A stretch of DNA of 64,000 bases, taken from Labia minor. Lineage: Eukaryota; Arthropoda; Insecta; Dermaptera; Spongiphoridae. The DNA lies in contig OY720344.1 of the NCBI GenBank assembly GCA_963082975.1, positions 36,200,033 through 36,264,032 of the forward strand. The letters run 5' to 3'. Position numbers and translations under genes: made by a program. Under the pieces are notes generated by a model that searched no databases, was not told where the DNA came from, and saw only the letters and a list, made by a program, of their open reading frames with translations. Shown in pieces: positions 1-64,000 of this stretch (position 1 is the stretch's first letter; every line of letters starts with the position of its first letter).

Positions 1-2475
1 TTAGTATATATATATTTAATAAAACGTATATAAAAAGTAATTGTGATATATGTGAACAAATATTTTATTAAACTTCAAAAAATAAATATTTTAATAGAAG
101 TTTTAGAAATATTATATAATCTAAATAGAAACTATAATTATATATATAATACTTATATATAATTTTAACCTTCTCTACAAACCCTCTCTTGAAAGACACA
201 ATAAAGGTAAAAGATTATCTGAAAAAGAACAGACATTCAGAAAAGAACAAACTTGGACTAGATTGAGATGTGGGACAAGGAAAATATAATAAATGCAAAT
301 ATAATACTTAGGATCATTTACAAAAATGCACAAAAATAGACATATACATTAACGAAGAATGGAACAAATGGAGACAAGTTCAAAGGACGATATTTTTAAA
401 AGGATTTTAGAGTGATCTATGGATAGGCCAATTTAACCTCGATATTAAGACTAAATGGTGTGAGTTCCTTCAAATAAAGGAAAAGAAAAATTTATCTTTG
501 TATAGTATTATGATGTAATTGTGATATCTTAATATTTCACTTCTTTCTTATTAGAATTAATTTTTACTGCTAATTATAGTTAAATCTAGCTTAAACGTCA
601 CAAAGAGAAGGGGGAGAATACTAAATAAATAAAATAATATATATATATATAATTTATTATTTTAACATGATATTTAAATTGATTTCGAATGCGATGACTC
701 GTGTGGTGCGTTCCGTGCCAGGCATTTTTATCTTTCATATATATATATATATATATATATAAATTAATGGATAAATTTATCGTAGGTTAATAACTTTATA
801 TGAACTAATAAAAAAATAAGGAATAAAAATATATTCTTTTAAATCTATAATTAATAAATAAACATTTGACTTATAATATAAGAATGGAAATAATTACAAT
901 ATAAAAATTTAAATATTAATTAGTTTAATTTATAATTACTTTATAAAAATAAAATTTAGATGTATTTAAATTAAATAGGATTCGATGTTATAATATTTTT
1001 TATTATTATATACCAGGGGTGAGCTCACATGAACCTTAATTGGAGTCGCGTTTGCTTATGTGTGTGTGTGTGTGTTATGTGCTATTATATAAATAATATT
1101 TTTTTTTTGTACCTATGATAAAATGCGAAAAAACTCAATTTAGCAAATATTGCTATCTATTTTTAGTACTTTGCAAGTATATAGAGGTATTTGTTTGAAT
1201 ATGAACAAACTATAATAATATGTTCAATAGACAAGGCATATATGAAAAAGAGGGTGACTCCTGGGGTCTCTTGAGAGAGGAAATGGAAAATTGGCATGTG
1301 TTAGGTGTAAAAGGGGTAGTAAGTTCTTCGAGGTTGTTGATTGTGCGCTGAGGCGAAAACCACCTCAAGAGTCATCTCGGAAAAGGCTTTTCTCTGCACC
1401 CTCAACCAAGACGACTGCGGAGACGCTTATCAAAATTTCATTTAGATATATTATTTTTAAAGAAAATGAAAAGAAGTGATTCTCTTCATCTTCTCTCAAC
1501 ATCAGATTATTATTATTATTAATATAGGTAGATATTTTATAAAACAAAATATTTACTTTGTATAAAATAATTGGGTTAAAAAAAAATTGGCTTTTGTTTC
1601 AAGAGAGCCAAGGCAAAAAAAAAAGTTTTTTAGAATTATGATAAAAGAAGGAAGAAAAGATGAGGAAAATAAATATTTTCATTTTTAATCTATCCTTCTT
1701 TTATATATAATATAAATACAGTATAAGTATATATTCTCTTTTAAATATAAATTAAATAAAAAACTCAAGTTTTTAATAATAATGATAATATAAAAACAGA
1801 ATATTCATAAAAAACAATAATTTTTGTTATCATTAAATAAAAAGAAAAATTCCAGTAGTAATTAAAGATATTTTTAAAGAAAGAAATATACAAATTAATA
1901 AAAATATAATTAGAATATATTTTAACAAAATTTATTATATAAGATAACTAATTAATTTATTTTATCTTTATTAATAAAAATAAAAAGAATTACTTATTAT
2001 CTTTAAATCTCTTATTTAGTTTGAAAATTGAAATTTATAATAAGGTGATCCACATTCAAACAAAACAACCCCACTCTAATAATATTTGAGCAAAAAGGAT
2101 GGACTTCCACCTGTCGAGGTTAACTAACTAATATCAAAGTGTCAAAAGAATATAATTCAATTATGATCTGTAATTTAATTAAAAAGATAATAAAAATAGT
2201 CTTGAATATTGGAAAAAATCAGTATGCAGTTCAATTATTAAATGATTGATTGGTTAAGAATAATATTATAACACGAATAATAATATTTATAAAAATTAAT
2301 TACAAAAACAACGTATCAGCTGAAATATATAGATAATTATTAAGATATACCCTACTTATGTATTATATTTTGTACTGATACTCAAATTATTTAAAAAAAG
2401 AAATCAAATTGTTATTCTTTGTTAAAATTGTTACTAACATTTCAACTATATAATAATTTCAGTATTTTCAAAATA
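1..2475. other. AT-rich intergenic DNA, no recognised gene
   Basis: No exon or transposase is recognisable. The stretch contains an (AT)n microsatellite at about 738-762 and a short (TG)n run near 1060. One frame is open on the plus strand at about 1258-1479, with a more balanced codon mix than its surroundings (Cys, Arg and Lys rich, encoding motifs such as CVRCKRGS). It lacks a convincing start, splice context or recognised homology, so I do not call it a gene. Confidence 0.5.
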
Positions 2476-2975
2476 CGAGGGCAAATCAATAAGTCCGTGA
2501 CTTTTTGAATTTCCCGTCTGTTAAATGAAAAGGCAGACAACTAACAGCAGACTCCTGTCGAAACTTGATCCATCTGGGAAGTTTTTGTTTTACATCTATT
2601 AATAGCCGACTACCAGGTGATTTGAAAAGAAAATGGAAAAAGTGAATTTCCATGAAAATCTATGAATTGGGATACGAAATGCTTCCTCATCCGCCCTATT
2701 CTCCGTATTTAGCCCCGAGTGACTATTTCTTGTTTCCAAGGCTGAAAAATGGCTCGGCGGAAAGAGATTTGACTCCAACGATGAAATCATCTCATAAATA
2801 AATACCTATTTTGATGTCCTCGACAAATCTTATTTTTTGGATGAGATAAAAGAATTGGTGAAACTTTGGACGACGTGTATAGAGCTCAAAGGAGAGTAGG
2901 TTGAAAAATAAAATAATTTTTTTATCTAAAAACCTGTTTCATTCAAAAAGTCACAGACTTATTGACCTACCCTCG
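2476..2975 (+). mobile_element. Internally deleted mariner element with TIRs and TA target duplication
   Basis: The element starts CGAGGGCAAATCAATAAGTC and ends with an inverted copy (about 30 of 35 bp match), flanked on both sides by TA. This is the hallmark of Tc1/mariner integration. Between the TIRs lies only the 3' part of a transposase: around 2665-2760 one frame reads the signature HPPYSP-LAPSDYF, the region of the third catalytic Asp in DD34D transposases, here with Tyr instead of the usual Asp. Stops and frameshifts follow. About 500 bp remain of an expected 1.3 kb, so it is non-autonomous. Confidence 0.85.
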
Positions 2976-2977
2976 TA

Positions 2978-3938
2978 TCTAACATATTTGAATTCTCGAA
3001 TCATAGTATTTGAATTTATTTATTATTTTTTAAATATTTAAGATGATATTGATACATAGGTTTAGGAACATCTATTTGTATATTTAGGTGTTTACATTCT
3101 TGAAAATTTCCATAGTAATTCACATATTAGGGGGTTGTGAAGAGTTGATCTGTGTAGGTCTAATTTACAGAAAAAATATTTTAGTTGTCTCTTCTTAATT
3201 AATTTAATTAACAACACATATCAATAAATATTCTAATTATTTATCAAATATTTATTATTATCCTGGAATAAAGACACAATCTTCTTTAAACAATATTCTC
3301 AAATCATAAACAATAATTTTTTTAAGTACTGAGGCGTGTCTCGGAACAAGATACTATCTTAATTGAGAATAAAATAAATGAAAATTTTGTTATAGAATTA
3401 AATAGAGGCCTCTTCAATATTTATCTTATTAGTTAATTAAAATACACTCGTATTAATTTAAGTATTTTATAATAATTTTTATAGTTCATAAATTTAATAT
3501 TAAAGTTAAATTGTTTCTTATTTACTTATCTTTATTTTTTACATTCGGTAGAAGTTTATTTAAAACAAAATGAAGTTTAATCATCTTAATAAGCATTAAG
3601 AAATGTTTGAACAAACGATTTACTTTCGTGAAGCCTTTTGAAAGTTAATTCATATAGAAGCAAAAGGAAAATATAATGTTTCTGTTATTTTTACATGTTA
3701 TAATACTAATGCTTGTTGAAATCGTTTAGCGAACTCGTTCACACTTTTTTTAGTGAATGTTGTTCAAGGAAATTACAATACCCGTAAATATTTAATTTTT
3801 TATTTAAGTGATTTTTTATACAACTTTTAAAAATTTAGGTAGGGTTCTTAAGACATTCAGTTAAAAATATAAATCGAAAAAAAAACAATATAAAACATTT
3901 CTTTCAAATAGGTATATAATTGATTTTATACTTATATA
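2978..3938. other. AT-rich spacer, nothing recognised
   Basis: There are no recognisable exons, RNA genes or transposon termini. Composition is dominated by short A and T runs. Confidence 0.4.
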
Positions 3939-4375
3939 CGAGGGTTGTCCACAAAGTAACCGCCGTTTTGAAATAAAAAATAAACCATTTGAGATACCAA
4001 AATTTTATTATATACATTTTAAAACTACAGCTTTTCTCTACTTTTCTACATATACACCAAATAAACTCAAGCACTTATATCTTTTAACAGTTTTTGAAAT
4101 GCCGTCTGCATAAAAATCTGCCGCCTGAGAGCGTAGCCAACCTGTCACGGCGACGAGCACAAAACTTGTGATAGCCAAGTTTTTCTGTCACTATCTCATG
4201 CACAAGACATCAAGAAATTTCATGAAAATGATCGGAAAGTCCCGAGATTGTGAAGCGCCGGTTCTCACGAATTTTCTCGTTCACTTTGTTAACCAAGATG
4301 CGGCACTCATGTTTTTAGGCTATAACAAAAGAACGCGCGATCGTACGATGCTCTCTCTAGCCCAGCTAAATTTTG
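3939..4375 (-). mobile_element. Mariner relic, 5' end lost and internally deleted
   Basis: A terminal repeat (reading CGAGGGTTGTCCACAAAGTA from 3939, after a TA) marks the 3' end of a minus-strand mariner. On the minus strand, pieces of transposase are readable in order. An N-terminal helix-turn-helix segment contains HEIVTEKLGYHKFCARR at about 4140-4210. It is then joined, after a large deletion, to the C-terminal signature WLRSQAADFYADGI at about 4090-4135. The middle catalytic domain is missing and no opposite TIR is visible. It is inactive. Confidence 0.8.
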
Positions 4376-4759
4376 TTTTTAATTAATATCATTCTTAATT
4401 TATTTTGTCTCAACTTCTTAAAATTTTCTTAATTATCTTTTCTTGTCTTTTTCAACCTATCTTTCAAAATATATAAAAAAAAGTAATTAGTATTGTAAAA
4501 AAGCAATATAAGTAAAACAGAGTGAAGGAATAAGTTATGTTTTCTATATTTGGAAACAAACCTTTTTTTTGGGGGGGAGAGTAAGACATTTTGGGAGGAT
4601 AGTAGTGATAGGATAAGTTAAACGTGTCTACTTTAGTTATAAACGAACCATTGAGTAAAAGAGGATTTTTTTGTGGGCGATCTTGAGGATAAACACAAAT
4701 GAAATTTTACCATCTTTATTTCAAAGGTTCGTTATTTCTTTTCTTTTTTATAAGTATAA

Positions 4760-4830
4760 CTAGCTGCTCAGAGACCCTGCTGCGCTCCTCACACCTAGAC
4801 GGGGCCTCTTCCCCCTGTCCCCCTGAAGTC
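4760..4830 (-). mobile_element. Helitron 3' terminus (hairpin plus CTAG)
   Basis: On the minus strand the sequence ends in an imperfect GC-rich hairpin followed by GAGCAGCTAG and then T, the CTRR-T end of a rolling-circle Helitron. It is related to the better preserved copies at 34638-34820, 52277 and 62745. The hairpin is degenerate and the 5' end cannot be placed, so only the tail is annotated. Confidence 0.65.
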
Positions 4831-6929
4831 TATCTTTTTTTTAACTTTTGTTCTTTTTCTTATTCTGTCTCTTTAGAAAGACCATCTGCATGTAAGACCC
4901 TATCTTTAAAAAGCATATTTTCTCTCTCAGACAGAGACTCAATTAATCGTTTTTTAATTTTAGGTTTCCTATCTTTGTTTTGTAATTCTAACAAATCAGA
5001 TGACCCTACCTGACATAATTTTTAACGTTCTTTTCTTTGCCTTCTTTTTAAATACCTATTTAAATTTGATTTTTTCGGTGGAATTCTGGAAAAAAAATTC
5101 TGACTAAAATGTAGAGTCAAATTTGAAATTCCTTGTATAAATTTGAGAAATACAAATATATTACAGGTAATATAGAAATTTATCTTATATTTCTCCTATA
5201 ATCTAAAAGCAATTTTGATGTATTAAACGCTTTTGTACATTCTTTAAAATTACTATAATATTAAGACTTATTTATTCACATATCCCTTATTGTTTACTAT
5301 TTGCAAGTCTTTATCTAAAATTGTGTCGAAAGAGTGATATAGGAGTGATGATTTCGTGTACGAAGTAAGTGGAACGCGTTTTACCTGTGCTTAAGAGTGA
5401 AAAATTGAACCCCAAACAATTTTATAAGACAAGGGAACTAGGCATAGGCCCAGAGTTAAATTAGATATATTTTTTAAGTAGTGTACTCTTTTAATTCTTA
5501 AAACTTACCTAATTAAATATTTAAACATTTCAACTTTATGAGATTTTACTTTATGAGATATAATTTTCCATAAGCAATATCACCCACATCAGCTTTACAA
5601 TATCCGAACCCGAGTTAGGGGTATTGCTGAAAAGTTGACTTTTTTAATTTTGTAGTTCTTAGTTTAAGAATAAAACTGAAATTTTTACCTAAAAAGTCCT
5701 AGGTACCATTAACACAAATAATCATGTCATAATAGGTATTATTGTTAGAAGTAGTATAAATAAGTCTAAGCAGTAATGTGTGACAATTATTGTATGATCT
5801 GAAAAGATATCCCCTCCCAAAAAAAAATAGGTATTAGTGAATCCAATTAATTAAATTAATAAAATTAATAGGTGTAAGCAATTCTGCAAAAGAATTTGTA
5901 ATATACTATTATAAACTATACCTATATAAAAATAATTACTTTCGATTATTTATTCAAAATTAATTTAATTAAATCTTTTCAAAAATCTTGAGATGGAAGA
6001 CATCATAAGGAGTTTATAGTAATAAAAAAATTGTTTACTTGAAAGAGAGTATAAATTTTAAGATTAAAAATAATTGACATTTATTAAGGATTAACTTCTT
6101 AAAAAAAACTAGATACTTCCAGATAAATAAACTAGGTTGAATTGAATTTGAATTTTTTTTAAGTCTATTTTTATTTTAAAATTCCCATAATTCATAAATT
6201 ATAGTTAACAAAAATATGTTAATATAATAATTGATTACATTAAAAAAATGGAATTTGTTAATACAATGTATCTTGATAAATTGAACCTACGGGAGAAATA
6301 GGATAGTATTACTCTCTATCTTAATTTTTAATTCGCTTGAATTAAATTTATGGTGTCATATATCATATCCATGTTGGTTGCTGGTTGGGTGTTTGACCTT
6401 TCTCAATTAAATACATTTAAGTGAAATGACTAATGAAATAGATCAGATGTTTAATTCTGTATATTGATATTTATTTAATAAACAAACGATTATTATAAAT
6501 AATTAAAAAAATATAATAAAGGAAAATAAGTCACATAGTATTCGAATAATATTAGACTAGATAAAAATAATTATTATTATAAGTTGTCAATTTAATCAAG
6601 GGGATAACAGTCTTAAAAATAGTCCTTTCTAAGAAACTATTAAATTAACTATGAAAATATTAAAGTATATAAAATTTTCTTATAACCTCTTATATAAACT
6701 GACGGAAAAAAATGTTTACACCAAGAAGAAGATGAGCTTGGTAAACATAAAACATGTGGATGCTTGCGTGAAAATCGTGTAGTGTACATCGGTTATTAGG
6801 ATGTCATTATTTCACATTTGAATTGCCCCTTCACTTGCGCATTCGTTTACCTTTGAAACACTGACCTATCAAACAAATATACTGACGATAATAATGAATT
6901 AAAATAATTAAAATTAGTCAAAGTATATG
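4831..6929. other. AT-rich spacer, nothing recognised
   Basis: I see no exon, RNA gene or transposon terminus. Open frames here are low-complexity Phe/Leu/Ser/Lys translations of T-rich or A-rich DNA. Confidence 0.4.
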
Positions 6930-7699
6930 CCTACTTCCAGTGGCGCAACCAGGATTTGATCCTGGGGGGGGTTTTGACTAGCCGCTCCACCTTCCTATGC
7001 CCCTCCCCCCCCCCCGGTCTGTCTCAAAGACAAATTTTCATTAAGATTTTTTTTTTATATTAAATATTTAAAAAAGTTTTGTAAATGAAACACTGATTTT
7101 ACAAAATCTGCCAAAAAAATTTAATTTTGTATTTTATTTACTCGTATTAACAGTTTTAGAAAGAAAATATTTTTTCCAGCTATAAGTAAATCATTTTAGC
7201 TTTCCTCATGGAATGAGGATAGCTTATACGATGGTCGGAAAATTTTGAAAATTTTTTCTCCGAGATTATTCGAGATTTCCACTTTTCAGACGGTTCTGAA
7301 TCCAAAACTGCAAAAAAATTTTTTTGAACCGGCCGGCCGTTCGTTACCGAGATTACCGACAATTATAGACAAAATGAGATATTGTCTTGAAATTTGATAT
7401 TTAGATGTTTTTTTTTGCGAATGTTGGGCGGGGATTGGATTGTTTTTGGACAAGATCGGACCATAAGTAAGGTTAGTTTAATCCCTAATTTTTTTAAAGT
7501 ATCAAAGCACATTTTATTGATTTTCTCAATAAATACCGATTTTTATGAGAATTATACTATCGTATTAAATTTATAGGCAATCGAATTTACTAAAAGTTTC
7601 ATTATATTCATTTTTACCTAAACATAATAATAAAGGAGTTATTTATAAAAAACTACTTTAAGATTTCGAAATCTTTTCGTCCGTCCGTAGTGGCAGGAT

Positions 7700-8905
7700 A
7701 TTTTGAAAGAAATCATGTAAAAATCCCTAAGAAAAAATCCCTAAGTAAAATATCTCTAAAAAAATAAATCTCTAAATAAAAAATTTCCCTAATTTTTTTT
7801 ACTTATTTAATAATGAATAGCCGAAGAGACTTGAATAAGGTAGTTATACATCATGCTTGGTGTCATCACATCTGTTCCATCTGGTTTTTTAGCGTCCCAT
7901 TTTTCATGGTTTGCCTTCATTATGGTCAGAAGCTCATCATGCGAGTCGCGGAATCGTTTCCTTGGTGGATCAGGCTTCTTACCACGAACATCACGACAGA
8001 TTTCCAAAGAGATAAGGTTATGCTCAATATGGATTTGCTTAATCAGGTCCCATACAGATGTCTTTTTACCTCCTAAGCGTGAACGAAGAGCATTGTTGTA
8101 ACCTTCCAATGAATTGTTTGTTCGAGGCAAACTCATCAAAGTGGCATCGTAGATGTTCCAATGTTCCAATGTCGAATTCGGGGTCATAAAAGCCAGCCAA
8201 AAATTGTTCACCTAGCCAAGTGCGCTCGAAGTAAGAAAAAAGATCACGAATTTTTACCCTGTTGGTCGTCCGGCTAATGCTTGGTAGGCTACAATGACTT
8301 TTGATGGTGGTACCAAAACCAAAGCTGCAAGAGTTCGTAAATGAGTGGAGTTGTCTATACCATTATAGAGCTTCAAAACTTCTGGCATTGATTTGATGTT
8401 TCTATAAATGCATTGAGCAAAATGAAAAAGACAACCTCTGATGATAGTAAATTTCACAAATTGCGTTATATATTCCCTGGAGAAATATACGGTGCAAATG
8501 GTGTATTTTGTATTTGGAATCATTAAGCTATTAAAACGTATGCTAATAAACGGAATTTGAGTAAATTCCCTTTATTTTACATACGAATTTGACATCCCTA
8601 AATCATGTGTGTGGGCCCTATGTATGTATTTTTTGACCTATATTTCCCTACTTTCGGTCCAGGCCTGTTTACCTCCTTGGGAGGTCGTGTCTCAGGCAAC
8701 TGGGTGTCATGCTCACCTTGTATTTAAATTTTCTTAATCATAATTAAAATTAATACAAAAATGAAAAATTTTGATTTTAGTGATTTTTTCTTTTTGGGAT
8801 TTTTTCAGTCAATGATATTTTTATTCAGGGATTTTCGGTCTTAGGGATTTTTCTTTTTAGGGATTTTTGACTGGATTTTTTCCTTTAGGGATTTTTACCC
8901 GTTTC
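7700..8905 (-). mobile_element. MULE (Mutator-like) relic flanked by inverted AGGGATTTTT arrays
   Basis: The transposase remnant at 7807-8523 is bracketed by arrays of a short motif: AAAAATCCCTAAG repeated at about 7718-7800 and the inverted form AGGGATTTTT repeated at about 8835-8905. Together they look like subterminal repeats of a foldback or Mutator-like element. Exact ends and a 9-bp target duplication could not be fixed. The whole block sits inside the hAT element 6938-10233. Confidence 0.6.
7807..8523 (-). pseudogene. MULE transposase fragment (frameshifted)
   Basis: Two minus-strand frames belong to one protein. The upstream piece (8254-8523) contains GCLFHFAQCIYRNI and, later, ALVLVPPSKVIVAY. 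The downstream piece (7807-8211) contains LPRTNNSLEGYNNAL and the WDLI-Q segment. These are consecutive signatures of the MULE transposase catalytic domain, in the correct order. The join near 8211-8256 needs a frameshift: the alternative frame there reads FSYFERTWLGEQF, also MULE-like. The N-terminal DNA-binding part and the first catalytic region are absent, so this is a dead fragment. Confidence 0.75.
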
Positions 8906-9090
8906 CATTTTAAAAAAAATAGTCTTCGCTTCATAATTTTTATGAAATTAGCAATTAATGTATTATTAATAAAAAATATTTAGAATTTGAGTAATATTTT
9001 TATTTATTTTATATTTAAATAATAGTCAAATTGGAAAATTTCACAATCATCTAGTAATTTTATGTTAAGTCTTTTGTTTTTCATGATTTA

Positions 9091-10233
9091 GGAGAAATAA
9101 TAAAAATTTTTTTTTATTTCTTATATTAAATTCTGTACGAAAAAATAAGCATTTTTATTTTTGTTAAAATTTTTTTAAAATAAAATAAACTTACTTACTA
9201 TACACTAAGTTTTACTTTAAGAATTTTTTTTTTCAAATAAAATAAGTTGACCTGTGGCCAGGTCCGAACCGACCGACTGTTTGAAATAAATTAATTTCCA
9301 GCTACAGAAACAATTTCAAATAATTTTAATATATCTATTAATGTAATAAAAAACAGATATGGATACATAAATAATAAATATAAACATTTTTAATTTTATT
9401 TTATTTATAATATATATGCAAGACCAGGCTGTGACGTCATGAATGGCTGGATGACGTCATATAATTTTAAATCAAGAAAAAACTAATAAATATGATTTTT
9501 CTCGAGGATAAAACCAATACAAAGTGCATGATTCGTGGTGATATATAAAAAAATCTCCTTTGGTGTGAAAATAACCCTTTCCTTCCTATCGTCGATCGCT
9601 AATACTACCACTTCCGGTTTCCGGAATTGCACCAAAAGTTGATCAATTCATCCCACTGATGCATTAAGTAAATATACCAAATTTCATCAAAATCGGTTGA
9701 GCCGTTCAGGCTGTACACATCTATACGGACGGACGGACAGACATCATGCTAAAAATACTTTTTTCTGTTTAGAAAATGCATGATTCGTGGAGATATGTAA
9801 AAATCTCCACATGTGAAATTTGGTGTGAAAACAATACCTCCCTTACTATCGTCGGTCGGTAAAAAGGATTATATTTTTTCTTTTCTATTTGTAATATAAT
9901 ACATAATATACAGCAATTTTAATATTTTTTTCTCTCCTGAGGGAGGGGGGAGGTTATAACCCCCAAAACCCCCCCTGGTTGCGCCACTGGGAGAAATAAT
10001 AAAATAATTTTTTATTTCTTATATTTAATTCTGTACGATAAAATAAGCAATTTTTATTTTTGTTAAAATGTTTTTAAAATAAAATAAACTTACTTATTAT
10101 GCACTAAGTTATACTGTAAGAATTTTTTTTTCTTTTCTATTTGTAATATAGTACATAATATACAGCAATTTATATTTTTTTCTCTCCTGGGGGGGGTTTT
10201 AACCCCCAAAACCCCCCCCTGGTTGCGCCACTG
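9091..10233. repeat. Tandem duplication of the hAT 3' terminal segment
   Basis: The last roughly 245 bp of the hAT element (9990-10233, beginning GGAGAAATAATAAAA and ending GCGCCACTG) is a second copy of 9091-9989. In the first copy the same sequence is split by the HINE-1 insertion 9241-9865. Both copies end with the full hAT terminal repeat, so the element has two potential right ends. Confidence 0.8.
9241..9865 (-). mobile_element. HINE-1 repeat, copy 1 (Helentron-like, non-autonomous)
   Basis: Read on the minus strand, the copy begins TTTTTACCGACCGACG and ends CGTCGGTCGGT, then the stem-loop GACCTGGCCACAGGTC, then AACTTATT; here the 3' subterminal repeat carries a substitution (CAGTCGGTCGGT). 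A (GTCY)n microsatellite lies in the middle. Subterminal inverted repeats, a 3' hairpin and a central GTCY array are the published features of Helentron-associated elements such as DINE-1. This copy is inserted in the first copy of the duplicated hAT end. Confidence 0.75.
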
Positions 10234-10241
10234 CCTACTTC

Positions 10242-10848
10242 AATTATTCATTAATTATTATTTACTATTTATTTAATAATTAATTATTTAAATTATTTAT
10301 TAATAACTAAAAGCATCGAAATGTCGAATCTAAACAACTTCTTGTGTTTGTATTTTTCTTTATTTTATGTTACTTGTTATAAGTAAAATAAAAGGAATAA
10401 ATGAGAAAAGATATTATATTAAAAAAAAAAATTAGCAGCACACCAATTTTGTAATTTCATTTGAGAAGATTCCAAAGTTCAATAGCTAGATGCATAATTC
10501 TTCAAAGTATTAAATATAGATTGAATTCAAAAAAAAATATTAATATTTTACTTTAAATATTTATTTTAAATTTTTATATATGGATAAGATAAATATATAA
10601 ATTGTGATTAAATACAAAGAAATTCAATGAAGCGAACCAATAACGACTTTTTTTAATTTCTCCCCATTATAATATAAACAAATAATTGTACTACTCTTAT
10701 CAAAAAATATTTAATTTATTATATAATAATTATATGGTATATTTAAAATAACGATTATTATTAACATCACTTAATGTCATTGAAATATGTTTACCTATTT
10801 ATAAATATATTGGTTGCTATCTCTTCCAGTTCTTTTCATTATGACTAG

Positions 10849-10885
<37 letters not shown>

Positions 10886-11551
10886 CCATTCATTAACGAT
10901 GAATCGTTGGAGTAGGCTTATGCAATTGATATTTATTGTTTTGATCTACGCTAACATATTTTGTTTGCATTTAGAGTAATTCAACTGGATGATCATTGAT
11001 ATATTCCTATTTATGCTTTATTCTTTTTTTAACTTTTCATAAATGATTTATAGTAATAAACCATCCGTTAAAATTCCATGATTTTTATTCAACACACATG
11101 AATTTAGGATTTTATTTTTATTGCCCATCTTCTTTATGTTAAGATAAACTTTATATCTTTCGAGATATTTATATTTTCAGAAAAGGTGAATGAATTGATG
11201 TCGTCAGTGTCTTTTTGATCAATTGACATTTTGGCAAAGGTGGCGAGGTGATGTCGTTTTCAACCCGGAATGAATAGATGGGGAAGAGGGGAGACACTCA
11301 AAAAGAGGGAGAGTGAGAGAGAGTGTAAACATATTCTATTTTAACTATATTTTAGCTAATATCTTAAATGTTATACGTCTACATCTAATATAATAAAAAC
11401 AAGAATGTTATAATTATTAAAGTAATCATTATGTATTTTGAGATTAACTTTTAGTTTTATACAAATCTTCTAAATTGGTGGTAATTAAAATATGTTATAT
11501 TGGAGATTTATAATGAGAATCTGGTTTACTGAGTCGGTGCTCGGCAGTTTA
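10242..11551. other. AT-rich spacer with an (ATT)n microsatellite
   Basis: A perfect (ATT)n tract lies at about 10851-10885. A segment at about 11260-11340 (AGATGGGGAAGAGGGG and AGAGAGTGTAAACA motifs) is similar to 12520-12600, on the other side of the HINE-1 copy. No gene is recognised. Confidence 0.5.
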
Positions 11552-12197
11552 AATAAGTTGACCTGTGGCCAGGTCCGAACCGACCGACGGTTTGAAGAAA
11601 ATTAATTAGCATCTACAGAAACAATTTCAAATAATTTTAATATATCTATTAATGTAATAAAAAACAGATATGGATACATAAATAATAAATATAAACATTT
11701 TTAATTTTATTTTATTTATAATATATATGCAAGACCAGGCTGTGACGTCATGAATGGCTGGATGACGTCATATAATTTTAAATCAAGAAAAAACTAATAA
11801 ATATGATTTTCCCGAGGATAAAACCAATACAAAGTGCATGATTCGTGGTGATATATAAAAAAATCCCCTCATGTGAAATTTGGTGTGAAAATAACCCTTC
11901 CCTTCCTATCGTCGATCGCTAATACTATCACTTCCGGTTTCCGGATTTGCACCAAAAGTTGATCAATTCATCCCACTGATGCATTAAGTAAATATACCAA
12001 ATTTCATCAAAATCCGTTCAGCCGTTCAGGCTGGACACATCTATACGGACGGACGGACGGACGGACGGACAGACATCATGCTAAAAATACTTTTTTCTGT
12101 TAAGAAAATGCATGATTCGTGGAGATATGTAAAAATCTCCACATGTGAAATTTGGTGTGAAAACAATACCTCCCTTACTATCGTCGGTCGGTAAAAA
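11552..12197 (-). mobile_element. HINE-1 repeat, copy 2
   Basis: This is a full-length copy with both ends intact: minus-strand start TTTTTACCGACCGACG, 3' subterminal inverted repeat, GACCTGGCCACAGGTC hairpin, and AACTTATT terminus. The GTCY array is at about 12050-12073. Two TGACGTCA palindromes lie at about 11743-11771. Confidence 0.8.
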
Positions 12198-12560
12198 ATG
12201 ATTTCCTATAAAATAAGAATATTGCGGACATATCTAAGAAAAATAATAAATTAGTTATTTCTAATATTCAAATATCATTTAATTTATTGTTTAATTTTTT
12301 AATTTAATTTAATATTATTAGACCATATTTATTTTAAATTAAAATAAGATATTTATTCTTTAATTATCATTTGAAATTAATATCAATTAGAGAAATAAAT
12401 TATTTTTAAAAAACTATATAATTACTTTTGTCGACAATTTTCTAGATATAGATAGATAAATATACTTTTTCATATTATAATAAGAATAGATTTATATATC
12501 CTATATAAAGGTGGAGAGGTTTCGAAGAATAGATGGGAAGGGAAGACACTCAATAAAAGA
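12198..12560. repeat. Non-HINE segment duplicated in inverted orientation at 33781-34150
   Basis: Starting directly at the HINE-1 copy 2 boundary, this AT-rich segment (landmarks ATTGCGGACATATC and TTGTCGACAATTTTC) reappears inverted at 33781-34150, again directly adjoining a HINE-1 copy. The two were therefore mobilised or duplicated together. I do not recognise the segment itself. Confidence 0.8.
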
Positions 12561-12806
12561 GAGTGTAAACACATTCTATTTTAATTATATATTATTTAAT
12601 ATTATTAATTAAGAAAAAAACAATTAAAATTATTTTTTCTTTTTAATAAGATTTATATAAATCGATTGTTCACTTCAAAAACTTCCTAATTAAAAATAAT
12701 ATAATTTCATATAAATCCTGTGCTCTATTTCTTAAAATCAGAAATATTTATATAATAGGATATACAATTTTTACTGGATATATTATATTGTTATATTCGT
12801 TGCTCT

Positions 12807-13292
12807 CAGGGCCGTTCTTATCAATTTTGGCACCTAGGGCTATAAACCAAGGACCTAGGCCAGTGATTCCCAACCTTTTTTTTTTACCGCGGCATACTTT
12901 TAACGGTTTAATAATTTAGCGGCACAAAAAGAAAAAGATAAGTGTAAAAGTTTACCATTTTGGAAAAAGTGGTCCGAAAAACGGTTTATCTTTTTTTTTA
13001 GAACCATAATGAAAAAATTTAGAAAGTCGGAAATGTTTAAGAGCCTCTTATTCTCGTGGCACAGTGGTTGAGAATCAGTGGCCTAGGCATTCAAAGTGTT
13101 AAATATTTCTTTTTAATATTTCATTTCAGGTATAAATAAAATTATTTTGCTAAATGAAGTTCCTATTAATTTACATTTCAATTTTAGTTTAAGCATATTG
13201 AAAAATTCCTCATCTTTGAGTTCGTGGCGCCCCTTAAGTTACGACGCCCCTGTGCTATGCCCCAGACATCCCATAGGGTTAGTTTACCCCTG
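12807..13292. mobile_element. Probable hAT-type MITE
   Basis: The ends CAGGGCCGTTC and TTTACCCCTG resemble hAT termini (CAGGG..CCCTG). The 8-bp flanks (GTTGCTCT and ATTACGCT) agree at 5 of 8 positions. GC-richer islands sit just inside both ends and there is no coding capacity. A second small element, 12861-13080, is nested inside. Confidence 0.45.
12861..13080. mobile_element. Short hAT MITE nested in 12807-13292
   Basis: It begins CAGTGATTCCCAACC and ends GGTTGAGAATCAGTG, an imperfect inverted repeat of the type common in hAT MITEs. The 8-bp flanks ACCTAGGC and GCCTAGGC match at 7 of 8. No coding content. Confidence 0.65.
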
Positions 13293-13483
13293 ATTACGCT
13301 TAAATCAGGCATCAGGCGGCCCGCGGCTTGTGTGTACTTGATGTGTACCTTCGTGGTAAACAAGAGTGACATTCCTGGCTTAAATCTACGAACAAATAAA
13401 AATTAAATAAAAACAATTTATCTCCAATGGGAGATAATTAGAAACAGTTTTTAAAGTTTAATTCTGTTTTTTGTTTAATACAA

Positions 13484-14165
13484 TTTTTACCGACCGACGA
13501 TAGTAAGGGAGGTATTGTTTTCACACCAAATTTCACATGTGGAGATTTTTATATATCTCCACGAATCATGCATTTTCTAAACAGAAAAAAGTATTTTTAG
13601 CATGATGTCTGTCCGTCCGTCTGTCCGTCTGTCCGTCTGTCCGTCCGTCTGTCCGTCCGTCTGTCCGTCTGTCCGTCCGTATAGATGTGTACAGCTTGAA
13701 CGGCTGAACCGATTTTGATGAAATTTGGTATATTTACTTAATGCATCAGTGGGATGAATTGATCAACTTTTGGTGTATATCCGGAAACCGGAAGTGGTAG
13801 TATTAGCGATCGACGATAGGAAGGGAAGGGTTATTTTCACACCAAATTTCACATGAGGAGATTTTTTTATATATCACCACGAATCATGCACTTTGTATTG
13901 GTTTTATCCTCGGGAAAATCATATTTATTAGTTTTTTCTTGATTTAAAATTATATGACGTCATCCAGCCATTCATGACGTCACAGCCTGGTCTTACATAT
14001 ATATTATAAATAAAATAAAATTAAAAATATTTATGTTATATTCATATCTGTTTTTTATTACATTAATAGATATATTAAAATTATTTGAAATTGTTTCTGT
14101 AGCTGAAAATTAATTTACTTCAAACCGTCGGTCGGTTCGGACCTGGCCACAGGTCAACTTATTTT
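13484..14165 (+). mobile_element. HINE-1 repeat, copy 3, with the longest GTCY array
   Basis: It starts TTTTTACCGACCGACG. The (GTCC/GTCT)n microsatellite spans about 13606-13680, the longest of all copies. TGACGTCA palindromes are near 13956 and 13974. The 3' subterminal repeat CGTCGGTCGGT is near 14126, followed by the GACCTGGCCACAGGTC hairpin and AACTTATTT. Its last base abuts the first base of a HINE-2 copy. Confidence 0.8.
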
Positions 14166-14736
14166 ACTATCTCGCCAGAGATAGTATTGCGATCACGAAA
14201 ATTTTCGATGTTGAGATTTTGATGTTTTTATACGTTTTGAAGGTTCCTGAATCATTTTCACTAAGGTTGAGAAAAATGTCTGTGTGTGTGTATGTGTGTG
14301 TAAACGGTTTGAGCTAGAATGATGAAATTTGGTACATGGACATTATTCAAAATTCATAGTTTTCTATCAACTTTTGAGAAATGTAGCTCAACCGGAAGAG
14401 GGTCATTACCTACAACGTTTTGATTTTTTTTCCTCTAAAGTGACCGTAAAAATAAAAATATATGTTTGATAATTTTTCACATGATTAATAATTGTATAAA
14501 ACTGCTATATATAGAATTTCAGCTTGATTGAATTGCTGAAAGTACCAGAATTAATTTTTTAACACTGCAAATCTCACGCTCCAACACGTGCCATGGTGCC
14601 ATCAATAAAAAGCCAAACATGCGCTGGTTTAATATTTATTATTTATAACTAATTATAAATTTAATTTAAATATAATATAATATGATAATTAATCCAATTC
14701 AAATTTGCGAGATAGTCGAGTGGAGACACTCCAGCT
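14166..14736 (+). mobile_element. HINE-2 repeat, copy 1
   Basis: The second interspersed family starts ACTATCTCGCCAGAGATAGT and ends with the inverted GCGAGATAGT, followed by the stem-loop GAGTGGAGACACTC and CAGCT. A (TG)n microsatellite is near 14278-14300. It matches 29775-30375 over its whole length and 25736-26088 in part. No coding capacity. The plan (subterminal inverted repeats, microsatellite, 3' hairpin) parallels HINE-1, although the sequences are unrelated. Confidence 0.75.
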
Positions 14737-17678
14737 AATTTAAATATGTATTAAATATTACGTATTATAAATATAATAGAATCTGGTGTTTATTTTTACA
14801 TTCTTTCGTAATAATTCCTTATAGAATTAGATTTAATTTCAATATTTAAAGATCACTTGTCTCACTCACCTACGCATTATTCTTTTTTATGTTAATGTTA
14901 AATTATTAATATATATGATATAATTTTTTGAAATGGTTTGCTGATTTTGTCAATGATTTTTATTTGTCTATGTTTATGAAGGTGTCAAGAGGTGGGTGAC
15001 TCACACAAAAGACTAGCTAATAAATCATTATTTCTCTTACTTATATAGTAAAGAAACGTTTATTTTTTTTCCTTGTATCCGCCTTCAGAATCGAAATCTT
15101 CCATTGAAATTCGTCAAAGCAAAGTTTTCTGGTGTATAGTAACAAACCAACAACCATTAGGGCCTTTATTTTAACATTCATGGGATTCGATTTCGAATGG
15201 CTGCATTAAATTTCTTTCGAGCTATGTCGAAGTTCGTTCGAATTCCTTCAGGCTTGGCTTAGTGGGGATGGGAGTAAATTTTATTTACCATGGTGCTTAT
15301 GATGGAAGATGGGAAGGGAGTTTTTCATAAATGCATATCATCCTTTATTTCCTTTCCAAGTTTGATTCCGATGGAATATCTAACGAGAGAGATAGCAATA
15401 ATATTAATCTCATCAGATCAAATATGCAAGCAGATTTTTCAAAATTAAAATATTAATCAATTATGTTTTTTTTATATATATTTTTCACAATAAAGATTCC
15501 GATATATTTCGACATTTGTGTTTAAATTTTTATTAATTTTTTCCTATATTTTGTAATGTATATATATATATATATTAAAATAAAAAATAAATTTCAATTA
15601 AAATTATAATCAAATAATAATTTGGAATCCAAGACAAATTAAAATTTTCGATTTATGACATTCAATAATAAATAAAATATTCAAACATCAAATTTCAATT
15701 GAAAATATTAATAATGATAAGATAAAAAAAAAATAAAATTAATTAATTAAATTAATCAATAGTTAAATGAAATAAAAAACTAGATTTAATATGTAAGTAT
15801 ATAATAACAAACATCATATAAAGTAAATATTTATTTTATATTAATTAGTATAAGAAAGGCTCATATTTTTTTTTCTTAATTGAAAGATTACACAAAGAAA
15901 TTAGTGAAAAATTGAAAAAATGTATCATGATTTTTAATTATTGAATTAAAAAATGACACACTACAAACTTCTAGTAAACATAGATTTGCTTAATAAATAA
16001 TTATTAATTTGAGAATTTTTGTAACTAAAAAATATCCATTAATACTTTCTCACATTTTAATTAATAAAAATATATTTGTATTTATATTTTAAATTCATAA
16101 ACAATAAGTATAATTATTCTAATATTGAAATTTGTTTTTATTTCTTGAACTCTTTCAATGGGTATCATGGATTCTGTTGTGAACTAACCTCACACAGCTA
16201 TTCTTATATTATATTATTTTATATATAATACACAATTTTGAATAATTAATATCTAATTGCATTTAGTAATTATTATACATTTTTAGATAAATATTAAAAA
16301 AATAAGAAATATAAGGGTATCTTGTTCTATAAAATTTTAAAAAATCTTGCAAATATTCTATTATCTCTTTTGCCATTAAATTTAATTGTGTAAGTTCGGT
16401 CTAAATAATTTATTTATAAGTTTAAATAATAAAAATTATTCATTCATTTTTTTTTCAAATAAAAAAAAAATTTTTCTTTCAGCATTTTAGGATGATCATC
16501 TTCTTTTTTCTTCTATATTTAACTATCGCAAAAGTTAAAGCTAAAGGTAAAGCTAAAAATTAAAAAGATAATATTTTTAATTGTAATTGTAGTTTTCAGG
16601 TAGGTATTTAATATTTAATAGAAGGGAAGATAAATTCATATAATAAGGAGGAAGGTAGGAGATTTAATAAGATCCTGTTTACATCTTTCAGGCAATTTTT
16701 TTATTTCCAAATTTTATCTCATCAGTCCTTCCTACCCTCTCTCTCTTTTTATTCAATAGACTTAATAATTTTAAAGGTTTCTTTGGCAACTAATTAATTA
16801 TTTTGATGGATTTTCGAAAACAGGTTTCATTCGGCACAGAGCCACTTCTTAATTGAAGTATTAAATATCACATCTGGTGTAAATTAATAATTACTTTGTG
16901 AAGCCCACAGGGGTAGAAAAGAGAGGCCTTTACAAATAGATTTTGGAAGAAATTTTAATTAATCTTATCAATTTAGTTATCTAATGGAAACTCATTTCAT
17001 TGATCACCCTGAACCCTTCGAAATCGACAGCCCTCTTCATTTTATTCATTTTCCTACCAAGCCATTTTACCTTTATTTTATTTACGTAAATATATTCCTT
17101 AAAATATTAATATCATCAACATTATTATTCTTCATTCGTTTTTAAAATATTCTATTAGCTAATCTATTCTATTATTAACTGTAATAAAATATTTATATAA
17201 CTATTTTGAGTGAAAATTAGATCGGATTGGCTTGACTTTCGGAGCTTTAGCTTAAATAGTTGTGCTAATTGGTCAAGTTGAGGCTAGATCTTCTTATCCT
17301 AACTAATTGACTTAAACATGCACAATTAACAAATAAATTTCAAACATCTACATTTGTATTGCATTATGAATGTGACATGAATTAACAATATCTATATTTG
17401 TGATATAATAAGAATATTCTCATATTTCATTAGTAAAAATGATAAATATAATTATTAATTAAAAAAAAAAGTGGAGGTAGATTTTAGTGATATGATAAAA
17501 AAGGTAGCTTAGAATTTCATTATTTTATTTTTATTTAATATTATATGATTATATATATTATATTATATATATATATATTTCAGATTGACGAGGTTAATAA
17601 ACCATAGGATAGAAAAAAAGTAAGCCTGATCATAATATAAATATTCATATATTTTCTATATTTGTAATAATCTAATAA
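14737..17678. other. AT-rich intergenic DNA, nothing recognised
   Basis: A slightly G+C-richer patch at about 15095-15350 has no convincing exon. An (AT)n tract lies near 15560. No transposon ends or RNA genes are recognised. Confidence 0.4.
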
Positions 17679-18513
17679 CCAGCTGGTCAGAGCGCCTTCG
17701 GCGCTCTTCACAGCTGGACGGGGTCTCCGCCCCCTGTACCCCAGAGTGGTACATCGTAATTGGTTAGAAGTAGTAAAAGGTTTTCATCCATTTTGTTTCA
17801 ATCATTATATTACTTAAAACATTCATTTCTTTTTGTGTTCCTCTTTGTCACTAAATATTTTTTCTTATCACTATTAATTTCAAACCTCCATTAATTTTTC
17901 CTCGCTATCTGTAATTGCAATTGCCGAATCTCTTATAATATTTAAGACGTCTGCTTAGCCTAACTTTTCAATTTTTTTATTTAATTGCATTTCGAGTGAT
18001 TTTTTCCCAATTTGTGTAATTACATACTCACAACATGCAACATATAATTGGCCGTGGGAAAAACATGGGGATTGCAAATGAACTCCGCAGCACTTGAGTG
18101 TCTGGCCCTGAGCTTTGTTGATAGTATGTTTGTTTCCTTAGAACCTTTACCTCCACAAAACATACCCACATTGCACTTTTATAATATATACTGGGACCCT
18201 GAGCCTTGGTTCGGTACTTAAGTTAAAAAAATGATTCATTATTATTGGATTTGGCTGGTAATATTAATACCTGGGACACCGAGCTCTCGCTCTACCCTTT
18301 GAAAAATATTGATATACAATTCTTTAATTATTTATTACAATTATTAAATGTTACACATTTGCATCAATCTGATTAAAATGAATGAACTTGTGCTCCTCAA
18401 TAATACATAAATATATAATAAATATATATATTTTTTTCTATAGTGTTTTTTTGAAAAACTGTTTAGCGCCCCAAGTGGTTATAAAACAAACAATTTTAGC
18501 TAGTATAATAAGA
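17679..18513 (-). mobile_element. Helitron remnant with helicase fragment
   Basis: On the minus strand this runs from TCTTATTATACTAG at 18513 to a perfect hairpin (GAGCGCC, GAA, GGCGCTC) followed by TGACCAGCTGG at 17679. TC at the 5' end, hairpin plus CTRR at the 3' end, and A and T as the flanking host bases are all canonical Helitron features. The interior encodes the C-terminal piece of a PIF1-like helicase (see 18020-18128). The element is closely related to 61582-62745 in the opposite orientation. Confidence 0.8.
18020..18128 (-). pseudogene. Helitron PIF1-like helicase, C-terminal fragment
   Basis: The minus-strand frame reads [17 protein letters not shown] followed by [14 protein letters not shown]. 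This is the conserved C-terminal motif block of Helitron helicases, including the Gln-rich KAQGQT motif VI neighbourhood and the HGQLYVA stretch. The expected SR after VAC is lost (the frame continues CEYV). No Rep (HUH) domain or helicase motifs I-III are found, so it is a fragment. Confidence 0.85.
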
Positions 18514-18845
18514 TTAATTTCTATTCGACACTATTTTCACTCCTTATGGTAGCGGCCCAGTCGATGATGTTATATGGATCGTTAATTAACCATTAACCAT
18601 TCACCGAACCATTCAAATAATAACATACAAACAGAAAAGTAGGCGTGTTGATATAAAATATATACCTGTGACACCGAACTATCACTCGACCCTTTAACCA
18701 ATTTATACAATTTATTTTTATATACTTTAAAAATTTTACAATTTTTTAATTTAATCAGTAAATTAATTATATATTATTATTATTATTTGTGTTTCCGGCA
18801 TTTTGAAAATCGTATGATTCCTTTTTGATTTTTTTTTCATCAGCT

Positions 18846-19100
18846 TCGGGGTCACCACTTGTTAATTTTTAATTAATAACAACAAAGATTATTTATTTAT
18901 TCTTACACTTTTTATTTAAGCCAAAGCTTTGTACATGTTAGTTTATAATAATGTTTACTAATACATCTCATTAATCAACAATTAACAACCTAATTAATTA
19001 TACCAAAAAATATAAACAACTTAATATTTATGATAAAAATAAAATTGCCTTAAAATCTAAAATTTATTACAATTATTATAATTCATAATTATTTATTTTC
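18846..19100 (-). mobile_element. LTR remnant with a tRNA-Trp-type primer-binding site
   Basis: The minus strand contains TGGTGACCCCGA at 18857-18846, complementary to the 3' end of arthropod tRNA-Trp (TCGGGGTCA plus CCA). Immediately upstream on the minus strand lies AT-rich DNA with AATAAA signals, as expected of an LTR R-U5 region. A tRNA-Trp primer is typical of the CsRn1 clade of Ty3/gypsy elements. The LTR 5' end and internal genes are not recognisable. Confidence 0.45.
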
Positions 19101-21640
19101 TAATGAATTATTATTAATGTTATTATTTTATTAATTTAAAAATTAAATTATTTTTAATTCTCCTACTATATATCGAATCGAATATAAAGATAAATCTTCA
19201 AAACGTGTGAAACAAATCAAATATATGAATATAATATAAATATAATATAATATAACATATTTTAAATAAGAACCCAAAAACAAATAAATGTTTTATCTAA
19301 TACTAATACTAATTGAATATTTAGTATATAATATTTTATAATAATTATATACCGGAGTATAATAAATTGATAACGTCATTTAATTCTCCTATATATCGAA
19401 TCGAATATAAAGATAAATCTTCTACTAAACATTGTGTAAAAAAAATCAAATATGAATATAATATAAATATTTTTAATTTTATTTTAAGAATAGATATATA
19501 TATCTCACAGGCGGTGGTTGTGACGTCATCCATATATTATAAATTTAAATTAAGAAGAACTAATAAGGATGTAGTTTTCCAGAGATGTGATCAATAAAAC
19601 TCAATTTTTCTTTATAAATACTATCTCTCGTGTGAATTTCAAAAAAATCGTTAGAGCGGTTTTTGAAAACAATGAAACAAACAAACAATTTTTACTCGTA
19701 TAAGAAGATAAGATATTATAAGTATAGTTGGTTGCATATCATTTAGGCAATTATTTATCAAATTTAATTTTTTTTCCTAAATAAATAAATAAATATTATT
19801 GATTTTGATGAGATAAAATATAGATTCTTTACTTATTAAAATGTTCCATTTTTTAATTTTAATAATTTTTAAATTTTATTGGAAATTAAATGTATTTATA
19901 TTGGAAAATTTTATGGTATTTGAGTTGGGGATCTTTGTCAGAAATAATTTATATTAAAAAATAATACTTTCTAGTTCTATGAATATATTTTTAAAAACCA
20001 ATTTACCAAACTTGTTTAACTCCCTTAAGTTTAACAATTAAATTTTAAAAACGTTTAAAGTATAAATTTAGTGTTAAAATTTTTTTAATTTTTTTTAGAA
20101 AATAATGTCATATAAATAAATATCTTATAATATTAGATATTGTTAAATAAAAAATGATATATACAAATTGATAATGCTTAAAGTTGTTCTATCTTTAAAA
20201 ATAATTATTTCATTAATTTAATATTTATTCACTGTGGATATTTGAGTGAAAATTATAAAAAAAGAAAATTACTGTAGTAGTTTGTTTAAATTTAACGTTA
20301 GTATTTTTAAGTGAAAGTGAAAACGTTGTTGTTTTTCATCCAATTGAGAGAGATATTGTAGGCTGACGAGTGATTCTTTTGCCAAGTGTCGTATGGGGGA
20401 GGTTGGCTCGTGATGATGATTTATAATTTGAATCATAAGAACGGAGATCCGTTGGTTACATGTGCGGTGACGTTGTGACCGATTGGGCTCTAGGCCAGAT
20501 CACTTTTAGGCAAGCGGAGATTCCCTCAGGACATCATCACCGATCACAATCCTCTACGAGAACTGATCACCTGCTAATGTCAATGAAAATCCATCTAGCA
20601 TAAATGGGTTTCTCACCAAAAGTTTATCGACAACCTCTTAACAAAACATTTAACATAATAAAAAAAAAAGAAATAATAAAGAAAAAATTGTATAAATTTG
20701 CCATATATATATAGTGCCTTGTTCGCCGAGCCAATCATTAAAAAAAATTATTCCTTATTATCGGGTTTGGCTGATAATATTAATAAATTCGTTGGGGCGT
20801 TTATAATGACATTCCTCTTTTCTACTATTCTTATCTTATAATCTCACTTTATTTATTAAAAGCTGTGTGCTGTGTTGATTTGAGACTATTTTCTCTCCAT
20901 TTATTCATACATGTTCAACACAATGAATTCAAAATTATTAGTATTAATTCTAGCAATTGACAAAGAAAATTATTCACATATAATTTTTTTCTTTTTATTT
21001 ATAATAATCAAATATCATTTAAATTATTTTTAAATTAATATTAATTAAAGAAAGAAATTGTTTTTAAAATATAAATAAAATGTTAACAATTTTCAAGAAA
21101 GAAAGACAAGATAATATACACTTACAATGTTTGCAAGACTAATAAGATAAATTTTAGTTTAATATATAAATTTTAAACTATCAAGCCGTGTAATTTAAAA
21201 GAACATAAATTTAAAAAAATAGTCATAAAACATACAGCCCTTAAACATACGTATTAATGCACTGAAAGACTGAGAATTATAGCCAGTGGATATAACATAA
21301 TATATATTTCGTAATTTACAAAATATTATTAAAATAAATATTTTTAATTTTAATTTACTTATAATATTTTGTATTTAAGGAAGCGATGTATGACGTAGTT
21401 GCTGAGGACATTTAAATTATCTATTTTAAATTGAGAAAAAACTAACAAAGATGATTTTTCCCGAGGCCAGACCAAAACAGATCCATTTCTCTTTATAAAA
21501 ATTATCTATGGTGTGAATTTCAAAAAAATCCTTAGAGCAGCTTAATATCTCAAAAATACAAATATATATAAAATTTTGCTAGTATAATAAGATAAGATAT
21601 ATACATTATAAATATCTCTCGATTAATTTTTTAACATGAG
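19101..21640. other. AT-rich DNA with diverged repeat pieces
   Basis: Segments near 19158 and 19384 are direct repeats of each other (ATCGAATCGAATATAAAG). Pieces at about 19500-19720 and 21360-21600 share motifs with HINE-1 (GTGACGTCATCC; TTTTTCCCGAGG) and end, on the minus strand, with sequence like TCTTATTATACTAGC, the 5' end seen in the Helitron at 18513. A G+C-richer patch at 20340-20640 has no exon I can defend. Confidence 0.4.
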
Positions 21641-21650
21641 ATATATATAG

Positions 21651-22121
21651 ACTTGCCATACGTCCCGGTTTCGCCGGGACAGTCCCGGATATACTGGGTT
21701 GTCCCGCCCGGTTGTTGAAATTATCCCGGTTTAGATTCAGGGCACAGTTTCTTGGAAATAATTGAGCAAAATTATTAGTTCAGAGAATGATTAATCTGCT
21801 CTTGTGTGATTAGTAACGTTTTGGCAAGTAACACAGTAATACAAATTTTTTGAACCAAAATTTTCATTGGGAAAAACCAAATGTGAGGCTATAATATTAA
21901 ATGTAATAGCACCTTTGGCGCTGGAAGAATTAAAGAATGATTTAATAAATGCAAATTTTGTTGCACTAAGTATGGATGCTTATTATCTATTCTATATTTT
22001 AAGTGTTTTTTACATTACTGTTTTCATAACCCCCTCCCCCCCCCCGAAACCGACATCCCTAAACCTAAAGTAAAATAGACAGAACTGTCCCGGTTGGTCC
22101 GTGAAAAAATATGGCAACCCT
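21651..22121 (+). mobile_element. hAT relic with transposase fragment
   Basis: Inverted ends CTTGCCATA and its counterpart TATGGCAA enclose GC-rich subterminal blocks (TCCCGG motifs on both sides). Inside, at about 21867-21985 plus strand, a frame encodes KCEAIILNVIAPLALEELK and then FVALSMDA, matching BED-finger/hAT transposases just before the catalytic Asp (MDAS). The frame then breaks. The BED finger and most of the RNase-H-like fold are missing, so this is a non-autonomous deletion derivative. Confidence 0.65.
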
Positions 22122-22846
22122 AGATATATACAATAGAAAATTTATTAATGCAAATATTTCTTTTCAATTTTTACTTTTTGTAATTTTTTTTAAATTTTAT
22201 ATTAAAAATCTATAATTTTTGTATAATATGGCATGGTATCTTGTTTTTTTTAACATATTTAAAAATAAAAAAAATGATTTTTCTTACTTTAATTCTTTTT
22301 GTTATTATTATTAGTATAATATTATTAAGAATTTTTTTTAATATTGTATCTCATAACATATTTTTATTTGTATTGGATTTTTTTAATTGTTCTTGATTTT
22401 TTGAAATAATAATAATAGAATAATTATATTTTCAATCGTTTTAAATTTTTTATAATGATTTCCTTTAAATAAAAAAAAATTATAAAATATCTATTATCAA
22501 AAACAATATGCCTGTTAATAAATTATATTTGTGCAAATTGCTGTTATTTCGAGTAATATAGTCAAACACACAAATATCTATACATTCATTCATTTTTATA
22601 GATATAGATAGAGGAAAATTACCTTTTATGAGATACAGTCCTAATATGAGATAGCCCTACCGCCTCTGTGTGACTAACTTCCATACGGATTCCCTATTCA
22701 ATGATTCCTAGGGATGAATTATAACCAGGAAATAACAAATTACCTCTTTTTACAATTCCTAAGGCGAGCAATAGTATTAATTGCTTCCAAGTGGTAAAAT
22801 AAATATTTTTATACTCACTTTTCGACAATATTTAATACAATCTATA

Positions 22847-24279
22847 CTTGGGTGCAGCTAAATCGACTCAACCCATAAGCGTGTATACAAAGTCTTATTT
22901 TTTTGTAATGGCTAAGCATGCATATATTTTTAAAGCTTTATTTATTTAGCTTTACATTGATATCAATATCAAGCAAATTGGTTGATTTCTTTTTAAATTA
23001 TTGGATCTGAATGACTGAACTGGAAAAAATGATGTTACTAGTTACCGCTACTGTTTATTTGCAATTGCCTTATAAAATTCCATACAACCAATTATCCTTA
23101 TTAATCGTATTTCAAATGTTGATTGGATTAAATTTACACTGGTGGCATTACTCGGAGACCAAATACCCGCTGTTGCCGGTCCACGTCTGAGAGGGATGAC
23201 CGCTTTATTGTCACGACGTCTCTCCGAAATCACCACCTCACTGCCGTAAGTATCCAGTTGTAGCCGAGAGTAGTTCCAGGTGTGGCTGTCAGTCAGGGGT
23301 CAGTGAGAAGACGCTTAAAGGAAGCCAACCTTACGTCCAAAAGACCTACCACTGGCCTGAAATTAATCACAGCCCACCGTTAGTCTGTTTTTCCTTCCAA
23401 GGAAATGCCACCCCAAATCATGCAGGAACCACCATCACCAGCATTGGGAAAACCTCTCACACGACTTCTTCAGTCACTACCATAAATTCACTCTCTGCAC
23501 TCATCAGTGAATAGAACTGCTCTCCATTGGTTAATACTCCATTTGAGATGCTCTCGAGCAAATTGAAGTCGAGCTTTAAGGTAGGCTGTGGTTAATTTCA
23601 GGCCAGTAGCAGGTCTTTTGCAAGTGAAGTTGGCTTCCTTCAAGCGTCTTCTCACTGTCCCCTGACTGACAGCCACACCTGGAACTACTCTCGGCTACAG
23701 CTGGATACTTACAGCAGTGAGGTGGTGATTTCGGAGAGACATCGTGACAATAAAGCGGTCATCCCTCTCAGACGTGGACCGGCAACAGCGGGTATTTGTT
23801 CTCCGAGTAATGCCACCAGTTTACTGAAATCTCCTGTAGACTCTTGAGACAGCATACTGACAGAGTTCAACAGAGGAGCGACTTCTCTTTGGCAATGACC
23901 CTGCTCTATCAAAACAACAACTTGAGCGGCAACCTGTGACTTTGTATACATGATTTTCTAATAAAAATGGTGTCAATTTGTGTAAATTTATTCCAATCAA
24001 CATTTGAAATGCGATTAATAAAGATAATTGGTTGTATGAAATTTTATAAGGCAATTTCAAATAAACAGTAGCGGTAGTAACATCATTTTTTCCAGCTCAG
24101 CCATTCAGATCACATAATTTAAAAAGTAATCAACCAATTTTCTTGATATTGATATCAATGTGAAACTAAATAAATAAGCTTTAAAATATATGCATTATAT
24201 AAATATCGGCTTAGCCATTTCAAAAAAATAAGACTTCGTATACGCGCTTATGGGTTGAGTCGATTTAGTTGCACCTAAG
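22847..24279 (-). mobile_element. Tc1-like foldback element with long inverted arms
   Basis: The outer ends are inverted repeats starting CTTGGGTGCAGCTAAATCGA at 22847, with the complement ending at 24279. The arms continue inward for roughly 500 bp (left) and 690 bp (right) as near-identical inverted copies, with an extra ~160 bp in the right arm. The minus strand carries Tc1-type transposase pieces: VSQGTVRRRLKEANF and WRAVLFTDEC at 23488-23676, then GSCMIWGGISLEGKTD at about 23385-23440. The left arm repeats the N-terminal part in the plus direction. The structure is a truncated Tc1 copy joined to an inverted second copy. Frameshifts make it inactive. Confidence 0.8.
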
Positions 24280-25467
24280 TTTAGTTAATAATTCACAAGA
24301 ATTAAACAATTCTGATTGAATAAAATTAGTTTATTTTCAAATATCTTGTTTTTCAGAAAGCCTTTCGAAAATTCATCTAATATAAGGCAATCCCATTTTG
24401 GCATATTGGTAAACCTGATCTCTAAACACAACATTTTTCCCAATTTAATTTTAAACAAATTAATTAACCATTTTAATGAAAATTAATAGATATATGAATA
24501 CACATATTTATGTAGAGAATATTTTTATAACACAATTAGTAAAAAATCAAAATTGAAAAAAAGAATGGATAGTCTTTAAGTATTATGTAAAAAAAAGTAT
24601 CCAATATTAGGATATTTTCTTATACACATATTTAGTATCAAATGGTTAAAAAATTTAAAAGTTAAATAAAATTAAATAATATTCGATGAGATCACGAAAT
24701 TGTCAACATTTACTAATTCATAAAATGTAAAATAAATAAAATATCTCTCTCTCTCTCTATCAATTGACAAAATGAATTCAATATGTAAAGCAGGGCGTTA
24801 TGACTAATATTAAAAAAAGGCCTGAACTCAGATTTTATAAGAAAATTTTTAATATGTAAATCGCAATGTTTCAATTTAAAAAATGAATCATTCCTCAAAT
24901 AAAGGTAAAAGAATAAAAGAGTTTTGCTTATTGTATATTTCAAGCGAATCAAGCTTCAAAAGTTAATGTTCTATGATAAAAAGGGAGCTCGTGTTTGTAT
25001 TGCACTCGCGGACTTATTATCTCGCATTGAATCCCTTCTTCAAATTCCCCACAATCCTAATAGCTTTGAAACGTTTGATCTTTTATACTTACAATTCAAG
25101 TTTAATAAATATAAGTAATCTACAATCGTTATATTAACGACAAGCTATTATTCTTCTAATTAAGATTTCTAATCAAACGAGAAGGTTTAAAAAAAAATCT
25201 AAATAAAGCGCTGAAAATTTTTAATAATCTTTTCATTTTTTTCAGTTGTATAAATTTATAGGTATGATTTTATTCAATATAAATTTGAAATGGAAAATAT
25301 AATGGGATAACTTTAATTTAACAATCATTATAAACTTATAACCCACACATATAATGTATTCGTTTAATTAAAAAAAATCTTTTAAATTCCTACGTTTTAT
25401 TCTAAAAAAGTGGATATTATTTTTACAAAAAGTTTATCAATTTGTTAAATTTTATTTTTATTTAATA

Positions 25468-25504
<37 letters not shown>

Positions 25505-25735
25505 ATATATATACATATTATTATATATATAAGTTTTAATTTATATAGGGAAAATTAAGAGTTAATTGAAATAATGAATTAAAGTATAATGATTAGAATT
25601 CAATTTTTAAATAAATTTGTTCTTGCAAAAAATAATGATCATCTCAATTAATAAAATATTTTAAGTATTAATATATAAGTATATATATTATAAGAAAAAT
25701 TGTTAAAAATGTTTAATGTTTTTACTGAAATAATA
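24280..25735. other. AT-rich spacer with (TA)n microsatellite
   Basis: A (TA)n tract lies at about 25468-25502. The plus-strand patch 24955-25100 has balanced codon use (reading GARVCIALADLLSRIE) but no recognised homology or splice context, so it is not called. Confidence 0.4.
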
Positions 25736-26088
25736 AGCTGGAGTGTCTCCACTCGACTATCTCGCAATTTGAATTGGATTAATTAACAAATATTATATTT
25801 AAATTAAATTTAATTAATTATAAATTATAAAATAAAATTAATAAATAATATTTATTAAACCAGTGCGTGTTTGGCTCTTTGTTGATGGCACCACTTCACG
25901 TGTTGGCGCGTGATTTGCAGTGTTAAAAAATTAATTCCGGTACTTTCAGTGATTCAATCAAGCTGAAATTCTATATATAGCAGTTTTATACAATTTTTAA
26001 TCATGTGAAAAACTATCAAACCTTCAAAACATCAAAATCTCGACATCGAAAATTTGCATGATCGCAATACTATCTCTGGCGAGATAGT
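25736..26088 (-). mobile_element. HINE-2 repeat, copy 3, internally deleted
   Basis: Both termini are present on the minus strand: ACTATCTCGCCAGAGATAGT at 26088 and GCGAGATAGT plus the GAGTGGAGACACTC hairpin ending AGCT at 25736. The middle, including the TG microsatellite and about 230 bp, is missing; the junction lies near 26020. Confidence 0.8.
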
Positions 26089-27734
26089 AAAAATAAATGA
26101 ATAAAAAAACATTTTAGAAAAGAATTTACCTGAAAATAATTTTTATCGCTCGATCTGTTTTAGTATTTTTATAAAAGAAAAAAATGAAAAGTATTGTATT
26201 TTGTTTGTTTATTAAATGAACATTATTTCTTGTTTTTCAATGTATTTCAAATTAATTTTTATCAGTTATTTTAATTTTGTAGTGTAATATTTTCACTTTT
26301 TTTCTAATTTAATTTTTATTTTAATACAAATTAAAAATATAATTAATTAATATAAAAAAGTTTGACAACAAACTTAAAGGCGCCTTGATTCGTTAGGTAA
26401 GGAACTAATTTTTCGGACGTTATCAAATTAATCAATCAAAAATATGGTGAGTAATATAGTACACCTATATAAATTTTTACAACCGATTCATTGATGCAAG
26501 TAGTTAATTATTACTATTGTCTGTTTTTAATTAAATTAATAAAATGTATACATAATTCTGTTATACGTATACTGATTAATTCATTTTATGTGTGTTTTAA
26601 TGCTTTTCTGGTTGTTGTGCTACTAAATTCAAAATTACTGAAACATCTACAAGTTTCAAGATATCACCAACTCTCGTTTTTTTTCAATCTGGATTTTTCC
26701 GGAACTCCTAAATGTCCTTTACCAAATTTCATTTCCTCATTTATTAAAAGAATGTGTTATCTGAATGTGCCGAAATAAACATCTTTATTTTATCATTATC
26801 CAATTTAAATTATCCAATCAATGAGAAATAAATTTTACAAAAAATTCCTTTATTTTAATCTATTTCAGTTAATAAAAAAAAATATTTCGAAACCTTCTAA
26901 TGTATTATAAAAAAAAGATGAGAAACTCTACTATCATAAACAAATTTGACAATTAATTAAATTTCCTCCAAGAAAATTCTTACCTGTTTAATTAAATCTT
27001 AAAATTAAATGGGATTTACATTTAAGACGGATTACTATCAGAGTTCTTCTTTAGCTGTGACATATTACAAAATCCACTGAACTCAATATAATTATAAACG
27101 TTACTATATAGGTAGCTATGTTTACTCTACTCTGAATATGTGATTAAATGAATGACGTAGAGATCGGCCGGCAACTATCCTCAAATATCCAGATTCAGAA
27201 ATGACAAGGGAAACATCAGACATGAGATTTCATTTAGTATTAAAGGACTAAGCCATACGGAACAGGTTAAGATTAGTATTTATACATATAATATATATAA
27301 ACTCAAATATATATATTATTATTTAATCAGAAGATTAAAAAAAAAAATTCTTAATAAAGAAGATATTTTCGCCTAATGAATGATCTTCCGTCATTTCTTA
27401 TTCATAATTATTTTATTTATTTTTTCTCATTTGATTAATCTTTGAAATTACATTAATTTTTTATAGAAATATTTATAAAATACCAAATAAATATTAGTTT
27501 TAATTATTTGTAACTATTAATCTTTTAATATTATTTGAAATATATATACATAAAAAGATTAAGGAGAAGATAATTAATACTCAATTATGAATCAAAATTT
27601 CAATTCTTAAAATTATTTAATTTTTTTTTTTTTTTTTTCTTTTTTGATTATCTCAATTAAATTAAATTTTAATTAAATTTAAAATCTTTTAAGTTGGGAT
27701 GCAAATTCAAGAATATGGATAGTAGGGCTTTTTC
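26089..27734. other. AT-rich intergenic DNA, nothing recognised
   Basis: A 95-codon plus-strand frame at 26491-26778 is Leu/Phe/Ile-rich with no recognised motif. The sequence AAATATGGTGAGTAA near 26440 could be a tiny first exon but has no supporting context. T-rich runs occur at about 27617-27638. Confidence 0.4.
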
Positions 27735-28366
27735 TTTTTACCGACCGACGATAGTAAGGGAGGTATTGTTTTCACACCAAATTTCACATGTGGAGAATTT
27801 TACATATCTCCACGAATCATGCATTTTCTAAACAGAAAAAAGTATTTTTAGCATGTTGTCTGTCCGTCCGTCCGTCCGTCCGTCTGTCCGTATAGATGTG
27901 TACAGCCTGAACGGCTCAACCGATTTTGATGAAATTTGGTATATTTACTTAATGCATCAGTGGGATGAATTGATCAACTTTTGGTGCAATTCCGGAAACC
28001 GGAAGTGGTAGTATTAGCGATCGACGATAGGAAGGAAAGGGTTATTTTCACACCAAAGGAGATTTTTTTATATATCACCACGAATCATGCACTTTGTATT
28101 GGTTTTATCCTCGAAAAAAATCATATTTATTAGTTTTTTCTTGATTTAAAATTATATGACGTCATCCAGCCATGCATGACGTCACAGCCTGGTCTTGCAT
28201 ATATATTATAAATAAAATAAAATTAAGAATATATATGTTATATCCATATCTGTTTTTTATTACATTAATAGATATATGAAAATTATTTGAAATTGTTTCT
28301 GTAGCTGGAAATTAATTTATTTCAAACCGTCGGTCGGTTCGGACCTGGCCACAGGTCAACTTATTT
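27735..28366 (+). mobile_element. HINE-1 repeat, copy 4 (carries the empty Helitron site)
   Basis: This is a full-length copy with TTTTTACCGACCGACG start, GTCC array at about 27858-27893, two TGACGTCA palindromes, CGTCGGTCGGT, hairpin and AACTTATTTT end. At about 28196-28212 it reads through CATATATATTATAAATAAAA without interruption, which is the site occupied by a Helitron in the copy at 34151-34988. Confidence 0.8.
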
Positions 28367-29774
28367 TATATCTTAATTATATATAGGTAGAATTTATATT
28401 TAAATATGTACTTGCTGAAGAGCAAAATTTTATTTTAATTTTTAAGGAATAAGAAAATTAAATCTTTGATAAATATTTTATATATATACTTCCTTTTTTT
28501 GTCCAATATTAAAATTTAATTTTACAGAGAAAATAATATATATACTTGTCTGGGTATGAATTAAATTTTTAAATGTCTTCTGATTTTAGTAAATTAATAG
28601 TTTTTTTTTTCAAATTTTCAACATTTAGCTAAACTGAATAGATAAATATAAAAATTTATTAGACATTTTTGTTTAAATGAATACATACATATTTTTATTT
28701 TTCTTAATTTGATTTACTTGTCTAAAATCTAGGATACGATTCTATTCAAATGATTTCATACAATTTGAATTTGGAAATTAGAAGAGAGAATTGTATCATC
28801 GCCAAGTGAAATCGAATTTAGATTATCTTTTAAACCATTTATGTTTTTTTTCTTTCTGTATTAGATGTATTCCTTTGATTTTCAGTTCTCTTCAAAGGAT
28901 GCACTCCACATCTTGAATACTTTTAAAAGGCATACTCTGTTCATTACTTTAGAATGAAATTTCACTATTTAACGTAAAGAAATACAATTAAAATATAAAT
29001 AATTCTCAAATTCTCTTTTTGTACAAATTTAAACTTTTAAAATACCACTTTATTGTAAAATTTATAAATATTTAATTCTATGAAATGAATGAGAGCGAAA
29101 GTTTATTTATTAATAATCAATGAGATATTTAATTCTCAGTATATTGAATTATTATTGGTTTATCCTATTCAGAAGGAATTCATTATTTTTATTTTTGTAG
29201 AAAAGAGAGAAGGAGAGCGCAAAATTTTTTTTAACCTAAAGAAAGCAATTTTTTAAAATTAAAAACTATTAAATAAATTAAATTCTCTTATATATTAGTA
29301 TATTTTTAAAATATACCTAAAATATATTTTTTTTCAGATATTTCAAAATAAAATTAAAAAAAAAAATCTTTCGAAGACGAATTAAGTTCATTACTTGGAT
29401 CCTTGTAAATTATACGATGATTAAATATAATCCGAATTGTTTAATTGTAATAAATTATTAGGTTTTTTTTATTATTTTACTTGTATGAATTCAATAAATA
29501 AAATTATAATTTTTATAGTTAAAATGAAAATTTTCTTGCTAAGAAAATACGTAATATAATTTCAGTCATAATATATTTTATTTTATTTTAAAATATCTTT
29601 TAAATTTTTTCATTTAATATAGATTTTTTGTGGATATATTGGAATATATTGTATTATAATATTATTAGGATAATATATAATATATGTTCAGTCTTGTAAG
29701 AATTTTGTACAAAAGGAATTATTTATCATGGTGATCAGAAAGAATTTCTGAAAAGTTTTTTAAAAATAATTTTT
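28367..29774. other. AT-rich spacer, nothing recognised
   Basis: No exon, RNA gene or transposon terminus is recognised. Confidence 0.4.
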
Positions 29775-30375
29775 ACTATCTCGCCAGAGATAGTATTGCG
29801 ATCACGAAAATTTTCGATGTTGAGATTTTGATGTTTTTATACGTTTTGAAGGTTCCTGAATCATTTTCACTAAGGTTGAGAAAAATGTCTGTGTGTGTGT
29901 GTGTATGTGTGTATGTATGTAGGCAAGATTACGCAAAAACGGTTTGAGCTAGAATGATGCAATTTGGTACATGAGCATTATTCAAAATTCATAGTTTTCT
30001 ATCAACTTTTGAGAAATGTAGCTCAACCGGAAGAGGGTCATTACCTACAACGTTTTGATTTTTTTCCCTCAAAAGTGACCGTAAAAATAAAGATATATGT
30101 TTGATAATTTTTCACATGATTAATAATTGTATAAAACTGCTATATATAGAATTTCAGCTTGATTGAATCGCTGAAAGTACCAGAATTAATTTTTTAACAC
30201 TGCAAATCTCACGCGCCAACATGTGCCATGGTGCCATCAATAAAAAACCAAACATGCGCTGGTTTAATATTTATTATTTATAATTTATAATTAATTAAAT
30301 TTAATTTACATATAATATATTATGTTATTTAATCCAATTCAAATTGCGAGATAGTCGAGTGGAGACACACCAGCT
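29775..30375 (+). mobile_element. HINE-2 repeat, copy 2
   Basis: It is full length, from ACTATCTCGCCAGAGATAGT through a (GT)n/(GTAT)n microsatellite at about 29890-29921 to GCGAGATAGTCGAGTGGAGACACACCAGCT. One base change weakens the terminal hairpin. It ends about 130 bp downstream of the splice donor of the minus-strand exon 30507-30699, so it lies in that gene's first intron if the exon is real. Confidence 0.8.
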
Positions 30376-30506
30376 TATTTTGTAATGGTGAACCAAATAA
30401 ATTTTAATTTTTATATATCTATAAATAAATTAATACTAATAAATGATTTTTCTAAAATTTATTTATTTATTTATTCAATGTAGATGTGAAATTGTTATGA
30501 GCTTAC

Positions 30507-30699
30507 CAGAACTATGAGGTGAGGAATTGCTTGAACCATATCCGTCATCGAGGATACTTGGTGCGTAGTGAGGTGCCGGTTGCTGTTGCGGCACCTGAGA
30601 CTCCCCTGCGGCGGTTGTGATTGTCGTGGAGGTGCCCGTGGCCGTGGAGGTGGACACGATGTCCGAGGGGTGCTGGGGGCAGAGTTCGTCCAGCTCCAT
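30507..30699 (-). CDS. First coding exon of an unrecognised gene (5' part only)
   Basis: An ATG at 30699 opens a 64-codon frame that runs into a canonical splice donor (G|GTAAGC at 30507/30506), leaving phase 1. The peptide starts MELDELCPQHPSDIV, continues with a Thr/Ser/Ala-rich stretch and QQQPAP, and ends DDGYGSSNSSPHSSG. This is the kind of low-complexity acidic/Ser-Gln N-terminus seen in transcription regulators, but I do not recognise the family and give no function. Base composition (about 58% G+C) contrasts sharply with the surroundings and continues upstream into a presumed 5' UTR or promoter. No matching downstream exon is visible between 1 and 30,475, so the next exon lies outside the window or is too short to see. 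Confidence 0.55.
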
Positions 30700-30960
30700 G
30701 GTCGTCTTTTGCTTTGCTTTTGTCGTGTTAGAGATTGTCCGCGTGGATCAGGGCTGGTGTCAGGAGCCCCATCGCGAGCAATAGGGTCCAGCCCCCAGCA
30801 CAGATCGGACGCAACTAAGCGAAAGCGTCGCGGACGACCCACCAAGTGCCAGATGCACGCAAGCGCCCAACCCTCCCCCCGCCAATCACTTAATTAAATA
30901 CAGATACGCCACTATACACTACCTACACGTCGTCCCAGCACACAATATGGGGGGAGGAGG
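30700..30960 (-). promoter_or_regulatory. G+C- and CpG-rich 5' UTR or promoter island
   Basis: This block is strikingly G+C- and CpG-rich (TCGTCCGCGACGC and similar) in a genome of roughly 25% G+C. It lies immediately upstream of the putative start codon at 30699. It probably holds the transcription start and 5' UTR. The limit is set only by the return to AT-rich sequence and no core promoter motif is certain. Confidence 0.4.
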
Positions 30961-32246
30961 GAGTCAACAACCCTTTGGCTCGCCAAACGATGCTTAAGAA
31001 TTCAAACCATCGGGGAGGTCTTAACTCAGAATTTTTTTTTTACATTCTCTTCTCAAGTTATAACAAAAAGTTATAAATCATTTTTAATATCTATTTTATT
31101 TTTAATATATATATATATATATATATAAATATATATTATGATTTTTTTTTAATAGATAGATTGTTGATTATTTAAATTAATAAATATATATTTCTTTAGA
31201 ATTTGATGATAAGATATTATTTGAAAAAAAAAACAAATGAAAATAAATAAATTATGAATTTCTTGAGAATTTGATGTTGAAAATATTTCCTAAAAAAAAA
31301 ATAATTAAAAAAATAGATTTGAATAATTAAATATTGAAATTTTTTCAATGTCATTAAAATATTTTTATTACAGATTAAGTAATCAGTTTTAATAAATAAA
31401 ATGAGTATTAATCTTAAAAGCCAATAAAATAAAAATAAAAAGTAATAGGTTACTTAAACCAGTAATAATTTCAATTAGCATCTATTTATACTTATTTAAA
31501 TTGATATTCAATTTCAATTTTAAACTAATTTATATTTTAGATTTTGTATATATTATACAAAAAATATATTTCCTAAATTGACTTATGAGATTATACGAGT
31601 ATATTATCAAATTTATACTCTATTTACTTCTGCGTCGGTCCTCACATCTAGGAGAGCTTCGCCCCCCTGGACCACCATATATGTTTGTTTGTTTTATTGT
31701 ACACTTTTATTTGATTTTTTCCTTTTTTAAATATTTAACTTTCAATTATGAATATATATATGGCGTTAGTTAAATTAATATCTTAAAATAAAACAATGAA
31801 AATACATGTTATGATGTCCACTGAGTCCAAAAAAGCAAGATGTTCTACTCTTACTGTTGCGGCGATATAATAATAATTCAATTTATGAAGATATATTGAT
31901 GATTTCAAAAAAAAGCCTACAAGAATATTAGTATAATAATATCATTTAAATTTAAATCTTTATTTGTATTTATTTAATTTCTTTTATTTATATTCAAAAT
32001 AATCATTATATAATATTAATAAATTTAAAGATGTCGTAAACGTTAATTTTACTTCATATGTATCAAAGTTATCCAATTAAAATTATTTACCTTCTAATTA
32101 ATTCTATTGAAAAGTGATTGATGTCTAGTAATAATAAAGACATTAAATTGATTGTTCAATTGAAAATTCTTATTAATTTGAAAGTAAATGCAATGGTTCC
32201 GATATTAGGAAAGTATTATACAAATGTTATGAAAGAAATTTTAATA
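30961..32246. other. AT-rich intergenic DNA
   Basis: A decayed Helitron-tail-like piece (CACATCTAGGAGAGCTTCGCCCCC motif, broken) is at about 31630-31675, and (AT)n is near 31105-31128. No gene is recognised. Confidence 0.4.
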
Positions 32247-33298
32247 TTAGGTTGTCAAGGATGAAATTTGTAGCTAGTAATATGGCCAACCTTAATAGCT
32301 TATAACTTGACATTGGCTGAATATTTTACCGTTATTTTTTTTTTCTGTCAATTTACACAGCTTGCTTGTTTGAAAGAATTATTATAATCCCTAAAAAGTG
32401 TAAAACGGTTTTTTTTAAATCAATTTTGTTTAAAATGGAAAGGTCCGAAATTCGAACAATTATGAAGTATGAGTTCCTACGTGGAAATACGGCGTCGCAG
32501 GCCACGCGAAACATTAATACTGTATTTGGCTCTAGTGTTACTACGCAACAGACAGTATCTAATTGGTTCGCTAAATTTCGAACAGGTAACTTTGACCTCG
32601 CAAATGAGCCTCGCGGTCGCCCGAAATCAAAGGTGAATAATGACGATCTAAAGGTCACAGTTGAGTCTGACCCATCCCAAAGTGCATATGAATTATCACT
32701 AAAGTTTGGTGTTACCAAACAAACAATATTGACTCATTTAGCGCAAATCGGGAAGGTGAAAAAGTTGGATAAGTGGGTTCCACGCAGGTGTAATCCATTA
32801 TGAGTTCATGAAACCTGGCTCATCGATTACAGCAGACATATACTGCAACCAATTGGACGAAATGATGCAAAAACTTAAAGAAAAACAGCCCAGATTGGTC
32901 AACAGATCGACACCTATCCTTTTGCATGATAACGCTAGACCACACACTGCACAAATGACTGTGGCAAAGATACAGGAATTGGAGTAGGAACTTCTCCATC
33001 ATCCACCATACTCACCAGACCAAGCCCCCACTGACTACCACTTCTTCCGAAATTTGGACAACTTCTTGATAGGAAAAAAGTTTAATTCCGATAATGCAGT
33101 TAAACTGGCCTTCCAGGAATTCATTGACTCCCGTTTACCAGGGTTTTATACTAACGGCCTGAATAACCTCCCACTTAAATGGCAAAAGTGTGTAGACAAT
33201 ATGGGTGCATACTTCGATGATTAGAATAACTCCTTATGTTTGTAAGTTATCAATAAACTTTGTGTTTTTTTCTACAAATTTCATACTTGACGACCTGA
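32247..33298 (+). mobile_element. Mariner element with intact TIRs and central deletion
   Basis: Terminal inverted repeats TTAGGTTGTCAAGGATGAAA and, inverted, TCAGGTCGTCAAGTATGAAA bound the element, each flanked by a TA. Length is 1052 bp against the usual 1.25-1.3 kb. It encodes a broken transposase (32435-33224). TIR divergence is low, so the insertion looks younger than the other mariner relics here. Confidence 0.9.
32435..33224 (+). pseudogene. Mariner transposase pseudogene
   Basis: The N-terminal helix-turn-helix half is intact from MERSEIRTIMKY through QQTVSNWFAKFRTGNF and PRGRPKS (first 122 codons), then hits a stop near 32801. After a deletion that removes the first catalytic Asp region, the frame resumes with LLHDNARPHTAQ (second Asp) and HHPPYSPDQAPTDYHFF (third Asp). 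The last part ends in GAYFDD. An additional in-frame stop lies between these two motifs. Without the first Asp and with two stops it cannot make active DD34D transposase. Confidence 0.9.
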
Positions 33299-33601
33299 TA
33301 TATATTTTTTAAATTAAAAAGTACAATCTAAAACAAATTTAATACCGCCAAAATATTCAGATGGTTTACGGTAGTTGATGCCGATAGTATCGAGTTATAA
33401 CTAATTTGATAACAGCAAAATCTCATGGAAATAAGTCAAACGAAATCAGTCCATCGCTATCAGAGATAGAGGGTGTGCTTCAAATTAGGTTCAAAGGCAA
33501 AAAAGGTTTTTTTTTATTTAAACATGTGTTCTTATAAAAAAATGCGTTTTTGTCTTTGGACTAAATTTCGAGCGCGCTCATAGGTCGCGTTCCTTTCAGT
33601 C
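33299..33601. other. Short unique spacer
   Basis: Nothing recognised between the mariner element and the truncated HINE-1 copy. Confidence 0.4.
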
Positions 33602-33780
33602 TTTTTACCGACCGACCGACCAAATTTCACATGTGGAGATTTTTACATATCTCCACGAATCATGCATTTTCTTAACAGAAAAAAGTATTTTTAGCATGAT
33701 GTCTGTCCGTCCGTCCGTCCGTATAGATGTGTACAGCCTGAACGGCTCAACCGATTTTGATGAAATTTGGTATATTTACT
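33602..33780 (+). mobile_element. HINE-1 repeat, truncated copy
   Basis: This is the 5' 180 bp of HINE-1 only. It starts TTTTTACCGACCGACC, lacks about 30 bp next to the terminus, and stops at GGTATATTTACTT, where the inverted copy of segment 12198-12560 begins. The rest of HINE-1 is missing. Confidence 0.75.
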
Positions 33781-34150
33781 TTTATTGAGTGTCTTCCCTT
33801 CCCATCTATTCTTCGAAACCTCTCCACCTTTACCAATATATATATAGGATATATAAATCTATTCTTATTATAATATGAAAAAGTATATTTATCTATCTAT
33901 ATCTAGAAAATTGTCGACAAAAGTAATTATATAATTTTTTAAAAATAATTTATTTCTCTAATTGATATTAATTTCAAATGATAATTAAAGAATAAATATC
34001 TTATTTTAATTTAAAATAAATATGGTCTAATAATATTAAATTAAATTAAGAAATTAAACAATAAATTAAATGATATTTGAATATTAGAAATAGCTAATTT
34101 ATTATTTTTCTTAGATATGTCCGCAATATTCTTATTTTATAGGAAATCAT
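33781..34150. repeat. Inverted duplicate of 12198-12560
   Basis: The segment matches the reverse complement of 12198-12560 nearly base for base (GAGTGTCTTCCCTTCCCATC at the left end, GATATGTCCGCAAT near the right) and runs without a gap into HINE-1 copy 5. Together 33781-34988 is an inverted duplicate of 11552-12560. Confidence 0.8.
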
Positions 34151-34988
34151 TTTTTACCGACCGACGATAGTAAGGGAGGTATTGTTTTCACACCAAATTT
34201 CACATGTGGAGATTTTTACATATCTCCACGAATCATGCATTTTCTTAACAGAAAAAAGTATTTTTAGCATGATGTCTGTCCGTCCGTCCGTCTGTCCGTC
34301 CGTCCGTCCGTATAGATGTGTACAGCCTGAACGGCTGAACGGATTTTGATGAAATTTGGTATATTTACTTAATGCATCAGTGGGATGAATTGATCAACTT
34401 TTGGTGCAAATCCGGAAACCGGAAGTGGTAGTATTAGCGATCGACGATAGGAAGGGAAGGGTTATTTAAACACCAAATTTCACATGAGGAGATTTTTTTA
34501 TATATCATCACGAATCATGCACTTTGTATTGGTTTTATCCTCGGGAAAATCATATTTATTAGTTTTTTCTTGATTTAAAATTATATGACGTCATCCAGCC
34601 ATTCATGACGTCACAGCCTGGTCTTGCATATATATTATCTTTATCTATATATATAAAAAAAGGTTTTTGTCTGCACATGTTTTATGTAATATACTGATTG
34701 AAACAAAATGGATGAAAACCTTTTACTACTTTCAACCAAATACTATGTACCACTCGGGGGTACAGGGGGCAAAGCCCCCGTCTAGGTGTGAAGAGCGCCG
34801 AAGGCGCTCTGAGCAGCTAGTAAATAAAATAAAATTAAAAATGTTTATATTTATTATTTATGTATCCATATCAGTTTTTTATTACATTAATAGATATATT
34901 AAAATTATTTGAAATTGTTTCTGTAGCTGCTAATTAATTTACTTCAAACCGTCGGTCGGTTCGGACCTGGCCACAGGTCAACTTATTT
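34151..34988 (+). mobile_element. HINE-1 repeat, copy 5, interrupted by a Helitron
   Basis: It is full length at both ends (TTTTTACCGACCGACG to AACTTATTTT), with a GTCC/GTCT array at about 34276-34312. It is split by a 183-bp Helitron insertion at 34638-34820. Without the insertion it aligns end to end with the copies at 13484 and 27735. Confidence 0.85.
34638..34820 (+). mobile_element. Short non-autonomous Helitron, precise insertion
   Basis: It begins TCTTTATC and ends with the perfect hairpin GAGCGCCGAAGGCGCTC followed by TGAGCAGCTAG. Host bases are A before and T after. Comparison with uninterrupted HINE-1 copies (for example 28196-28212) shows the host reading ATTA then TAAATAAAA with no bases gained or lost, which fits rolling-circle insertion without target duplication. 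It shares its 3' ~150 bp with the copies ending at 62745 and 63239 (plus) and at 17679 and 52277 (minus). Confidence 0.9.
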
Positions 34989-35163
34989 TGATTCCGTTTG
35001 CTTTAGGTTTTATGGACTTGAATTTAGATGGAATATACCCATCAAGACCGATCTTTTCCTACTTCAAAGCAACAACAGTATAACCTATGTGTTTTGACTA
35101 AAAAACCGTCTTTTGCCTTTGTACTTAAAAAGGAACGAGTACATAATCACATCCATATATATA

Positions 35164-35532
35164 AAGGGTGTTTCTTTTAGAGGTAGAACTTTAAATTGCA
35201 ATAAAACAACGATGGATTATTCGATTGACATGAATTTTATTTATACGAAAGATAATCTTGTGGCATTACATTTTGTATTTGATTTCAGGCATATGACCGC
35301 CACGGCTGGCTCGGATGTAGTCCAATCTGGACGTCCAATTTTCGATAACTTTTTCCAACATTTGTGGCCGTATATCGGCAATAACACAGCGAATGTTGTC
35401 TTCCAAATGGTTCATGATGTATTTATTGCCAATCCAAACTGAGAATAAATCACTTGACAGCTGTTAAATCGGTCGTCAACTTGAACAGTAATGCCAACTT
35501 AAAGTTCTATACCTCGGAAAAAAAACACCCTT
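35164..35532 (+). mobile_element. Mariner-like MITE with AAGGGTGTTTC terminal repeats
   Basis: Inverted ends AAGGGTGTTTCTTTTAGAGG and its complement (AAAACACCCTT) are flanked by TA within TATATA. Inside is a short plus-strand frame with FDNFFQHLWPYIGNNTANVV, a translated motif I recall from repeats annotated in many arthropod genomes. There is no complete transposase. Confidence 0.7.
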
Positions 35533-35542
35533 TATATATATA

Positions 35543-35977
35543 TGTGGGAATTGGAATTAAGGTCAAGAGATCTTCGACGAGGGTCTCCTCCCTCCATTTC
35601 CTTGTTGACACCATATGTTGTAAGATGCAACCATGAGCCCTTCCTGTGGCCAGGGTTGCCCTAACCCAGCCGCCTTGGGGCCTTGGTGGCGGCCAGAAGA
35701 AAGTCTCCCACCAAATTCGCCCGACAACGGATGCTCGGTAGGGGGTAGAATTAAGATATAAATTGTACCGAGGATCCCCACAAGGGATTTTTCTGACATT
35801 CCTCTTCATTGAGAGCCTTAGATTATTCGATTCTTGGCTATGATGATGAGAGAGTGTTTGTATGTTTATATCTATATTTGTAAATAAACCATTTTATAGA
35901 AAAACCCAAACAAGAAGTCTTCCTGTTGCTCTATAATTTACCCCAGACAACGATCCAACCCCTTGCACATTTCTACA
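35543..35977 (+). mobile_element. Probable solo LTR
   Basis: The 435-bp block starts TGTGGGAATTGG and ends CACATTTCTACA (TG..CA). It is G+C-richer in its U3-like part and has an AATAAA signal about 95 bp before the end, as expected for U3-R-U5. Flanking ATATA and TATAT are low complexity, so the target duplication is not proven. No internal retrotransposon genes adjoin. It directly follows the MITE at 35164. Confidence 0.45.
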
Positions 35978-35983
35978 TATATA

Positions 35984-36380
35984 GGAGGGTCACTCAATAA
36001 GTAAAGATACAAATGGCTATAGCTCAAAAATAGTTTATTTGATTCTTATAAAATTTTTAAACATAATCACCCCCCCTCCTCCCCAAAGTTTTACACTTGT
36101 CCCATCTTTCTTGCAGCTACCCTTGGCAAAGAATTCCTTCGATTTACCCCGAAGCCACTTTTTCACCGCTTCCTTAACTTTTTCATTGTTAGCAAATCTT
36201 TTTCCACGTAGAGGGTCTTTGAGTTGTCCAAACAGGTAAAAATAAGATGGGACGAGATCAGGACTGTAGATAGGATGAGGTAAGAGCTCCCAACCCAATT
36301 TTTGAAGCTTATCACGGGCCAGTTTAGGAACCTGCAAGAAAGATGGGACAAGTGCATAACTGTGGGGAGGGAGGAGGGAG
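35984..36380 (-). mobile_element. Mariner relic with an inverted repeat
   Basis: The left edge (GGAGGGTCACTCAATAAGTA) resembles a mariner terminal repeat. The minus strand encodes the C-terminal transposase region: GWELLPHPIYSPDLVPSYFY at about 36235-36300, then KDPLRGKRFANNEKVKEAV and KKWL. A perfect 21-bp inverted repeat (CTGCAAGAAAGATGGGACAA at about 36331 and its complement near 36096), imperfect over roughly 45 bp, brackets this fragment. The N-terminal two thirds are absent. Confidence 0.7.
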
Positions 36381-38342
36381 TGATTATGTTGAAAAATAGC
36401 CTGAAGATTTGTAATATAATTTGTAATATAATTTATTTGGACATTGGCTTGTTTATCTAGAATTAGTGTATTCGATTGAGAAATGAATATTTTTACCATA
36501 TTAAATTTAATAAAATTATTAAATTTTTAATTAATTTTCATTTTAATAACTTATGTTTTATTCTTTTGTTTATTTTCAAAAGTTTCTAAATAATATAAAA
36601 ACTGTTTTAGATAATTCAAAATAAGTAATAAAAGGCAAACTAAAATAGACTCGATAAAATAAATAAAAAATAAAATTTATTGTAATAAATATCTTAAAAA
36701 TATTTGAAACATAAATGGAAATATTTAAATATTTTTAAAATAATGTAGATGCGACTTATTATTATGCGACCTAGATAAACTTGAAAGTTTTTGAACCTAT
36801 TCTTAAAAATTATAAAAAAAATAATGAAAACAATCAATATTTGATTATATAGATAGTTTTATAATGTTAATTAAGATGTTAATTTACTTAAAATATTGAT
36901 CTTAATATTGAAATATTTAGACATTTATTTAATCTGCATATTAGAAGTTCTTAAGTCTCATATGTCTTTGAAGCCCCATTCAGGCTTTAGTACGTGAAAT
37001 TTGAGATGAAGAGATTTGATAGTATTATTATTATTAATCATTTCTTTTTAAAAACATTGTAATTTAGTATCTTAAGTAAAATAATCAATAGAAAGATATA
37101 ATTCACTTACATTTTTAAGTCAAGAATGTGGATTCATATACCAAGTCCTAAGTCATTATTTATCCTTCTCATTATTCTTACTTTCTAAAAAATAATTTCT
37201 CTTTTATAATTAGTTTATCCTTGTTATAAATATAAAAATTTTATTTAAAGTAAATTGAAATATTTTATAAAGAAAAATAAATTTTCATTCAAATTTATAA
37301 AATATATTAAATATAAGAGAATGAATCGGTATTGTAATAAGTAATATTTAATGTTACGAAGAATTTGTAATCGTTAAGAGAACCCCTATTTTATGGATTA
37401 ATTTTCATTTTTTATATTTTTAAATATTTTAATTATAATATTAGTTTATTCTAACAGTGTATTATTTTTATTGACTAAATTAAAATAAAAACACTCTCAG
37501 GTATGTAAAAGCTATTTTTCAAAAAAGGAAAAAGCATGAAGCGGCTATCTGGCTGGTAATTACGCACACTAACAAAAAATTTTCAAAGATTTTGAAATTT
37601 TATTTTTCTCTGAAACACCTTAAACAAATAAATCTTCTGTCTGAAAACCAGGAGTGATTATAAGTTAAGCACTATTCCTATAAAAATTGAAGGCCCTTTA
37701 TATCTTATATTTGAGGCATCCCATTCTACAGATATGAATCGAAAAGTAAATACAATAATATAGGGAAATAATAAATATACAAATTATGTGTTTAAAATAA
37801 GAATAAAATATTTATTAAATAATTAACAAAAAGAAATCATTTTATTCTGATTTGAAAATACCTACAAGATTATAATATACAATACATAATATATTTATCC
37901 ACTTAAACTACTAAAATATAATATTTCAATTGCGTTTCAAAGGTCAACGATCATATATATTTAAATGTATGTATATTATAGATATATAAATATTTAATAA
38001 AAAGATAAAGATCTCATTAAAAACATTAAAATTCAATAGAAGAGAGAAATGAGATAAGTGTTTTAATTTTAAAATAACATACATATATTATAATGTACTT
38101 TCACCCTTTTTTTAAATATTAAATAATTAATATACTCTTTAAATTATTGTTCTCATTTATATTTGTTTTAAATGAATTATTTTTGTTAAAATTTATTAGA
38201 GATAATATTATAAAAATTAAATCGATTAATGAACTGATGAATATTGAAACGCAACCTTATATTTAAAATACATTAATAATTTATATTATTTCGATCCATA
38301 GTTAGTAAGTAATAAGTAAACTAACTCTATGGACTAGTTTAT
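36381..38342. other. AT-rich intergenic DNA 3' of TMEM199
   Basis: Nothing is recognised beyond AT-rich low-complexity sequence. The TMEM199 3' UTR must lie at its right end, but poly(A) signals are too common in this composition to choose one. Confidence 0.4.
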
Positions 38343-39406
38343 CTAATCTTGATGAGGCTTTAATGGAGAATTTGCTGGGAAAGTCGAAAAGACTCGATGA
38401 GATGTATTCTCTTCCGACTCAAAGAATGTATGATAATCATCTTCATTTAATTTCTTGGCTAAGAAATAAATTTCAGCTAAAGCGATTATTAGGGCACACA
38501 TGACTCCAAGTAAAATTCGAAAACCAAAATCTAAGGATCCAACTATTAATTCCACACCAATAAATCCAAAAGCGAAGCCAGCCGCAACAGAGAATACAAA
38601 CTGTGCCACAGCAATTAATTGACGATTAATTTGTTTCACTAAAAACAAAATATATAAATAAATATTAAGATTAAACGATTTATTTATTAAAGGGATTATA
38701 TTAATCAGAATTGCTTAGATATTTATATTAATTCAAATATCACTTATTGAAAAGAAAATGTACATTGTATAAATTTATACTTTAATTACTACTTTAAAAG
38801 TAGCCTTGAGAACATTAATCAGAAAAGGTTTATTCATAAAATCACATTTCCAAACAAGCTTGTTTTTATTTTACAAAATAATATTTTAAATAACCTTAAA
38901 TTAAGATTAAAATATCTTTTAATTTAAAAAAAATTAGGATTTAGTTGAAAATAAATAAAACAAAACATGGTACCTTGATAAGCAATTGTATCCTCTGGAT
39001 GTCTGTGACGTCGGCAATCGACATTTTTTGTCATTGCATGATAATCTCTACTATTTTGTTCTTCTCGTAATCGTTGGACGCGTGCTTCTAATTGAGGATC
39101 CCGAGGTAATCGAATTGGTTCGGGCAATTGAACCTCTGAGCCATCCACGAGTTCATGGAGCCAAAAATTAGAATTTTCTTCTGCTTGGATAAGTGAGGTT
39201 ATAGACTTGGCAGGCATTCTTTTATGAAGCCATCGGAGATCTGAGATTTCAAGGAGAGTTTCTGAGTTGTTAATAAGTTCTTTAAGACGAGCGGGCAAAG
39301 TCGGTTCCGATGAATAAGTTTCTTGAATAAAATGTCTCAATTGAGATGCAGGTTTTAGCCTGATGGTGCCATCCACATTTGAAACCAGACGTCCTTCAGT
39401 GGCCAT
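38343..39406 (-). CDS. TMEM199/Vma12-like V-ATPase assembly factor
   Basis: Two exons, 38974-39406 and 38343-38638, join in phase 1 to give 242 residues (human TMEM199 has about 208). The N-terminal cytosolic part contains the family signature LRWLHKRMP at residues about 57-65 and RDPQLEARVQRLREEQNSRDY at about 100-120. Exon 2 encodes two membrane helices (LIAVAQFVFSVAAGFAFGFI and LLGVMCALIIALAEIYFL) and a cytosolic tail. In yeast and vertebrates this protein sits in the ER with Vma21/Vma22 partners and assembles the V0 sector of the V-ATPase. The start is the first ATG after a strong polypyrimidine tract and AG (39414-39415), only 7 nt before it, implying a 5'-UTR intron, trans-splicing, or splicing from the BLOC1S5 gene just upstream. 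Confidence 0.93.
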
Positions 39407-39413
39407 TGCGATT

Positions 39414-39804
39414 CTAAAAATAAAAAAAAACGAATATATATTTTAAATTGAATTAAATAGATTTTTATTCAATTCTCAATTGAAATTCCAGTAATATAAC
39501 ACGTTTAAAATTCAGGCTCTACCAGAAAATTTATCAAATCTATTTTTAGTTAAAGAAAGAATTAAAAGTATTGTTTAAAATATATAAGATATTTCAAGTT
39601 GATCATTTATTAATCAATTATTATGAATAATTAAAAAGAATAAGATAAGTTTTTATCATATCTTTGAATCAAAAATTAAAATTAATAAAATTGTTTATTT
39701 AAATATATAAAATAAAATATTTATTGAATTTTTATTTGTTATTTATATTTGGAGTGGAATATATCTTTAGGATTGTGAAAACATATGCAAACAAATAATT
39801 TACC
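39414..39804 (-). other. Possible intercistronic intron between BLOC1S5 and TMEM199
   Basis: On the minus strand the BLOC1S5 stop TAA is followed directly by G|GTAAAT (donor at 39804/39803). The next gene's ATG is preceded by a 16-nt pyrimidine tract and AG at 39415-39414. If these are used, 388 nt are removed and stop and start codons come to lie 8 nt apart in one mRNA. The sites are seen; their use is inferred. AATAAA-like motifs also occur in between, so separate transcripts are equally possible. Confidence 0.35.
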
Positions 39805-40772
39805 TTAATTGGTAATATGTAATTTGTCTTCAAGATCACTATAAAAATGACGTAGTTCTTCTTCTTTTTCTAAAAAAGTTTGATCTACTTTGGAGCAAGT
39901 AGTTGTCATATCACCAATAAATTTTTCCCATTCAGCACGACGCAAATCTCGGTGTTTTTGTAGATCAAGTGTCTGTGAAAATATAAATTTAATATTATTT
40001 AGGTAAAAATAATACATGGATAGTAAATTGATGTAAAATGAATATATAACGGTATTCTATTAAGAGAAATTGGTTTATTGACATTGTATCTAATTTTGTC
40101 TTACAACTAATTTTGTTGTTTTGAATGAATGAATTTATGGAAAATATTAATAAACAGAATATTTTAAAAGAATATGTCAAAAATAAATTCATCTTGTACT
40201 TTGATGAATAAATATATAAATTTTAAAGAAAGAAAAATAAAAATGACTGTTTAAATGGATTTTTCCTAAAAGATAATATATTATTAGTAATAATAAGAAT
40301 AGTAGAGAAATTTACCTTTTGATTCTGTTGTTCTTTTTCGACAATTCGATTGCACATACTCAAGGCAACCTCTAGATTAGCGTTGAGGTTAGGAATGTGA
40401 ACATCAGATGCGAGTTTCACTCGCTCCACCTGACTATCTTTAATATCCGAAACTTTTTCAAAAAAATCAAACAAATTTTCAATTTCTCGATCTTGTCGTT
40501 TTTCCTTTGAAAAATTACATTACAATAAAATATTTATCAGTTTAAAAACAATGCATTTAAATTCATAAAGTTATTTAATTATTTATTTATTTACACAAAT
40601 ACCTCAAATTCTTTTAAAAAATATTTTATCTCTCCATTTAGAAATGGTTTATGATCAAAAAGTCTAGACCAAATTTCCCCTACATCTGAAAATAAATATA
40701 AAAACAATTAAAAAAAAATAATTAAATATACATCTCATTTTTATTTTTTCAACCTTTAATCACGTTTTCCAT
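39805..40772 (-). CDS. BLOC-1 subunit 5 (Muted homologue)
   Basis: Four exons with consistent phase (40754-40772, 40603-40685, 40316-40504, 39805-39972) encode 152 residues, shorter than the human 187 mainly at the N-terminus. The conserved core is clear: DVGEIWSRLFDHKPFLNGE then KYFLKEFEEKR (residues about 7-37), the family's diagnostic block, followed by predicted coiled coil with Glu/Lys heptads and a C-terminal helix (WEKFIGDMTTTCSKVDQTFL). BLOC-1 is a cytosolic octamer that sorts cargo from endosomes to lysosome-related organelles. The first exon holds only six codons plus one base and its donor (G|GTTGAA) is weak, so the N-terminus is less certain than the rest. The gene lies head-to-tail with TMEM199. 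Confidence 0.9.
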
Positions 40773-41423
40773 GTTCGATCTAAATACATAAGACTACAAA
40801 CTCTTAACTCAAGAGTGAAACAGGAATGCAGAAATGAAAAAACCTCGTGATTTAAAACTTTATAATTGTGAAAAATGCCTATGTTATAATATTTATATAT
40901 AAATATATAAGTATATATATTAAAAAAAATTTCTAATTTGATAATAAATAATAATTAGTTATCTTACTGTTATTTTAGTTGACTATTCTATTTTTTATTT
41001 TTTATTTTTTATAGATACACCACAGATCTTCATTATACGTTTGGTTGAAATTAATAATTAATATATAACATTGTGTTGTCATTCAGTGTCATTGAAATAA
41101 TACTTAATAATTTCTTAATAATTATATTAAATTCTCGCTTTGTATTCAAACCCATTATATTATTAGGCCGAAATTAAAATACCAAAAATATATTCTTAGT
41201 AAATTAGCATAAAATAAAAAATTATAATTATATTTAAGAATCAAATTGAAATGTTAAATAAAGCTAAATATAATATTTTTAAATTGTATGTTAAAATAGT
41301 ATTATCTAAATCATTTATAATAAATTTTTAATCTTCTCCAAATATTATGATTTAAAAGTGATAAATCTATTACTTATTTTTATTATAAATCGAACCCATA
41401 TATTTTTACTTCGCTATATGTAT

Positions 41424-41760
41424 TCGGGGTCACCAATTTAGTTGATTTTAATTGAATCAAAATTTTATTTTATCAACAGGAAAACATACAAAATAAATAT
41501 AAAGAATTTACAACAATACTGTTTATAATTACATGAATTGATTAAATTATATATTTATATAATTTGCTTAAAATAGTAAAAACAATTAATTAATTTCCAC
41601 GGCGATTCTGATACTCTTCACCGCCACATATCCCTGGAAATTGGCTATAACTCTATTCTATAATATAATTAAGAAATCGTTAAGAGAAATAAAAGGTAAT
41701 CGTTCAGAACACGGTGTACCTCTCGGATTTGGATGATACTTCACCAATGGATTCCTTGTT
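41424..41760 (-). mobile_element. LTR remnant with a tRNA-Trp-type primer-binding site
   Basis: TGGTGACCCCGA at 41435-41424 (minus) matches the primer-binding site complementary to tRNA-Trp. Upstream on the minus strand is about 330 bp with AATAAA-type signals and a G+C-richer block (41590-41760), as in an LTR. The same arrangement occurs at 18846. Internal gag-pol is not recognisable downstream. It lies between BLOC1S5 and DCAF10. Confidence 0.5.
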
Positions 41761-42827
41761 GTGAAATTAAATTTTATATAATTTTTTTTAAATATAAATA
41801 AAAAAGAAATAATAAAATATCAAGAATAAATAGTGAGAACATTAAAATTTATTCGAACCTTCTCTTAATTTATGTAATATATAAAAAAAAATTTAAAAGA
41901 TTTTAATCAAGAAGATAGTATTCAAGATTGTAGTTTCTGATTGGGGTTTATTATTGATTAATCCATCATTTGGGATATTCTAGAATACTGATGAATGTTG
42001 ATTGATGATTGAACCATAGATGCGAATATTTCAGATATTTTTTCTTCTTGTTTAAGCTGTGAACTTTGGGTTTCATTTTCTTAGTTTGTTTATATGTGGA
42101 ATTAATAGCTTTGGCTTCTGAATGACACATATATTGTATTTAGTCACTACTTAAAGATCTGTTGACTAAAATTAACTTTTGATTATTAACTTATGAACAT
42201 CTATTATGAAAATAAATAAATAGGTTTTTATAATGGTCTTTATTAAATAAAAAAAAATACAATTTTTGTAAAAAAAAATATTTTCAAAAATTTATAATAA
42301 TTTTTAATTCAATGTTTAAGAATTCTTTTCATGAATTTAAATTCACAAACATAAAATTAAATTTAAAAATAACTTAAAAGATTTTCCATACAATATCTAG
42401 TGAATTTAGATATTCTGACCTTTAAGTATTATAAACAAGGAAAATATTTATATTTCCAGAAAAAACAAAAAAATAAAATATATTTGATAATCAACAATCA
42501 CTTCAATTTGTTTTTTTTATTGAAATATACATTCTATTAGTTTATTGTGATGATTTGATAATATTCAAAAGTTAAATCTAACAAAAATTTTAATTTTTAG
42601 GTTTTAAAATATATATTATTTAAATAAGAAAATAAGTTAGAAATTCAGATTCAATATATAGTCTATGGAATTATTTATAAGTGAATTTAAAATTTAAAAT
42701 AAAAATAAAATAACTTATAAAAAAATAGTTATAAAAAGGTTGACAAAAAATTTTCTTTAACCTTTTATGAAGAATAAAAGTTTAAATGGCTTTTTTTGTA
42801 AAATTTAATAGGAAACTTATTTTAGGT

Positions 42828-45800
42828 CTATAAGCAAGGTTCATGCCAAACTATTCGACCACCTAGACAACCAGACACTAATAATTTATGTAAAGGCGAA
42901 AATTTAGTACTAACTACGCTTTTAGTATGTGAACAGTAGGTAGCTAGTTCATATAGTTCACGAGGTTTTGAAGTAATTCCTTGTGGTGTGGGAACAGGAG
43001 CACAAGTGGATAATTCTTCACAAGATTTTGTGAATGAAAGTAACCGAATGCCGAATCCAAACGGAGAACAAATAATTCGACCATCCGGGGAGAAACAAAT
43101 TTCTTTTATATAACCTTTACCTACATTAGGTTCTTGTATAAAATGGGTAAGGCGAGGAATATTTTGATGTACCATCGAATGAGAAGAGCCATTGGCCTTT
43201 GTATGTACCTAAAAATAATAATTTATAATAATTTAAATATTTATATAATTATAATAAAATTATATATAATATATAATTAGTTATATAATAAAATATATTC
43301 AATATTAAAAAAAACAATTAACTTACATCTCTATTGGCTTCTCCTCGGAAATAAAAACGAGTTGCTCGCATTCGAAGGGAAGGGCTAAAAAAAATTAAGA
43401 TTCACTACATTAATTTTTAATTATTAATGTCAGCCTTGCAGATTATGAGTAAATGGAACTTTTTTTGAAATTTTAATTAAAAAAACATAAAATTACAGAT
43501 ATATATATATATATAAAGATTTTGCTATAGTTAAAAATTTCTAAACATTTTAAAACAATATAAGATTGGAATTTTTAGTCTGATTTTTATAAAAAAATTG
43601 TTTTGAAAAGAGATTCTGTCTCCAAGTATTAAGTTAAATATAAATATATCATCAATTCTTACATCTCGTCGTCATCATAAAGTCTTCGTCGGAGTGTTCC
43701 ACGACGTGCCGATGCATCTCTTAAAGCGACTAATGCTTCCCAAATATCAATTGATGAAAAATGCAATTGAATATTACTATTTGGTGAATTGGGACGTGGA
43801 GACGTGGTTGCTGATGGGGAACTGGCAGCTACCGGAGCAGCAGGAGCTGCAAAGTTTACTACGGGTGGTGTTGAAGTTGCTTGGGATCCTCCATTGCCAG
43901 AGGTTTCACCAATTGTATGTCGCCGGGGTCGACGATCACCAACAGGCGTCATTCTACTAAAAAATAATTTATCAGAATATTTATAGGAAATAGATCAATA
44001 GAAGAAAAGTTTTTATTTTAAATATCCTCTATCTCTCAACTCAAAAATCAATGGACGTAGAAATCGCATTCTTACAATAGTCCTATTCTGTTCTACCTCC
44101 AACCAATTAATTATATTTATTGTATCCAATCATTTGTAAAAGTTTTACTGAGATATTTATATTGTACAAGGTATAAATTATAAATATAAATAAATTATTA
44201 TAAATTCAAATAGGTTAATAGAAATAAAATAATTTAATAAATTTAATGATTGAGAAAAAAACTATATTGGATCATCTTAATATTCTATTTCTATTTCTCA
44301 AAATTATAATTATTATTACTGAAATATTAATACCTTGATCTTCGATGTAATATTACTCTTCTTGATTGAACATCGATATCATTTTCGTAGTGAGGTCTTG
44401 GAGGAGCAGGAGGCCATTCTCTTGTCGGCACAGTATTTTGAGATTGCGTTCTTGACGGATTTGTAACAGGCTCTTCTTTGCTTTCTTTATTTTCATCTTT
44501 TTCGCTATCTTTATCTGAATCATATTCATCGTCCTCAGCTTCACGAGAATAATCAGCTATTTCTTGAATATCATGAACACAGGTCCACTAATAAAAATGA
44601 AATTAAAAAAAATTATATAATAAAATAAAATTGTTCAAAAGTTAAAAAAAATATATATTTAAAATTTTAAAAATGATAAAAAGTTCAATTTAAAGAAACT
44701 TTTAAAACTAACTTCACTATTTTCATCACGAGAAATATTTCTTGAAACGGCACACCAGCCTTGGGGATGAATTTGAAGTGAACTGACAACTTCAGCCAAA
44801 TCATTATCAGGAAAATCTGAGATAAATTCCACTCGATTCACTGTCCTTCGTGGAGCAAAAAGGTGAGTGAAGTTGCATGCAATAGGAATCGGCCGTTCAT
44901 TAATTTGCATTAAACGATACATATTAGGCTAAAAGAAAAAGTTACCGGTGGTAAATTTTATCTTTTCGGAATAAAAGAAAGAAAATACAAATTAGAATAT
45001 AAATAATCATAATAAGGAATATTACCTTAAACCCTGCCAAGTCTTGTGCTAATGTATTGAGATTTAAATTATGAATTACTATTAAATAACCACTTGTAGT
45101 ACATATTAACATTTTACTAGCATCAGGTGATAATTTCATTCTCATTAAACCATTCGTTTGAAAAATTCGATTATATAAAAATCCTTGTTCAGTTGAACTA
45201 TTGATATCCCATGTAAAGATACATCCATCAAAACCTGATGTAACAAGAAGACCATCACGAGGGGAGTATTCAATATTTTTTACCCAGTTATTATGGCCAT
45301 ATAATGAACGGATTCTATTTTTTAAATGTCTTGAATCCCATAATGCTACTGTGTTATCGTCGCTACAAGTGGCAAACATACGTTGATCCAAAAATCTGTG
45401 AAAAATTTAATATTTATTTATTTAATATTCAGTAAAATAATAAAAACAAATTTAAAATGAAAATAAATATATAGATAACTTACCTTACACAAAAAACTAA
45501 CTAACTAAATAATAAATATAATAACTTACCTTACACAATTGACACAACCCAAATGAGCGTTTTCTATTGTATGAATATGTTTCCTTGAAAGTGGATCATA
45601 CATTAAAACACTTTTTTTCTCACAAGCAGCTGCCAGCATCGTTCTAAATATTGGAAAAAACGAAATTAATTTTAATAGAAAAAAAATATTTTACAATCCA
45701 TAATAATAATAATAATAATGAAACTATCTAAAAAAATTAAGTCAATTTCAATTCTTTGATGTTATTTTGAAAGTTTCTTGCAAAGAAATGATAAAACATT

Positions 45801-46302
45801 CCTTATCGTTTATTTAGTAAAATAATTTTAAAAAAAAATGTTTTAAGCTTTTTATAGTTTATAATTTATTTAAATTATATGTAAATGAAAATGAAGCATA
45901 AATTAGTGAAACGACTAGAAAAAAATATAATTATTAAATATTATTAATTGTTTTTAATTAACTGCACTCGAAAAACTAAATATTAATTTTCCCTATAATT
46001 TTAATGACCAAGCAATGTTTTCTTCATATGATTTATAAAAAATAAAAATTATTTTATTTAGTTGTTTTAAATTAACAAATGATTTTAATTTTAGACATAA
46101 ATCTGATTTATATATATGTTTAATGGTCTTTGATTTCTTTTATTCAAAAGAATTCATAAACTCCATGAAAAGGATACATTCCTAAATTAAAGTATATTTA
46201 AAATAAAAAATTAAAATAATATATAAATTAATTATCAACTACGATCACAGATTAATTGGTATTATAAAGAGAAGAAAACAATTTAAAAAATATTTTAATA
46301 TT

Positions 46303-46345
<43 letters not shown>

Positions 46346-46555
46346 TATCTTAAAAATGATACACAATTTATTTTATAGAAATAATTACCCATCAGGAGAG
46401 AATTCAAGATTAAAAACACCTCCATAGTCTGTAACTTCTGAATCTTGAATCCGTGATGAAGTGAATGAAGTATAAAAACTTTTTGCAATTAAGTCAGCTG
46501 TGCCCAAAGGGAATTTAAAACCCGATTCTCTTTTTCGAAGCCACGAAGCATTCAT
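42828..46555 (-). CDS. DCAF10 (WDR32) homologue, WD40 receptor of CUL4-DDB1
   Basis: Eight exons join in phase (46389-46555, 45530-45643, 45026-45395, 44713-44928, 44334-44587, 43663-43956, 43327-43384, 42828-43208) to 617 residues (human 559). N-terminal WD repeats cover residues about 45-215, with VFNLEFSPDG, CVRFLDQRMFATCSDD-TVALWD, LYGHNNWVKNIEYSPRDG and LLVTSGFDG. A middle insert of about 190 residues is acidic then Pro/Ser/Ala/Arg-rich. The last repeats return at residues 500-617 with VGKGYIKEICFSPDGR, FGFGIRLLSF and SPLHKLLVSGCLGGR. The order and motifs match DCAF10, which recruits substrates to CUL4-DDB1 ubiquitin ligases. The largest intron (45644-46388) carries an (AT)n tract. Confidence 0.93.
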
Positions 46556-47447
46556 TCTTATTTGAATAAAAAAACAGATACACTATCCTAACCTTGATCG
46601 TTATTACTTTCAAAATTAAATCAAGGATCTGAAATTCTTTAAATAAACAATATTTAATTTTTTTTAATGATATGTATTAAATCATAAAAAATCTTTCAGG
46701 CCATGATTCTAGAAGATAAAGCACAAATTAAAAGAAGGATAATAAATAAAAAAAAAGAATTAAGTTTTTTTAGACAAAGATGATGTAGTGTACAAATCAA
46801 ATGTAAATAAAATAACACTTAAATTGTCAAATAATCAAAACGCCATTTTCACCCTGAAGGCCAAGATTATAAACATGAACATACGTCGTGAAGTTGACAA
46901 TAATCTAATATTTTCCATATATATATAATTTATAAAAATATATAAAATATTATTATTATAGAAATTAAATATTCTTATTTAGGTTCTTAATAGATTTAAC
47001 TAATATAAATAATTTATTTTAATTTTAATAATTATAATATTTAATTATCTTTCTATTTTGAATTATGTTTATAATAAAGCGATATTCAAAAAAGATTCAC
47101 TGTGAATTCCTATTCACGCCGTACAAAATTATTTTAAAATCTCATTATCTTTTTAAATAATATTAATCTAAAATGATAATAAAAAATCTCATTTTTACTA
47201 AAATATTAAATAAATACCTATGGTCTAATAATTTCAGTAATTAAATTTCAATATTGAAAATTAAAATAATAATTTATAATAAATTAATTATTATATATAC
47301 AATATTTTAATAATTCTGGCAATTGCTAGTATTAATATGAATTTGGAATTGATTATCAAACTGGTTCGCGGATATCAGTTTCTTTGAACAAAACAAGAAG
47401 GGATTTTATTTTTAAAAATTAATTTATAATTTATAATCTATGTAGAC
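46556..47447. other. Intergenic DNA 5' of DCAF10
   Basis: Nothing definite is recognised. The DCAF10 promoter should lie in the first few hundred bases. No G+C-rich island marks it. Confidence 0.4.
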
Positions 47448-47703
47448 CAGTGATTCTCAACCTGTGGGGCAGGGGAGGTCGGGGGTCGGGGGGTCTCGAG
47501 CATATCCAAGAGAAAATTCCCGACTTTTTTTCAATATCGTTCTAAAAAAAAGGTAAGATGATTTTGTGGACAAATTTTTGAACATTTTCGATTATTTTTC
47601 ATTATTGTTCTAAAAAAAAAGGTCTGATGATTTTGCGATGCTCTGAAGCGATGAAAATTGATTGAAAATTGGGCTGTGAATACTAAAAGGTTGAGAAACA
47701 CTG
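47448..47703. mobile_element. hAT-type MITE
   Basis: It begins CAGTGATTCTCAACCTG and ends AAAGGTTGAGAAACACTG, inverted repeats of the hAT type. The 8-bp flanks ATGTAGAC and ATGAAGAC match at 7 of 8. It is 256 bp and non-coding. Confidence 0.8.
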
Positions 47704-48429
47704 ATGAAGACCCAGAGTTAAATATATATATAAGAAGACAAGAATACTATGGATAATATTTAAAATAATTTTTTTCTTTTAGAGTAGTTGGTTGAAGATC
47801 ATTTTAAAAGTATATTCTCGTTTATTATTTTCTTTCCTAACAATAAATTTTTAAAACAAGTTTTGTTTACATATCCTTTGTATATATATTTATATATAGT
47901 AAACGTCTATAACATTACATTATTCCTGATAAGATACGCAATTTTCTTAAAGCCGTGCAAAGCTAGATAAAAACAATTAAATTATATGCATATATTAGAG
48001 AGATATTTATATTTTTATATATTTTTTGGAGGATCGAGCAGTTTTGCTCGGTGAACCACGTACATATAAGAATTAGTTTGTTCAGGTTTTATTCATGTTA
48101 AAATAATTTTAAATTTATTTTTTAATTTCTAAATCATATTATAATTAGAAAAATGAATTTTTTTCTTGAAAGTGTTATTTAGCTTAATTTAAATGTTAAT
48201 TGCATTTATATATATATTTATTCTCCTAATGCTACATTCTTCATTCCTAGAAATAACACGCCATATAGATTATTTATATTTTATTAAATTGATTATTATA
48301 GAAACTTACATGCATAATTAATTTTAATCTATTCTCTGGGTAATAATAAATAATAAATTTAGGATTTTTCGAGGGCGACTATTTTCCTTGAAAAAAGGAG
48401 TGAAGAGTGAACTTTAAAATGGTATTAGA

Positions 48430-48761
48430 GAGTTTAAGTGTGTCGTGAATCTGAAATAACGTAATACGTCTTTGTAAGGTCAAGTCTACTGCGCAATAAT
48501 CCCGTATACTATTGTCGTATTGTTGATTGTCGTAATACTTTAATTTGGCTCATTTGGCTCTGTTGTCGTGTGACCAATTTCAATTTAGTTTCTTACTTTA
48601 TTTTGACAGTTGATATTTTAAAGTTATGTTGTTAGTAACCACGGTAACCACTGACATTCACTTCACGTCTTTTTAAACTCGAAAATAAAGTGATACGACA
48701 ATTTGAAATAAAGTTAAAATTAAAGTATCACGACAATTAACTATACGACATACTTAAACTC
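48430..48761. mobile_element. MITE with GAGTTTAAGT.TGTCGT terminal repeats
   Basis: Inverted ends GAGTTTAAGTGTGTCGT and ACGACATACTTAAACTC enclose 332 bp. The motif TTGTCGT..TACTTTAATTT recurs inverted just inside both ends, so most of the element is an imperfect palindrome. No coding capacity; superfamily unclear. Confidence 0.6.
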
Positions 48762-48771
48762 CTTATTAAGT

Positions 48772-49013
48772 AAGGTGACCATATTTTGAAAACACCAAAT
48801 CATGACATTTTACCATTTTTTTATTTTTTAGAACCAAATTGAAAAAAATTTTGGAAAAAATTCGGAAATGTTCAAAAGCTTAGTCTAGAAAACGTTTAAA
48901 CTTTTTTTTATTTTTTTAAGAAGCAAATTTAAAAAATTTGAAAAAAAGTACGAAATGTCCCAAGTATTTAAAAAAACGGGACAGAGCCCTAAAGGAGGAC
49001 GGTTGGTCACCCT
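48772..49013. mobile_element. Small MITE with AGGTGACCA ends
   Basis: Inverted ends AAGGTGACCATATTTTG and ACGGTTGGTCACCCT enclose about 240 bp of A/T-rich sequence with internal repeats of TAGAACCAAATTGAAAAA-like units. It resembles hAT-derived MITEs. The target duplication is ambiguous because the flanks are ATTAAG-rich. Confidence 0.5.
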
Positions 49014-49519
49014 ATATTAAGTGCTTTTATTGCTTTCAAATGTATATGTAATTATCTTTATAGAAAGAGCACATCAACAATATTTATATATATTTTTATA
49101 GATAATTAAAAATTGTTTTATAATAATTATCCTTTTCTTCCATATATTTCATCAAATTTTTCAACTTTTTTAATTTTAATTAGTTTATTTATATCTAGCC
49201 ATTGATCGGGGAAAAACTTATTGTTATTTGTGGGGTGTAATAGATTACCCTCGGTACATAAAAAACCTGTTAATGTTCGTCCTTACATACATATAACTAA
49301 AGGGGTTTAAATAAAACAAAAGATATATAAATAAATGATTTATTAATAATTATCAATAATTAATATAAAACTTTTTCAAATATTTAATTATTTTATCGTC
49401 TTGCAAATTACCATTTTTTCAAATAAAATAAATTACATTCATAAAGAAACATTAATGCAAATTTTTATTTAAATTTAATTATTTAAATATTTTTATATCT
49501 TTAGTGTGCAAAGAGATCA

Positions 49520-52500
49520 TTACAATAAATGAATAAGAAAAAACCCTAAAATTTGTAAATATATAATATTAATTGTGGACAAATATGAACCTTTACCCCG
49601 TGTATAGGTGTCTACAATATGTATTTTCCAACCCATATGACTTTGAGTGTAACTATTATAATATACGGTATCAGGCCACGTTGAATTCGGCGTCACCTCT
49701 AAGATAGCAGGATCCCCTGAAAAATAATTAAAATAATATTAGTTTTTAAATAATATATATTATAAAGAATTCTTAATAATCTGTATTAAATAATTTCTTA
49801 ATATTATTTATTAAAATTTAAAAATCGTATTACAATTTTTAAATTTGAGGATAAGTTCAACTATAAATCATGCTCTACCTGATTCGCATTTGTAACTAAG
49901 AGTTCGGTTAAACTTCTTAAACGAAATGAAATCATCATCCCTTCGACGGTCAGCTCCATTTTGATGTTCAGCTATACAGAGCGGCCCAGCTATAAGATAA
50001 ACTTTATATCACTTTATATTCAAATTAGTATATGATACTAAATTAAGATGAAAAAAATTAAAAATATAATTGAAAATTAAATTTAATAAAATATAGAGAC
50101 TGTTTTAGGTTAAAATACATTAGTCTCTTTGGACTATTCAATGAGGAAAATTAATTGTAATTTCAAACAATAAATATATTATACATCTTTTTCAAAATAA
50201 AATATTTATAAATACGCGCCTCTATACGAATGTCAGTCCAAGATTCTATTACAAATATAAGCAGAATACCACTCAAATATATATAACAAATGAAATAAGA
50301 GAAAAGATCAGTTAATTTTTTTATTTATGAAAATTGTAAATATATATTGAAATAATGTACATAGTAATGCTTTTTACAATATTTTTTTAAATAACAAATA
50401 AAATAAAACAAGTGATAAATCAAATTGGCTTTTCATTGACATTTTCTATGAATCAAAGAATACAGAATGTGTAATTATCTAAATATCTAATAAGAGGGAA
50501 TAAACAAAATTAAAGAGCAACTATTATTGTTAGTAGACATATTCGAAGAATCTATTGTAGTTGCCAAGGAGATAATAATTCCAGGCGAAACCATAAATTG
50601 CAAAAACATTGAATATAAAGTGTATTGGGGATATTATTCCATATTATCTTAAGTGAAGTGCTGACATATTGAGAGAGTAGAATTTTGGAGAGATTGTGCT
50701 TCTTTAGAAATTTTTTGTGATTTCTGCCACTATTTTGCTTTTCTCTTTTTTCAGACATTCTCACTCTCGCTTTCTAGTTTTTTCGGTTTTATTTTATTTT
50801 CTCTTTAGGATTTTTGAAATTTGTTTAGTTGTTTTTTTGGTTGTTATTATTTAATATTCATTTACTATAATTTTGAGTGGTTTTTATTGTTATTCATTTT
50901 TATTAAGAATAATTATAACTATTATTTCTATTTATATTATTTATTATTTATAATAAATTCAATTAATATTAATAATAATAATAAAAAACCTCTGACATGT
51001 ACATCCTACGCATAGGCAGGGTCTAACAAGTCGATTATATTAATTAGGTGTCCTATGATCAACAGAACGGGTCCTATTAACCTTTACCTTGATTTTCTTG
51101 ATCGGAAGTGCTACTTTTTATCAAGTAGCTTCCCAATTTTGATCCCGTAGACCCCAGCTAAAGAAAATCCCTTTTGTGCCAGGCTCGGGACTTGAACCCG
51201 GGGCCACGAGAATTTGGGTTAACACAGTACACTACGAGGCATCCTTTTAAATATTAATAATAATAATCTTTGATTAAAAATTTAAAATATATATTTATGC
51301 CTGAAACGAGCACAGATGACTAAAACTATTCTTTAGAAACTCTTCCTGGTTACAAAAGAATACTTTTAAAACTTACCAGCAATGGGTTTGGCTTGTCCTC
51401 TTCTACTATATTCGACACCTGCAAGCACTCGCACTTTAGAAATCGCTGCCTCCTGTAATCTTTCGAGACCACCTCTTGGTTCATCGGTAATAATTAGTGG
51501 GTGATACAAATCGGCACTATGTGGATTATTTCCACCGTATACTTTGAAATGATAAGTGAGTCCACGACGCATCCATAGCTCTGGAGTCATTTTTCCATTA
51601 ATATACCAAGAAAGACCTGGTGAAGAAGCACCTAAAATAATCAAATTCACAGTTGTATTTTTTATAATATAAAATTTTAATCAATACAATTCTCTTTTTA
51701 TAAAATAATATGAAATTTTAATGATTTCGATTTGGGAAGCTACTTGATAAAAAGTAGCGCTTCCAACAATAATATATTTTTATTTTATAACATATCATAT
51801 TAATTACTTTTATCATACTTATATTTTGAATTTTAGGATTTATTGAAAATATTTCAATTTTGTTGACAATTTATTCTCTTTAAAGGACGCGACTGGCGTC
51901 CGAAACTTCGACATTATTTTTTTTTAAAAAATAGAAAAGGAATTCTTATAATTTGATTTTTACATTCCTAATCCTTTTCCATATAATTTTTTGTCTCAAG
52001 AAATAATTAACATTCTAAGTTCCCTTTTATTATATAAAATATATACATTTCAGAATATGTAATAAAATGAAATTTTTAAGATGTTTTCGACATTTAAATT
52101 TTATCATATACGGATGATGAGTCTTAGGAGAATATAAAATATATTTAATTCCATAAATAAAACTAGAAAATCATATATTTCATTGAATAATGAAATAAAT
52201 TATAAGAAAAAATTTAAAAAAAAATTCACATTATATCTTATCTTTAAATTTTTAATTTTCTTAAATTTATAAATAACTAGCTGCTTAGACCGCCTTCGGC
52301 GTTTTTCACACCTAGACGGGGGCTCTGTCCCCTGCACCCCCGAAATAATACATAGTTTTTGGTTGAAAGTTTATATATAAAAGGCTTTCATCCATTTTGT
52401 TTCAATCAATATGTTACAAAAAACATTAATTTGTTTTTGTGTTCTTATTTAAAATATATTTTAATTTAATCAATAAATTAATTATATATTATTATTGTAT

Positions 52501-55500
52501 ATGTTATATCTATCTATCTATCTCTGTGGCTCCACGGTACTCGAAAAAGTTCTTGGCCGCAATAACCACATTTCTCTAAGTGTCTATCCGTAACTATTAC
52601 CATCTAACTCCTACCCTGTGCCATCTCTCTCACGTCCCTTCTTACATTGTCCACCCATATTAAAAACTTAGGTGAAAATTCAATTATGAGATCAAAATTA
52701 AATAATCTAAAATAATAATAATAATAATAATCTTAAAAATTAAAAATGGGTAAAATTGTCGGAATGTGAATGTTTTCAGTGTGTTAAATAAGTTAAAAAG
52801 GCCAATATGATCAATAGAAATATTGTAAAAACTAGAAAAATAAAAATAAAAATATTATAAACATTCTTTATGTTGTATTCTTTTCTCTGCTGGATGACAA
52901 CATGTACCTATAAAATTTTAAAAAATTAATTTCTGCGGATACTGATTAGATATTAATAAAATTTATAGCCTTTTAACAAATAGATATATGAAACAATATT
53001 GTGATGTAATTTCATCGAAATCGTTTCAGCCATTCAGAATTCCCGGACAGATAGACAGGCATGAAAAATTCTAGTCACTTTTGGATTCTAGAGATCATGA
53101 AACGAGAAGATATGCAAAATTTTTAAATTCTGAGCAATGTACAGACAAAAACCTTTTTATATATATATATAGATTATAAATAGAATAAAATACTCAAACA
53201 AATATTTGACTTTACCTAGTTAATTTAAAAAAAACAATATATATATATATATATACCAACATAAAAGTCAAGGCATTGTTAATTAATTATTTTCTACATA
53301 ATAAATATCTATAAGTATTTGTTTTTTCTACGAAATACTATAATACTGTTTATTTTTTCTCTTAAACTTATTATTTTATGTAATTTGTAATGAATCCAGT
53401 TAATATAAATAACCTTAATAGTAGAATTAATTTTTTTCTGTTTTAAAGATTTTTTGTTCTATTTAGTCATTAGTGTAATTCACAAATTCAAAATCAATTT
53501 TTTTTATTTTATTCTGCATATATTTCAACTAAAAGAGAATCAAAGAATAGAGAATGTGCAATTATTTCAATATATATCTTCTTCTAATATTGAGACTGAA
53601 GGAAAACAAACATAATATAGGAACAAGTATATATGAAAATATTACCTGTAATGCCTTGATAAGCGCGTTTTCCTCCTGCTGGACCAATCGTTGCTGTAAA
53701 CGATCTCAAAGTACTATCGAAAATGATAGCCGGCTGCCATATTTCTCTAAAATTGTTTCAACGTGTTAAATCTTTGAATTGAAAAAATAACATTTTAATA
53801 ATTTTAGTTAACATAACTTTTTATATATAGGTATTAAATAAAAATTAAAAACGATTTTACATATGTCTTATTATAAATATAAAATAATATTCTATATTAA
53901 ATTTGAAAAAAGTGCTTTAACATCTAAGATTGAGATATCAATTAATTTTAGTCAGTTCTTTTCTATTCTGCTATTAAATTTTAAAGTAAAAAGGAAATAT
54001 AATCACTTTGAATATAATAAAATGTTCTTACACTATAGGTGTTTCACTTTGAGGCGCCCGAGTAAATGCAAAACATTGTGAATAAGGTTCTTGTCGATTG
54101 AGTTCTAAGCGAATATTACCCCTCTGATAGCTTTCATGCCACATTGGCTCATGATTCTCATCCATAAGGCCCATTGCCCAGACTACATAAACCGAACCTT
54201 CAGTTGGATATTCTTTATCCCCATGGTCAGCTAAAAAAATGAAATAATAATAATACTAATAATGTTTTTCGTTTATTAACATTACAAATATAATAAATAA
54301 AATAAAAACCTGAAATCAGTGAACGTCTATATGTGACAATATTTAAACCATCTTGTCTAGAGGCTGTATGTAATTGATTACTATCAATTCCTCCAACTAA
54401 TTCATCCCTGCAGACTCCTTTATATTGGCCAAGAACTTTCACACACTATTTAACACAAACATCAAATTAAATTTATGTTTTATTTATTATTTTTTTTTAA
54501 TTTTTATTTTTAAAATACATTTTTACATAGTTTTAGATCCTTTCACTTTCGATTTACTTACAGGGGCTTTAGCAGTTATATTATAATCTGTAGCATAACC
54601 AAGTGCTCCTTCCACATAAGCAATGGCTACATCAGCTCCAAGCATTTCGCTTTTTTGTGATGATCCACTCAAACCAAAAGCCATATATTCATTTTCACCT
54701 ACAAACAAGTTTAATATTAGAAATAATTTTTATATTCAATTCATATTTAAATGTTTTTAATAAATAATATTTTAGATACGAACCTACTTGGCCAACCAAT
54801 TGGATTGTGATTTGTGGCCCAAAAATATCCCAACTCACTTGTAAATCTTTATGTAATTGAATACAATTAGTAAGCGCTTTTGGTTGGGGCTGAAACAAAT
54901 ATTTCATAAATAATTGAATAATGTAATTGAAATTTAATTAAACTTACATATCTCTTCATGTTTATATAAATATATAAATATAAGGCTACCAATTTATGGG
55001 TCATATTAAAAATTTTATTGATTTATATCTATCTCTATTTATATGTATTATAAATGATCAATTTATTAGATTTTTATATAGAAAAGTGTCTTTTTCCAGT
55101 TCCTCAGGTACTAAATAACAAAAGGGAAGCAAAATAATTTTTAGCACAAGGTTTCATAGATAATCAATACGGGGCCTTTATAAGTATGATTCGTTTACTA
55201 TTATTTTTAATATTTAAATTTAAGAATTTATATTTATATGTACCAAAATGTTTTCATTTGTTAAAATTTAATAAAATAACTTCCTTCAATAGTATGTGCC
55301 TATGCTTAAATCCAAACACAAATAAAATACCCAGCCAGAACGTCGACGTCTATGAGATCTAGATTACGTCTAGAAATATAACAACTGAAAAATTGAAATT
55401 CCTAGATGTCTATATAGGCGTCTAAATTGATATTTCTAGACGTACATTTAGATTAGACGTCTAAATTGAAATTTCTAGATGACTATATAGACGTCTAAAT

Positions 55501-58145
55501 TGATATTTCTAGACGTATTCTAGATCTAGACGTTCCTACATCTCCTAGACGTCGACGTTCTGGCTGGGTATTGAAAAGATATTGATATAAAATTAAATAC
55601 TTACAATTACAGTGACAAGTGAGGGAGGAACATTTAAACGTTCGGTAATGATTACTGAACCCAAATTTTCGTTTGTCGCTAAATCAAATACAGCTAACCA
55701 TGCCATATCAAAAATTGTAGTCTCTCCTGGGAGTTGTAAAATAATGTCTTTTTTATTATAAGCACGAATTGGATCTAAGCTATAAAAGGTAGAAATAAAA
55801 ATTATTAAATTGACATTAAATTTATCTAAATTTGAATCATGGCGTTTTTTTTAATTTATATAATTTTTTTTAGATTTTTGTTTTGATTAGTGAAAATATT
55901 TTTTAAATGTAATTATAATTATATTTACATTTAAATATTAAATCAATTTTATTAATTAATTTAATAATATATATTACATATAAATACATATATAAGAAAT
56001 AAATGAAGTAAGAATGCAAATATTTTTATTGATCTTTCTCTCAAATTGATAATTAATAAAAGAAGAATATTACTGCCTAAAAGTGGTAATATCATGGATT
56101 CTGTATTAATGTTTCAGAAATTAAAAAAAGAACAAATACTCACTATCCATATTCATCTGGAACTTTGGAACCCTTTGAATTAGGTTGAGCGCCAACTCCC
56201 ATCCAAAAGTAAACCTCTATTAAAAGTAAAATAATTTATTTATATGTGAATATATATATATATATATATATTTAATGAATTTATAAATAGAAAAATTACC
56301 TTTTCCAGTTCCATCGTAACTGAATTCAGGTATACGGATGGTTTTAGCGTCAATAATTTCAATGGCCTCGCTATCGACGCCTCGCAAACCTCCTGTCAAT
56401 CTGCCCAATGTTTGTAGGCTTGGAGGTTCAAACTCAGGTGGGATGTAAATATCACCAAAGGTATTTTGTGATGCGATATCATATACAGCTAACCATTTAA
56501 TATCAGAAAGTTTTTTCTTATCTGGTAATGTTAATTTTACTTCTTTGTTGAAATATCTTGGTAAAACATTCGTTCTAAAAACAAAATAAAATAAATTCAT
56601 TTGTTAATCTTTATTTGAAGATGTATATTAAATAATTTTTAAGAAATTATAATATATAATATAGATTAATTAAATAATATTTAAGAAAAATTAATGATAA
56701 TAGTTTTTAAAATAAAAAATGAAAAAGTAACCTTTATATCAGTGATTCCCAAAGTGGGCGCTACCGCCCCCTCGTGGATGCTGCAGCGATCCAAGGGGGG
56801 GGGGTGATAGTCACAGGTGCATTTAGGGAAAATTACTTGTATATTACTTTTTTATTCTGAGTTCAATAAATAGATACATAATTTCAATGTTTCTAATTTA
56901 CACCTTTATTTATAATATTTTGCGAATTGGTACATTTATCTTTCTGTTTAATTGTTATTAAAATTTAAAAAAAGTCATTTTCCAGGGGGCGCTGAGTAAA
57001 TTGTTTTTCTGGAAAGGGGGTGCTTGGCTAAATAACATAGGCTTGGGAACGAAACATTTAGACTTTTAATTAAAAAAGAAAATTCAATTCAAAATACAAT
57101 TTATGTAAATTTGTTCAATTTGTTCGATATATAACTTGTCATTATTAAAATTTAAATATATATTAAATTTATTATCATTATATTATTTTTGTATTCTAAT
57201 TTGAATTTCCTTAGAAATACTTGATGGAAATAATATTTTTCAATTAAACCAGAATAGTTGACTGTAATTAATAGAAAAACTCACTTTCCTGATTCATCAG
57301 GCACGATGAATCCTTGAGGGCCCGGGCGATTAGCAGCTCCAGCCCAAAAGAACGTATCAGCACCATTACCATCGTAGTTGAACTCAACCAGAAGAATTGT
57401 ATAATCGTCGACAGCAAATGCTTCGCCAGATACTTGATGGTGGTAGGAATTGATTTTGCCTAGACTTTTACCTCTATATGGTCCTTCATCATCCGCTACA
57501 GCAAATCCTAATAAACAAGTTTTTGTTTTGTAATTACATTATTTTACTAAGATTGAAATATAATAATAAAAATATGAACAAATAAAATTTGAAAAATATT
57601 CCACTATAAAATAGATGTTAATTATAAATAAATAATATTGTGTCTAAATAAAAAATGATTTCAATTTATATACCGTTGATGGTTTCCCCCTGTTCTTTTG
57701 ACCAATTGAACTCAAACAAATATAATTTTAAAGGTTTTTTTAGGGGTTTTTTAACTAAAAAATCTATGTGTGATTATAATAATTTATTCTATTTTAAAAC
57801 AAATTGACAAATTTTATGATTAAACGGTGTCTTGAAAAAGTGATGAAACAAATGAAGAGGAGGGGGTGAAAAGTTGTAAAAAATTAAAATTAATATTTTT
57901 CTATAACTATTTTTATATAAATAATAATAATAATAATAATATCTAAAATTTTAAAAGATTTTTAAATGGATTAAATGAATTTATTTTAAAAAAAATGGAA
58001 GGTAAATTCGATTTCCCATATTGGAGAGTTGAATGCGCAAAGTTCTCTGAATTGATCCATTTTAACATGTCAACCTATTTGACAAATACATACCTAAGTA
58101 TAATAAGAAAATGAACTCTCGGAGGATTTCATAGCGGATAATCAT
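49520..58145 (-). CDS. Knickkopf (two DM13 domains plus DOMON), chitin organiser
   Basis: Thirteen exons keep phase throughout: 58094-58145, 57285-57507, 56300-56574, 56144-56216, 55605-55779, 54784-54889, 54562-54698, 54310-54445, 54032-54230, 53646-53746, 51377-51631, 49879-49989, 49520-49716. The product is 679 residues, close to insect Knickkopf. A signal peptide (MIIRYEILREFIFLLYLG) fills exon 1. DM13 domain one spans about 28-138 (YDGNGADTFFWAG), DM13 two about 150-262 (YDGTGKEVYFWMG), and DOMON about 270-420 (VSWDIFGPQITIQLVG, YMAFGLSG). The conserved C-terminal region includes YGGNNPHSADLYHPLIITD, and the last residues form a hydrophobic GPI-anchor-like tail. Knickkopf binds and protects nascent cuticular chitin at the apical cell surface. 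Its paralogue Skeletor shares the domains; LGQYKGVCRDELVGG and the GPI-like tail favour Knickkopf. If a GT at 49595 is used as donor instead, the 3' end differs. Confidence 0.88.
50966..51244 (-). mobile_element. tRNA-derived SINE in the last knk introns
   Basis: On the minus strand the element starts with a tRNA-like head: GGATGCCTCGTAGTGTACTG (A-box region) and a perfect B box, GGGTTCAAGTCCC at 51199-51187. A unique body follows, with a self-complementary stretch (GGAAGCTACTTGATAAAAAG, then AGTAGCACTTCC). It finishes in an (ATT)n tail at about 50987-50966. This is the standard tRNA-SINE layout. It lies in the knk intron between exons 49879-49989 and 51377-51631. A 36-bp piece of the body recurs at 51731-51766. 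Confidence 0.75.
52277..52680 (-). mobile_element. Helitron tail joined to a LINE 3' fragment
   Basis: The minus strand ends in a hairpin and AAGCAGCTAG at 52277 followed by T, the Helitron 3' end. Going upstream, the shared Helitron sequence gives way at about 52490-52680 to (TATC)n and a piece matching 62400-62520 (GGGACGTGAGAGAGATGG), which resembles the extreme C-terminus of a LINE reverse transcriptase. It sits in a knk intron. Confidence 0.7.
55328..55570. mobile_element. MITE with perfect 25-bp TIRs in a knk intron
   Basis: The ends are perfect inverted repeats: TACCCAGCCAGAACGTCGAC plus GTCTA at 55328-55352 and the complement at 55546-55570. The 190-bp interior is built of repeated units of the type GACGTCTAAATTGA-ATTTC-TAGA, themselves near-palindromic. 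It is non-coding. The perfect TIRs suggest recent insertion. Superfamily unknown (TA at the ends would fit Tc1/mariner). Confidence 0.8.
56740..57056. mobile_element. hAT-derived element in a knk intron
   Basis: The left end CAGTGATTCCCAAAGTGGGC, followed by CGCCCCC, is a typical hAT terminus. The right end reads GGGGGCGCTGAG and then GGCTTGGGAAC, the expected inverted counterpart, though diverged. It lies between coding exons 56300-56574 and 57285-57507 and has no coding potential. Confidence 0.65.
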
Positions 58146-58400
58146 TTTGTAAGGGTGAAAAATAATAGACACATAGTCATTGGTGTATGCTACGTTTTTT
58201 GACGTTTGACCTTTCTAGTGAGACAGTTATTTTTTCTCCTTATGGCGACTGGCTGAATCAGACACAGAAAGACGGCGGAGAGAAAGCCGGTAATTGTTTC
58301 TCTGCTTACTGACCTCGGAGTCTTTTCCACTGACTGGTATAGATGGCTCTTGATGCTATTCTTAAGACTATTTCACATGTAAGATTTAGCGCTATAGTTA
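58146..58400 (-). promoter_or_regulatory. Putative knk 5' UTR and promoter region
   Basis: The first 250 bp upstream of the knk ATG contain a patch (58200-58345) that is clearly G+C-richer than the surroundings, with GACGTTTGACC and GGCGGAGAGAAAGCCGG motifs. This fits a 5' UTR or core promoter. No TATA or initiator can be assigned with confidence. Confidence 0.35.
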
Positions 58401-59597
58401 TACGTATTTTGAAATTTTATAAATTATACATTATGAATAAAGTAGATATAAGTACACAGGGAAGCGCATCATAAAATTTTAACAATTAATTTCTCGTTTT
58501 TTGATTATCTATTGATAAAATTTATTATCTAATTTCAAATAGGAGTATATAATGATAATGTGGATTCATTTTATGGTAATTGGTTCAACCAATTTTGAGT
58601 ATATACCTTACAATTTCCCAAACATGCATGAAAAATTGACAGGATATAATATTATTCTCTAGATAACAAAGAACTCTAAAAACAATATTAATTATTTTTT
58701 TGTTAAAGATAATTAAATAAAGAATAAAATAAAATTAATTCTCTTCTTTCTTATATCAATAAAAAATGATTTACAATTAGGCATATTAATTTCAAAAGTT
58801 GAATTAATAAAGAAAATTATATATATATAGATATATAGATATCAAAAATCACTTTATTTCTCAACATTTCAATACTGTAATAGTAATACAATATAAGAGA
58901 TACATAGTATAACAATTAAGTATTAAAATGCTATTGTACCTTCCAAAATTATTTTTGTAGGTTTATGAGAAATTCTATTATATTATTTTAGTTAAATCTA
59001 AACTCCACACATCATTATTTAATATTCAAATTAATTTATTTAAATTTTTTGTATAAGGGACTTTACAGTTTACTCCTCTCATACGTATTTTGGATTTTAT
59101 TTTTAAATTATTTTTAACTTACCAAAATAAGAGTTTTTCTATGAATTCATTGTTTTTCTATGAGTTCATTTGATTAAGATAATCATCTTTTTTAATAAAT
59201 ATAATAATGTAATATTTTTTATTAAAAAAACAAATAATCAAGATGTGTCCAGAATCAACATTTCAATTCATACCTCTTTACACCAAGGGAAAGTGAACAA
59301 ACTTGAACTAAATACTTTGTCTTAGCATTTCCAGTCCAGTTATAAGATAATTTAAAAATAAAAACGTCATCTAGATTATAAATTCAAATGACTTCTAAAC
59401 CGCCAACTTGATTATAATAAATATTTGGCTTTTGAATATTTTACATAAATATACACATAATTGTTTTGGAAATAACGAAATAATATTATGAAAAGGAATT
59501 TGATATTTTCTCATAAATGGATGTACCTTATTACTTGAAGTGAAATCGAGGATGAAATATATTTTGTAAATAAAAGAAATTATATTAGTTTTGAAGA
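58401..59597. other. AT-rich intergenic DNA between knk and the RNF185-like gene
   Basis: No exon or transposon terminus is recognised. The two genes are divergently transcribed across this spacer. Confidence 0.4.
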
Positions 59598-60134
59598 ATG
59601 ACTGAAGAGAGTGAACCAGGTTTTTCCAATAAGACTCAAGATGATACCAATAAAGATGACAGATCACTTTTTGATTGCATTATTTGTCAAAATACTGCCA
59701 AAAATATAGTTGTTAGCAAATGTGGGCATCTATTTTGCTGGCCATGTCTGTATCAATGGTTAGAAACAAGACCTAATAATAAAAGGTGTCCACTTTGCAA
59801 AATGGCAATAGGCAAAGATAAAGTAATTCCACTTTATGGATGTGGAAGTACCAAAGAAGAAGATCCACGAAATTCACTACCTCCACGCCCTTCTGGACAA
59901 AGAATTGAGCCTGAAACGAATAGGGGATTCCCTTTTGGCAATAGAGAAAATAGATTCCATATGTTTTTTCGTATTGGTGCCTACTCTTTTAGTTCTGTTT
60001 CATCTTCCTTTAATTTTGGCGAACCTCGGCGTAATACTACTCCTAGAGGAACTTCCCAATATGAAGAAGGACTATTTATAAAAGTGTTTGTGTGGGTTGT
60101 AATCATCATAATATTTTGGCTTCTATTGACATAG
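59598..60134 (+). CDS. RNF185/RNF5-like membrane RING E3 ligase, intronless
   Basis: A single open frame of 178 residues. The RING finger has all eight zinc ligands: C27, C30, C42, H44, C47, C50, C64 and C67, in the family context CGHLFCWPCLYQWLETRP. DKVIPLYGCGSTKEEDPR and PPRPSGQR follow, then a Phe/Gly/Ser-rich linker and a C-terminal membrane helix (VFVWVVIIIIFWLLL) ending in LLT. RNF185/RNF5 are tail-anchored ER ubiquitin ligases in ER-associated degradation. Vertebrate orthologues have several introns, so an intronless copy suggests a retrogene. It has no stops or frameshifts and the key residues are conserved, so it may be active. A decayed inverted copy lies at 60660-61059. Confidence 0.88.
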   Translation: MTEESEPGFSNKTQDDTNKDDRSLFDCIICQNTAKNIVVSKCGHLFCWPCLYQWLETRPNNKRCPLCKMAIGKDKVIPLYGCGSTKEEDPRNSLPPRPSGQRIEPETNRGFPFGNRENRFHMFFRIGAYSFSSVSSSFNFGEPRRNTTPRGTSQYEEGLFIKVFVWVVIIIIFWLLLT

Positions 60135-60659
60135 TATTAGCTTTTCATTTTTAATAGGAATGTCATATTAATTTGGTAATTAGAAATTAATGTCCTGAAG
60201 ATATGAAACCCGTAACTTATCAAACGAGTATTAGTAAAAAATTTTCAACGAATAATCTTTTTATTTCGACCCTGGTCTTTAAAATTAAAATAAATAAATA
60301 ATTTCCATAACTGTTAAACTTAACAAAATAAACCAATAAAAATTTAAAAATCTATAATAGAAAGTTAATTAGTTTTTCATTAATTAATGTAAAAAAAAAC
60401 TATTTTTACTTTTTCACATGAAATTGAAACTTGATTTTTGATCTATAAAAAAACTAAATAATTAATCAGCAACGTTTTTTTAATTAATTATTTGGGAAAT
60501 TTTTGAAATGATAATTAATTTTTTTTATTTATATCTAATTCTAATTTAGAATTTCAAACCATTTTTGAACAATGTTTTAAAACTTATTTTCTATTTCAGG
60601 TTCAGTTCTTTATCCAGAAATGCGTTTAGGTACTGAATTTCGTTCATCTAAATAAGTGC

Positions 60660-61059
60660 TTCCACTCAAACAAACACTGTTCTAAAGAATCTTTCTTCAT
60701 ATTGGCGTGTTCCTTTAGGAGCAGGCTTACTTAAATTTAAATGAAATTGATACAGATCCAAAAGAAAAGGCACCAATACGTAATGACATGAAATCCACTT
60801 TCTCCATTGTCAAATGGAAATCTCACATTCGTTTTAGTTTGTCCAGAAAGGCGTGGATCTTCTTGTTTGGTATTTCCACATCCATAAGTGGAATTATATT
60901 TTCTTTGCCTTTTGCTGTTTTTCAAACTGGACACCTTTGATCTAATGGTCACTAAACACTTGCTAACAACTGCATCTTTGACAGTATTTTGTCAAATATT
61001 GCAATCAAAAAGTGATCTGTCATCTTTTTCGAAGAATCTGTTTCACTGTCTTCAGCTAT
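60660..61059 (-). pseudogene. Decayed inverted copy of the RNF185-like gene
   Basis: The minus strand aligns with the intact gene 59598-60134: GATGACAGATCACTTTTTGA near 61015, then TTGACAAAATACTG (Cys codon now a stop, TGA), VVSKC, and after a deletion of the central RING (GHLFCWPC and following) STYGCGNTKQEDPR, SGQ and FPFDNGESGFHV. Stops, indels and loss of the second zinc-ligand pair show it is dead. Neither copy has introns. The membrane-helix part is also scrambled. Confidence 0.85.
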
Positions 61060-61581
61060 TGTTTAAAATTAATATAATTTATTTTTTATTAAAGAATTAT
61101 ATTAATTAATAATTGAATTTTTATTTATATTCTATCCATACATATATATATAAAGATTTTCAGAATTTAAAAATGTTTTTCATATCTTTCTTGACCTGAA
61201 GAACTAGTATTTAATAATTTTTTTGGTCTCTCTGTCTGGTTTGTGATGTTATATTGTTTCATAGTTTTCTTTTTTTTTAATTGGTTAAATTTTTTGTATT
61301 TGGTATAAATTTTTTTCTTTATAGTATATTAGTTTCTAAATTTGATAAATTTATAAAATAAAATACTGAAATTAATAATATATTCACAATTTTATAATTA
61401 TAATATATATATTTTATATTTTTAAAATGGAAAGTGTTCTAAATTTAAATTTTGAAATTTAGGTGTCTCTTACCATTGGTCTGCAAAAATTTATTGAGGT
61501 ACGCTTCAATTTATAAATTCTTCTAATCTTAGAATAATATTAATAGTGTCGAATAGAAATAGACGATATTACTTGGATTAA

Positions 61582-62745
61582 TCTTATTATACTATCTAAA
61601 ATTGTTTGTTTTATAACCACTTGGGGCGCTAAACAGTTTTTCAAAAAAACACTATAGAAAAAAAAATATATATATTTATTATATATTTATGTATTATTGA
61701 GGAGCACAAGTTCATTCATTTTAATCAGATTGATGCAAATGTGTAACATTTAATAATTGTAATAAATAATTAAAGAATTGTATATCAATATTTTTCAAAG
61801 GGTAGAGCGAGAGCTCGGTGTCTCAGGTATTAATATTACCAGCCAAATCCAATAATAATGAATCATTTTTTTAACTTAAGTACCGAGCCAAGGCTCAGGG
61901 TCCCGGTATATATTATAAAAGTGCAATGTGAGTATGTTTTGAGGAGGTAAAGGTTCTAAGGAAACAAACATACTATCAACAAAGCTCAGGGCCAGACACT
62001 CAAGTGCTGCGGAGTTCATTTGTGAGTATGTGAGTACACAAATTGGGAAAAAATCACTCGAAATGCAATTAAACAAAAAAATTGAAAAATTAGGCTAAGC
62101 AGACGTCTTATATATTATAAGAGATTCGGCAATTGCAATTACAGATAGCGAGGAAAAATTAATGGAGGTTTGAAATTAATAGTGATAAGAAAAAATATTT
62201 AGTGACAAAGAGGAACAGTATTAACATACAAAATCTTAATATTCAAAATGTAAAATTTGAATATGTAAAAAAATTGAATGTAATCACGAAGGATAATAAT
62301 ATTTGAGAAGAATTTAAATGGAGGTATCAATCGGGAAACGCCTGTTATCATGCAGTAAAGAGGCTTATCTCATCAAAATTATTATCAAAGGGAATCAAGA
62401 CCATGGACGCATAGGAAGGGACGTAAGAGAGATGGGACAAGGGCTCAGGATAGGGTCATTTGGAGAAATGTGGCCAAGAACTTTCGAGTATCTTTGAGCT
62501 ATATAAATAGATAGATATAACATATACAATAATAATATATATAATTAATTTACTGTGATTAAATTAAAATATATTTTGAATAAGAACACAAAAAGAAATG
62601 AATGTTTTAAGTAATATAATGATTGAAACAAAATGAATGAAAACCTTTTACTACTTTTAACCAAATACGATGTACCACTCGGGGGTACAGGGGGCGGAGC
62701 ACCCGTCCAGCTGTGAAGAGCGCCGAAGGCGCTCTGACCAGCTGG
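61582..62745 (+). mobile_element. Helitron remnant with helicase trace and LINE insertion
   Basis: It starts TCTTATTATACTATC after an A and ends with GAGCGCCGAAGGCGCTC, TGACCAGCTGG and then T, the Helitron signature. At 61971-62013 a frame reads [17 protein letters not shown], the PIF1-like helicase C-terminal motif, truncated by a deletion compared with the inverted relative at 17679-18513. Position 62217-62575 is extra sequence with LINE reverse-transcriptase remnants. It is non-functional. Confidence 0.8.
62217..62575 (+). mobile_element. LINE reverse-transcriptase 3' fragment inside the Helitron
   Basis: Plus-strand pieces read VKKLNVITKDNNI, a stop, then YQSGNACYHAVKRLISSKLLSKGIK (in two stretches), resembling the thumb region of RTE/CR1-type reverse transcriptases. 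GRKRDGTRAQDRVIWRNVAK then follows, like their extreme C-terminus. A (TAGA)n tract follows. The same C-terminal part occurs inverted at 52490-52680, again joined to a Helitron tail. Confidence 0.6.
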
Positions 62746-63054
62746 TAATATTTAAATTTTTATTTTAATTTCTAATATTAATTTCTAATATAGTAAAATC
62801 AATTTCAATTAAATTAAATTAAATATTATTCCTAATTGATTAATATTTTCTAAAACAAAGTAAGTAATATATTTTATAATCAAATTTTTAATAAAACTAA
62901 ATTTTTATAGATATAGTAAGTGTTAAATTTAAATGTGTTCATTTGTCAACGCCACCATGACAGATTAAAAATAAAAAACAAATGATTTCAAATTGCATTG
63001 AATCAAATAAAATAAAATCAACAAATTAATTGCATCGTGGACGAGACCTTTTCG
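62746..63054. other. AT-rich spacer
   Basis: Nothing recognised between two Helitron copies. Confidence 0.4.
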
Positions 63055-63239
63055 CTATATTTTAAATAAGAACACAAAAAGATATGAATATTTTAATATA
63101 CTGATTGAATAAAAATGATATAAAACCTTTTGCATACAGACTTTCAACCAAATACTACGTATTGTATTACTTCGGGGGTACAGGGGGCAGAGGCCCCTGT
63201 CTAGGTGTGAACAGCACCGAGTGCGCTCTGAGATGCTAG
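63055..63239 (+). mobile_element. Helitron tail copy
   Basis: It is homologous to 34638-34820 over its 3' ~170 bp (AAGAACACAAAAAGATATGA; GGGGGTACAGGGGGCAGAGG) and ends AGATGCTAG followed by T. Mutations reduce the terminal hairpin (ACAGCACCGAGTGCGCTCT). The 5' end is not certain. Confidence 0.75.
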
Positions 63240-63806
63240 TAAAAAAATCTATGTATATAAGAGAAGAATCTTTATTATCCTAATTCTCAAGATCCCCACT
63301 CCTTCTATCGAATATTTTCGTATAATAACATATGTAATATAGTATAACTAAATTATGTTTAATTTTAAAAACATTTTATAAAATATTGATTTATTTAATA
63401 TGTTTATTTTTATTAAAAATTATATTTTATTAATATTTTTGATGTTTGATTATTTAGATTTTTCTCTTAAATAAATGTTTTTCATTTTCATTAAGCTCTC
63501 AATCACGCTATAAAGTTTAAGCTATATTTTTTTAAAACTAACACTTCACTTTACATGACTAGTTTCACAGAATTTATAAAAATATAACTTTTTACAAATA
63601 AATATTATTAATGATATATTTTTAAACATTGTCTTATAATTTTAAAATATATAATTATATAAATATATTTAAATAAAATTTGTAAAAGAAAAAATAACAA
63701 GATCTTTTCTAATGTTTGCCTATTTATCTCAAATCAAATAGCACAGAATACACTCAAAAAATGAGTTCGTTTTTCCTTCAAATTTCTTCGAACAAATGGT
63801 GTATAA
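63240..63806. other. AT-rich intergenic DNA, 3' flank of the sugar transporter gene
   Basis: No exon recognised. The right part must contain the transporter's 3' UTR. Confidence 0.4.
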
Positions 63807-64000
63807 TTATGCTCTTCCATTTAAAATATCTTGTATTTCTTGGAGGGTCTTTCCTTTAGTTTCTGGTAATAATATCAAGAAGAAAAAAATCGAAATGAAA
63901 CAAAATATGGCGAAAATCCAAAATGCCCATTCATCACCAAGGCTTCTTATATTGACAAAAAACTTGGTCAGTAAGAAACCAATAAACCAGCACCATGCTG
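63807..64000 (-). CDS. SLC2/Tret1-type sugar transporter, 3' end (partial)
   Basis: The frame enters from the window edge and stops with TAA at 63807. It encodes 63 C-terminal residues: the last two membrane helices of a major-facilitator sugar transporter (WCWFIGFLLTKFF; WAFWIFAIFCFISIFFFLIL) and the hallmark PETKGKTLQEIQ. This motif at the end of helix 12 is shared by SLC2 glucose transporters and insect trehalose transporters (Tret1), so the substrate cannot be decided from this piece. The start and most of the gene lie beyond 64,000. No splice acceptor is seen in the visible part. Confidence 0.88.
   Translation of the reverse strand, partial: AWCWFIGFLLTKFFVNIRSLGDEWAFWIFAIFCFISIFFFLILLPETKGKTLQEIQDILNGRA

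Follow-up and report, generated by a model that had tools for sequence, protein, structure and literature searches.

The genes for BLOC1S5 and TMEM199, two proteins of acidic organelles, are neighbors in the 64,000-nucleotide stretch of DNA that we analyzed (hereafter the window). They quite likely constitute one transcription unit that is expressed as a single two-gene mRNA and that would correspond to the muted/CG7071 pair of Drosophila. We infer this message and the way it is spliced from the two genes, their order, their reading frames, and the sequences of their splice sites. The idea that the pair might be dicistronic had been raised in the earlier note, and it is well supported by the strong splice sites paired across the spacer, by the absence of any competing spacer donor with a score of at least 2.5, by the separate reading frames, and by the Drosophila counterpart. 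What we describe is probably an old two-gene message encountered in another arthropod and not a new mechanism. The window belongs to a genome of 604 Mb in 71 contigs.

Both genes are encoded on the minus strand. BLOC1S5 consists of four coding exons and specifies a protein of 152 amino acids, which matches the Pfam family Muted (PF14942) with an E-value of 2.1e-45 when the protein from exon 2 on is considered. TMEM199 possesses two coding exons and specifies a protein of 242 amino acids that matches the Pfam family Vma12 (PF11712; E-value 4.5e-30), a V-ATPase assembly factor. The genes are adjacent and unfused, with BLOC1S5 upstream, and the gap of about 400 bp that had been claimed measures 398 nt from stop to start. 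The coordinates of all exons, and of the intron that we propose between the two cistrons, are compiled in Table 1. Upstream of BLOC1S5 on the same strand lies a WD40 gene (42828-46555) for which Pfam reports WD40 repeats only; we read it as DCAF10-like, and an assignment as AMBRA1 was rejected as wrong. Elsewhere in the window, we noted an intronless RING-finger gene (59598-60134), RNF185-like by reading and perhaps a retrocopy, with a shorter inverted partial copy adjoining it (60740-60991). A mariner-like element occupies positions 32321-33221, and its first open frame carries the Pfam domain HTH_48 of the Mos1 transposase. An Rfam scan of the window at the gathering threshold returned no matches.

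Table 1. Coordinates of the BLOC1S5 and TMEM199 exons, of the TMEM199 intron, and of the intron proposed between the two coding sequences
Feature	Position	Strand	Remarks
BLOC1S5 coding exon 1	40754..40772	-	ATG at 40772; in-frame join MENVIK|DVGEIW
BLOC1S5 exon 2	40603..40685	-	Pfam Muted match with the protein from exon 2 on
BLOC1S5 exon 3	40316..40504	-	Pfam Muted match
BLOC1S5 exon 4	39804..39972	-	Stop TAA 39807-39805 plus one extra base, G 39804
Proposed intercistronic intron, 390 nt	39414..39803	-	GTAAAT...TTTTTAG; donor 9.34, acceptor 14.93
TMEM199 exon 1	38974..39413	-	7-nt leader AATCGCA, ATG 39406-39404; Pfam Vma12
TMEM199 intron	38639..38973	-	In the training introns
TMEM199 exon 2	38343..38638	-	Ends at stop TAG 38345-38343

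Splice sites were scored with PWMs trained on the introns of three conserved genes of the window (BLOC1S5, TMEM199, and the upstream WD40 gene), and these matrices rest on 11 introns. The earlier note had placed the upstream site correctly: the BLOC1S5 stop codon (TAA, 39807-39805) is followed by a G (39804) and then by a GTAAAT donor that begins at 39803. This donor had been called usable, and its score of 9.34 is indeed like that of real sites; counting the donor itself, 21 of the 5108 GTs on both strands of the window reach this value. Its nine scored bases are identical to those of a genuine donor in BLOC1S5, at 40315, so that the score is flattered by the repetition of a training-set donor. 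On the far side of the spacer, the acceptor AG is found at 39415-39414, as had been stated; the first exon base is 39413, and the TMEM199 ATG follows 7 nt on. The score of this acceptor (14.93) is attained by three of the 5416 AGs, of which one is the site itself and another belongs to the training set. In a leave-one-out evaluation, the 11 true acceptors obtain scores from -0.6 to 9.9; in-sample, values of 11.1-15.1 are listed for nine of them. The site, which had been described as a textbook acceptor, is strong, but the 16-nt pyrimidine tract claimed for it is not an unbroken run and reads nine T, one A, and five T.

We then considered how often such sites lie next to starts and stops. At the scores of the candidates themselves, an acceptor is present within 20 nt of 2 of the 1919 ATGs (that of TMEM199 necessarily being one of them), and a donor within 6 nt of 19 of the 9663 stop triplets. 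Lowering the cut-off to the median true score gives 34/1919 ATGs and 59/9663 stop triplets, and at the weakest true score the corresponding numbers are 420/1919 and 836/9663. Dinucleotide shuffling of the spacer (20,000 rounds) produced a donor of the candidate's score 60 times, an acceptor of the candidate's score once, and the two together not at all; with looser cut-offs (donor 7.2, acceptor 7.0), both appeared in 7 of the 20,000 shuffles. The donor at 39803 and the TMEM199 acceptor look real, and chance would very rarely bring the two together. One could still suppose that both are splice-like sequences that remain unused, and that the genes are transcribed separately with no introns in the spacer. 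The genome is AT-rich and has many T tracts, and 24 AGs of the window, TMEM199's acceptor included, score at least 11, nine of them belonging to known introns; given the outcome of the joint shuffles, however, we regard a chance origin of both sites as exceedingly improbable.

Within the spacer, the sole donor with a score of at least 2.5 is the one at 39803, so that no second cis partner of this quality is available there to the strong TMEM199 acceptor. The presence of a donor at the BLOC1S5 stop, together with the missing rival, favors a shared mRNA. The implied intron is 390 nt long; the 11 training introns span 68-745 nt. AATAAA or ATTAAA hexamers occur five times in these 390 nt (12.8 per kb) and 34 times in 2718 nt of true introns (12.5 per kb); since the densities are equal, the spacer has no excess of poly(A) signals. 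Its five AATAAA hexamers would permit the formation of a separate BLOC1S5 mRNA. When the genome was searched at the DNA level with positions 39300-40000 for a retrocopy of the joined mRNA, nothing was recovered beyond this locus and two weak hits, which fall in the AT-rich spacer.

A more conventional arrangement would be two separate genes. TMEM199 would then be driven by a promoter of its own and carry a 5'UTR intron whose last base is 39414; its first exon would be located farther upstream, and the donor at the BLOC1S5 stop would either serve an intron in the BLOC1S5 3'UTR or be there by chance. Two weaker acceptors in the spacer, with first exon bases at 39661 (score 6.4) and 39518 (score 6.2), could be used by such a 3'UTR intron, and AATAAA hexamers are found downstream of both. 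The frequency of acceptors close to start codons was assessed at other genes of the genome. A Ras-family search gave 140 matches, of which 36 starting at profile positions 1 to 3 were chosen by eye; 10 of the 36 were dropped because they lacked an in-frame ATG within 30 residues, and 26 small-GTPase starts were kept. Acceptors scoring at least 4.5 were present within 20 nt of the ATG at 8 of the 26 starts, compared to 109 of 1918 control ATGs, and acceptors scoring at least 7.0 at 3 of 26, compared to 59 of 1918; none of the 26 had an acceptor as high as 14.9. Start-proximal acceptors were about five times commoner at small-GTPase ATGs than at control ATGs, and they presumably stem from 5'UTR introns, although trans-splicing may also account for them. 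Because acceptors of this kind are frequent here, the TMEM199 acceptor is by itself unremarkable and fits an ordinary 5'UTR intron. At the stops of other genes, used as a control for a donor after the stop, the best donor within 6 nt scored 2.6; of eight loci examined, three had a C-terminal stop that was convincing by reading, a number too small for counting. We nevertheless consider separate genes unlikely. Apart from 39803, the spacer holds no first-exon donor scoring at least 2.5, so the first exon of TMEM199 would need to be placed within BLOC1S5 or past it, unless a weaker donor is used. Furthermore, two unrelated coincidences would be required, and the Drosophila bicistronic unit would be left without a counterpart.

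With regard to the shared message, we propose that a pre-mRNA would begin upstream of BLOC1S5 and run through TMEM199, from which the spliceosome would take out the BLOC1S5 introns, the 390-nt intercistronic intron, and the TMEM199 intron. With the intercistronic donor one base past the BLOC1S5 stop and the acceptor seven bases before the TMEM199 start, the mature mRNA would read ...TAA GAATCGCA ATG GCC... and contain frames of 152 and 242 codons. The claim that splicing leaves 8 nt between stop and start, with both coding sequences whole, agrees with the frames and the coordinates. On the joined message, the BLOC1S5 and TMEM199 frames differ. If one of the three preceding donors of BLOC1S5 were joined to 39413 instead, TMEM199 would be out of frame in every case, and read-through of the BLOC1S5 stop adds only 19 residues; a fusion protein is consequently not the aim of this arrangement. 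As a first guess, ribosomes that finish BLOC1S5 beside the TMEM199 AUG (G at -3, G at +4) would reinitiate there; alternatively, TMEM199 might be read through another route of internal initiation. Leaky scanning to TMEM199 is unlikely because, counted from the BLOC1S5 start and with BLOC1S5's own included, seven ATGs precede that of TMEM199 on the joined message. Reinitiation after a frame of 152 codons is usually inefficient; this and the seven preceding ATGs count against the model.

A broader and rather speculative extension of the shared message is that it is an arthropod dicistron of ancient origin, whose second gene becomes translatable through splicing. Splicing would place stop and start 8 nt apart and thereby allow reinitiation, while retention of the intron combined with use of an internal poly(A) site would yield BLOC1S5 alone; in this manner, splicing might determine how much of a BLOC-1 subunit is made relative to a V-ATPase assembly factor. 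Should the junction prove real, the dicistronic mRNA of Drosophila would also exist in an arthropod that is probably not a fly. This would suggest that the arrangement has been conserved for a long time and that there is some reason for keeping an endolysosomal subunit together with a proton-pump assembly factor. The 8-nt spacing would, in that event, allow a direct test of termination-reinitiation on an animal mRNA.

We also inspected the region around the 5' end of the putative unit. The TCACATGA/TCATGTGA motif that characterizes the Mitf/dCLEAR-regulated V-ATPase set was not found there, and no CLEAR/dCLEAR element that the two genes might share was seen close to where BLOC1S5 begins: the search returned no CACGTG, no GTCACGTGAC (2 mismatches), and no TCAYRTGA. 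The latter motif is absent between 34487 and 46024, an interval that spans the gene pair. In the window as a whole, it was seen nine times with 4.2 expected, a count reached in 2 of 100 shuffles. The looser motif TCANNTGA does occur at 39337 and 39476, with an AATT center; over the whole window, 28 such sites against an expected 21.2 do not make a clear excess. An AG is located exactly 7 nt 5' of the BLOC1S5 ATG (40781-40772), and its acceptor score is only 4.73. The WD40 gene has, roughly 150 nt ahead of its likely ATG, an acceptor-like CTTCTAG that precedes AATCATGG (46708-46701).

The acceptor in front of TMEM199 had alternatively been suggested to receive a spliced leader. The pre-mRNA would in this case be cut in two, BLOC1S5 would be polyadenylated in the spacer, and a leader would be joined at 39413. 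An acceptor that might take a leader is present before the TMEM199 start, it is strong and close to the ATG, and start-proximal acceptors are enriched at the small-GTPase genes of this genome. Nevertheless, a matching cis donor exists at 39803 as well, and the leader model leaves this donor at the BLOC1S5 stop unexplained. Leader trans-splicing is known in copepods, and two leader variants, which share a 26-nt piece, have been reported for sea lice (PMC4664967). The search of the 604-Mb genome covered only this common piece of the two leaders; even with two mismatches allowed, nothing in the genome matched it, so that the suggestion found no support. The earlier note had pointed to operons of some copepods, but a passage of a 2021 paper states that none had been reported (PMC7986045), and none of the titles and abstract openings listed by a literature search reports one. 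The mitochondrial contig (C71; 10,000 of 11,554 bases read) carries ND5, ND4, and ND4L on one strand and ND6 and CYTB on the other, followed by ND1 and rrnL; the tool named only rrnL and a tRNA, and the protein genes were identified by reading. We take this order to be the ancestral arthropod one, unlike that of sea lice, which speaks against a spliced-leader operon. A sea louse as the source of the DNA, to which AT content and transposons had pointed, is rejected because of this order and of the absent leader piece. Overall, such an operon appears to us very unlikely.

The G+C content of the mitochondrial contig, measured on the 10,000 bases that were read, is 36%, which in our judgment makes a fly unlikely. 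Between the tRNA that follows CYTB and ND1, some 2.5 kb (5520-8000) show no recognized gene; long noncoding DNA is not usual at this position, and the gene order otherwise looks ancestral. Another contig (C4) opens with repeated AACCG units, which may be a telomere with an unusual motif.

The closest parallel to the proposed message is the Drosophila muted (CG34131)/CG7071 unit, in which the same two protein families occur in the same order as two unfused frames. We equate CG34131 with muted, and the two papers cited next are consistent with this assumption. In the table of conserved upstream frames by Hayden and Bosco, CG7071 and CG34131 are "annotated as producing the same transcript" (FBtr0084211); CG34131 is the upstream frame, with 157 amino acids, and an EST from Lutzomyia longipalpis is placed beside the pair (PMC2276209). 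Lovero and colleagues refer to CG7071 as homologous to Tmem199, and a figure legend there calls muted "part of a bi-cistronic transcriptional unit" (PMC10452791). The upstream frames are of nearly equal length (157 amino acids for Drosophila CG34131 and 152 here). The comparison with Drosophila concerns gene order and the shared transcript; here, a predicted intron fills the space between the frames and would leave 8 nt. A dCLEAR motif is reported for Drosophila CG7071, whereas none is found near the pair studied here.

Spliced-leader operons of nematodes, tunicates, and chaetognaths resemble our locus in their head-to-tail genes and in the acceptor near the downstream start, but differ from it in that a donor stands at the upstream stop here and the sea-louse leader piece is absent. 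The frames are separated by 398 nt in our window; the operon-gene medians tabulated for other organisms range from 1 to 981 bp (PMC7986045). Other dicistronic mRNAs of arthropods include MOCS2 (CG10238; PMC2276209) and the 159 dicistronic pairs counted in FlyBase; for loci with only polycistronic transcripts, stop-to-start distances of -34 to 319 nt are given (PMC4528330). These messages involve different genes, and they share with the one proposed here the property that two full proteins are encoded per processed mRNA; the predicted gap of 8 nt falls within the range of the polycistronic-only loci.
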